Program-made: the position numbers and the translations under genes
In this document: one piece after another, positions 1 to 41,145 of the stretch
How positions within the stretch are numbered: the first letter of the stretch is position 1
How the letters are laid out: every line of letters begins with the position of its first letter
DNA from: an uncultured Bacteroidia bacterium
GTDB taxonomy: Bacteria; Bacteroidota; Bacteroidia; NS11-12g; UBA9320
DNA length: 41,145 nucleotides
NCBI GenBank assembly: GCA_905478335.1
Contig: CAJQIC010000040.1
Coordinates: 1-41,145, forward strand
Direction: 5' to 3'
The notes under the pieces: model-generated
The model's input: only the letters and a program-made list of their open reading frames with translations
The model's database searches: none
What the model was told of the DNA's origin: nothing

Positions 1-242
1 CTTTTTATTACCTCTACCAGGTTTTCATATAGACAAAATGCCGGATCAAAAATCATCACAGCATCAACAGTTTTGTCTAGTTCCTCATAATTTCTAAGCG
101 GTAATAGATTCTCAAATTTGTGACTTTGAAGACCGCAGCATAACCCAAACAATTTTTTATCTAAAAATGTTCGCAGCGTGTCATCGGTAAAGTTCCCTTT
201 ACCAATTACGCCAACATTCAGTGTTTTTGAATTTATTTGCAT
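1..242 (-). CDS. Gfo/Idh/MocA-like oxidoreductase, N-terminal part (cut by window edge)
   Basis: The minus strand is open from an ATG at 242 to the window edge, giving about 80 residues. The start MQINSKTLNVGVIGKGNF has the beta strand plus glycine-rich turn (GVIGKGNF) of a Rossmann NAD(P)-binding domain. About 60 residues later comes VDAVMIFDPAFCLYENLVEV, which resembles the 'aDaVviatp...H.e.v..al' strand-helix of Gfo/Idh/MocA enzymes. These families oxidise or reduce sugars and related substrates with NAD(P). The substrate cannot be told from this fragment, and the expected Lys-Pro motif would lie outside the window. It is divergent from pcm. An unrelated Rossmann protein is possible. Confidence 0.5.
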   Translation of the reverse strand, partial: MQINSKTLNVGVIGKGNFTDDTLRTFLDKKLFGLCCGLQSHKFENLLPLRNYEELDKTVDAVMIFDPAFCLYENLVEVIK

Positions 243-304
243 TCAGCAATACACTTGCGAAGTAAATTTTTAATTAGGGGTGTATGAAATAATGTTTTCA
301 TTGG

Positions 305-976
305 TTGTCGAAAATAAAATACACTTTGGAAGATTCTTTTAAACACAAAGGAATGCGCAAACGATTGGTTGAAGCGCTTAGAAATAAGGGAATAAAGGAC
401 GAAAACGTGCTGGAAGCCATAGGTTTGGTCCCACGTCAATTCTTTTTTCCAAAAGATTTTTGGGACAATGCCTACGACGATAAGGCTTTTCCCATTGGAA
501 GTGGTCAAACGATCTCACAACCCTATACCGTAGCATGTCAAACACAATTGCTAGACATCAAGCCAGGCGACGTTATTCTTGAGATAGGAACGGGTAGCGG
601 TTATCAAGCAGCTATTCTTGCACAGCTCGGCGCCAAAGTTTTTACCATAGAACGAATTGAAGCTTTGTTTAAATCTACGAGTCAATTGTTTTCAAAATTA
701 AAAGTACCCATTCATTGTTTTCTCGGTGATGGGACCATCGGTTTACCGTCAAAAGGTCCATTTGATGGAATCGTGGTTACTGCCGGAGGAAATAGTTTGG
801 CAGAACAATTGAAGGTACAACTAAAACCAGGTGGCAAACTTGTAGTGCCGATGGGAGATCGATCAATCCAAAAAATGGTACTGATCAAAAAGGTTGTTGA
901 AAACAAATATGAACGTACAGAACATGGAGAATTTAAATTCGTGCCTTTGCTGGGCAAATATGGGTGGGAGACTTAA
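305..976 (+). CDS. pcm: Protein-L-isoaspartate O-methyltransferase
   Basis: 223 residues, the usual length for the family. The enzyme transfers a methyl group from S-adenosylmethionine to L-isoaspartyl residues in damaged proteins, starting their repair in the cytoplasm. Visible are the substrate-loop signature IGSGQTISQPY (about residues 64-74) and the SAM-binding motif I ILEIGTGSGYQAA (about 91-103), followed by FTIER at the end of strand 2. The start chosen is TTG at 305, because the in-frame ATG at 284 is followed directly by a stop, and starting at the next ATG (353) would remove the DSFKHKG segment common at the N-terminus of Bacteroidota homologues. Its last 17 bases overlap the start of the amidase gene, suggesting translational coupling. 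Confident in function, less so in the start. Confidence 0.93.
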   Translation: MSKIKYTLEDSFKHKGMRKRLVEALRNKGIKDENVLEAIGLVPRQFFFPKDFWDNAYDDKAFPIGSGQTISQPYTVACQTQLLDIKPGDVILEIGTGSGYQAAILAQLGAKVFTIERIEALFKSTSQLFSKLKVPIHCFLGDGTIGLPSKGPFDGIVVTAGGNSLAEQLKVQLKPGGKLVVPMGDRSIQKMVLIKKVVENKYERTEHGEFKFVPLLGKYGWET

Positions 977-2138
977 GATACTTATTTTGGCGGTTACAGT
1001 TACCGCGTTTATGTCTGTTAGTGCACAGACTAACCTCACCGTCGAAGTAAAGAAGGGCGACGGAATTCAAACGCTTTTAAGCCGCTATAAATTGCACCAA
1101 AGCAATTGTAACCTCGATTCATTTCTGGCGTTAAACAAACTCGGTCCTACCGACTATCTCATTCTTGAAAAAAAGTATAAACTGCCTTTAAAAGTCTATG
1201 ACTATAAAGGCGGAACGATTCGCAATACCATGGGAATCGATGATTATGATAAGGCCCTTCGTATTCAGAAGTTTAATGAGGGCTTGGTAGAAAAAGGTAT
1301 AAAACAAGCCAACTATAAAGACGATAACAAACTGTGGGTTCCTTACCACGAGTTATACTGTGTTCCTACAACGTCTGATTTTAAGTCATACACCATGAAG
1401 ATTCCTATTCTAGGAAAGGAGTATGAAGAAATTACGGTAGAAGATGAAACACTGCAAGGTTGTGTATATTACCTAGTAAGCGGACACGGTGGACCAGATC
1501 CTGGTGCGATGACCAAAAAAGATGGTAAGTACTTATGTGAAGATGAGTATGCCTACGATGTCACCCTGCGTTTGGCGCGTAACTTATTGAGCCATGGCGC
1601 TAAAGTGTATGTAATTGTTCGAGACGAAAATGACGGAATACGAGACCAAGAATACCTGGGTTACGATAAAGACGAAGTGGTTTGGTTTAAGCAAAAAATT
1701 CCAATCAATCAGGTACGCAGATTAAAGCAACGTACGGCGGTGGTAAATGACTTATATAAAAAGGAAAAGGGAACTGCCAAGCTGCAAAAAATGATTGCCA
1801 TTCATGTGGATTCAAGATCTATCGGTGAGAAAATAGACATTTTCTTTTACCACTTTCCCGGATCATCAACGGGCAAAGAAACCGCCGATACCATGCTGCA
1901 CACCATCGACGCCAAGTACAAAGAACATCAGAAAAATAGAGGATATAAAGGCGTTGTAAAGGCACGAGATTTATACGTGCTAAGAGAATCAAAGCCATCT
2001 GCGGTATACATCGAACTCGGCAATATTACCAATGAGTTTGATCAAAAACGACTGCTTATTGTTGACAACAGACAGGCAATCGCCAATTGGTTATTTCTGG
2101 GTGTTCAGAAAGATGCTTTTCGAATAATCGAAGACTAG
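960..2138 (+). CDS. N-acetylmuramoyl-L-alanine amidase (Amidase_3) with LysM-like N-terminal region
   Basis: 392 residues from the ATG at 960, which overlaps pcm by 17 bases. A longer reading from 894 would bury the signal peptide. Residues 1-22 (MGGRLKILILAVTVTAFMSV, then SAQ) form a signal peptide, so the protein is exported. Residues about 26-80 start with VEVKKGDGIQTLLSRY, which resembles a LysM peptidoglycan-binding unit. The catalytic domain (about 168-385) carries the zinc amidase pattern in slightly variant form: SGHGGPDPGA (His176), EDEYAYD (Glu194 or Glu196), IAIHVDSR (His282) and YIELGNITN (Glu352). Amidase_3 enzymes cleave the amide between muramic acid and the stem peptide during cell separation or remodelling. 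The more usual SxHxNA is IHVDS here, so the fold is recognisable but the branch is atypical. Confidence 0.88.
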   Translation: MGGRLKILILAVTVTAFMSVSAQTNLTVEVKKGDGIQTLLSRYKLHQSNCNLDSFLALNKLGPTDYLILEKKYKLPLKVYDYKGGTIRNTMGIDDYDKALRIQKFNEGLVEKGIKQANYKDDNKLWVPYHELYCVPTTSDFKSYTMKIPILGKEYEEITVEDETLQGCVYYLVSGHGGPDPGAMTKKDGKYLCEDEYAYDVTLRLARNLLSHGAKVYVIVRDENDGIRDQEYLGYDKDEVVWFKQKIPINQVRRLKQRTAVVNDLYKKEKGTAKLQKMIAIHVDSRSIGEKIDIFFYHFPGSSTGKETADTMLHTIDAKYKEHQKNRGYKGVVKARDLYVLRESKPSAVYIELGNITNEFDQKRLLIVDNRQAIANWLFLGVQKDAFRIIED

Positions 2139-2147
2139 CTTCTTGGT

Positions 2148-2266
2148 AGTTGATAGCTGAAAATTGAGAGTTGAAAATTGAGAGTTGAAAATTGAGAGTT
2201 GAAAATGTTTTCACTCATTCACTCATTCCACATTCACTCATTCTATCATTCAATCCTTCAAACCTA
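2148..2266. repeat. Simple-sequence repeat block between convergent gene ends (copy 1)
   Basis: Just after the amidase stop (2136-2138) lie GTTGATAGCTGA and about three and a half copies of the 14-mer TTGAAAATTGAGAG (2157-2206). These are followed by CATTCACT/CATTC-type units (2210-2260). The right edge reaches the stop codon of the minus-strand sulfatase gene (2264-2266). Both halves read as TTGA-rich when followed outwards from the adjacent gene's 3' end. A related, longer, duplicated block lies at 30284-30606, again between convergent genes. Confidence 0.8.
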
Positions 2267-3588
2267 ACCTCGTATCCGAGCAGCTTCATCTTCCAATTCT
2301 GACAAGGCCTTTTGATCTGCAGAACTAAGGTTGTTGATAAGGTTATTCAGTTCATAAGGGTCTTCATTCAAGTTGTAGAACCTTCTGTTTCCGCCGTCAA
2401 ATTCTATCAGTTTGTATGTACTGTTTCTAATCGTATAACCCGATCTGTTTGGTGCATCATTGTGCACTTCGCTGTAGTTAAACGCTCTTTGATCCGAACG
2501 AGAATTATCTAATAAGCCTGCAAAGCTATAGCTGTCTTCGTATTGGGTGGCATTACTTCCAAGGAGTTCTCCAATTGTAGCGAACAGGTCAACAGAACCG
2601 ACCAAAGCCGCTTCACGAGAGCTTGCTCCATCAATGCCAACGCCAGACACAATCAAAGGCGTGTTAATTCCTCCTTGGTATAATGTTCCTTTGGCTTTAT
2701 TCGATACAAAAGGTGCCTGAACCACTTGACCAGGGCTGCCATTGTCGCCTATAAAAATAATTATGGTGTTGTCTAGCTCGTCAGAAGGAATGTTGTCCAT
2801 AATTCGCCCAAGTTCATGATCCACACTTTCAATCATTGCCATATAATAGGGCAGTGGGTTTGCATCTATACTGGCCTGGTCTGAAGGTAAGTTTCCTTGA
2901 GCGTGCATAGAGTCAGGAGGTAAATGAAAAGGCGTGTGAGGAGCCGTATAGGCTAACCAACAAAACCAGGGTTTGTCTTGATTGTTTATCCAGTCTATTG
3001 CCAAATCTGTAAACTTAGACGTTACATATTCCGTAGATGTTGTGGTTTGCCCGTTTTCAGTAAATTGCCACGAATTATAATCTTGAACAGCACCAGTAAG
3101 CAAACCTGCGTAATATCCAATACCCATTTGCGTTGGGCGGTTTGGCTCTCTGGTCGAAAGATGCCATTTGCCAATAATAGAATGGCTATACGCATTGCCT
3201 GTTATATCATCTATATGTTGATGTAATGTCTTTTCATCGGCTTTGATTGTTCCAAAGTCTCCGACATCCAATACACCACTGTTGTACCCATACTTGCCAG
3301 ATAAAATTGTTGCGCGCGTAGGCGAGCAAATGGGGTAAGACCAAAAGTTGTCGAAAGTGACCCCATCTTTTGCCAACGCTTCTAGGTGTGGCATATTGGG
3401 TTTGACAGCTCCTATGTTGTAACCTGGGAAGGCTTCAATACCCACGTCATCTGCAATGACCAATAAATATTTGGTTGGTTAGATACCGGAGTAAACCATT
3501 CACCATCAACTTTGTCGTCTTTACAGCTTGTCAATACCAGGGTAGTGATCAATAAAACAATGGGGAATGCGCTTTTAAATCTTTTCAT
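2264..3588 (-). pseudogene. Sulfatase lipoprotein, apparent single-base frameshift near the N-terminus
   Basis: The main frame (3463 to 2264, 399 residues) is a Cys-type sulfatase. Its start VIADDVGIEAFPGY is the metal-binding first strand. CSPTRATILSGKYG carries the Cys-x-Pro-x-Arg site (Cys46 of this frame) that must be matured to formylglycine by an anSME or FGE enzyme. IGKWHLS and IFIGDNGSPG are further active-site segments. Sulfatases hydrolyse sulfate esters, for example of algal or host polysaccharides. The frame lacks its natural beginning. From an ATG at 3588 another frame encodes a lipoprotein signal (ITTLVLTSC, Cys22) followed by DGEWFTPVSNQP, which should continue as KYLLVIADD. 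One extra A in the coding-strand A-run (plus-strand TTT at 3470-3472) would join them. This is either a true frameshift mutation or a homopolymer sequencing error. It starts 4 bases after the ywbE stop. Confidence 0.8.
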
Positions 3589-3592
3589 ATTT

Positions 3593-3805
3593 TTACATGT
3601 CTTCTAAAGGGTCGGCAATAATGTTTTTGACGCGTCCAACTTCACCAGTTTCGAGTAGAACTTTAATGCCATGCGGGTGATTACTTGATTTAGTAAGAAT
3701 GCGTTCTACAAATCCGTCGGTCAAATCACCGGAGCGTTGATTGTGTTTTTCGACAATTTCTACCTCACTTCCAATTTGGATATTGCTTCTTTTCGTCCCG
3801 TCCAT
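3593..3805 (-). CDS. ywbE: YwbE family protein (DUF2196)
   Basis: 70 residues starting MDGTKRSNIQIGSEVEIV. The family features are the basic start, the HNQRSGDLTDGFVERILT segment and the conserved SNHPHGIKVLLETGEVGRV block near the C-terminus, giving a small beta-rich, KOW/SH3-like protein. No biochemical role is established for this family. The reading frame stays open upstream to 4171, but that extension runs into a repeat element and loses family similarity, so the ATG at 3805 is preferred. The sulfatase start follows 4 bases after its stop, suggesting co-transcription. lepA lies upstream on the same strand, 736 bases away. Confidence 0.88.
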   Translation of the reverse strand: MDGTKRSNIQIGSEVEIVEKHNQRSGDLTDGFVERILTKSSNHPHGIKVLLETGEVGRVKNIIADPLEDM

Positions 3806-4020
3806 CTTCTGTTCTTGTTCTTTGTGTCTTCTAATAAACCTGAAAATGATTTCACCGACGTCAGATTCATTCAATGAGGCAAAGTAATTTACTTTTTCAA
3901 AGAAATCTGGATACTGCTGAAAAAAACAGTAAATAGGTAGTGTAGTATCCAAGTATATGGTGTTAGACAGATAGTAGTTGCTATAGATTCCATGCGTAAT
4001 CCTTTTTTTATTTAGGGGTT
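3806..4020 (-). other. Open, non-repetitive spacer upstream of ywbE
   Basis: This 215-base stretch between ywbE and the repeat element has no gene I can support. The ywbE frame is open through it and would encode tyrosine- and phenylalanine-rich residues (SNYYLSNTIYLDTTLPIY, then FRFIRRHKEQEQK) in front of MDGTKRS. I recognise no family and see no clear -7 box. It may hold the ywbE promoter and leader or a lineage-specific extension. Confidence 0.35.
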
Positions 4021-4477
4021 GCCACTCCGCCGGTGGTCGGACAGGCTCCTGTGACCCGGCTTTCATTTTTCTTTGAACTCTTGAAGAGCTTTTTCTTTGC
4101 TTAGGGGCTTGCCAGCCCCTTACCCTGGCTTTCATTTTTTTCTTGATAAAAAAACGAAACAAAAAAATCAAGACTTCTGAATTTTTCCTTGAACTCTACG
4201 AAAGGCTTTTCTTTCCCTCAGCCAAAGCCGCTGCGCTTTCCTGCCTGCTTAGCGCAAGGCCTGCACACAAAAGCCTTCCTCGTTTTCTACAGAAAACTTC
4301 AAAGGTCATATTAAACCATGCACGGGTTAATGAGGGGTGGCCCACCAAAAATGCGGGGGACGCGCCGGCCGGTGTGTTAGGGAGCATATTTTTGGTAAGA
4401 CTTTTTGTTTCGTTTTTGGTCTCAAAAATGAAAATCGGTTATAGAGCTTGTCCGACCACTGGCGGACTGATAAGCCT
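4021..4477. repeat. Nested palindromic repeat element (MITE-like) downstream of lepA
   Basis: The outer inverted repeat pairs 4025-4048 (TCCGCCGGTGGTCGGACAGG region) with the reverse complement of 4444-4467, 21 of 24 positions identical. An inner inverted repeat pairs 4133-4174 with the reverse complement of 4395-4430, sharing the core AAAAACGAAACAAAAA. The first inner arm is itself flanked by TCTTGAT/ATCAAGA. The internal part (4300-4390) is much more G+C-rich than the surroundings (GCGGGGGACGCGCCGGCCGG). There is a GGGG-CTTGCCAG-CCCC hairpin at about 4113-4129, and the TTGAACTC...GGCTTTTCTTT motif occurs twice. No transposase is present. The structure suggests a non-autonomous mobile repeat or a structured RNA element. 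Confidence 0.65.
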
Positions 4478-4515
4478 AATCGACGAATTCTTGAATGCTG
4501 ATAAGCCTAAGCGAC
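4466..4515 (+). repeat. Short direct repeat beside the palindromic element
   Basis: The 16-base unit TGATAAGCCTAAnCGAC occurs twice about 30 bases apart (starting near 4468 and 4499), between the outer arm of the palindromic element and the lepA stop codon. It could be a duplicated end of the element or a footprint of its insertion. Confidence 0.5.
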
Positions 4516-4541
4516 AAACAACGTACCGATGCCTTGAAAGA

Positions 4542-6332
4542 TTAATCATTAATCTTAAGAACCGCCATAAATGCAGATTGTGGAATTTCGACATTTCCAA
4601 CCTGACGCATACGTTTTTTACCTTTCTTCTGTTTTTCAAGAAGCTTACGTTTACGGGTAATATCACCACCATAACATTTAGCGGTAACATCCTTACGCAT
4701 CGCTTTAATCGTTTCGCGAGCGACAATTTTACTACCAATACCGGCCTGAATAGCAATTTCGAACTGTTGTTTAGGAATCAGTTCTTTTAGCTTTAAACAA
4801 ATCTTTTTACCGTATTCATAGGCCTTATCTCTATGGATAATCGCGGACAAAGCATCCACTGGTTTAGCGTTAAGAAGTATGTCTAATTTGATCAATTCAG
4901 ATTGACGATATTCAATTGGATGGTAATCAAAACTGGCATAACCACGTGATATAGACTTCAACTTGTCGTAAAAATCAAAGACAACTTCGGCCATGGGCAT
5001 TTCAAAAGTCAATTCCACCCGACTGGTCGTCAAGTAGACCTGATTTTTTAGTTGGCCACGTTTTTCCATGCACAATCCCATTACAGCACCAACGTAATCG
5101 CCGGCGGTGATGATTTGTGCATTGATATAAGGTTCTTCAACGTAATCGAGGTTACTTCCTTGCGGTAAATCCGTTGGGTTGTTTACAATGTTTTGTTCTC
5201 CTCGTTTGTTGAACGCGTGATACGAAACGTTTGGCACCGTGGTAATTACCGTCATGCCGAATTCACGCTCCAGTCGTTCTTGAATTATCTCCATATGGAG
5301 CATGCCTAAGAATCCACAACGGAAACCAAATCCAAGCGCAGCTGAAGATTCAGGTTCAAACACCAAAGAAGCATCATTAAGCTGCAGTTTTCCCATAGCT
5401 TCTCGCAGTTCTTCAAAATCCTCCGTATCCACAGGATAAATACCCGCAAACACCATCGGTTTAACATCCTCAAAACCCAAAACGGCAGTTTGTGTTGGCT
5501 CTTCGACCTTGGTTATCGTGTCACCAACCTTTACTTCTTTCGCCTCCTTAATTCCTGAAATAATATAACCAACATTCCCTGTTTTGATATCATCTTTAGG
5601 TTCTTGTGTTAATTTCAAGACGCCAATTTCATCAGCGTGATATTCTTTGCCCGTATTAATGAATTTAACATGATCGCCTTTCTGAATCGATCCATCGATT
5701 ACTTTAAAGTAGGCGATGATGCCTCGAAACGAATTAAATACGGAATCAAAAATCAATGCTTTTAATGGCGCTTTCGGATCTCCTTTTGGAGCAGGAACTC
5801 TATCGATAATGGCTTTGAGTATTTCTTTTACACCTAAGCCTGTTTTACCACTCGCAGGAATAATATCGTCGCGGTCGCAAAGAATGAGCTCTTCTATCTG
5901 ATCTTTTACTTCTTCTGGCATGGCACCAGGCAAGTCCATTTTGTTCAAAATTGGAATGATTTCTAACTCATGGTCTAAGGCCAAATACAAGTTAGAAATC
6001 GTCTGCGCTTGGATGCCTTGGGCTGCATCAACAATAAGTAATGCGCCTTCACACGCAGCGATAGAACGAGACACTTCATAAGAAAAATCGACGTGACCAG
6101 GGGTGTCAATGAGGTTCAGTGTATATTCTTCTCCCTCGTGCACATGCTTCATTTGTATGGCGTGAGACTTGATCGTAATACCACGTTCACGCTCCAAATC
6201 CATATCATCCAGCACCTGCGCTTTTAAATCTCTTTCAGAAACCGTCTTAGTTTCTTGTAAGAGTCTATCGGCCAAGGTTGATTTACCATGGTCAATATGC
6301 GCTATGATGCAAAAGTTACGGATGTTTTTCAT
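4542..6332 (-). CDS. lepA: Elongation factor 4 (LepA GTPase)
   Basis: 596 residues, full length for EF4. This ribosome-binding GTPase promotes back-translocation and helps in 30S assembly and stress tolerance. GTPase motifs are clear: G1 AHIDHGKS (11-18), G2 RGITI (about 50), G3 DTPGHVDF (about 77-84) and G4 NKMDLPGA (about 131-138). The EF4-specific C-terminal domain is intact and ends [20 protein letters not shown]...[11 protein letters not shown], which contacts the tRNA in the A site. The start at ATG 6332 follows a TATCTTTG box by only 7 bases. The stop lies about 65 bases from the outer arm of the repeat element. Confidence 0.98.
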
Positions 6333-6339
6333 GCGGCGG

Positions 6340-6347
6340 CAAAGATA
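6340..6347 (-). promoter_or_regulatory. Candidate lepA promoter -7 box (TATCTTTG)
   Basis: On the minus strand TATCTTTG matches the Bacteroidota -7 consensus TAnnTTTG and is followed by CCGCCGC and then the lepA ATG. No clear -33 TTG is seen at the usual distance. The gap to the start codon is 7 bases, so the transcript would be almost leaderless. Confidence 0.5.
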
Positions 6348-6461
6348 TTATTTAAGTTGAAGTTGAGGTATAATCTGAAGTCGAATAATTTTTATAAAAT
6401 TAGTATCGGTGAGAAGGGAATCATTGTGTTTTTATTTGCATTTTCTAACTAAAATTGCAGC

Positions 6462-7253
6462 ATGTACGAATTCCACGGAGATATGAAGCGTTATCATGAG
6501 ATGACGCGCGAGGTAACAGAGCAATATGTTATCCCTTTTGTCTCAGAATCTATCGATGTTTCGAAACCGTTACATGTTCTTGAAATCGGTAGTGGGGAAG
6601 CTGGAGTTCTCAGTGCATTTACAGCCCGTTGGCACCATTGCGTTGGTATCGAGTTAAGTCCACAACGTGTTGAACGTGCAAAAGCATTAATGCAAAAGGA
6701 ATTGAAGCAAGGATTGATAGAATTTATTGCTAAAGATATTTATGACATCAACCCAAATCAGTTTGAACGCAAGTTTGATCTTATCATTTTGAAAGACGTC
6801 ATAGAACATATCCATGAACAAGAAAAAATCATGGTGCGTTTAAAAGAGTTCCTTTCACCAAACGGTGTCATCTTTTTTGGATTTCCTCCTTGGTACATGC
6901 CCTATGGTGGTCACCAACAAGTAGCCAATTCCAAGATTGGAAGCAAGCTGCCATTTTATCACATTTTACCAAAGTTTTTGTACAAGGGTATGTTGAAAAT
7001 GTTTGGCGAATCGAAGGCGATGATTGAAGGCTTAGAAGAAATCAAGGATACAGGTATTTCTATTGAGCGTTTTGAGCGTATCACCAAGTCTGCTGGGCTA
7101 GAAATCGTGAATAAGACCTTCTTTTTATTTAATCCAATCTACAAATTCAAGTTTGGACTCAAACCTCGAAAACAATTAGGCCTTGTTAACTACATCCCGT
7201 TTCTGCGCAACTTCGTTACAACATGTGCGTATTATACGGTGAAGGTTAAGTAG
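6462..7253 (+). CDS. Class I SAM-dependent methyltransferase
   Basis: 263 residues. The Rossmann methyltransferase core shows motif I VLEIGSGEAGVLSAF (about 39-53), the acidic end of strand 2 (GIELS), and FDLIILKDVIEHIHE (about 105-119), typical of the Methyltransf_11/23 group, followed by LSPNGVIFFGFPP. The segment after strand 5 (YMPYGGHQQ and a long basic C-terminal region) is the likely substrate part. The substrate is unknown; similar proteins methylate small molecules or lipids. It is divergent from lepA and convergent with the ketosynthase operon, so it is probably a single-gene unit. A TAAAATTG sequence at 6450-6457 is one base off the -7 consensus. Confidence 0.85.
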   Translation: MYEFHGDMKRYHEMTREVTEQYVIPFVSESIDVSKPLHVLEIGSGEAGVLSAFTARWHHCVGIELSPQRVERAKALMQKELKQGLIEFIAKDIYDINPNQFERKFDLIILKDVIEHIHEQEKIMVRLKEFLSPNGVIFFGFPPWYMPYGGHQQVANSKIGSKLPFYHILPKFLYKGMLKMFGESKAMIEGLEEIKDTGISIERFERITKSAGLEIVNKTFFLFNPIYKFKFGLKPRKQLGLVNYIPFLRNFVTTCAYYTVKVK

Positions 7254-7364
7254 TGATGTTAACCGGTTTTGATGAAACATCTATGTTTATCAGCTCTGTT
7301 GTCGTTTAAATTCTGTTAGTGCATCGCGGCTAATTTGATTATGAATTGTCTTATTTGTAACTAA

Positions 7365-8279
7365 TTATGACGTAGCAGTTAAAGGTGTTATCTGAGGTGT
7401 TACAACCCCATCTATATTCTTGTTAAGCTTCATTTTTACCAATATCTCATGCAGTGTTTCAGCAGCTAATCCGTGTAGAACTAGCCTATACGCTGCACTG
7501 TAGGTCGAAACCGGGACCATCGGGTGCTTGTTGTTTACCAAGCCTAAATGACCAGGTGTTCCCAAAATCTGAGACGTGTAAATAGCAATGGTTTCATCCA
7601 ACTGTAAGGAATTGGAAGCCCGAACAAAGTCATTGGAAGTTAAAAACAACTGATAAAAAGGCGTGAATAATTCAATAGCGGAACGCAGATCCAATACATT
7701 TGTCCAACGATTCGGGAACTTGATATGGTCGAATTGATCTTCGGTAATCATGTCCAAATTGATTTTATCTGGGGTGGTTATCGTTATGTTTTTTTCCTTT
7801 AACTGACTGTTTAAACGAATGACGAAATTGTACAAATTCAAGTCATGATTTAAGAATAAATCATCTTTGACGTCTTCAAAGTCTTTTGGTTTTAACGGGG
7901 TACCTGTGACGTCAACGCCTGGGATATTACCAGCAATAAATTGCAAAATCTCGGTGCCAATGTGAAAGTGTCTAAATATCAATAAGTTGGCATCTGGACT
8001 AACAAATCGTTTCAAACCCCAAGCCAGGATGCGATGCAAGAATTTGGAGGAGTTAATCAGTTTTGGAAAGAAGAATTTAAACAGATGAATAAAGAACATC
8101 GTTACCTTGGAAATGAACTGAATCATTGGTAACAAATACCTTGTTGACTTCGATGAATTGTCCCGCATCAATGCCAACTTCGTTGAGGCATTTATAGGAA
8201 TACTGTCGTCTAAAAACAATGCCAGCCAAGGATTTGGGTCCCTTTCGTCGTGCGCGGATATATCCATATTTTGATCCAT
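7365..8279 (-). CDS. Conserved protein of unknown function in ketosynthase operon (possibly DUF6999)
   Basis: 304 residues, no signal peptide. The N-terminal motif DERDPNPWLALFLDDSIPIN and the block LKRFVSPDANLLIFRHFHIG look like strongly conserved family signatures. Between them a hydrophobic stretch (about 52-78) may be membrane-associated. I recall a family called DUF6999 with this kind of N-terminus but cannot confirm it. No cofactor or catalytic motif is recognisable; the His pair in FRHFHIG and the acidic DVKDDLFLNHDLN region could bind metal (inference). It is the last gene of the operon, 11 bases after the ketosynthase-HDO gene, so it probably acts in the same pathway. Confidence 0.75.
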   Translation of the reverse strand: MDQNMDISAHDERDPNPWLALFLDDSIPINASTKLALMRDNSSKSTRYLLPMIQFISKVTMFFIHLFKFFFPKLINSSKFLHRILAWGLKRFVSPDANLLIFRHFHIGTEILQFIAGNIPGVDVTGTPLKPKDFEDVKDDLFLNHDLNLYNFVIRLNSQLKEKNITITTPDKINLDMITEDQFDHIKFPNRWTNVLDLRSAIELFTPFYQLFLTSNDFVRASNSLQLDETIAIYTSQILGTPGHLGLVNNKHPMVPVSTYSAAYRLVLHGLAAETLHEILVKMKLNKNIDGVVTPQITPLTATS

Positions 8280-8290
8280 GATTTTGTTTA

Positions 8291-10141
8291 TTAATAGTTG
8301 CCTAATTCTTCCAATTGCATTTTATATAATTTAGCCGTGGCCTTCGCAGTTTTAACAATTTTTTTGGCTACATCCATATTCATTCGAGGGTGGTTCAATG
8401 CCTTTTCTAGGTTGTGAAAATGGTTCTCGTCTGCCACACTATGATAGGTAAAAAAGGACACTTGATTGTCTTTCAAATGTAACTGATCCTTGATCATTTC
8501 GCCCCAAAACCCTGCTAGACGCTTGCCAATTCCTTCAATGATGAACATCGACCCAAGTAAATCTATTGGGTTGGGTTTGCTTGCCTGCTGAAACATAAAA
8601 GAAGTCAGGCCAATTGTGCCAATATTCTTTTCAGCGGTTCTAATCGTTTCTATGTTTTCGCCTAATGCCTCATAGTTTTTCTCCAACATTTGATAGTCCT
8701 TGTGCTCAGTCGCAGTGTGCTTGATAAATGCCGAGCGAAGCTCAAATAGATCGATATCAATGTTTGATGCTGCACGTGATATCCATTGCGAACCATCAAT
8801 TACCTGTTGTCTTAGATCCATTAACAACAGTTTGTAATCTGCCATGCTCAGTTTGCCATCATGAATTTTTGTAATGATGGGCACTTTAAGTAATGCCGTT
8901 TCAAAGTCAATCCAGACTTGAGCTAAGTTGCGGATTAACCATTCTGAAGTTTCATTTTTATCGATAACCAACTCTGGAGATTCAATCTCACGTAAGGGGT
9001 ATTTCTTGGCATCATTATCTGTATTTCCAGTTACTGTTAACTGCATGTACGAAGTGATAAAACGGCCACTCTCCGGAACCATACAAAGTATAGTGTCGTT
9101 TACTTTCAACTTGCCCGATTGCATCAGCTCGTCTACCATAATGAAAATAGAGGCTGCACCTGTATTGCCTTTTGATGTTAGATTGCTGAACCATTTTTCG
9201 TCAGCGATTTCTCCCCCGCCTTTAAGCATTAACTCTTTAATAGGTTCTTTAAATACTTCTGAGGAGTAATGGCAACAAAGCCAATCGATATTGTCTCTAT
9301 TTATTTTCCCTTGATCGATTAATTCAAAGTAGTGTGCTACACCTGCTTTAATGACTTTGTCTAGCAAACGGGTATCTTGTTTTAAATTAATGGCCCCAGC
9401 TTTAGAAGCTTCTTCATAACTAGGGTAATCCAACCAAGATAATTCTTCTTCATTTTTGTTGTCCGTCTTTCCGGTAAACATGCAAACAGGAAATTCATTT
9501 GCGTGGGATTTAAGATCTACCCAATCAACACGCAGTGAAATACCCGAATCATTTTTTTTGTTTTGAAGTACAAATGCTCCTGCACCGTCTGATAACATCC
9601 AACGAAGAAATTCTGCATCGAATGGTAAAGAATCGACTCCTTGAGCTTCAAAACGTGATGCCTTAAACAATCGACTTGAAAGTTCGCTGCCAACGCAAAC
9701 TGCGTTTTGTTTTTCGGCACTTTTAATTTGAGCAAAAGCATTTTTTAATGCCATCATTCCGCTAGCACAAACACTTTGGAAACTTGCGACTTCGCACCTA
9801 TAAAAGTCTAAACCTGCGTGCACCATGCTGGCAAAACCAGGAATGGGCAAATCGCCTTGCGTTGTTCCTGTACTAAGTAATTCAACATCTGTGCTCCTTA
9901 AATTACTTTTGGCTAAAGCACCATTTACCGCGTGGACAGCCAACTGTGCATTAGAATGACTCGTTTCTTGATTTTTATTAAGCGCGTAGTGCCTTGATTT
10001 AATCCCGTTCTGTTTTAAGACACGGTCTTTTGCGCGACTATCCTTTCCGTTAATACGGCCAAGAAAGTTCTCCATTTCATCGTTAGAAACTGGATCGTTT
10101 GGTAAAAATGTACCTGTGCTTGTTATGTATACTTCGTTCAT
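8291..10141 (-). CDS. Ketosynthase III-like (StlD/DarB type) fused to heme-oxygenase-like domain
   Basis: 616 residues in two parts. Residues 1-370 are a thiolase-fold ketosynthase with an intact Cys-His-Asn triad: SVCASGM (Cys125), LCCHYSS (His291) and SKGNTGAAS (Asn326). The start FLPNDPVSNDEMENFLG and the segment FLRWMLSDGAGAFVLQ recall the StlD/DarB ketosynthases of dialkylresorcinol and flexirubin synthesis. Residues about 400-616 are all-helical and look like the heme-oxygenase-like/PqqC/UndA superfamily, with candidate ligands Glu414, His480, Glu536, Asp571 and His574 (ADENHFH). Diiron members oxidise or decarboxylate acyl or amino substrates. I cannot say whether this fusion is usual for the DarB branch. 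The start is 3 bases after the stop of the membrane hydroxylase gene. No DarA-type partner is visible. Confidence 0.8.
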   Translation of the reverse strand: MNEVYITSTGTFLPNDPVSNDEMENFLGRINGKDSRAKDRVLKQNGIKSRHYALNKNQETSHSNAQLAVHAVNGALAKSNLRSTDVELLSTGTTQGDLPIPGFASMVHAGLDFYRCEVASFQSVCASGMMALKNAFAQIKSAEKQNAVCVGSELSSRLFKASRFEAQGVDSLPFDAEFLRWMLSDGAGAFVLQNKKNDSGISLRVDWVDLKSHANEFPVCMFTGKTDNKNEEELSWLDYPSYEEASKAGAINLKQDTRLLDKVIKAGVAHYFELIDQGKINRDNIDWLCCHYSSEVFKEPIKELMLKGGGEIADEKWFSNLTSKGNTGAASIFIMVDELMQSGKLKVNDTILCMVPESGRFITSYMQLTVTGNTDNDAKKYPLREIESPELVIDKNETSEWLIRNLAQVWIDFETALLKVPIITKIHDGKLSMADYKLLLMDLRQQVIDGSQWISRAASNIDIDLFELRSAFIKHTATEHKDYQMLEKNYEALGENIETIRTAEKNIGTIGLTSFMFQQASKPNPIDLLGSMFIIEGIGKRLAGFWGEMIKDQLHLKDNQVSFFTYHSVADENHFHNLEKALNHPRMNMDVAKKIVKTAKATAKLYKMQLEELGNY

Positions 10142-10144
10142 TTC

Positions 10145-10864
10145 TTATTTGTTATGCTTGGAAAACAATTTGTCCAAGATGTGAAGAGAAAACCCATAGT
10201 TTTTTCTTCCTCGGCTATGATGCTCATTATGATGTGTTCCAAAAAGTTGTATGTCTATGCCCTTCCCATTTCCAAAACGATAGTTGCAATGCCCCGCAAA
10301 ATTCAATAGAATACTCACCAATGGATAGATGAAAATAACTACAATTGAAAAGGGGATAAATGGAACTATTGTCAATGGAACGGTACTGAGTAAAAAGGCC
10401 TCCAGCCAATGAAAACTATACACTGAAAATACCGTAGGAATTCTTGATTTGTGGTGAATGTAATGCACATGCTTCATCATAAACCTATGATGCAATATGC
10501 GATGTACTACATAAAAATGAACCTCGTTCCACAACGTTAGCGCTACAATCCCGATGAGTACATTTAACCAGGTGTTGGGTAGTAAGGTAACAACATCAAT
10601 CCGAATCAAATAGATGATTGGGATAATTGAAAAGCCAAAAACGATAATGGATTTAAAAGAGTGTTTTATTTCAAAAAGAATCTGGGGTTTGGGAACGTTT
10701 ACGTTTACTATTTTGCTCAATTTTTGTTTTCGTTCCAAGAATTTGCAGATAGTTGAAAACAGAAAGCCAACAAAAAAATATAGAAATATAAAGTACCCAA
10801 ACGAAACTCCAAACAAGGCAGTGTAGGAATAGTTAGATAAGATGTTTTCAATAAATAAATCCAT
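10145..10864 (-). CDS. Fatty acid hydroxylase / sterol desaturase superfamily membrane enzyme
   Basis: 239 residues with about four hydrophobic segments and the His-rich diiron motif set of the superfamily: HRILHH (121-126), HYIHH (134-138) and GTHHNEHH (210-216), plus His152 and His192. These enzymes use O2 and two irons at the membrane to hydroxylate or desaturate lipids, carotenoids or sterols. The substrate here is unknown. It is the first gene of a three-gene minus-strand operon and is followed after 3 bases by the ketosynthase-HDO fusion, so the substrate may be the product of that enzyme (inference). Confidence 0.88.
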   Translation of the reverse strand: MDLFIENILSNYSYTALFGVSFGYFIFLYFFVGFLFSTICKFLERKQKLSKIVNVNVPKPQILFEIKHSFKSIIVFGFSIIPIIYLIRIDVVTLLPNTWLNVLIGIVALTLWNEVHFYVVHRILHHRFMMKHVHYIHHKSRIPTVFSVYSFHWLEAFLLSTVPLTIVPFIPFSIVVIFIYPLVSILLNFAGHCNYRFGNGKGIDIQLFGTHHNEHHSRGRKNYGFSLHILDKLFSKHNK

Positions 10865-11201
10865 ATTGACTTACTTTATTATTTCTTTAGCTTTATATCG
10901 AAGGCAGAACCGTGTAAAAGTAGCCTTTAAAGTGAGTATTATTTTTTTCACATTGCAAATGTTGCAGTAAAGAACTGTTATGAATAATCTGTTTTTACGT
11001 CACCAATCACTATGACCATAAATGATTGGAAATGAAATATTAGCAGTGGGTTGATTATTAATGCGTGTAAATATTTCGCGAAATGAATGGTAAATAATTG
11101 TTTTTTGCAACAATAGTTGTGCTACCCGAAGGAAATTGTCAAATAATACTTTCGTCGGCTTTAATTACAAGATACACCTTCAAAACTGAGGGTTCAACTC
11201 C
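10865..11201. other. Intergenic region between hydroxylase operon and giant secreted protein
   Basis: 337 bases without a gene. It must hold the promoter of the hydroxylase operon and the 3' end of the giant gene. I see a perfect 12-base palindrome ATTTCGCGAAAT (11073-11084), a possible operator, and a short hairpin ATTGTT-TTTTGC-AACAAT (11097-11114). No TAnnTTTG box is obvious upstream of 10864. Confidence 0.35.
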
Positions 11202-14200
11202 TTACCGCTTCACCAACTTCACTTGATGCGTTTTGCCTTCAGTATTCAGCTCAAGAATATACACGCCTTTTGCCACATCCAACTCAAATTGATATTCAGG
11301 TTGGTTGATGCTATTCTGATTATAAACCACCTTCCCATTGAGGTCATACACTGCTATCGAAACATTTTTTAAGTCAGCCATATACACATTCACGACGCCG
11401 TTATTTGGATTTGGGTAGACTTTAACCTTATCAAAGAATACGTTATCAAACACGGATGCCAGCGATATCGTAACACAATCAGAGGTATCTACGCAGTTGC
11501 CATATCTTACTTCTACCGCATAAATGCCATTTCTGCTGGCTATAAAAGTCTGTGATGTTGCACCCGAAATTTCAGCATAGTTGTTCTTGCAATCCAACCA
11601 CTGATAGGTAACACCTGATTCGTTTACCGTCATTTGAGGGTCGTTTGTTTTCACTGTTACATCAATCGTAATAATTGTCAGATTAAGGGTAACAACAGAA
11701 TCACAACCATTGGCGTTGGTTAAAGTGAATGTTGGTGTATTGGTACTCGATGTATACGTTTTGCCGTCAATCCAAGTGAGTTCATCGCAAGCAATTTGCC
11801 TGTCTATACCCGCAGTTGGTGCATACATGGTTAAGTTAAGCGTTACGATAGAGTCACATCCTGCAGCGTTCTTAAGTGTATGCGTTGCGGTCATATTACT
11901 GGTCGTATAAGTTTTGCCATCTATCCAAGTAAAAGGGCCACAAGCCGTTTGTTTGTCAACTCCTGTGCTGTAACGATTAATGGTTAGGTTAAGTGTTACA
12001 ACAGAATCACAACCTGATGCATTGGTCAAGGTATGTGTCGCTGTATTGTTGCTCACTGTATAGGTTTTTCCGTCTATCCACGTGTAGGTATCGCAAGAGG
12101 TCTGTTTGTCGACACCCGTGCTTGAATAACTCATTGTCAGATTTAATGTAACCAAAGAATCACAACCCGAAGCATTCTGCACGGTATGTTGGGCCCTCGA
12201 GTTGCTTGAGGTATAGTTATTGCCATCAATCCAATTGTAGCTATCACAAGCAGTCTGAATGTCTGTTCCAGAATTTGCGTAGTTCACAGTCAAGTTTAAA
12301 GTGACAATCGAATCACAGCCTACCGCATTCTTCAGTGTATGCGTTGCTGTGGTGTTACTCTTTGTATAGGTTTTGCCATCTATCCAAGTAAAGGTATTAC
12401 AAGCGGTTTGTACATCAGTCGCCGTTGAATATCTCAGAATTGTTAAGTTGAGTGTGACAACCGAATCACAGCCCGCTGCATTGACTAAGGTATGGGTCGC
12501 CGTGTTGTTGCTTACGGTGTACGTTTTACCATCGATCCATTTGTAGGTATCACAAGCGCTTTGCACATCGGTGCCTGTATTTGAGTTTGTGATAACGAGA
12601 TTCAAAGTAATGATCGAATCACATCCTACGCTATTCTTACCTGCTAGTGTGTCTACATATCTTCCGCTCGAGTTATAGGTTTTCCCATTGATGGCCCAGG
12701 TGTATGCATCGCAAGCCGTGTCGTTCACGGTGGCAAAGCTTTTGGTATTTAGGGTAAGATTTAGTGTAACGACTGAATCGCAACCCGATGTGTTCTTTAC
12801 TGTATGGGTTGCCGTATTATTACTCGCTGTATAGGTTTTGCCGTCTATCCATCTGTACGAATCACAAGCCGTTTGGACGTCGGTTCCTGTATTCGACTTA
12901 TTGATTGTTAAATTCAATGTGACCACCGAATCACAACCGGTTGCGTTGGTAAGTGTGTAGGTTGCTGTTGTGTTACTTGACGTGTAGGTTTTGCCATCTA
13001 TCCACTTATAGGCGTCACAAGCGGTTTGATTGTCTGTACTATTACTGGATTTATTAACGACCAAGTTTAAAGTGATTATCGAGTCGCATCCGTTTGCATT
13101 GGCACTATTCATAGTATCTCGATAAGTCCCGGTAGAAGTGTACGTTTTGCTGTTTTGTGACCATTTGTAACTATCACAAGCTGTGTCAGAACTACTTGAA
13201 GTAGTTGTTTTATAAATGGTCAAATTAAGCGTAACGGTTGAATCACATCCTACACTATTGGTCACTTTGTGTGTTGCGGTATTGTTGTTTGATGTGTATG
13301 TCTTTCCATCAATCCACCTATACGAATCACATGCAACTAAGGTATCTGTGCCCTTACTCGATTTGTTTATTATTAGGTTTAGCGAAACAACAGAATCACA
13401 ACCAGATGCGTTTGTCACCGTATAGGTAGCAGTTGAGTTGCTAGACGTATACGTTTTGCCGTCAATCCACTTATACGAATCACATTCAACGATTGTATCT
13501 ATACCCGTGTTGGATGTGTTTACAGTTAGGTTTAAGGTTATGATAGAATCACAACCAACAGCATTTGCCGCAACCATGGTGTCTTTGTATGCACCACTGG
13601 ATGTATAGGTTGTGCTGTTTTGTGACCACGTATATGTATTACATGCCGTGTCTGCAACAGTTGCAAAAGATGCATCATTTATCAATAGGTGTAGCGTTAC
13701 AATAGAATCACCACCGGCAGCATTTTTTCCTTTTAATGTATGCGTATAGCTGCCACTTGATGTATATGTTGTGGAGTTTAACGTCCATGTGTATGAAGTA
13801 CATGCAGTGTCAAAAACAGTGGCTGTGCTTGATGTGTTTTCGAAAAAGATGCTCCGATCTTCTGTTTGACCATAACGCAGGGTGCCGCACGAACTTGAAA
13901 TACGACTAAAATCGCTCAAGACACGCATACGTAGGAAAGTATCTTTCACAACAGACTTTGGAATTTTAATTGTATCTGAATGTGTTGTCCTATTCTTGGT
14001 ATCAAATACCAATTCACCTGTATCACTTAAATCACCGTTATTGTTAAAGTCTATGTAGACCTTCACATATTCATCGTTGCTGTTCCCTGTTTTAATTGTG
14101 GTGAGATAGAAAGTATCTGCCTGTAACCTTAAAATTTCTGTGCAAGTTTGGTCAACATATTCGCCTTCGTCGTATAAACCAGCAGAAGAAAATGTATAGC

Positions 14201-16928
14201 CGTTTAAGCTGACCTCAAATATGCCAATCCCATAATTAACGGACTTGTTGGTGGTTGTTGTTGAGCACTTTGCCGCAGTAACTTTAGGTGGCACTTTAAT
14301 ATTACTCGATTTAAGAATGGAATCGATTCCACTGCAGTTTTCAGCAAATAATTGCACAGAATAACTACCTACCGAATCAAATCTGATTTGAGGATTTTGA
14401 GAACAACTATCTGTTCCGTTCATAAAGGAAATGGTTTTTGGGCTTACCCTCCATAACCAGGCAGTTGGTGTATATGTAGAAGTGTCTGTAAACTGCACCG
14501 TTTCACCGGAACACAAAACTGAATTATTTGCCGCAAAGCCAGCAATTGGCTTAATCTGATCCTCGTCGTATAATGTTGACTTCCAATTACCTCTGCCGTA
14601 AGTGGCACATACCACATGACTTAGGCTTCTTCCTGATGGACTATGGTAAATTTCTATGTCTCGTACGCGCGTATTAATTGGCATATTGTCATTAAACCAA
14701 GACCAGCTAGTCATGGTTGTATCCTTGTAATACACACCCATGTAGGTGCCTAAATACATGCCTTGTTTTTTGCTGCTAGAATCAAACACAACGCACAAGA
14801 TTGGAATGTTCGGCAGTCCATTTGATATGTTACTCCAGCTAGATCCACCATTGTTAGATTGATAGATTTTGTTATTTAAGCATATCCAAACTCGGTTGGT
14901 GTACGTTGGGTGCGATTCTATCCATAACGGAGTAGTATTAACCGGTAAGGAAGATGTTAAGTCGGTCCAACTAGGGCTTGTAGCATTAACGTTGGTTGAT
15001 TTGAAAAACTTTTTATCGCTTCTTGCTACATATAAAATATCAGGATTGGCACTGGAATTTTCAATGGCTGCAATATTGGATGAGTTTGACCCAGCAACAT
15101 TGTTTGAGATTTTAGTCCATGATACACTGGTGCGAGACGACGCTTTTATATTGGTGGAGCGCCAAATATTTTTATACCCAACGAACATTGAGCTTGGCGT
15201 CCCTTCTCTTAGGACATAAGGTGTTACCCAAGCTCCTGATTCTGATATGCCGTTTACGCCACTTTTGGCAATGGTACCTTGGCTTCTGCCATCTTTGATT
15301 CTTCTGATATCGCCATAATACAAAGCGCTATAGGCATAGGTTGTTGTTGTTGGGTCAATCACACAATCCATGCCGTCGCCACCAACGACAGTATACCACT
15401 TGCCTTTCTCGTATAAACCGGTACCGTTGTCTTGGTAACCATTTATGATTGTGTTGAATTCTGTTGCGCTTTGACCCAGACGATATATTTGGGCAATGGC
15501 TAATCCATCACTAACATCTACCCAGCTTGAGCCTAAATTTTTGGTATAATAAACACCTCCATCATTACCTGAATACAACGTGTTTGTGCCAGGTTGGTAT
15601 TCCAATACATGGTTATCTGCATGGACTTTAGGCGCGCCACCGCTACCAACCCAATGGGCGTTAATTTTCCATGTTTTGCCCGAATCCAAACTTTGAAAAA
15701 TGTTCACACCGCAAACGTTAACTACGGACTTGTCAGACGGATCTACCGCTATGTCAAGATCATACCATGCTTGTCCACCAGTACCTGTACCTAAATGAGA
15801 GTAATCCATGATGTTTGGTGTGTCGCTCATTTGGGTAAATGAGGAGCCTCGGTTGGTCGATAAATAAAGCCCTTCGTACGTTTTGGAATTGGTCACTACC
15901 ACATAAACAAAGTTTGAATCATCTGGTGTTACAGCAACGGCCATTCGGCTTTTACTTGATGGCAGCCCAGAAGTTATCTGGCTCCAACTTTGCCCGTTGT
16001 CTGTAGATTTGTACAATCGTGCAGAGGTGCGACAGGCAAATAATATAGACGAATTTACGGCATCAAACACAAGGTCTTTGAAGTTTCCACTTTGCTCAAG
16101 AGCCCAGCTAGAGCCACCATTGGTAGAGCGATAAATGCCACCGTTCGTCGCTGCAATTAAGGTGTTATTGTTACTTGGGTCGATGAGTAGTTTGCCTACA
16201 ATTTTATTACCCAAACCAGAATTTGATAAAACCCATGTTTGGCCACCATCGGTACTTTTGTAGATGCCTCGACCGTATGAATCACCTGCGTCTCTATCAC
16301 CAGTGCCAAGGTAAATAGTGTCTGGTCGAGAAGGGTCTACTGCTATAGACGAAATGCCCAGACTCGAAAGTGAGTCTGTGTTGGTCGACCACGTTTGTCC
16401 GCCATCTTTGGTTACCCATAAGCCACCTGCTGGAGCACCCACATATATAATGCTTGAATCGGTGGGGTGGAAGGCAACTGCGTTAATACGCCCCAATCCG
16501 TTCGGCTGACCTGTTCTGTTAGAAGGTAGGCTTGTAGGGCCGAGTTCGACCCAATTACCTGTGGTTTGACAAGTCGCTGCACTTCCTCCAAGAGCACCCG
16601 TATTGGTTTTTTTGTTTAAACTTCTTTGCTTTAAATATTTCTCAACCTCAAAATCCAGTGCACCAGGACTTGGAATATTCCCGTTGGCGTCGATAAGTTC
16701 AGCTGTGCTGTGTTCCCAGCGCTTAAAAGGTTTGTAGCCACTACCTTTTTCTATAGTTCGGTTTTGCCAATATAAATTGAATGCCCTTTGCGTTTGGTAA
16801 AAGTTTACAGACGGATCAGCCATCATATCAATCCAATACGGCGTTTGAGTTGTATCGTTCACTGACTGTGCGACTAGAAAAGGAACAGAAAAAATAGTTA
16901 TGAATATAAGTGTAGTAAGGCGTTTCAT
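11202..16928 (-). CDS. Giant type IX-secreted protein: BNR/sortilin-like repeats, PKD, GEVED, 14 tandem repeats, Por sorting domain
   Basis: 1908 residues. Residues 1-20 are a signal peptide (FITIFSVPFLVAQS). Residues about 130-785 hold many BNR/sortilin-type beta-propeller units (STDGGQTW, STNGGSSW, STDNGQSW, STNRGSSF). Residues about 790-880 are PKD-like, with CSGETVQFTDTSTYTPTAWLW. Residues about 915-1030 are a GEVED domain (YIDFNNNGDLSDTGELVF, YGQTEDRS). Residues 1035-1754 are fourteen repeats of about 51 residues with the pattern ACDSYxWIDGKTY...GCDSVVTLNLTI. The end (VKVYPNPNNG...KGVYILELNTEGKTHQVKLVKR) is a type A T9SS C-terminal sorting domain, directing transport across the outer membrane and cell-surface attachment. 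It is likely an adhesin or surface scaffold; no catalytic site was recognised. Confidence 0.9.
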   Translation of the reverse strand: MKRLTTLIFITIFSVPFLVAQSVNDTTQTPYWIDMMADPSVNFYQTQRAFNLYWQNRTIEKGSGYKPFKRWEHSTAELIDANGNIPSPGALDFEVEKYLKQRSLNKKTNTGALGGSAATCQTTGNWVELGPTSLPSNRTGQPNGLGRINAVAFHPTDSSIIYVGAPAGGLWVTKDGGQTWSTNTDSLSSLGISSIAVDPSRPDTIYLGTGDRDAGDSYGRGIYKSTDGGQTWVLSNSGLGNKIVGKLLIDPSNNNTLIAATNGGIYRSTNGGSSWALEQSGNFKDLVFDAVNSSILFACRTSARLYKSTDNGQSWSQITSGLPSSKSRMAVAVTPDDSNFVYVVVTNSKTYEGLYLSTNRGSSFTQMSDTPNIMDYSHLGTGTGGQAWYDLDIAVDPSDKSVVNVCGVNIFQSLDSGKTWKINAHWVGSGGAPKVHADNHVLEYQPGTNTLYSGNDGGVYYTKNLGSSWVDVSDGLAIAQIYRLGQSATEFNTIINGYQDNGTGLYEKGKWYTVVGGDGMDCVIDPTTTTYAYSALYYGDIRRIKDGRSQGTIAKSGVNGISESGAWVTPYVLREGTPSSMFVGYKNIWRSTNIKASSRTSVSWTKISNNVAGSNSSNIAAIENSSANPDILYVARSDKKFFKSTNVNATSPSWTDLTSSLPVNTTPLWIESHPTYTNRVWICLNNKIYQSNNGGSSWSNISNGLPNIPILCVVFDSSSKKQGMYLGTYMGVYYKDTTMTSWSWFNDNMPINTRVRDIEIYHSPSGRSLSHVVCATYGRGNWKSTLYDEDQIKPIAGFAANNSVLCSGETVQFTDTSTYTPTAWLWRVSPKTISFMNGTDSCSQNPQIRFDSVGSYSVQLFAENCSGIDSILKSSNIKVPPKVTAAKCSTTTTNKSVNYGIGIFEVSLNGYTFSSAGLYDEGEYVDQTCTEILRLQADTFYLTTIKTGNSNDEYVKVYIDFNNNGDLSDTGELVFDTKNRTTHSDTIKIPKSVVKDTFLRMRVLSDFSRISSSCGTLRYGQTEDRSIFFENTSSTATVFDTACTSYTWTLNSTTYTSSGSYTHTLKGKNAAGGDSIVTLHLLINDASFATVADTACNTYTWSQNSTTYTSSGAYKDTMVAANAVGCDSIITLNLTVNTSNTGIDTIVECDSYKWIDGKTYTSSNSTATYTVTNASGCDSVVSLNLIINKSSKGTDTLVACDSYRWIDGKTYTSNNNTATHKVTNSVGCDSTVTLNLTIYKTTTSSSSDTACDSYKWSQNSKTYTSTGTYRDTMNSANANGCDSIITLNLVVNKSSNSTDNQTACDAYKWIDGKTYTSSNTTATYTLTNATGCDSVVTLNLTINKSNTGTDVQTACDSYRWIDGKTYTASNNTATHTVKNTSGCDSVVTLNLTLNTKSFATVNDTACDAYTWAINGKTYNSSGRYVDTLAGKNSVGCDSIITLNLVITNSNTGTDVQSACDTYKWIDGKTYTVSNNTATHTLVNAAGCDSVVTLNLTILRYSTATDVQTACNTFTWIDGKTYTKSNTTATHTLKNAVGCDSIVTLNLTVNYANSGTDIQTACDSYNWIDGNNYTSSNSRAQHTVQNASGCDSLVTLNLTMSYSSTGVDKQTSCDTYTWIDGKTYTVSNNTATHTLTNASGCDSVVTLNLTINRYSTGVDKQTACGPFTWIDGKTYTTSNMTATHTLKNAAGCDSIVTLNLTMYAPTAGIDRQIACDELTWIDGKTYTSSTNTPTFTLTNANGCDSVVTLNLTIITIDVTVKTNDPQMTVNESGVTYQWLDCKNNYAEISGATSQTFIASRNGIYAVEVRYGNCVDTSDCVTISLASVFDNVFFDKVKVYPNPNNGVVNVYMADLKNVSIAVYDLNGKVVYNQNSINQPEYQFELDVAKGVYILELNTEGKTHQVKLVKR
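11667..13826 (-). repeat. Fourteen in-frame tandem repeats, ~153 bp period
   Basis: 2160 bases encode residues 1035-1754 of the giant secreted protein, 14 units of 51-53 codons. There are two unit types. Ten or so have WIDGKTYT...ATHTL.NA.GCDS; the others (units 1, 2, 5 and 8) have a longer W(S/T/A)xN(S/G)xTY.SSG.Y.DTM..A form. Each unit has two cysteines, except unit 1, whose second Cys is Gly (AAGGDS). The alternation is irregular, suggesting duplications of single units and of small blocks. Confidence 0.95.
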
Positions 16929-16953
16929 CTTTTAGGGTAAAATGCGTGGATTA

Positions 16954-16961
16954 CGAAGATA
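16954..16961 (-). promoter_or_regulatory. Candidate -7 box (TATCTTCG) for giant secreted protein
   Basis: TATCTTCG on the minus strand fits the TAnnTTYG form of the Bacteroidota -7 box and lies 25 bases upstream of the ATG at 16928. No convincing -33 element was seen. Confidence 0.35.
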
Positions 16962-17072
16962 ATTGTTTTCACTAGTTGTTTTCAGAGGTCAATATTGATA
17001 TGACAATGATAATATATACGTCCGGCTGAATTGCATTAAAGCAGCTATATCATGTTTGCTTTTAATCTAGCG

Positions 17073-18203
17073 TTACAGCTTGAGCAGTTTTGTTACTTCA
17101 ATGCCATGATCCGTATGTATCGTTACTGTGTACATATTGCTTGGCAATGATTCGGTTGATAAAATAGATTCTTTGCTCGAAGCGTTTAAAACTTTAAATA
17201 AAAGCTCTTTCCCTTGCATATCTTTTACTGATATCGAATTTATGAAATGATTGCTTGTCAACTTGACCGTTCCACTAGTTGGATTGGGAAACAATATGGC
17301 TTTTGGTGTATTAAGTGAAAGTGCGCTTGATGTAGCAATTCTACCATCGCTATTAAACTGTGATAAAAATCGCCAGATCTCAACAGATGCAACAATGTCA
17401 TAATTTGTATTGCTGGTTTTAAGTCCGTTTCCAGGCCATTTGTGCTCTCCATTGTTAACGCGTAAATGCTCTACGGATATCCCATTTTTCCCGTTTTCGT
17501 ATAGGAACTGGGTTACACTAGAGCCATCCGTTTTATCAATATCAGGCATGTTTGTAATCGTAGGAGTGGCATCACAACCATTGTAATTTACACAGATGTC
17601 GATGATGCCTGGAATTTTGTAAGCGTTATAGCTGACAACATTGTCATTTGTTCCATGGATTTGCATAATAGGTACTGGAAAGCCATCGAAGCATCCAGCA
17701 GTATCAATTAGCGATCCACTAACCGCTCCAATTCCTGCAATTTTTCGTTCTAAATGGCAAGCCAGGTAAAAGCTCATGAAAGCACCTTGTGAAAATCCAG
17801 TACTGCATATTCTTTTTTGGTCTATACTGAACCGACTAGAAACGTTTTCAATCAGGGAGTCTAAAAAGCCAATGTCATCTACGGTGTCTGCGCTCGGGTT
17901 GAAATTCCAATGCGTTATACCATCCTTGTCTAATAACCCTTGTGGGTGCACAATGATGAAGTTCGCAGTATCTGCGATGTATCGGAAATCGCCATAGGTC
18001 ATAAAATTCTCGGCTGTTCCGTTCTTTTTATGCATACCAAGCAGCAACGGGACCTCGTCTGTATTTGAGTAAATTGCAGGAACATAGATAATAAATGACC
18101 GTGTAACACCGTCGTATGTAATGGTTTCTCTCAGCGTTTGCTGTGCCTCGCAGTTCGTACTGAATAGTAGCGTAAGTAGAGATAATAGACCGAATGCTTT
18201 CAT
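17073..18203 (-). CDS. Secreted PHB-depolymerase/feruloyl-esterase-like hydrolase with T9SS sorting domain
   Basis: 376 residues. A signal peptide (MKAFGLLSLLTLLFSTNCEA) is followed by an alpha/beta hydrolase of the polyhydroxybutyrate depolymerase / LpqC esterase group (about 22-285). The catalytic triad is readable: nucleophile Ser138 in GFSQG, Asp187 in HGTNDN and His254 in NNGEHKWPG; PLLLGMHKKNG carries the oxyanion loop. Residues about 300-376 (AILFPNPTSGTVKL...SNMYTVTIHTDHGIEVTKLLKL) are a Por secretion sorting domain, so the enzyme is exported to the surface or medium. Likely substrates are ester-linked polymers such as polyhydroxyalkanoate or acylated polysaccharide; the sequence does not decide. 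It is transcribed in the same direction as the giant protein, with 144 bases between. Confidence 0.87.
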   Translation of the reverse strand: MKAFGLLSLLTLLFSTNCEAQQTLRETITYDGVTRSFIIYVPAIYSNTDEVPLLLGMHKKNGTAENFMTYGDFRYIADTANFIIVHPQGLLDKDGITHWNFNPSADTVDDIGFLDSLIENVSSRFSIDQKRICSTGFSQGAFMSFYLACHLERKIAGIGAVSGSLIDTAGCFDGFPVPIMQIHGTNDNVVSYNAYKIPGIIDICVNYNGCDATPTITNMPDIDKTDGSSVTQFLYENGKNGISVEHLRVNNGEHKWPGNGLKTSNTNYDIVASVEIWRFLSQFNSDGRIATSSALSLNTPKAILFPNPTSGTVKLTSNHFINSISVKDMQGKELLFKVLNASSKESILSTESLPSNMYTVTIHTDHGIEVTKLLKL

Positions 18204-18424
18204 GGTTTACAATTTGATTTTCGAGGGAAATATACGAATTGCTTTCGGTATTCTCCAACGAGACATAGACCACCTTTGGACAGTTACCTATCCAATATTA
18301 CTATGTGTTTACGTATACTTTCGAACTGAATCAACGTGTTTTGTCAATCAACCCGTTCTTCCTTCAAATTTTGTTTTCTCAGAATCAAATGATTAATTGA
18401 GAATCCAAATGGAGCAAAGTGTTT

Positions 18425-19810
18425 ATGGCTTTAGAATTTTTAAGTAAGCAGCGTTCGATAGCTAAACCCGGTTTTAGCCGGTGGTTGGTGCCACCTGCTG
18501 CCATGGCTATTCACCTGTGTATTGGCCAAATCTATGCCTATAGCGTGTTTAATAAACCACTGGCAAGCCTAAAAGGGATTGAGGCACCGATTGCTGGCGA
18601 TTGGGAATTGACGACGATTGGATGGATATTTTCCATTGCCTTATTTACGCTTGGAGCTTCTGCTGCCTTGTTTGGACAATGGTTAGAGCGCGTAGGTCCA
18701 CGAAAAGCGATGTTTGTCTCGGCTGTTTGTTTTGCTGGTGGATTTTTTGTCGCTGCCCTTGGTGTGCATTTTCATCAAATTTGGCTTGTGTATTTGGGTC
18801 ATGGAGTTTTGGGGGGCATTGGGTTAGGTATTGGATACATATCTCCAGTGTCTACATTAATCAAATGGTTTCCCGACAAACCAGGCATGGCAACCGGAAT
18901 GGCTATTATGGGATTTGGCGGAGGTGCTATGATCGCAAGTCCACTCGCTGTGGGGTTGATGGATTATTTTGCGTCACAATCGTCGACTGGTGTTGCGCAA
19001 ACGTTCATTGTGATGGGCATCATATATTTCTTGTTTATGCTGTTTGGTGTGTTTTCCATTCGCGTACGCGCAAAAAATTGGAAACCAGAAGGATGGGAGC
19101 CTCATTCTGAAATTGAAAAATTATCGGCAGACAGATTTGTCAATGCCAATCAAGCAATAAAAACGCCGCAGTTTTATTTGTTATTTACGGTTTTGGCGTT
19201 GAACGTAACGGCTGGTATAGGGGTGTTGGGTCAAGCCTCTGTAATGATTCAGGAAATGTTTTCAGTGGAATCAGTAGGAGAGGGAATGGTTGTGACTGTA
19301 GCTGCTGCTGGTGGTTTTGTGGGATTGCTTAGTGTTTTTAATATGCTAGGCCGTTTTATATGGTCGTCTTTATCAGATAAACTGGGAAGGAAAAATACAT
19401 ATAATGTATTTTTTGTTTTGGGAGCTATATTGTACGTGATGGTGCCTTACGCAGGGAACACGGGTAGTGTGGTGTTGTTTGTTGCTTGCTTTGCCATAAT
19501 AATTAGTATGTATGGTGGTGGATTTGCCACTGCGCCGGCTTATTTACGTGATTTGTTCGGCACTGCCCAAGTTGGGGCTATTCATGGTCGATTATTATTG
19601 GCTTGGTCGTTGGCTGCGCTTCTAGGACCTGGGTTGGTCAATTATATTCGGGCGTATCAGATAGAAACCATGCAAATGGCACCAGCCAAGGCCTATTCAA
19701 CAACCATGTATATCATGGCTGGTTTACTGGTAATCGGCTTGTTGTGTAATTCGTTTATTAAACCGGTAGATAAAAAGTATTTTACGACGTCAAATGAAGA
19801 AGGAACTTAA
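18425..19810 (+). CDS. MFS transporter, OFA (oxalate/formate antiporter-like) family
   Basis: 461 residues with about 12 membrane segments. The N-terminal pattern WLVPPAAMAIHLCIGQIYAYSVFNKPL and GxGLGIGYISPVSTLIKWFPDKPGMATGMAIMGFGGGA (read in parts) are typical of the oxalate:formate antiporter family of the major facilitator superfamily; LERVGPRKAMF is the loop 2-3 motif. It probably exchanges small carboxylates across the inner membrane; the substrate is not fixed by sequence. The ATG at 18425 is chosen over a GTG two codons upstream. The last four codons overlap a 34-residue downstream gene. Confidence 0.9.
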   Translation: MALEFLSKQRSIAKPGFSRWLVPPAAMAIHLCIGQIYAYSVFNKPLASLKGIEAPIAGDWELTTIGWIFSIALFTLGASAALFGQWLERVGPRKAMFVSAVCFAGGFFVAALGVHFHQIWLVYLGHGVLGGIGLGIGYISPVSTLIKWFPDKPGMATGMAIMGFGGGAMIASPLAVGLMDYFASQSSTGVAQTFIVMGIIYFLFMLFGVFSIRVRAKNWKPEGWEPHSEIEKLSADRFVNANQAIKTPQFYLLFTVLALNVTAGIGVLGQASVMIQEMFSVESVGEGMVVTVAAAGGFVGLLSVFNMLGRFIWSSLSDKLGRKNTYNVFFVLGAILYVMVPYAGNTGSVVLFVACFAIIISMYGGGFATAPAYLRDLFGTAQVGAIHGRLLLAWSLAALLGPGLVNYIRAYQIETMQMAPAKAYSTTMYIMAGLLVIGLLCNSFIKPVDKKYFTTSNEEGT

Positions 19811-19898
19811 AATCATATTGGCCTGGTCATTTGTCGGAATCCCTTTAGTCTGGGGAATTGTAAAGACCATTTCAAAATCTATGGTTTTGTTTGAGTAG
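19794..19898 (+). CDS. Small membrane partner of OFA-type MFS transporter (34 residues)
   Basis: The ATG at 19794 overlaps the 3' end of the transporter by 17 bases in another frame. The product starts MKKELKIILAWSFVGIPLVW and ends GIVKTISKSMVLFE. It has a basic start and a single hydrophobic helix (about 7-26). Short proteins with this K-x-LAW-x-F-V-GIPL-x-WG pattern follow OFA-family transporters in many bacteria and are annotated as an MFS transporter small subunit; I rely on memory for that. It probably associates with the transporter in the inner membrane. Confidence 0.75.
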   Translation: MKKELKIILAWSFVGIPLVWGIVKTISKSMVLFE

Positions 19899-20052
19899 AA
19901 TGTCTGGACAGTATGCTATAATGTAGCTTGTAGTATATCTGATAACCCTACATAGTCTACGAAAAGAATCCACTCTTAACGGGATAAACCGCCTCCTGTC
20001 CACATGTTATCCAAAAAAGAGCCACACTATTATTCCCTCGATGAAAAAATTG

Positions 20053-20060
20053 TATTTTTG
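20053..20060 (+). promoter_or_regulatory. Candidate hppA promoter -7 box (TATTTTTG)
   Basis: TATTTTTG matches TAnnTTTG and is followed by CCGCC, the same context as the box before lepA (TTTGCCGCC). It lies 25 bases upstream of the hppA ATG at 20086. Confidence 0.55.
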
Positions 20061-20085
20061 CCGCCTTTAAAAATTAGATAAAGAA

Positions 20086-22533
20086 ATGAGCGAAAATTTA
20101 ATCTATCTATTACCAGCCTTTGGATTAATCGGGCTAGTGGTAATGTTCGTCAAATCGAAATGGGTAAACAAACAGGATGCAGGTAGTGAAAAAATGCAAA
20201 GCATTGCCAAGCACATCCAAGAAGGAGCGATGGCGTTCCTTAAAGCAGAGTATCGTGTTCTAGCAATTTTTATCGTTGTTGCTGGTATTCTACTTGGAAT
20301 ATTGTCAACGATTGTAGAATCGACACATTGGTTTATTGTAATTGCTTTTATTTTAGGTGCGATATTTTCTGCTATAGCGGGTAACATAGGAATGCGTATT
20401 GCCACTGCTGCAAACGTTAGAACTACTCAGGCCGCTCGTACGAGTTTGTCTCATGCCTTAAAAGTGTCATTTACAGGTGGTACTGTAATGGGGCTAGGAG
20501 TTGCTGGTTTAGCAGTTTTAGGTTTAAGTCTACTATTTGTTCTATTAACTAAATGGTTTATGGGTGGTGATGGTACGCCTTACCACAATATGATGATCGT
20601 TTTGGAAACCCTTGCTGGTTTTTCATTAGGAGCAGAGTCAATTGCTTTATTTGCTAGAGTTGGTGGTGGTATCTATACCAAAGCAGCTGACGTTGGTGCA
20701 GATTTAGTAGGAAAGGTTGAAGCAGGAATTCCTGAGGATGATCCACGTAACCCAGCTACAATTGCTGATAACGTAGGAGATAACGTTGGGGACGTTGCAG
20801 GTATGGGAGCTGATCTATTTGGATCTTATGTAGCAACCATGTTAGCGGCAATGGTTTTAGGTAACTACCTTATTAAGGATATGGGAAATGCAACATTTAC
20901 CGATGGATTCGGTAATATGGGGCCAATTCTACTTCCTATTTTAATTGCTGGCCTAGGCATCGTATTTTCAATTGTTGGAACGATGTTTATTAAGGTTTCA
21001 GGAACAGACGCAAAAGAATCTGTTGTCCAAAGCGCACTGAATAAAGGCAACTGGATTTCAATCGCATTAACAGGTATTGCATGTTTCTTTGTTATTAGAT
21101 GGATGTTGCCAGAGACATTAACCATGGAGTTTTTCCATGAAGGTCAAAAAACCTTTTCGTCTATGTATATTTTCTATTCTGTTTTAATTGGTCTTGCTGT
21201 TGGAGGTCTAATCTCTTACTTCACTGAGCATTACACAGGAATGGACAAGAAGCCGGTACAATCAATTATTGCAAGTTCAAGCACAGGTGCTGGTACAAAC
21301 TTAATCGCAGGTTTGTCAACTGGTATGATGTCAACTTTTGCTCCAATTATTTTGTTTGCCGCAGCTATCTGGGGGTCATATGCTTTTGCAGGATTCTATG
21401 GTGTAGCGATCGCAGCTTCTGCCATGATGGCGACAACAGCTATGCAATTGGCCATTGACGCATTTGGACCAATTGCTGATAACGCAGGTGGTATTGCCGA
21501 AATGAGTGAGTTACCTGAAGAGGTAAGAGGAAGAACTGACGTATTGGATTCAGTTGGTAACACAACTGCTGCAATCGGTAAAGGATTTGCCATTGCATCT
21601 GCAGCACTAACTGCACTTGCTTTATTTGCAGCCTATGTAACGTTTACAGGTATCGACGGTATCAACATCTTTAAAGCGCCAGTATTGGCATCTTTATTTG
21701 TTGGCGCGATGATTCCAGTTGTTTTCTCTGCATTGGCAATGAAGTCGGTTGGAAAAGCAGCCATGGAAATGGTTAAAGAGGTAAGAAGACAGTTCAAAGA
21801 AATTCCAGGGATTATGGAAGGTACAGGAACTCCAGAATATGGTAAGTGCGTAGATATTTCTACAAAAGCTGCGTTGAAAGAAATGGTATTGCCAGGTGCA
21901 ATTACAATCTTAACTCCAATTTTGGTTGGGTTCTTAACTGGTTTAATCTCAGGTGACTGGATTTTAGCTGCGGAAGTATTAGGTGGTTATATGGCTGGTG
22001 TTTGTGTAAGTGGTGTTCTTTGGGCAATCTTCCAGAACAATGCTGGTGGTGCTTGGGATAACGCTAAGAAGTCTTTCGAGGCAGGTGTTATGATTGATGG
22101 TGAAATGACGTACAAAGGTTCTGAAGCCCACAAAGCAGCTGTTACTGGCGATACTGTGGGAGATCCATTTAAGGATACTTCTGGCCCGTCAATGAACATC
22201 TTAATTAAATTAACTTGTTTAATCGGTTTGGTAATTGCTCCTGTATTGGCTCAATTAGCAGGTGGTCATGGAGAAGAGAATGTGAAGTCTGCTTGTTGTA
22301 AAGAGGAGAAAGCACATTGCAAAAAAGAGAAAGAGGCTTGCGCGGACTATAAAGACCATTGTAAATCTGACAAGAAATGCAATAAGGCAGAGTGTAAAGG
22401 AAAAGACTGCGAAACTTGCTCGGATGAGTGCAAAAAGGAATGTGAAAAAGATTCGAGTTCAACTGAAGAAATTAAAGTTGAGGGAGAAGGATATGACGCT
22501 GATCCAGCATTATCTGGTGAATCAGAAGACTAA
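20086..22533 (+). CDS. hppA: Membrane-bound cation-translocating pyrophosphatase, K+-dependent type, with Cys-rich tail
   Basis: 815 residues. The enzyme couples pyrophosphate hydrolysis to pumping of H+ or Na+ across the inner membrane. About 16 membrane segments and the catalytic signature DVGADLVGKVEAGIPEDDPR, then NPATIADNVGDNVGDVAGMG are intact. GNTTAAIGKG has Ala where K+-independent enzymes have Lys, indicating the K+-dependent class; whether it pumps Na+, H+ or both is not decided. The core ends near residue 725 (VIAPVLAQLAGG). Beyond it is an unusual hydrophilic tail of about 90 residues with 11 Cys between residues 737 and 786 (ACCKEEKAHC, ECKGKDCETCSDECKKEC), then an acidic end. 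A strong terminator follows. Confidence 0.96.
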   Translation: MSENLIYLLPAFGLIGLVVMFVKSKWVNKQDAGSEKMQSIAKHIQEGAMAFLKAEYRVLAIFIVVAGILLGILSTIVESTHWFIVIAFILGAIFSAIAGNIGMRIATAANVRTTQAARTSLSHALKVSFTGGTVMGLGVAGLAVLGLSLLFVLLTKWFMGGDGTPYHNMMIVLETLAGFSLGAESIALFARVGGGIYTKAADVGADLVGKVEAGIPEDDPRNPATIADNVGDNVGDVAGMGADLFGSYVATMLAAMVLGNYLIKDMGNATFTDGFGNMGPILLPILIAGLGIVFSIVGTMFIKVSGTDAKESVVQSALNKGNWISIALTGIACFFVIRWMLPETLTMEFFHEGQKTFSSMYIFYSVLIGLAVGGLISYFTEHYTGMDKKPVQSIIASSSTGAGTNLIAGLSTGMMSTFAPIILFAAAIWGSYAFAGFYGVAIAASAMMATTAMQLAIDAFGPIADNAGGIAEMSELPEEVRGRTDVLDSVGNTTAAIGKGFAIASAALTALALFAAYVTFTGIDGINIFKAPVLASLFVGAMIPVVFSALAMKSVGKAAMEMVKEVRRQFKEIPGIMEGTGTPEYGKCVDISTKAALKEMVLPGAITILTPILVGFLTGLISGDWILAAEVLGGYMAGVCVSGVLWAIFQNNAGGAWDNAKKSFEAGVMIDGEMTYKGSEAHKAAVTGDTVGDPFKDTSGPSMNILIKLTCLIGLVIAPVLAQLAGGHGEENVKSACCKEEKAHCKKEKEACADYKDHCKSDKKCNKAECKGKDCETCSDECKKECEKDSSSTEEIKVEGEGYDADPALSGESED

Positions 22534-22554
22534 AAAAATCTTACTATAGATACG

Positions 22555-22584
22555 AAAGCGTTGCCTGTTGGCAACGCTTTTTTT
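22555..22584 (+). terminator. Rho-independent terminator after hppA
   Basis: Perfect 11-base stem AAAGCGTTGCC / GGCAACGCTTT with loop TGTT, followed by a T run (seven Ts counting those in the stem). It starts about 20 bases after the hppA stop codon. Confidence 0.9.
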
Positions 22585-22621
22585 GTGCAACAGGTTTGAT
22601 TATCAGAAAGTTGGAAAAGCA

Positions 22622-22659
22622 TTTTTGGCCTGTGTTTTAGACTAAACACAGGCCAAAAA
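22622..22659. repeat. Perfect 16-bp inverted repeat upstream of L,D-transpeptidase gene
   Basis: TTTTTGGCCTGTGTTT and AAACACAGGCCAAAAA are exact reverse complements around the loop TAGACT. It is not followed by a T run on either strand, so it differs from a standard intrinsic terminator. It may be a protein-binding site or an mRNA hairpin. Confidence 0.7.
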
Positions 22660-22688
22660 AATGTGTATTAATTTGTCTTTCATTCTAT

Positions 22689-22696
22689 TAATTTTG
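22689..22696 (+). promoter_or_regulatory. Candidate -7 box (TAATTTTG) for YkuD_2-type gene
   Basis: TAATTTTG matches TAnnTTTG, 8 bases before the ATG at 22705. A TTTG at 22672-22675 lies closer than the usual -33 spacing. Confidence 0.4.
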
Positions 22697-22704
22697 CCCA
22701 CTTG

Positions 22705-23478
22705 ATGGCAAAGCGCACTTTATTCATTTGTATACTTAGTTTTTTATTCATCGGGCTGCAGTCTTTTCATGCACCAGAAATTGGTAAAAGTGATTTTAAT
22801 TACGAAGTGGCTGTCTCTCCAGATGGGGTAGACTTTACCAAAACATCAACCGCTTTATACAACCAGTTTGGCCTTCAAGAAAGTGAACTAAGTAAAGACG
22901 TATTCAACAAAGCGTTAAAAGGGTATCTGTATTTGCGGTACACCAACGAATTGTCAAATGTGCAGTTTTTAACAGTTTTAGATTTTTCCAAGCAAAGCAG
23001 TCAAAAGCGACTGTGGGTGTTTGATTTGAACACAAAAGAAATCGTTTTTAATGAGTTGGTTGCTCATGGGAAATACTCTGGCGACAAATTTGCGAGTTCT
23101 TTCTCGAATCGGTCTAATTCTAAAAAGTCATCACTTGGGTTTTATGTAACAGGTCAGCCATACAATGGTAGACATCGCTATTCCTTAAAGCTTCGTGGAT
23201 TAGAGCCTGGGTTTAACAGTAATGCATTTGCACGTGGTATTGTTATGCACGGGGCGCATTATGTGAGTGAAGAAATTGCAGAAGCACAGCAGTCTGTTGG
23301 CAGAAGCTTTGGTTGCCCAGCGGTAGCACAAGAGGTGAATAAAAACATCGTTGACCTAATTCAAGGAGGTAGTTGTTTGTTTTTGTATCATCCACAAACG
23401 TATTACCACGGAAAATCAAAAATTATAAACAATAAACAGTTCATACCAATCGAATTATTAAACGCATTGGTTGAATAA
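22705..23478 (+). CDS. Murein L,D-transpeptidase catalytic-domain protein (YkuD_2 family)
   Basis: 257 residues with an N-terminal signal-like helix (TLFICILSFLFIGLQSFHA). The C-terminal domain has the L,D-transpeptidase active-site pattern in the YkuD_2 form: GIVMHGAHYVS, then GRSFGCPAV with the nucleophile Cys204. VLDFSKQSSQKRLWVFDL is the first strand pair of the fold, and GFYVTGQPYNGRHRYSLKLRGLEPG is the substrate-side loop. Such enzymes form 3-3 crosslinks in peptidoglycan or attach proteins to it in the periplasm. ATG 22705 is preferred to a TTG one codon upstream. A second, unrelated-subtype L,D-transpeptidase follows 24 bases downstream. Confidence 0.87.
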   Translation: MAKRTLFICILSFLFIGLQSFHAPEIGKSDFNYEVAVSPDGVDFTKTSTALYNQFGLQESELSKDVFNKALKGYLYLRYTNELSNVQFLTVLDFSKQSSQKRLWVFDLNTKEIVFNELVAHGKYSGDKFASSFSNRSNSKKSSLGFYVTGQPYNGRHRYSLKLRGLEPGFNSNAFARGIVMHGAHYVSEEIAEAQQSVGRSFGCPAVAQEVNKNIVDLIQGGSCLFLYHPQTYYHGKSKIINNKQFIPIELLNALVE

Positions 23479-23489
23479 GTAACACATCT

Positions 23490-23497
23490 TAATTTTG
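23490..23497 (+). promoter_or_regulatory. Possible -7 box (TAATTTTG) just before the lipoprotein L,D-transpeptidase
   Basis: TAATTTTG lies in the 24-base gap between the two transpeptidase genes and ends 5 bases before the GTG start. If used, the transcript would be leaderless. Because the AT-rich motif can arise by chance, this is tentative. Confidence 0.25.
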
Positions 23498-23502
23498 ATG
23501 TT

Positions 23503-25290
23503 GTGAAACCGATCTTTTATATCGCAGCCTTAATTGCGCTGGTGGTTGCGTCTTGTAAGCAACCCAATCAAGACAAATTAGATGCGCTTGTAGAGCGTGG
23601 TAATTTTCAAAAATCAGAACTTGTCGATGTAATCAAATCCAAAATTGGAGACTCGACGTATATGAAAGGGTTTCGGTTTACGGATACACTTACACACTAC
23701 TATAAGCAAAACAAACACAAACCTGTTTGGGCCATGTATTTGGTGGACGATAGTATGGCTGAACTTGTGCTTAATCGCATCTTTCTGAGTAGAGAGGAAG
23801 GTTTTAATCCGGCGTATTACAAACTTGATTCAATCAAGTCTATGCTCCAACGATTGAAAGTTGGAGAAATAAATTCGCTTTACGGAGAATTGGCACATTT
23901 GGAGTTATTGGTTTCGGATAACATGCTTTCGTTGCATAGAGACCGTGTTTACGGAAGAACAGACCCAGATAGTGTTTTCGGAGGCAGTTATCATTTGCCA
24001 AGAAGAACTTTTGAAGATTTTGAGTTGTTCGACGTAATGGATTTCAAAGACTTTGATGACGTGCTAGAAAAATCAGCCATTCTGGATACCAGTTACATAT
24101 ATCTTCAAGACCTGTTGAAAGGGTATCTTATTCGGATTGACTCAGGAGAGCAATGGGACGTGATTGATACCACTGGGATTCGAAAATTTGAACCTGGAGA
24201 TACCTCAGATCTATTGCCACTTATTGCCAAGAAACTGAACCAGATTCAGGTGATAACAGAGTCGGAAATGATGGAGGCCGATAGCCATCGGTATAACAAA
24301 GGTTTTGCGAAGTATACACGACGTTTCCAGCAACGCTATGGTTTATATGACGATGCGATATTTGGAAGAAATACCTTTGGGTTGTTAAATGAATCAATGC
24401 AAGACCGCATTGATCAAATAGCGGCAAATTTGGAGCGAATTCGTTGGTTCGAATTCCCAGAGGAAGAACCGTATATCTCGGTTAACTTACCCGCATTTGA
24501 GCTGACCTTGCATTATGAGGATAGCGTAAAAAAAATGGCAACGTGTATTGGCAAACCTCGCCCACATAACTATGATGAACGGCTAAAGAAATCCATAGAA
24601 AAGAAATCGTTGAAACCAGCGGATCATGAGACACCTCAGATATACAGTAAAGTCGCTTATATGGTGGTTAATCCCACTTGGAATGTGCCAAGAAGTATTA
24701 TTAGACGTGAGATGTGGTGGAAAATGAAAACAGACAGTCATTATCTTGCTGATGCTGGATATGGTGTATTTTATAAGAAAAAAGAAGTACGTTCTGACAC
24801 CATTAATTGGCGTCTGTATACACCCAAAAAATTACCTTTCGAGATTATTCAAAAGTCTGGAGACGCCAATGCTTTGGGGAAAGTAAAGTTCATTTTTCCG
24901 AATAAGTATAGCATCTACCTGCACGATACACCACAGAAATCGAAGTTTAAGTGGTCTGGTCGTGCGGTTAGTCATGGATGCGTTCGGGTTGAGAACCCGT
25001 TGTTAGTAGGCGAATTTCTTACGCAAAAGATAGACACATTAGACGCGGATGATTTTCGAATTCACATGGGATATGAGCCCAAGGATGAAGATCGATTAAA
25101 AGATTATGATCCAGAAGATACGACAGCACACATTCAACCTTTGGAGGATACGCGGTTAATTCGATTGGATGAACAGATTCCTGTCTTCTTCTTGTACAAC
25201 ACCATTTTCTTTGATGAAGAGTGGAATGTACAATACCGTAACGATGTTTATGACAAAAATAAGTTCATTATTCAGGCGATGGAGTTCTGA
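23503..25290 (+). CDS. L,D-transpeptidase, YcbB/LdtD-like lipoprotein
   Basis: 595 residues from a GTG start (no ATG is in frame upstream without a stop). A lipoprotein signal peptide ends at ALVVASC (Cys18), so it is membrane-anchored. The layout fits YcbB-type enzymes: an N-terminal scaffold domain, a peptidoglycan-binding-like segment (FAKYTRRFQQRYGLYDDAIF, followed by GRNTFGLLN, about 270-300), and a C-terminal YkuD catalytic domain with YISVNLPAFELTLHYED and the active site YLHDTP...RAVSHGCVRVENP (Cys493). It probably makes 3-3 peptidoglycan crosslinks in the periplasm. The adjacency to another transpeptidase suggests a joint role in wall remodelling. Confidence 0.92.
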   Translation: MKPIFYIAALIALVVASCKQPNQDKLDALVERGNFQKSELVDVIKSKIGDSTYMKGFRFTDTLTHYYKQNKHKPVWAMYLVDDSMAELVLNRIFLSREEGFNPAYYKLDSIKSMLQRLKVGEINSLYGELAHLELLVSDNMLSLHRDRVYGRTDPDSVFGGSYHLPRRTFEDFELFDVMDFKDFDDVLEKSAILDTSYIYLQDLLKGYLIRIDSGEQWDVIDTTGIRKFEPGDTSDLLPLIAKKLNQIQVITESEMMEADSHRYNKGFAKYTRRFQQRYGLYDDAIFGRNTFGLLNESMQDRIDQIAANLERIRWFEFPEEEPYISVNLPAFELTLHYEDSVKKMATCIGKPRPHNYDERLKKSIEKKSLKPADHETPQIYSKVAYMVVNPTWNVPRSIIRREMWWKMKTDSHYLADAGYGVFYKKKEVRSDTINWRLYTPKKLPFEIIQKSGDANALGKVKFIFPNKYSIYLHDTPQKSKFKWSGRAVSHGCVRVENPLLVGEFLTQKIDTLDADDFRIHMGYEPKDEDRLKDYDPEDTTAHIQPLEDTRLIRLDEQIPVFFLYNTIFFDEEWNVQYRNDVYDKNKFIIQAMEF

Positions 25291-25320
25291 TTTTTCGATA
25301 TTTGAACTTCCATAAACCAA

Positions 25321-26562
25321 ATGAACGTAAGCCTTAAAACTTTTTGCAGAATATTCATGCTGTGTGTTGGTCTACAACACATATCTGCAGGGCAGGCACA
25401 GTCACAGGTCAGAAAAACACAGCAATTTACCAGTGTGTATTATCAGTTTCCGGTGCAGTACTTGCGCAACGGGATGAAATCCATGGTCGAACTGAATATG
25501 GATGAAAAGTATAATATCGGACTTCAGTTAAACAGCATATACACCTACAATCCATTTTTTTTAAACGCACCAGGAAACGCTGGCGGAGGAGGAAGTAATG
25601 TTGAAATCACGCCAAATTACTACGCAGAGAATAGCATTAAGTTTCTGTTCAAAAATTATATCGGGAATTACTCACAGAGCTTTCACGGCTATTATGCTGG
25701 ATTGACAGCTCAAACAGGATTAGTCAGGGAGACATATTACAGCAGCTTAGGGCAATTTTTCCCTAAATCCTTTGTGTTCAATTCGTATAGGTACAACAGA
25801 TTTAGCTTTGTTATGGGTAGACAATGGACCCTGTATAATCAAGGCGTTGTTGACCTCAATATGGGTGTTGGATTCAATAAAATGGATAACGACGCTGAAA
25901 TGGAGTTTACCGGTATAGGGCCGTTTCATGTTGCGCAGAATAGTGCCTTTTTTACTATGGAATTGGCCTTTGGTATTGGTAAAATTAGCTTTGATCAATC
26001 CCTTCCACGTAAACCACGTTTGCGTGATTCATTGATTTTAGACCACGCTTTATTGCTGGATGTAAATGCGATTATCAATTCTGGCATTGAGCTCAACTTA
26101 ATTCATGGAAATAAGAAAAAACATGTATGGCGTAATTTTGTACGCGTAAGAAATCTTCAAATTCAAGGGTTGAACATTACTGAGGCAGATAGCTTTAACT
26201 CTATAATGGTTGGTATGCAATTCAGACATTACCCCTATGCCAGTAGTTACCGAAACGGTGTTTTCTTGGCAGCTGGGTATGCATACGAACATGGTGTGGC
26301 ATATTTTAGCGAAACGATTAACACACAAGACAATCAAACCGACATAGTGAAGAAAGTGATCTATGACCCACATCATATAGACATGACTATTGGTTTCTCA
26401 ACAATACTTGATCACAAATTTATGCTCGAGGCATATGTATCCAATATATTGACATTGTCGAAAGGTAGGGGAGGCGTTGATTATCCAAGAATTAACGATG
26501 CAACTGGATTTAGAACAGAACTTGGAGTTAAAATGGGCGTAGCAAGATTTAGAAGAAAATGA
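25321..26562 (+). CDS. Putative outer-membrane beta-barrel protein of unknown function
   Basis: 413 residues. A signal peptide (about 1-27, ending HISAGQAQS) is followed by alternating aromatic/polar strands such as QFTSVYYQFPVQYL, FSFVMGRQWTLYNQ and GVFLAAGYAYEHGVAYF, the usual look of an outer-membrane barrel. The last strand reads TELGVKMGVARFRRK, which lacks the classical terminal Phe. I do not recognise the family. It begins 30 bases after the L,D-transpeptidase and its stop overlaps the start of the SDR gene (ATGA, 26559-26562), so these genes are probably one transcript. Confidence 0.7.
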   Translation: MNVSLKTFCRIFMLCVGLQHISAGQAQSQVRKTQQFTSVYYQFPVQYLRNGMKSMVELNMDEKYNIGLQLNSIYTYNPFFLNAPGNAGGGGSNVEITPNYYAENSIKFLFKNYIGNYSQSFHGYYAGLTAQTGLVRETYYSSLGQFFPKSFVFNSYRYNRFSFVMGRQWTLYNQGVVDLNMGVGFNKMDNDAEMEFTGIGPFHVAQNSAFFTMELAFGIGKISFDQSLPRKPRLRDSLILDHALLLDVNAIINSGIELNLIHGNKKKHVWRNFVRVRNLQIQGLNITEADSFNSIMVGMQFRHYPYASSYRNGVFLAAGYAYEHGVAYFSETINTQDNQTDIVKKVIYDPHHIDMTIGFSTILDHKFMLEAYVSNILTLSKGRGGVDYPRINDATGFRTELGVKMGVARFRRK

Positions 26563-27257
26563 ATGTAGAAAATAAAATCTGTTTAATAACAGGTGTAAGC
26601 AAAGGAATTGGTAATGCATTGGTACACGGCTTATTGGAAAAAGGCGCAATTGTGGTTGGTTTTGGACGAACAAAACCGGAAATCACAAGTGCTAACTTCC
26701 ACTTTTTTGAAGCAGATGTTAGAAGCTTTGAGTCTGTTAGCAAGGCGTACGATCAGATGTTTGATTCGGTTGGTAAACAAGTGGATGTATTGATCAATAA
26801 TGCAGGCTTAGGTTACTTTGCCTATCTAGAAGACCACACCATCGAACAATGGCATGAAATGATGGAAACCAACGTGAATGGCATTTTTTACATGTGTAAG
26901 ATTGCCACACCAATTATGAAATCGAATGGACGGGGTCATATAATCAATATTGCCTCTACTGCCGGAATTGAAGGTTATCCGCAAGTATCTGGCTATTGTG
27001 CTACTAAGTTTGCAGTAAAAGGAATGTCGCAATCTATGTACAAAGAGATGCGTGATTTCGGCATTAAGGTTACGTGTATATATCCAGGTTCAGTAAAAAC
27101 AGATTTTTTTAGAAACTCGGCTATTGAAACGCACGATTATATGTTGATGCCTCAAGATGTTGCAGACATGATTATTTATAGCATACTAACCCCGGATAAT
27201 TTTCACCAAGTGAATGTTGAAGTACGGCCGTTGCAGCCCAAAGGACCTAAAAAATAA
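26559..27257 (+). CDS. Short-chain dehydrogenase/reductase (SDR)
   Basis: 232 residues, classical SDR size. The cofactor motif TGVSKGIG (11-18), NNAG, and the catalytic Ser/Tyr/Lys (IASTAG, then YCATK) are all present. PGSVKTDFF is the usual loop after the active site. It is an NAD(P)-dependent oxidoreductase with unknown substrate. The start overlaps the preceding gene by 4 bases, implying translational coupling. It converges on the transglutaminase-like gene, with only 1 base between the stops. Confidence 0.92.
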   Translation: MNVENKICLITGVSKGIGNALVHGLLEKGAIVVGFGRTKPEITSANFHFFEADVRSFESVSKAYDQMFDSVGKQVDVLINNAGLGYFAYLEDHTIEQWHEMMETNVNGIFYMCKIATPIMKSNGRGHIINIASTAGIEGYPQVSGYCATKFAVKGMSQSMYKEMRDFGIKVTCIYPGSVKTDFFRNSAIETHDYMLMPQDVADMIIYSILTPDNFHQVNVEVRPLQPKGPKK

Positions 27258-27258
27258 A

Positions 27259-28413
27259 CTAGAATAATTCGATTACGTCAGTAATATTTTTAAGTGGAAT
27301 ACCGGTTTCACCTACATCGAATCCAATTCCTGTAGGTTCACAAACCATGTATGCTTCTTTTGCGTATAAAAAGGAATACGCGTTGGATCTTTTCGGAATT
27401 TTTACGCCTAAGCAAACGTGTTTCTCTTTTTCGAAATGCAGCATCACACTTTCAAAGCCCAACAACCTTTTGCACAAAAATGCAAGAAGAATTGTACGGT
27501 CTTCACAATCCGAATAAGTGCTTCCTACCGTTTCTTCCGGATAGTTATATTTCTCATGTCCGAATTGGTCGTTATCCGTTTTATACTCAAATGCCGATTG
27601 TGTAAATTTTAGTAGGAAATTGGCTTTTTGCATGTTGGAATGCATCGCATCAATGTACCCTTGTAACGGGAGTAATACAGATTTTTGGAACTCAACGGAG
27701 TGGTTCATCTGCACATATGCCGGTCCGAGGTCAAACTGTGGTAAGTCGCTTAAATATTCACTAAAAGACAAGTTTTTGAGCGCTTTTAAATGGTATACTT
27801 TACCCTGGAACGACCAAGTCAAATGTGAAAACGACTGGTTGGCATTAATATTGGGTGCATCCGCCGAATAATCAAGCGCAACGGCACTTGGGTTGTATCG
27901 GTTGTCGCTCATCACGTAGCGCGTTCCGTAAGTACGCATGTCGTTAAAGTTTAGGTTTGTGTATCTTTTATTTCTATACAGGATATACACTGATGCTGCT
28001 GGTTTTTGGCTTAGTCTACCAAAACACGAGATGGTATTTCTGGTATAGGTTAGCTGAACGTCGTAATTAAGGGTTTGTAACAATCTATATTTTAAGATGC
28101 TCTGGGTGTTTTTAGAGCCGGTAATTTGCGCAACGATTTTATCGGTTAACAAAACTTCTCCAAGGCCGTCTAAATTATACTGAATGCTGGCGTCCTCAAT
28201 CTGAGACTTAATTTCAGTTAAGTCGGCAGTTTTGACAGCACTAATTGCCGTCTGAACGGTTCTTTTATTGATTGTGAACGGTGCTCTAACGTTGGAAATA
28301 GTTTCAGTGCTAAAAGACAAATCATGACCGTAAAAGTCAACATTGACACCGTAACATAATCCTGCGATGAGGAGAAATACACTGGTAAAGATATGTTTGC
28401 CACTTTGAACCAT
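27259..28413 (-). CDS. Secreted transglutaminase-like protein
   Basis: 384 residues from the ATG at 28413; a TTG five codons upstream would precede the signal peptide (SGKHIFTSVFLLIAGLCYG). The C-terminal third has a transglutaminase/protease-type Cys-His-acid arrangement: TYSDCEDRTILLAFLCKRLLG (Cys in SDCEDR), then KHVCLGVKIP (His) and AYMVCEPTG (acidic residue). The N-terminal two thirds are unrecognised and are probably beta-rich and periplasmic. The real activity could be peptidase, amidase or structural. It lies 32 bases downstream of a methyltransferase gene, on the same strand. Confidence 0.7.
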   Translation of the reverse strand: MVQSGKHIFTSVFLLIAGLCYGVNVDFYGHDLSFSTETISNVRAPFTINKRTVQTAISAVKTADLTEIKSQIEDASIQYNLDGLGEVLLTDKIVAQITGSKNTQSILKYRLLQTLNYDVQLTYTRNTISCFGRLSQKPAASVYILYRNKRYTNLNFNDMRTYGTRYVMSDNRYNPSAVALDYSADAPNINANQSFSHLTWSFQGKVYHLKALKNLSFSEYLSDLPQFDLGPAYVQMNHSVEFQKSVLLPLQGYIDAMHSNMQKANFLLKFTQSAFEYKTDNDQFGHEKYNYPEETVGSTYSDCEDRTILLAFLCKRLLGFESVMLHFEKEKHVCLGVKIPKRSNAYSFLYAKEAYMVCEPTGIGFDVGETGIPLKNITDVIELF

Positions 28414-28445
28414 TTGCTTGTATAACAACAGAACAAAGTTGAGTT

Positions 28446-29063
28446 TTAGTGTTCTGCCTTTTTCCAGAGAGATGCAAACACCATTCCGTTTGCAAATTCT
28501 TTTAATTTAACCTGCTGAAAATTAGACTCTTTTATGGTGTTAGGTATGTTGAAAATTTTTGAATGACGATGCCAAGTTGTAACATTAAAAAAGACAATGA
28601 CTGTCCTTAATACTAGTTTTTGTCGCCAATTGGATAGTTTTTTCATGTGGTAAAAATCAGTTACCACCAATCGGCCAGAGTCCTTTAGTAAACGATTTGC
28701 TCTATCTAGAATTTGCCTAGCCTCTTCCTGATTAAATAGGTCTAAGAAAAAAGGAAAACAGATAAGATCAAACTTTTGATTGTTGCCAAAAGATTCAAAT
28801 GGCTGGATATGGTACTGAATTTCAGCACTGTTTTTTCTTTTTTTAGCTCTTGAAATCATCAGTGCATTGGAATCAATAAATTGAATTTTTTGATGTTGAT
28901 TAAAATGAGGTAAGCTCACTCCTGATCCGCCTCCCACAATAAGCAAGTCTTTGTATTCAGATAAGTCGCTTATGTAATGCATAACTGCATTATTTAGTGC
29001 ATCACCAAAAGATAGGCGTTTGAGCAATTCATAGAATGGGGCAATAAAAAAATATCGATTCAA
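28446..29063 (-). CDS. Class I SAM-dependent methyltransferase (small)
   Basis: 205 residues. Motif I is LLIVGGGSGVSLPHF (about 40-54), with IDSN at the end of strand 2, FDLICFPFFLDLFNQ as motif II, and LKDSGRLVVTDFYHM as motif III. The start is TTG at 29063, since an in-frame stop lies upstream and the next ATG is internal; NRYFFIAPFYELLKRLSFG resembles the N-termini of related proteins. Its substrate is unknown. It is divergent from proline dehydrogenase and probably co-transcribed with the transglutaminase-like gene. Confidence 0.75.
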   Translation of the reverse strand: MNRYFFIAPFYELLKRLSFGDALNNAVMHYISDLSEYKDLLIVGGGSGVSLPHFNQHQKIQFIDSNALMISRAKKRKNSAEIQYHIQPFESFGNNQKFDLICFPFFLDLFNQEEARQILDRANRLLKDSGRLVVTDFYHMKKLSNWRQKLVLRTVIVFFNVTTWHRHSKIFNIPNTIKESNFQQVKLKEFANGMVFASLWKKAEH

Positions 29064-29102
29064 ATTGGATTAAAATCAGTGAAATAGGATGCGTTTTTCA
29101 AG

Positions 29103-29110
29103 TATTTTTG
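29103..29110 (+). promoter_or_regulatory. Candidate -7 box (TATTTTTG) for proline dehydrogenase
   Basis: TATTTTTG matches TAnnTTTG and ends 9 bases before the ATG at 29120. It also argues against a TTG start at 29108, which would lie inside the box. Confidence 0.45.
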
Positions 29111-29119
29111 CTTGCAATA

Positions 29120-30295
29120 ATGACACAAGTATCGTTCGATAATACCGAAGTTGCGTTCAAACATAAATCGGATGCCAAGCTGAAACAAGCGAAATGGCTT
29201 TTTTCACTTTTTAACTACAAGTGGTTGGTTCGGTTTGGGCCAGGTTTAACCGCATTTGGGTTAAAATTAAGATTGCCTATAAAGGGCTTGGTAAAACAAA
29301 CCATTTTTGAACAGTTCTGTGGAGGCGAGACCATAGAAGAATGCAATCAAGCAGGCGATGTTTTATATAAGAATGGGGTAGGGTCTATTCTGGATTATTC
29401 CGTTGAAGGTGTGGAAGAAGAAGCTACGTTCCAAAGTAATTTTGAGGAATTAAAACGCGCTATTTTGACGGCAAAGTCAGACGTCAAATTCCCTTTTGCT
29501 GTTTTTAAGTGCACCGGTATCGGCAAGTTCGACATATTGGAAAAGGCTAGTAACGGTAGTCTTTCTGATGCAGATCAAGCATCTTTCGATATGATGAAAA
29601 ACCGATTAGAACAATTGTGTCAAATCGCTGTAGACAGCAAGGTTCGGTTGTTAATCGACGCAGAAGAAACGTGGATTCAAGATATTATCGATGCGCTTGT
29701 AATGGACCTGATGCGTAAACACAATACACATGAAGTATGCATCTACAACACCTTGCAAATGTATCGCCACGACAGGGTAGCTTACCTGAAAAAGTCCATA
29801 GAAGAAGCCAAAAGTCAAGGATTTCAGCTGGGATATAAATTGGTTCGCGGTGCGTATATGGAAAAAGAGAGAGAACGCGCCGAAGAAATGGGATATGCTA
29901 GTCCTATTCAGCCGAATAAAGAGAGCACGGACGCCGGTTTCGATGAAGCATTAACGATATGTTTCAATAACCGTGATGTCGTAGCTACGTGTTTAGGTAC
30001 CCACAATGAAAGTAGCTCTAAGTTGTTAACCGAGTTAATGGAAAAAGAAGGTGTGGCTATAACGGATGATCGTTTTTGGTTTGCACAACTTTACGGCATG
30101 AGTGACAATATCTCATTCAATTTAGCCAATGCTGGCTATAACGTGGCCAAATACCTGCCTTACGGGCCGATACAAGCAGTTTTGCCTTATTTAGGTCGAC
30201 GTGCTCAAGAAAATAGTTCTGTAGCCGGACAAGTGGGGAGAGAGATGTCGCTGATTGTGAAGGAGCTTAAGCGGAGGAAGGGAGTTGATAGTTGA
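29120..30295 (+). CDS. Proline dehydrogenase (FAD-dependent)
   Basis: 391 residues from the ATG at 29120. The enzyme oxidises proline to pyrroline-5-carboxylate with FAD, the first step of proline catabolism. It is the stand-alone barrel form, with no P5C dehydrogenase domain. Diagnostic segments are LGYKLVRGAYMEKERERAEE, ATCLGTHNESS, FAQLYGMSDNISF and the C-terminal YLPYGPIQAVLPYLGRRAQENSS, which lines the proline site. The final codons (GTT GAT AGT TGA) are identical to the beginning of the downstream repeat block, so the natural C-terminus may have been altered slightly by the repeat. Confidence 0.95.
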   Translation: MTQVSFDNTEVAFKHKSDAKLKQAKWLFSLFNYKWLVRFGPGLTAFGLKLRLPIKGLVKQTIFEQFCGGETIEECNQAGDVLYKNGVGSILDYSVEGVEEEATFQSNFEELKRAILTAKSDVKFPFAVFKCTGIGKFDILEKASNGSLSDADQASFDMMKNRLEQLCQIAVDSKVRLLIDAEETWIQDIIDALVMDLMRKHNTHEVCIYNTLQMYRHDRVAYLKKSIEEAKSQGFQLGYKLVRGAYMEKERERAEEMGYASPIQPNKESTDAGFDEALTICFNNRDVVATCLGTHNESSSKLLTELMEKEGVAITDDRFWFAQLYGMSDNISFNLANAGYNVAKYLPYGPIQAVLPYLGRRAQENSSVAGQVGREMSLIVKELKRRKGVDS

Positions 30296-30420
30296 GAATT
30301 GAGAATTGAAAGTTGATTTTTTTTGACTCAGGACTGATTGACTCAGGACGCAGGACTCGAATTCTATTCTCCAGTCATTCAAACCTTTAGACCATCAAAC
30401 ATTCAGACATTCTAACATTC
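30284..30420. repeat. Simple-sequence repeat block, copy 2 (first of tandem pair)
   Basis: It begins inside the last codons of proline dehydrogenase with GTTGATAGTTGAGAATTGAG. It continues with a core (about 30317-30387) containing GACTCAGGACTGATTGACTC, then AGGACGCAGGACT and TATTCTCCAGTCATTC. It ends with CATTCAGACATTC units. It has the same order as the following block. Confidence 0.85.
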
Positions 30421-30457
30421 AGACATTCAAATAAAGGCATTAGGAATTAGGTTGGGT

Positions 30458-30606
30458 GATAATTGAGAGTTGAAAATTGAAATTTGAAAATTGATTCTTT
30501 TTTGACTCAGGACTGATTGACTAAGGACGCAGGACTAGAATTTTATTCTCCAGTCATTCAAACCTTCAATCCATCAAACCTTCAGACCTTCAAACCTTCA
30601 GACCTT
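30458..30606. repeat. Simple-sequence repeat block, copy 3 (second of tandem pair)
   Basis: The order is the same as in the preceding block: TTGAGAGTTGAAAATTGAAA units, then a core (about 30497-30565) that differs from copy 2 at only a few positions, then CTTCAGACCTTCAAAC units. The last units supply the stop codon and final codons (EGLKV) of folC on the minus strand. Together the two copies fill the 302 bases between proline dehydrogenase and folC. Confidence 0.85.
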
Positions 30607-31836
30607 CAATCCTTCCAAAAAGTCCGCTACCACAAACGTACTTCCACCTACAAAGATGACGTCATCAGGCGAGGCTGCCATTAACGCAGCGGTATACCCA
30701 CTCATTACTGTCTCGTAGACTGTGCCGTTTAAATTTTGTTGTGCGGCGTTAGTAGCTAATTCGCTAGCGTCTAGTGCTCGTACTATGCTTGGTTTGCAGT
30801 AATAGTAAGTTGCGTCTTTGGGCAAAGGCTGTAAGACCTTGGCAGTGTCTTTACCTTGAACTTGGCCAAAAACGATGTGCAATTGGTTGAAGTTTTCTTG
30901 TTCCAATTGCATGACAATTTCTTCGATACCTTCTGTGTTGTGGCCAGTATCGCAAATTACCTTCGGATTGTCTTGTATAATTTGCCATCGACCTTGGATT
31001 CCGGTATTCTTTACCACGCTTCTAATGCCTTTCCGACATTTCTGTATATCTAATCCCCACCCAAGGTTGTTTAGTGCAACCAACCCAGCCATAGCAGTTC
31101 GCACATTCTGAACTTGGTAATATCCAAGTAAATCAGTCTGCCAAATCTTATTGGGTTTGACCATATCTTCGGCAAAAGTGATTTCAGCGTTAAGTGATTG
31201 GGCTTTTGAGGTAAAGACCTCGTCGGTGTCAGCATCTCTTTCTCCAATTACCACTGGAATGCCGGCCTTAATTATACCTGCTTTTTCTGCAGCAATGAGG
31301 GGCAAGGTGTCTCCCAACATATCAGTATGGTCTAAACCAATATTGGTAATGATGCTAACTTCTGGTGTAACTACGTTGGTGCTATCTAGTCGTCCGCCTA
31401 ATCCAGTTTCAATGATGGCTATGTCAACTTGTTGCTGAGCAAAATAATGGAATGCCATGGCAACAGTAATTTCAAAAAAGGATGGCTTAATTTTTTCTAA
31501 TGGTTCCTTAATCTTATTGACAAAGTCTATGACGAAATCCTCTGACACACATTCACCATTAATCCGAATGCGTTCTCTAAAGTCAACTAAATGTGGTGAG
31601 GTATATAAGCCTGTTTTAAATCCATTTTGTTGAAACACAGAGGCTAGCATGTGCGAAACACTACCTTTCCCATTGGTGCCTGCGACGTGAACCGATTTAA
31701 ACTTGTTTTGTGGGTTGTCTAACGCTTCACACAGGGCTAGCGTATTGGTTAAATCTTTCTTGTACGCGGCAGCACCAACCCGCTGATACATCGGTAATTG
31801 GGCAAAAAGGTACTCAAGTGTTTGAGCGTAAGTCAA
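30598..31836 (-). CDS. folC: Bifunctional folylpolyglutamate synthase / dihydrofolate synthase
   Basis: 412 residues, Mur-ligase superfamily. It adds glutamate to dihydropteroate and to folates in the cytoplasm, using ATP. The P-loop VAGTNGKGSVSHML (51-64), the following YTSPHLVDFRERIRING, and IIETGLGGRLDSTNVV and ITNIGLDHTDMLGDTL are the standard folC signatures; ICDTGHNTEG and IVFGQVQGKD mark the C-terminal domain. It is the last gene of the Exb/TonB operon, 6 bases after the TonB-like stop. Its final codons lie in a simple-sequence repeat. Confidence 0.96.
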   Translation of the reverse strand: MTYAQTLEYLFAQLPMYQRVGAAAYKKDLTNTLALCEALDNPQNKFKSVHVAGTNGKGSVSHMLASVFQQNGFKTGLYTSPHLVDFRERIRINGECVSEDFVIDFVNKIKEPLEKIKPSFFEITVAMAFHYFAQQQVDIAIIETGLGGRLDSTNVVTPEVSIITNIGLDHTDMLGDTLPLIAAEKAGIIKAGIPVVIGERDADTDEVFTSKAQSLNAEITFAEDMVKPNKIWQTDLLGYYQVQNVRTAMAGLVALNNLGWGLDIQKCRKGIRSVVKNTGIQGRWQIIQDNPKVICDTGHNTEGIEEIVMQLEQENFNQLHIVFGQVQGKDTAKVLQPLPKDATYYYCKPSIVRALDASELATNAAQQNLNGTVYETVMSGYTAALMAASPDDVIFVGGSTFVVADFLEGLKV

Positions 31837-31842
31837 TGCGGT

Positions 31843-32643
31843 TTATTGAAGCTTGTACTTAAAGGTGATGGTCCCACAGTTTGTTGCAGCTTGATCGCCG
31901 AATGGATAAAACTCAAATCGCTTTATGGCGTCCTTACTCAAGTTTTTGAGATAACTGCTTGTCGCTGTTCCACCGGCTACACGCATTGAAATTGTTATAA
32001 GCTTACCGTTTCGGTCTACACAAAACGCGATAATGACAGAACCGTGGTCTTGACTTTTATTTACGATGTTAGGATTCTTCGAAATTCCAAATCCATCTAA
32101 GTTGTAATTGACGTTACCCATAGTTCCGGATGATTTGCCACCAGGACCTTTCTGCTTGGCTCCAGGGTCTCCTTTTGGACCTGATTTATCGCCATCGCCT
32201 GTACTGGTCGTTTTATCCGAATTGGCTTTTTTATTTTTCCAACGTTCCATGGCTTTTTGCGCTTCGGAGATTGTCGGTTCTTGCGTCTTTGTAGGCTCAG
32301 TCTTTGTAGGCTCGGTCTTGGTTGTTTGCTGTGTTTGTTTCTGACTGTCATCCATTTCTGGCTGATCAACATCATCACTGGTCACAACTGGATCATCGTT
32401 TTGAGTTGTCGAAGGATTTGGGTTAGATGGAGGTGTGACAGTAGGTGTAGTGTTTGCTACTTGAGAGACGTCAGATACACCACCTGCCGCTGGATCGCCA
32501 AAGCTAACTTCAACGCCACCTGCTGGTTCTTCCATGTCTTTAGCTTCACCCATTATCCAAATCAGCATCAACAAAAAGATGATACTGTGGATGAGAATGG
32601 TTGCTACTAATCCTTTACGGTCGTGATCGTGACTTAAATCCAT
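31843..32643 (-). CDS. TonB-like energy transducer
   Basis: 266 residues. A single membrane helix near the N-terminus (about 12-31, LVATILIHSIIFLLMLIWIM) is followed by a long low-complexity periplasmic linker rich in Pro/Thr/Glu/Lys (TKTEPTKTEPTKTQEPT, GPKGDPGAKQKGPGGKSSG) and a small C-terminal domain (GSVIIAFCVDRNGKLITISM, then FEFYPFGDQAATNCGTITFK) that resembles the TonB C-terminal fold. Together with ExbB and ExbD just upstream it would transmit proton-motive force to outer-membrane proteins; TolA-like function is also possible. Confidence 0.85.
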   Translation of the reverse strand: MDLSHDHDRKGLVATILIHSIIFLLMLIWIMGEAKDMEEPAGGVEVSFGDPAAGGVSDVSQVANTTPTVTPPSNPNPSTTQNDDPVVTSDDVDQPEMDDSQKQTQQTTKTEPTKTEPTKTQEPTISEAQKAMERWKNKKANSDKTTSTGDGDKSGPKGDPGAKQKGPGGKSSGTMGNVNYNLDGFGISKNPNIVNKSQDHGSVIIAFCVDRNGKLITISMRVAGGTATSSYLKNLSKDAIKRFEFYPFGDQAATNCGTITFKYKLQ

Positions 32644-32653
32644 AACGTTGTTT

Positions 32654-33049
32654 TTATTTCACAGGCTTCAATGCTAAAACCGGCTTACCACCTAGTTCAT
32701 TGACCATATATACCAAGTCCATTACCTTTTCGTAATTGACCCTTTTATCTCCATATATCGACACTGTTGCCCCTGGGTTTTGGGTTAATGCCGCATCTAG
32801 TGCTCCAGGTAAACGGTCAAACGAAACTTTTTCATCGTCAACCGAATATTCTAGGTCGGTACTAACCGCCACTTTTATCAATTGTTTTGTTGTAGTCGTT
32901 TTAGACCCTTTCGGAAGTAATACCTTTAAGATTGGCTCAGGTGTAAACTTCGAAGTAATGATAAAAAAGATAAGCAACAGGAATATAATATCCGTCATCG
33001 ACGACATATTAAACTCTGCAGCTACCTTATTTCTTCTTTTTAATTTCAT
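32654..33049 (-). CDS. exbD: ExbD/TolR family biopolymer transport protein
   Basis: 131 residues, standard ExbD size. One N-terminal membrane helix carries the conserved proton-pathway Asp (MSSMTDIIFLLLIFFIITSK, Asp20), followed by a periplasmic domain (VAVSTDLEYSVDDEKVSF, VSIYGDKRVNYEKVMDLVYM). It works with ExbB as the proton-driven motor of a TonB or Tol system. It lies 10 bases upstream of the TonB-like gene and 24 bases after ExbB. Confidence 0.94.
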   Translation of the reverse strand: MKLKRRNKVAAEFNMSSMTDIIFLLLIFFIITSKFTPEPILKVLLPKGSKTTTTKQLIKVAVSTDLEYSVDDEKVSFDRLPGALDAALTQNPGATVSIYGDKRVNYEKVMDLVYMVNELGGKPVLALKPVK

Positions 33050-33073
33050 AACAACCCGTTCATTAATAACGTA

Positions 33074-33766
33074 TTACGACGCAGGTTCGTGTAAAATATC
33101 TAAAAATTCCATGGAAGTTGATTCCATTCTGTAAATTACTTTATCAATCATGGAGGTAAGTGAATTATAACTGATGTATGCGATAATACCTACAATTAAA
33201 CCACCAACGGTAGTCACCATGGCTTCATAAATACCACCCGACAATGAACCAACTTGTATGCCGTCTGCATTTTGTGATAAGGTGTAAAATGTTTTAATCA
33301 TACCCGTTACAGTTCCTAAGAAACCAATCATTGGTGCTGCTCCAGATATAGTGGCCAATAGTGGCATTCCTTTTTCGAGCTTAGATACTTCCAAGTTACC
33401 AACGTTTTGTACAGCAACTTGAACATCTTGCAGGGGTTTCCCAATTCTCGACAAACCTTTTTCAAGCATTCTTGCTATTGGCGTATTTGTAGCCTCACAC
33501 AAGCTTTGTGCACCTTTGATGTTTCCTTCCAACACCATGTCCTTGATACGTTTCATAAACAACGGATCGTACTCGCGTGCTTTCTTAATGGTAAGATATC
33601 GTTCAACCAATAGATATATGGCGATTATGCTAAGAATAACGATAGGGATTAGCATAATACCACCGTTTAGGGCAATATCAAGTACATTCATTTGCTTTTC
33701 TGTTTCCACAACCAAACCGGTCGTATCGCTGGCAACAGTAGGAGCTTGCAACAAAATTGATTTCAT
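33074..33766 (-). CDS. exbB: MotA/TolQ/ExbB proton channel family protein
   Basis: 230 residues with three membrane segments: about 29-50 (NGGIMLIPIVILSIIAIYLL), and two after residue 130 (LLATISGAAPMIGFLGTVTG, a family signature, and YEAMVTTVGGLIVGIIAYIS). It forms the proton channel with ExbD in the inner membrane. It is in an operon with the HU-SPOR protein (23 bases upstream), ExbD, the TonB-like protein and FolC. Confidence 0.95.
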   Translation of the reverse strand: MKSILLQAPTVASDTTGLVVETEKQMNVLDIALNGGIMLIPIVILSIIAIYLLVERYLTIKKAREYDPLFMKRIKDMVLEGNIKGAQSLCEATNTPIARMLEKGLSRIGKPLQDVQVAVQNVGNLEVSKLEKGMPLLATISGAAPMIGFLGTVTGMIKTFYTLSQNADGIQVGSLSGGIYEAMVTTVGGLIVGIIAYISYNSLTSMIDKVIYRMESTSMEFLDILHEPAS

Positions 33767-33789
33767 CTAAATTTTATTATTTCAATTAT

Positions 33790-34977
33790 TTATTCTTCGT
33801 TTTCAAATATGAACGCATAACGGTCATCGTATCTTTTTACCAGTTTTAAAAAGTCTTGTGCATTCTTCTTAGAGATAAATTTCTCAATGCATAAAAGCTT
33901 TGCATCTGGTGTAACCAATTCAAATACATCGTATTCGCGTTTCTCTAACTTAGTTCTTTTCAGAGAGGCTATCTTATCCGTGTAATTTTTAGCAACTGCT
34001 ATATAATAGACAGTTTCTGTAAAAGGATTAAACGGTTTTAAGTCACTTGATGTTGTATTGTTCTCAGTTTTCTCTGGTACCGTTTTAGTTATTGGCGCTT
34101 TAATTTCTGGCTGCTCAATAGGTTGAATGACTTCTGCTGGAGCCTCTTTTTTAACCTCATTTACTTGAACTGCTGGTTCTGCAACTACAGCTTCTTTTGC
34201 TGATGGTAAATCCAGCTTTGGTGTAGGAGTTATTTCTTCATCAGTGATGTCCTCGTATTCAATCGTGGTTGCTATATATGGAGCTTCTTCTTTACCGTCA
34301 TCAGTCAGTTCAATGTCTGGTATGATTGAAGCTGTGGATTCAGTATCAGAGGTGTTTTCAACTGGTGTCTCAACAAGAGCAGGATCTGCCGACGTGCGCA
34401 ACAGTTGCCACAACATGACACCGAATAGCGATAAGATCGCAATAGAGGCGGCAATTTGTGGGAAATAAACACGGTTCTTTTTAGGCTCTTCGTTAATCGG
34501 GATGATCTTAGGCTTGTCTAGATCTGTGTGTATCGGTTTCGGTGTTGGAACGCTTGCTGCTGCCAGACGTTTGATTTTAACGTCTGAAAGGCCGTAACTT
34601 TTTTTGTGAAAGTTGGCTCCGTCGTAGGATACAAAGATTAGTTTATCCTCTTTGTTTAGATACAACGACCCAAGATTCTTAAACTCGTAATTTTTATACT
34701 TCGCAAGTCTATCTTTAAGGAAAGAAGCAAACAATGCCACTTCTTTTTCACTCTGTTCATAAGAAATGCCTTTACGCTTTTGAAGTGCATGAATTAACAA
34801 ACCGTCATTTTCAATCAAGCTTTCGTTAAAAGCAACACGCTTTCGAGTAGGAGATACAAGCAGTCGATTTTCATCGAAATCTGTAGACTTAAAATTCCCG
34901 ACAAACCCACCAAAATTGGGAATGATAACACAGTTTTTGTTATATAATAATTCGGAAACTAAATCGATTAACTCCAT
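33790..34977 (-). CDS. HU/CCDC81-like and SPOR domain membrane protein
   Basis: 395 residues. The first about 130 residues (VIIPNFGGFVGNF, LLVSPTRKRVAFNESLIEND, NLGSLYLNKEDKLIF) match the HU-like 'CCDC81' domain of Bacteroidota proteins. A membrane helix follows (about 174-193, IAASIAILSLFGVMLWQLL), then an acidic, proline-containing linker, and a C-terminal SPOR-like domain (about 320-395, VYYIAVAKNYTDKIASLKRT to YDDRYAFIFENEE), which usually binds denuded peptidoglycan at division sites. The HU part is therefore cytoplasmic and the SPOR part periplasmic. It sits between an outer-membrane protein and ExbB, suggesting a role in envelope organisation. Confidence 0.85.
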   Translation of the reverse strand: MELIDLVSELLYNKNCVIIPNFGGFVGNFKSTDFDENRLLVSPTRKRVAFNESLIENDGLLIHALQKRKGISYEQSEKEVALFASFLKDRLAKYKNYEFKNLGSLYLNKEDKLIFVSYDGANFHKKSYGLSDVKIKRLAAASVPTPKPIHTDLDKPKIIPINEEPKKNRVYFPQIAASIAILSLFGVMLWQLLRTSADPALVETPVENTSDTESTASIIPDIELTDDGKEEAPYIATTIEYEDITDEEITPTPKLDLPSAKEAVVAEPAVQVNEVKKEAPAEVIQPIEQPEIKAPITKTVPEKTENNTTSSDLKPFNPFTETVYYIAVAKNYTDKIASLKRTKLEKREYDVFELVTPDAKLLCIEKFISKKNAQDFLKLVKRYDDRYAFIFENEE

Positions 34978-35000
34978 ATATTTAATTCGTTGCGTTCAAG

Positions 35001-36641
35001 TTATAGTGAAAAGGTAATTCCTGCCAACAAATTAAGCCCAAAAGATGGATATGCATACCATTTTTGGTACCTAGAATTTGAAATATTATTTACGTTTAAA
35101 AAGAACGAGATGTTTTTCTTGTATCTATAGTCTGCCATAACGTTTACGTCGAGAAATGGAGACAAGGTCTCTACAGGTTTAGACTCGGTGAACATATCAC
35201 GTTGAAATCTTTCGCCAATAGCGTACAGTTGAACGCGCATGTTCAGCTTTTTTGCAACTGTGAATCGCATATTCAAATCTGCGTCTATAGCAGGTAACTG
35301 CCATGCCTGTTCTTGCTGGTCTGCTTTGTAGTTGTATAAGGTTGTATTAAACTGAATGAAAAATTTCTCATCCAGACGATACCCCAATCCGGTTGTAAAT
35401 GCAACGGTTTGAACGTCATCGTACACAACACCAAAAGATCTGGTGGCTACAGAATCAGTAAGAAACAGGGGTAAGTCATTGTCAATGGAGTAACGGACTT
35501 TCAATAAATAGTCGATCTTCTTGATCAATACGCCCTTTAAACCACCAAATATGTTAAAACTGTTAACGGTATTCCGAATCTCTATATCGTTGCTTACAAA
35601 TGGGTTTACGTAGGAAAGCTGTCTGAGGCTGTTCTTTTTAACGTCTCCGTCTAGTCCGGCAAACGCGCGTACTTTTTTAGGGACTAAAAAGTGTTCAACG
35701 TCTACATCCGGGAATAATCTAAAAGTTCCACCAACGCTATCAATAGCTACAACAGCATTCGCACCTATCCTTAAATCAACTTTTTTGTATCGAAATGAAT
35801 AGGAGGGAAGTACGCGTACAAATGTTCGTGCATAAGCTGGCGAAGCGTTGTCAATGATGTTTGTATAATCTACTTGGCCATCTACATCAACTTCTCGTCG
35901 CTGTCCGAGTTTGAACTTTGAACGGAAGCTTGCGTCAAAATCATTTTCTCTGCGGTTTCCATGGGTTCCAAATGTATAGAAGTTAAATCCCAACTGAGTG
36001 CCAATTCGTTTTTCGTCATACCCACGGTTGTACAGTACTTGGCCATTAAAGTCGTTGAAAATTTGGTTGATTTCACGTTTTTCGAAAGTAAAACTATCTG
36101 GGTCATAGCCATAAAAATGAACGACATGACGCTCATAATCAAGTTTGCCGGTGAGTTCTCCTTTGTTCCCCATTTTAGATCCAACCACACCTAGATGGTT
36201 GTCACTGAAATCTGCGTTTTCAGGTTTTCCAGCATTGGCCGACAGGTGTTTGCCGTAAAACCCGTAGTTGTATTTTTTATTTCTAACACTATGAATTCTC
36301 AACTCGGCATAAGGAGTAAGAAAGTTACCTCCGCCCAGTTTAAAATAATTGCCAAATAACGGCTCATCTCGTTCAGATTTTATTCCAATCGCTTTAGCGG
36401 CTCTGTAAGTTGGTAATACCGAATAGGCAAAATTGGGTAAGTCGTATGTGAAACTTGGTTTTTCACTTTTGATCGGTTGTATATCTGGTTTCGTGATAAT
36501 CTTGTTAGCCGCAGATACTTTGGGTTCGTAATCCGATTTGATGTCAATCGACATAGTCGTTGACGTGTCTGTTTGACCAAAGACAGATACTTGGCCAATG
36601 AAACCCAAGCTCAACAATAGAAAAAGCGCTCTTTTACCCAT
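35001..36641 (-). CDS. TonB-dependent-receptor-like outer-membrane barrel protein
   Basis: 546 residues from the ATG at 36641; a GTG four codons upstream would almost touch the -7 box. A signal peptide (FLLLSLGFIGQVSVFG) is followed by many alternating strands with aromatic ends (KYNYGFYGKHL, HVVHFYGYDPDSF, FFLNVNNISNSRYQKWYAYP). The motif NISNSRYQKWYAYP...GLNLLAGITFSL at the C-terminus is like the last strands of TonB-dependent receptors. There is no visible carboxypeptidase-like or plug domain, so it may be a plug-less relative. It heads the operon that continues with the HU-SPOR protein and ExbB/ExbD/TonB. Confidence 0.75.
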   Translation of the reverse strand: MGKRALFLLLSLGFIGQVSVFGQTDTSTTMSIDIKSDYEPKVSAANKIITKPDIQPIKSEKPSFTYDLPNFAYSVLPTYRAAKAIGIKSERDEPLFGNYFKLGGGNFLTPYAELRIHSVRNKKYNYGFYGKHLSANAGKPENADFSDNHLGVVGSKMGNKGELTGKLDYERHVVHFYGYDPDSFTFEKREINQIFNDFNGQVLYNRGYDEKRIGTQLGFNFYTFGTHGNRRENDFDASFRSKFKLGQRREVDVDGQVDYTNIIDNASPAYARTFVRVLPSYSFRYKKVDLRIGANAVVAIDSVGGTFRLFPDVDVEHFLVPKKVRAFAGLDGDVKKNSLRQLSYVNPFVSNDIEIRNTVNSFNIFGGLKGVLIKKIDYLLKVRYSIDNDLPLFLTDSVATRSFGVVYDDVQTVAFTTGLGYRLDEKFFIQFNTTLYNYKADQQEQAWQLPAIDADLNMRFTVAKKLNMRVQLYAIGERFQRDMFTESKPVETLSPFLDVNVMADYRYKKNISFFLNVNNISNSRYQKWYAYPSFGLNLLAGITFSL

Positions 36642-36654
36642 AAAATAAATCACT

Positions 36655-36662
36655 CAAAATTA
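36655..36662 (-). promoter_or_regulatory. Candidate -7 box (TAATTTTG) for the OMP-Exb-folC operon
   Basis: TAATTTTG on the minus strand matches TAnnTTTG, 13 bases upstream of the ATG at 36641. No -33 element is clear. Confidence 0.4.
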
Positions 36663-36799
36663 AATGAACACAGCGTGTTACGCAGTAGAACATTTCCACA
36701 TTAACGTTGTTTTTTGTGCTTAACGTATGGTCGAGGCTTCATTAGGAGTTTACTTATCAACAAATAGTGGGAGGAGATTCGTTGAATTTACGCATGGTT

Positions 36800-36807
36800 T
36801 ATATTTG
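36800..36807 (+). promoter_or_regulatory. Candidate recA promoter -7 box (TATATTTG)
   Basis: TATATTTG matches TAnnTTTG. A TTG at 36782-36784 lies 15 bases upstream, slightly short for a -33 element. The box is 22 bases from the recA ATG. I saw no recognisable LexA-type palindrome. Confidence 0.5.
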
Positions 36808-36829
36808 AACTACGTAAAAAATTATACAA

Positions 36830-37861
36830 ATGGCGAACGAAAACGCAGAGAAGCTAAAAGCACTGAAACTTACGATTGACAAGTTAGAGAAATCGTATGG
36901 CAAGGGTGTTGTCATGAAAATGGATGATGATTCCGTTGTCAATATTCCTTCAATATCCACTGGATCTTTGGGCTTAGATATGGCCTTGGGTATAGGCGGT
37001 TTACCAAAAGGTCGTGTTGTTGAGATATACGGTCCAGAAGCATCTGGTAAAACAACGTTAGCGATGCACTGTGTTGCTGAAGCACAAAAGAAAGGTGGCA
37101 TTGCTGCTTTTGTTGATGCTGAACACGCTTTTGATCGGTTCTATGCTGAAAAAATTGGTGTTGATACAGACGAATTACTGATTGCTCAACCAGATGACGG
37201 AGAGCAGGCTTTAGAAATAGCCGATAATTTGATTCGTTCAGGTGCCATCGATATTATCGTAATTGACTCAGTTGCAGCTTTGGTACCACGTGCTGAATTG
37301 GAAGGTGACATGGGAGATTCAAAAATGGGTTTGCAAGCGCGTTTGATGTCTCAGGCTTTACGTAAGCTAACGGGTACAATTAGCAAAACAGGATGTATTT
37401 GTATATTCATTAACCAGCTTCGTGAGAAGATAGGTGTCATGTTTGGGAATCCTGAAACAACCACAGGTGGTAATGCGTTGAAGTTCTATTCTTCAGTTCG
37501 TTTGGATATTCGTAGAATAGGACAAATAAAAGATGGGGTTGACATTGTTGGCAACCGTGTTAAAGTGAAGGTGGCTAAAAATAAAGTTGCTCCGCCTTTC
37601 CGAGTAATCGAATTTGATATCATGTACGGCGAAGGTGTTTCTAAAGCAGGCGAAGTGCTTGACTTAGGGGTTGAGGCTGAAATTGTAAAGAAAAGTGGAA
37701 GTTGGTTTAGCTACAATGGAACAAAGCTAGGACAGGGTAGAGACTCAGTAAAAAAACTATTGCTGGATAATCCGGAATTAATGGACGAAATTGAGGATAA
37801 AGTTAAAGCGAAGGTGTTAGGTGACGCTGAACCTGTCGCTGCAACAGCAGAAGAATCTTAA
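36830..37861 (+). CDS. recA: Recombinase RecA
   Basis: 343 residues, full length. RecA forms filaments on single-stranded DNA and drives strand exchange and the SOS response. Visible are the Walker [10 protein letters not shown] (about 66-74), [10 protein letters not shown], the catalytic [18 protein letters not shown] (Walker B and loop L1 start), [20 protein letters not shown] (loop L2) and the C-terminal domain with DPVSKL-type [18 protein letters not shown]. It is a single gene, divergent from the OMP-Exb-folC operon, with its own terminator. Confidence 0.99.
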
Positions 37862-37885
37862 GACTTTAATTAGTATAAAAAGTGC

Positions 37886-37919
37886 AAACTCCGGTAACTT
37901 TATGTTGCCGGAGTTTTTT
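37886..37919 (+). terminator. Rho-independent terminator after recA, shared with convergent operon
   Basis: Stem AAACTCCGGTAAC / GTTGCCGGAGTTT with loop TTTAT, followed by TTT. The A run on the other side makes it usable on the minus strand as well. It overlaps the last codons of the convergent MORN-type lipoprotein gene (KTPAT-stop). Confidence 0.88.
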
Positions 37920-38646
37920 GTACAACCTCTATTCGCCTAGTTGTAAATTGTATCTCTTGCTGGTTAATGACAGCAGATATTTTGAGATCCATTGTGGTTA
38001 TAGAATCATTCGGAATCAGCTCAAAACACCGCCCAAATACTTTGTCAATTCTTTGGTATCCGCAATCAAGTTGCGACGCTGACCTCACAATACCACTCGT
38101 TGTAGATAATCGTAAGGTCGTAAACGGGACGTTCGGAATCAATATTGTATAGTAATGGTTGCCGTCTTTACTCGGAATGGTTGAGGGTATAATTTCTACC
38201 AACGAATCCAGTTTTTCAAGAACGTCGGGTACTACTACCGTTAGATTCTCCAGAGGCAGTTGATTGAATACGTCTTCATTATTTGGAAAATGAACCGTGT
38301 CTCTAACGTATTCGTAGGTGCCATAACGCTGCAAGCCTTGGTTAATTTTAAATTTCTTCTCCGTATGCAGCAATAAGCTACCAGTAGAGTCATAGAACCT
38401 CGTATCTCCTTTGCGGTTGCCATACACCCAATACTGACTAAGTTTTAAACGACCGTTTGGATAAAACATGCGCAACAAGCCGTCTTGTTTATAATGAATT
38501 AATTGAACACTCGTATGGATTTGACCGTTGGGGTGGTGAGATACGTACAGATAAGTGCCTGGGATATCGTAAGGAGAATTAACCTTGTTTTCGTTGCAAG
38601 AAAAACAAATGATGCACGTGATCAATACGCACAAACCAAGGCGCAT
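37900..38646 (-). CDS. Lipoprotein with MORN-like (YwqK-type) repeats
   Basis: 248 residues. The lipoprotein signal ends ICFSC (Cys17). Residues about 28-105 contain MORN-variant units (YHPNGQIHTSVQLIHY-like, FYPNGRLKLSQYWVYGNRKG, FYDSTGSLLLHTEKKF), the repeat type found in proteins called YwqK antitoxins. The C-terminal half is unrecognised and probably beta-rich. The start overlaps the DUF983 stop by 1 base (TAATG), so it is translated with the preceding cluster. Its last codons lie in the terminator hairpin. Function unknown. Confidence 0.72.
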   Translation of the reverse strand: MRLGLCVLITCIICFSCNENKVNSPYDIPGTYLYVSHHPNGQIHTSVQLIHYKQDGLLRMFYPNGRLKLSQYWVYGNRKGDTRFYDSTGSLLLHTEKKFKINQGLQRYGTYEYVRDTVHFPNNEDVFNQLPLENLTVVVPDVLEKLDSLVEIIPSTIPSKDGNHYYTILIPNVPFTTLRLSTTSGIVRSASQLDCGYQRIDKVFGRCFELIPNDSITTMDLKISAVINQQEIQFTTRRIEVVQKTPAT

Positions 38647-39029
38647 TATTTGTGTAGTTCTGGTTTAAACTTACGGTAAGGTGCCGCCAAAAAGATTAGT
38701 AATAACCGAGACAGCCGCATCGTTAGTGGCGTCATTGGAACAGCAATTCCGATAATGACGGAGCTTAAAAAGAACAACGAAGGATCGTCATAAACAGTAA
38801 ACATGATTACAGATAAAACGATCAGAAGCCCCACGATTAATGCGTAACTAAAGTACATGGCACCCCAAAAGAAACCAGGTTCTTGCTCATACTTCACATT
38901 ACAATGTGTACAATGGGTATGAACGTCTTTAAAATGTTTACTGAATAAACTGCCTTTGAATATCTGACCACTTCTGCACTTTGGGCAGCGGCCAGTTAAG
39001 AATGCTTGTAAAGCAGAAGTTTTAGCCAT
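38646..39029 (-). CDS. DUF983 family membrane protein
   Basis: 127 residues from the ATG at 39029; the longer reading frame upstream belongs to the preceding gene. A zinc-ribbon-like pair CPKCRSG (15-18) and HCTHC lies at the N-terminus, then EPGFFWGAMYFSYAL and two membrane helices. DUF983 proteins sit beside cytochrome oxidase assembly genes in many bacteria. Here the SCO, DUF420 and CPMC genes precede it and overlap or nearly touch, so a role in respiratory complex assembly is likely though unproven. Confidence 0.88.
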   Translation of the reverse strand: MAKTSALQAFLTGRCPKCRSGQIFKGSLFSKHFKDVHTHCTHCNVKYEQEPGFFWGAMYFSYALIVGLLIVLSVIMFTVYDDPSLFFLSSVIIGIAVPMTPLTMRLSRLLLIFLAAPYRKFKPELHK

Positions 39030-39270
39030 TCTTAGCTTTTCGATTTTTGCGATACCACAACCCGCCAACAAAGGCAACAATTAAATAAGGTGACGCCAGT
39101 AAATAAAGAATGCCTTTATTCAATCCTACACCTACCGTGTTGTCTTCATTTTGCATTGCAGATTCCACCGCGCTTCTGCACATAGGACATTGTGCATAGA
39201 CTTCGCTAAATACACCTGCTAGTATCATAACAAATGCGATTAATAATACTTTACGAATTGCGTTTTGCAT
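39022..39270 (-). CDS. Small exported CPMC-motif membrane protein
   Basis: 82 residues from the ATG at 39270. An N-terminal signal-like helix (AIRKVLLIAFVMILAGVFSE) is followed by QCPMCRSAVESA, a short linker and a second helix (LYLLASPYLIVAFVGGLWY) with a basic end. The CPMC pair in a redox- or metal-binding context fits the cytochrome-oxidase neighbourhood. Similar small proteins occur between DUF420 and DUF983 genes in other Bacteroidota (from memory). It overlaps DUF983 by 8 bases. Copper handling or thiol chemistry is an inference only. Confidence 0.75.
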   Translation of the reverse strand: MQNAIRKVLLIAFVMILAGVFSEVYAQCPMCRSAVESAMQNEDNTVGVGLNKGILYLLASPYLIVAFVGGLWYRKNRKAKNG

Positions 39271-39283
39271 AGAACAAAGGTAA

Positions 39284-40015
39284 TTATTCAGGGACAAAGA
39301 AGAAGTTTTGTGTGGTATGATTATTCGCATCAAATGTAATTAATGCATCATTTTGCATGAATTGTATCTTGTACCCATATGACTTTAACAAGTCAAAACA
39401 TTTGTATCTGTTCTCATTGTCCCAGAGTTCACAATAAATGATTGGCTTGTTTGTTTTAATGAGCTGTTCACCACCTAAGAAAACATGATATTCAAAGTTT
39501 TCTACGTCGATTTTAATGGCTGATAATGCTGTTTTTTTGAGATACGGTAAGTCGTCGAGCTTAGTGATTGTCGTTGTAAAGGTGTCACCTTCATTAAAGT
39601 CTTTAATGTCGTCTGATAAGACATGGCTCAAGCCTTGCTTCTTAACATTGTCGACCACAGGCATCACCATCTCTATGGTTCCATTTTCGTTACCTAATGC
39701 AACATCAGATATAGATACATTACCAAGCTTAAACTTGTGCTTAATCCAAGTGAGGGTTGCTAAGTTTTGAGGCATAGGTTCGAAGGCATATACTTTACCG
39801 TCACCCACTTTTTTAGAAAGGTAGTAAGACATGATACCAATATTGGCTCCGACGTCAAGTACATTACTTCCTTCTGGAATCATTTTGACAAAGTGAAAGA
39901 AGTCATTCTCCCCTTTATCGCTATGCAAGGTTTTAATCTTATACCAAGAGAAAAGGTTTAAATATGTTTTTAGGCCTAAGATTCTTTGTAAGACATATTG
40001 AATCTTTGCTTTCAT
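39284..40015 (-). CDS. FkbM family SAM-dependent methyltransferase
   Basis: 243 residues. It matches the FkbM family: GSNVLDVGANIGIMSYYLS (motif I, about 49-67), VYAFEPMPQNLATL (strand 2), AIKIDVENFEYHVFLGGEQL (the characteristic IKIDVEGxE segment with Asn in place of Gly) and PIIYCELWD. FkbM enzymes are O-methyltransferases acting mostly on sugars and polyketides. It starts 1 base after the DUF420 stop and ends 13 bases before the CPMC gene, so it lies inside the oxidase-assembly operon, where it is functionally unexpected. Confidence 0.92.
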   Translation of the reverse strand: MKAKIQYVLQRILGLKTYLNLFSWYKIKTLHSDKGENDFFHFVKMIPEGSNVLDVGANIGIMSYYLSKKVGDGKVYAFEPMPQNLATLTWIKHKFKLGNVSISDVALGNENGTIEMVMPVVDNVKKQGLSHVLSDDIKDFNEGDTFTTTITKLDDLPYLKKTALSAIKIDVENFEYHVFLGGEQLIKTNKPIIYCELWDNENRYKCFDLLKSYGYKIQFMQNDALITFDANNHTTQNFFFVPE

Positions 40016-40016
40016 C

Positions 40017-40559
40017 CTAGAAAGGGTATTGGTAGTATGGACTAATCATCAAGTAAACCACAACGCCTGAAATTGTAACAAACAACCATATTGGATAAGC
40101 AAAACGTACGATACGTCTGTGCTTCTCAACTTTATTATTCAAACCAAAATAAAAAGCAATGAGAATAAGTGGAAGTACAAGTGCTGCAAGTATAATATGC
40201 GATGTTAGAATAATTAGGTAAACGGTTTTGATAGCGCCTTCACCTCCAAAGGCAGTATGTGTAACAAAGAAGTGATATACTACATAGAGCATCAGAAAAA
40301 CTGCCGATAGCAAGAAGGTGGTAATATTCAGTTTTTTATGAAGAGAAATCTTTTTCTGTTTGATGGCTCTAAGGCTTAGAATAAGTAGAACGGAACAGGT
40401 CCCATTTATGATTGCATTAAACATCGGAAACCTGTAAATGATGTTAGGGAAATCAGACGGAGGTTCGATGAGTCTTTTATTCAAGGCAACTACCAACAAA
40501 AAAACAACTGCCGATACGGCTAGTGCAATGCGATAGAAAAGTTTGTCGTTTTTAATCAT
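40017..40559 (-). CDS. DUF420 family membrane protein (oxidase assembly)
   Basis: 180 residues from the ATG at 40559; an earlier in-frame ATG at 40583 is possible but would overlap SCO more. About five membrane helices are visible, with RFPMFNAIINGTCSVLLIL, YHFFVTHTAFGG and LTSHIILAALVLPLILIAFY, matching the DUF420 family (related to CtaM-type proteins needed for heme-copper oxidase activity). It overlaps the SCO gene by 8 bases. Confidence 0.9.
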   Translation of the reverse strand: MIKNDKLFYRIALAVSAVVFLLVVALNKRLIEPPSDFPNIIYRFPMFNAIINGTCSVLLILSLRAIKQKKISLHKKLNITTFLLSAVFLMLYVVYHFFVTHTAFGGEGAIKTVYLIILTSHIILAALVLPLILIAFYFGLNNKVEKHRRIVRFAYPIWLFVTISGVVVYLMISPYYQYPF

Positions 40560-41145
40560 TCTCGTTACGCTTATTTTGGGCATATTCAGCCTGGAGGCCT
40601 TTTATGCCGTTTTTTACTTCTGTAGCAAACTTCGGATTGTTTCTTGATTCAAAGTAACCCCGAACTCTTAAATTCTTATCTACCAAAAAGGCCATCGTAC
40701 TATGGATGAAATCATACTTGCCATCAGGGCTCGGTGCCGCTGCATGATAGTGATTTACGGCTAAATCATAAATTTCATGTTTAAAACCAGTAGCAAAATA
40801 CCACTTGTCGCTCGCATAGTTGTATTTCTTTGCATACGCTGTTAAAACCGGAACAGAGTCATGTTCTGGATGAACGGTATGTGATAAGAAGACAACATCT
40901 GAATCGTATTTAAAAGCCTCTACAGCCAACCGAAGGTTGTTATTCATTCGAGGGCAAAGCTCTGGACAAGTTGCATAAAAGAAGTTGGCGACTATTATTT
41001 TGTCCTCAAAGGTTTTAAGTGAAATGGGAGATCCCGTTTGATCAACTAATTCAAAATCTCTAACCGTCCATATCTCCATGATACTGTCGCCAGTAACATA
41101 GTAATTATCGCCAATCGTTGAATCAATAAGTGCCTTATTTGCCAA
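40552..41145 (-). CDS. SCO1/SenC family copper chaperone (N-terminus outside window)
   Basis: 197 codons are visible; the gene continues past the window edge, so its start is not seen. The thioredoxin-fold SCO domain has the copper site FFYATCPELCPRM (Cys60 and Cys64 of the fragment) and the third ligand in DFIHSTMAFLVD (His148); SHTVHPEHDSVPVL is a typical inter-motif segment. SCO proteins deliver copper to the CuA site of cytochrome c oxidase, or reduce its cysteines, on the periplasmic side. The first gene visible of the cluster SCO-DUF420-FkbM-CPMC-DUF983-MORN lipoprotein. Confidence 0.93.
   Translation of the reverse strand: MANKALIDSTIGDNYYVTGDSIMEIWTVRDFELVDQTGSPISLKTFEDKIIVANFFYATCPELCPRMNNNLRLAVEAFKYDSDVVFLSHTVHPEHDSVPVLTAYAKKYNYASDKWYFATGFKHEIYDLAVNHYHAAAPSPDGKYDFIHSTMAFLVDKNLRVRGYFESRNNPKFATEVKNGIKGLQAEYAQNKRNEND

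Follow-up and report, generated by a model that had tools for sequence, protein, structure and literature searches.

The systems described so far that stand closest to the locus analysed here are the DarA–DarB dialkylresorcinol pathways (flexirubin, arcuflavin) and bacterial stilbene biosynthesis with its ketosynthase (KS) StlD. According to excerpts of two papers (PMC5515871, PMC3949708), the product of DarB carries a 4-carboxylate and DarA is an aromatase. DarB, taken as a score above 450 bits with NF005293, is encoded in 23 of 296 Bacteroidota genomes, and at 22 of these 23 loci DarA lies beside it, as found with the DarA-like protein of the Streptomyces plasmid NZ_CP108315.1. A third point of reference is the fast-growing group of haem-oxygenase-like (HDO) enzymes, the founding member of which, UndA, decarboxylates fatty acids (PMC13108848). 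Nothing on a KS–HDO fusion was found in the accessible portions of open-licence papers on the pathway and on HDOs; in an HDO review from 2026 the words "ketosynthase", "fused" and "fusion" occur 0 times in the main text, and "haem oxygenase-like" together with ketosynthase was not found in the open-licence literature. In excerpts of that literature, heme oxygenase-like, diiron and ketosynthase co-occur for chalkophomycin, and iron-containing redox enzyme and 3-oxoacyl-ACP synthase for azaserine.

The window, i.e., the whole 41,145-nucleotide stretch analysed, from an uncultured Bacteroidia bacterium, contains three minus-strand genes (Table 1) with spacings of 3 bases (FAH/KS-HDO) and 11 bases (KS-HDO/DUF6999), the ORF coordinates agreeing exactly with the original prediction. 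The superfamilies it had named, fatty-acid hydroxylase (FAH), StlD/DarB-like ketosynthase and haem-oxygenase-like, are supported by Pfam, NF005293 and a profile match to the solved structure 3dde. The third protein, called unknown, is so in function but not in family: it matches Pfam DUF6999 (PF22523) with 401.5 bits (cut-off 27; profile positions 1–275 of 275) and therefore falls into a family that has a name but no assigned function. In line with the earlier observation, no ACP-like or transporter-like ORF is apparent in the inspected list of ORFs of at least 50 aa between the flanking genes, nor does the cluster show a gene for acyl activation. Promoter and terminator scans gave counts not above those of shuffles.

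Table 1. Features of the cluster, with positions in the window
Feature	Position	Strand	Size or extent	Remarks
FAH	10145-10864	-	239 aa	opens the cluster
KS-HDO fusion	8291-10141	-	616 aa	middle gene
KS domain	9026-10141	-	about residues 1-372 of the fusion	StlD/DarB-like; Cys125-His291-Asn326
HDO domain	8291-8989	-	about residues 385-616 of the fusion	
HDO candidate metal ligands				H475, E479, D482, E536, H567, D571, H574
DUF6999 protein	7365-8279	-	304 aa	last gene

The neighbourhood was surveyed in the 80 loci whose DUF6999 relatives are nearest to the window protein, the best 80 of at least 550, so that the frequencies of the fusion and of FAH hold for close relatives. In 76 of these 80 a fused KS-HDO gene lies beside the DUF6999 gene on the same strand, counting L041, with a frame change near KS residue 80, L114, cut at a contig end, and L118, with an over-long start; the flanking genes vary, and no neighbour family occurs in more than 6 of the 80. 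The homologues thus do adjoin, in Bacteroidota and beyond, and the three-gene cluster originally proposed stands for KS-HDO with DUF6999, but not for FAH, which in 50 of the 76 fusion loci precedes KS-HDO at a distance of at most 300 bases and is not just upstream in 26: the core is KS-HDO plus DUF6999, and FAH is an accessory. A chance neighbourhood is rejected on the strength of the adjacency, the variable flanks and the match of the HDO profile and full-length DUF6999 to the same four of the 296 Bacteroidota genomes. The union of KS and HDO in one protein, also predicted, is no artefact of this assembly, as the two share a single open frame in these 76 loci. Distances of the fusion and of DUF6999 correlate across 59 loci with an r of 0.94, a value reached by 0 of 2000 permutations, and with 0.78 in the 49 closest loci; the correlation is in part a reflection of organism phylogeny.

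Outside Bacteroidota, relatives are found in Paenibacillus/Cohnella, Myxococcota and Acidobacteriota and on a Pseudoalteromonas plasmid. Two samples of other phyla gave 20 genomes with a DUF6999 match (16 and 4), and among the 11 examined at the locus level KS and HDO lie beside DUF6999 in eight, fused in five and separate in three, with DUF6999 on the opposite strand in one of the eight, L194; one has KS without HDO and two have neither. At two loci with KS and DUF6999 HDO was not found, the neighbour being an FMO-like flavin monooxygenase (PF00743) at L009 and a P450 at L196. These divergent relatives suggest a unit of KS, DUF6999 and an oxidase. The oxidase would be an HDO, whether fused to KS or encoded by its own gene, and its place may in some loci be taken by a P450 or flavin monooxygenase nearby. 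The genome of the laboratory model Caulobacter vibrioides, a control, has DUF6999 and PF14518 matches above the cut-offs and an NF005293 ketosynthase family match (E <= 1e-60), all genome-wide, and this species may therefore offer a tractable organism for tests. The cluster is self-contained, short and patchily distributed, and very probably encodes a dedicated lipid or secondary-metabolite pathway.

The KS domain matches PF08541 (39.4 bits, Pfam scan) and scores 423.6 bits with NF005293, the StlD/DarB family, in the protein scan and 394.9 bits with the DarB model NF053539, in each case below the curated cut-off (450 and 550, respectively); in the 296 Bacteroidota genomes, four KS-HDO proteins score 425.7–448.7 bits with NF005293 versus 488.7–601.5 for the 23 DarBs. 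Since KS-HDO falls under both cut-offs, its product may differ. By sequence, the best solved relative is the crystal structure of StlD (E 4.7e-82, 39–40% identity), on which the KS model superimposes with a target TM-score of 0.92 and an rmsd of 2.0 over 383 columns (Foldseek). In a tree, 34 rows of the StlD/DarB side, KS-HDO included and StlD itself absent, are set apart from six FabH-like ones with a support of 100/100, while KS-HDO as a single group is weakly supported (46/37). The catalytic triad is kept in 60/60 aligned fusions (the window and 59 of the 76 from the best 80 of at least 550, near-copies and incomplete ones left out), and a ring-forming chemistry of this domain appears reasonably likely.

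The C-terminal part of the fusion is borderline for PF14518 (Haem_oxygenas_2), with 26.4 bits in the protein scan and 29.4 in the genome search (cut-off 28.9), and the separate HDO of Pseudoalteromonas does not match this family. A heme-oxygenase-like nature, as originally predicted, is suggested by the match of the HDO-domain profile to 3dde (E 3.8e-8), described as having that fold; the region is all-helical in the model, the Foldseek rows shown for the fusion being occupied by KS. All seven candidate ligands are kept in the same 60/60 aligned fusions and in 10/10 more divergent HDOs, fused or separate, a hand-chosen set. E536 in the middle helix and the His-x3-Asp-x2-His motif (H567, D571, H574) align with 3dde and fit the alpha1–alpha3 HDO pattern of three His and three carboxylates, being what we take to be the known alpha2/alpha3 ligand set. 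The invariant residues of the first helix are H475, E479 and D482, and in the single alignment covering the site D482 takes the position of a His of 3dde, which means that the reaction may depart from that of UndA. The domain is presumed to be a non-haem dimetal O2-activating one.

The DUF6999 protein is the constant partner of KS. For its alignment the window protein was joined by 65 of 78 full-length DUF6999 relatives, near-copies and incomplete ones being left out. R103, H104, H145, D146, N223, D228, H269 and E274 are kept in 12/12 divergent members, also chosen by hand, and in the model, all-helical with a mean pLDDT of 81.7, the invariant three His and three carboxylates sit on four helices; this set suggests a metal site, so the protein is perhaps metal-binding. 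A sequence profile finds no solved relative up to E 10, and structure searches with the model give no usable one, without this proving a new fold: the best Foldseek E is 0.38, and the best VIA-align Z, 3.7 (147 residues, rmsd 5.3), belongs to a GPCR among unrelated helical proteins. That DUF6999 is a second HDO domain is rejected, profile similarity being absent, and the DarA-like protein beside the Streptomyces KS shows no homology to DUF6999 either. The search for DUF6999 in the open-licence literature returned nothing.

FAH belongs to the PF04116 FA_hydroxylase/sterol-desaturase superfamily (76.3 bits, cut-off 31) and has 11 His invariant in five cluster homologues, including two HxxHH motifs; its hydropathy segments (>=1.6) are read as membrane spans of an integral-membrane protein. 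A membrane desaturase lies within the cluster in 10 of the 76 fusion loci from the best 80 of at least 550, and also at L191, L193 and L195. The recurrence of FA_hydroxylase and FA_desaturase supports the lipid-type product originally predicted.

The absence of a DarA-type enzyme, another earlier observation, is confirmed at E 1e-3 for the window and extends to the 80 loci (the best of at least 550) and eight further ones. Among 14 searched genomes with the system, DarA was not found in 11, including the cluster's own genome and the 67% complete G329; it is present in three, of which G182 has its own DarB with adjoining DarA (L156). The best reading, still a tentative one, is that the cluster as a whole represents a branch of the DarB/StlD pathways that works without DarA: two fatty chains would probably be condensed to a ring-shaped lipid, which is oxidised afterwards; product and chemistry are inferred. 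KS would take activated beta-ketoacyl and 2-enoyl chains from fatty-acid metabolism, as expected from its family, and condense the two to a 2,5-dialkylcyclohexane-1,3-dione that probably bears a 4-carboxylate, like the reported DarB product. The dione would be handed directly to the fused HDO, which may, with some hesitation, be proposed as the aromatising oxidase in place of DarA: UndA-type loss of the 4-carboxylate together with abstraction of a neighbouring hydrogen would give a dialkylresorcinol in one step. DUF6999, accompanying KS whichever oxidase is the neighbour, would act on what KS makes, as an enzyme or as an accessory protein, and FAH, elsewhere the desaturase, would hydroxylate or desaturate the chains in the membrane. 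Counted for the DarA-independent branch are the closeness of KS to StlD in sequence and modelled fold, its side of the tree, the full conservation of the triad and HDO residues, the lack of DarA at cluster loci against its regular presence beside DarB, the loci with another oxidase, and the desaturases; counted against it are the KS scores under both curated cut-offs, the borderline PF14518 score and its lack in the separate Pseudoalteromonas HDO, D482 at the site of the first-helix His, the lack of a visible ACP or acyl-activating gene, a possible role of DUF6999 in place of DarA and the three genomes with DarA. Its boldest version, a new O2-dependent route to a dialkylresorcinol-type or related lipid by oxidative decarboxylation through a KS-fused HDO, with DUF6999 as a new all-helical metalloenzyme needed by the KS branch whatever the oxidase, is rather unlikely to hold in full.

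DUF6999, rather than HDO, could be the replacement of DarA, dehydrating, decarboxylating or aromatising the KS product, while HDO would hydroxylate the finished ring or chain, giving, e.g., a trihydroxy- or hydroquinone-type lipid. The presence of DUF6999 with KS at L009 and L196, its invariant residues, which look catalytic, and its occurrence in only one of the 23 DarB genomes, namely G182, which also carries KS-HDO, argue for this; there is, however, no known fold or activity of DUF6999 to build on, and the protein at L009 is a short, highly diverged member of the family (21.5 bits when scanned as a protein, below the cut-off of 27; 32.2 in the genome search, with a stop inside the matched frame). 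The proposal is a doubtful one. That the cluster only alters a membrane lipid by branching, desaturation or hydroxylation, the KS acyl group staying ACP-bound and no free secondary metabolite being made, is unlikely: FAH and the FA_desaturase (65.9 bits) are enzymes of membrane-lipid type, and neither a transporter nor an activating enzyme is seen, but KS is of the StlD/DarB type, which forms rings, and FAH is dispensable. Least probable is a beta-keto acid or linear ketone turned by UndA-type oxidative decarboxylation into a long-chain alkene, one of the products originally proposed, or into a dienone or hydrocarbon, for, although UndA decarboxylates fatty acids and OleA, at rank 49 of the Foldseek hits, likewise condenses chains on a thiolase fold, KS resembles OleA (target TM 0.83, 18% identity) less than StlD, the lack of any common neighbour family leaves no conserved OleB/C/D partner, and a hydrocarbon gives no reason for a constant DUF6999.

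The cluster provides DUF6999 with a firm partner and with a role open to testing, ties HDO enzymes to lipid/polyketide condensation, and predicts an uncharacterised lipid in scattered Bacteroidota, Paenibacillaceae, Myxococcota and Acidobacteriota.

Compared with known systems, FAH shares PF04116 and the histidine motifs with OlsE, but scores only 28.8 bits against its cut-off of 475. In the all-helical HDO domain, E536 and H567-D571-H574 would correspond to ligand positions of UndA, BesC, SznF and CADD; the domain differs from these in being fused to a condensing enzyme and in its first helix, H475-E479-D482, without a clear Glu/His pair. The Streptomyces plasmid carries a DarB-DarA-type cluster (L144) with a KS 42.5% identical to that of the window; there, a DarA-like protein adjoins KS, accompanied by an FAD monooxygenase and a P450, and the genes annotated up to 8 kb away include neither HDO nor DUF6999. 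The surroundings of the Streptomyces KS also contain ACP, oxygenases and lipid genes. StlD (PDB 5gk0, 5gk2), the nearest solved relative of KS, is a chain of 402 residues without a second domain, whereas the fusion carries HDO. With the DarA–DarB pathway, common in the same phylum, the cluster shares the tree side of its KS, the Cys-His-Asn triad and the expected condensation of two chains; it differs in lacking DarA nearby and in its own genome, in KS scores under both curated cut-offs, in loci without a common neighbour family, and in having a fused HDO and DUF6999 as its partner.

The cluster comprises three genes (table below), and the ORF coordinates of the window bear out the original prediction in their common minus strand and in the gaps of 3 and 11 bases. 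The third protein, listed there as unknown, can now be named by its Pfam family, DUF6999, itself without an assigned function. No acyl carrier protein is seen in the cluster, as had been stated. Below it lie a methyltransferase gene, on the opposite strand, and a GTPase gene, which we take from its sequence to be LepA-like. Above it, 11202-16928 encodes a secreted repeat protein of 1908 aa that has Sortilin-like matches, carries a type IX sorting tail, and, on reading the sequence, contains numerous similar 'CDSYxWIDGKTYT' repeats. A search of the own genome gave no second ketosynthase at the StlD/DarB level (next best 31.5 bits) and four more PF04116 matches, one of them below the cut-off.

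Genes of the cluster in the window (FAH, fatty acid hydroxylase family gene; KS, StlD/DarB-like ketosynthase domain; HDO, haem-oxygenase-like domain)
Gene	Position	Strand	Source
FAH, PF04116 FA_hydroxylase	10145-10864	minus	Pfam
KS-HDO fusion, 616 aa	8291-10141	minus	
DUF6999 protein, PF22523	7365-8279	minus	Pfam

Eighty loci were fetched with DUF6999 as the sole query, being the best 80 of at least 550 confirmed, to which all counts in this paragraph refer. The expectation that the genes stay together holds for the fused KS-HDO, which adjoins DUF6999 on the same strand in 76/80 loci, and less so for FAH, found at most 300 bases upstream in 50 of these 76 (49 of the 64 loci titled as Bacteroidota groups); FAH is dispensable. 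Two of the four exceptions, L082 and L096, lie at contig ends, the third, L101, has a shortened DUF6999 and no KS, and in the fourth, L070 (9243-9870), an N-terminal piece of FAH is directly followed by desaturase pieces and KS-HDO was not found, the result of either a true deletion or a MAG assembly fault. An FA_desaturase gene is inserted between KS-HDO and DUF6999 in 10/76 loci (the copy in L036 matches PF00487 with 65.9 bits). Four-base overlaps occur between FAH and KS (10/50) and between KS-HDO and DUF6999 (8/66), and among the closest two ORFs to either side of the cluster no family recurs in more than 6/80 loci. On a Brumimicrobium contig (L041, around 8376) the KS frame shifts near residue 80, through sequencing error or decay.

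The full-length fusion is present in 4 of the 58 relatives searched, own genome counted (G000, G341, G329, and G334; 71-100% identity); the four remaining genomes of the genus lack it. Another relative carries a remnant (G312:C58, 1541-1837), a KS-HDO/DarB-like ketosynthase fragment covering approximately residues 54-173, with a stop within the match. In a 296-genome sample of the phylum, DUF6999 matches occur in five genomes and HDO profile matches in four, the same four that have full-length DUF6999. The fifth match, weak and divergent (L009, G219:C242, 1404-5132), adjoins an StlD-like KS that lacks HDO and a PF00743 (FMO-like) protein, possibly an oxidase swap.

DUF6999 was also matched, centre genomes counted, in 3/99 genomes from the same order as a Paenibacillus genome, 16/146 from the same phylum as a Myxococcaceae genome, and 4/149 from the same phylum as an Acidobacteria genome. 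Eleven regions fetched from the latter two samples comprise five with the fusion, three with separate KS and HDO genes, one with KS and DUF6999 without HDO, and two lacking both KS and HDO; desaturases are present in three and FAH in one. In the HDO-less region (L196, genome G536, 2770-10727), a P450, a thioesterase, an SDR, and an MMPL transporter lie near KS and DUF6999, possibly a biosynthetic cluster with another oxidase. In L197 (genome G552, 6375-7235) one ORF joins a 62-residue DUF6999 piece, likely a remnant, to an unrelated part, with no KS or HDO nearby. On a Pseudoalteromonas plasmid KS, an HDO-like protein, and DUF6999 are encoded by three consecutive genes, the separate HDO-like protein being 36% identical to the window HDO domain and without a Pfam match in the protein scan. 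Across fused, separate, and HDO-less loci, what stays constant is thus the pairing of KS with DUF6999; HDO is the usual oxidase, with FAH and desaturase as accessories.

The KS triad (C125, H291, N326) and the HDO residues H475, E479, D482, E536, H567, D571, and H574 are conserved in 60/60 aligned fusions, that of the window and 59 from the best 80 of at least 550 loci, the HDO set also in 10/10 hand-picked more divergent proteins; H480 is Gln in one of these ten. E536 and the H-x3-D-x2-H helix fit the HDO pattern, the first-helix pair not clearly, and judged by sequence one helix of the ligand set appears unusual. The PF14518 match to this domain is borderline. The fusion model (mean pLDDT 89.8, pTM 0.64) has StlD, the stilbene-pathway ketosynthase, as its best structural match. 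DUF6999 is modelled as all-helical, with one borderline hydrophobic stretch by hydropathy. R103, H104, H145, D146, N223, D228, H269, E274, and also L280 are conserved in 12/12 hand-picked divergent members, including the short G219 protein. In the model, the three histidines and three carboxylates of this set are spread over four helices, which suggests a candidate metal site. Each part of the cluster belongs to a known superfamily, and searches of open-licence literature, including a term search of a 2026 HDO review, turned up no KS-HDO fusion together with DUF6999.

An excerpt of PMC5515871 gives 4-carboxy-2,5-dialkylcyclohexane-1,3-diones as the products of DarB, the ring-forming ketosynthase of the dialkylresorcinol pathway, and related diones as those of StlD; part of PMC3992019 describes a dialkylresorcinol made by heterologous darB and darA. 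These papers, with the DarA-DarB comparison, make a cyclic 1,3-dione the most likely KS product. DarA, the aromatase partner of DarB, was not found in the window, in line with the original prediction, nor in 88 further loci (80 being the best of at least 550), nor in 11 of the 14 genomes carrying the system, one of the 11 being 67% complete; ring completion would therefore require another oxidant, and the fused HDO is the natural candidate. An oxidative decarboxylation of the 4-carboxy-dione, of the type of UndA, the founder HDO and a fatty acid decarboxylase, would yield the aromatic ring directly. In the first alternative, DUF6999 might do the job of DarA and HDO be a tailoring enzyme, a reading retained because DUF6999 persists where HDO does not. 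DarA is present in the other three genomes, G182, G475, and G356, and that of G182 belongs to a separate DarB-DarA pair (L156). Evidence against the proposed pathway comprises these three genomes, the KS scores below the curated cut-offs, the borderline PF14518 match, the unusual helix of the HDO ligand set, the cluster in which no ACP is seen, the dispensable FAH, and the weak support for a single KS-HDO group.

DarA was identified by homology among DarB-adjacent proteins and from PMC3949708, a table of which equates DAR-cyclase with DarB and DAR-aromatase with DarA. In the 296-genome sample DarB exceeds the cut-off in 23 genomes, and DarA adjoins it in 22/23 loci; no DarA match was found within the 4.1-kb locus of one DarB (L169, genome G238). 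DarB-DarA-type genes with ACPs, an FAD monooxygenase, SCP2, FabF, and a P450 lie on the linear Streptomyces plasmid NZ_CP108315.1 (7706-17110), typed as mobilizable. On Prevotella and Phocaeicola plasmids (L145, L146) an StlD/DarB ketosynthase directly follows a TetR regulator, with no adjoining gene annotated as DarA. The grouping of the KS-HDO proteins as a single group in the tree is weakly supported; they score below the curated StlD/DarB cut-offs, and in the phylum sample their scores (425.7-448.7 bits) form a band apart from DarB.
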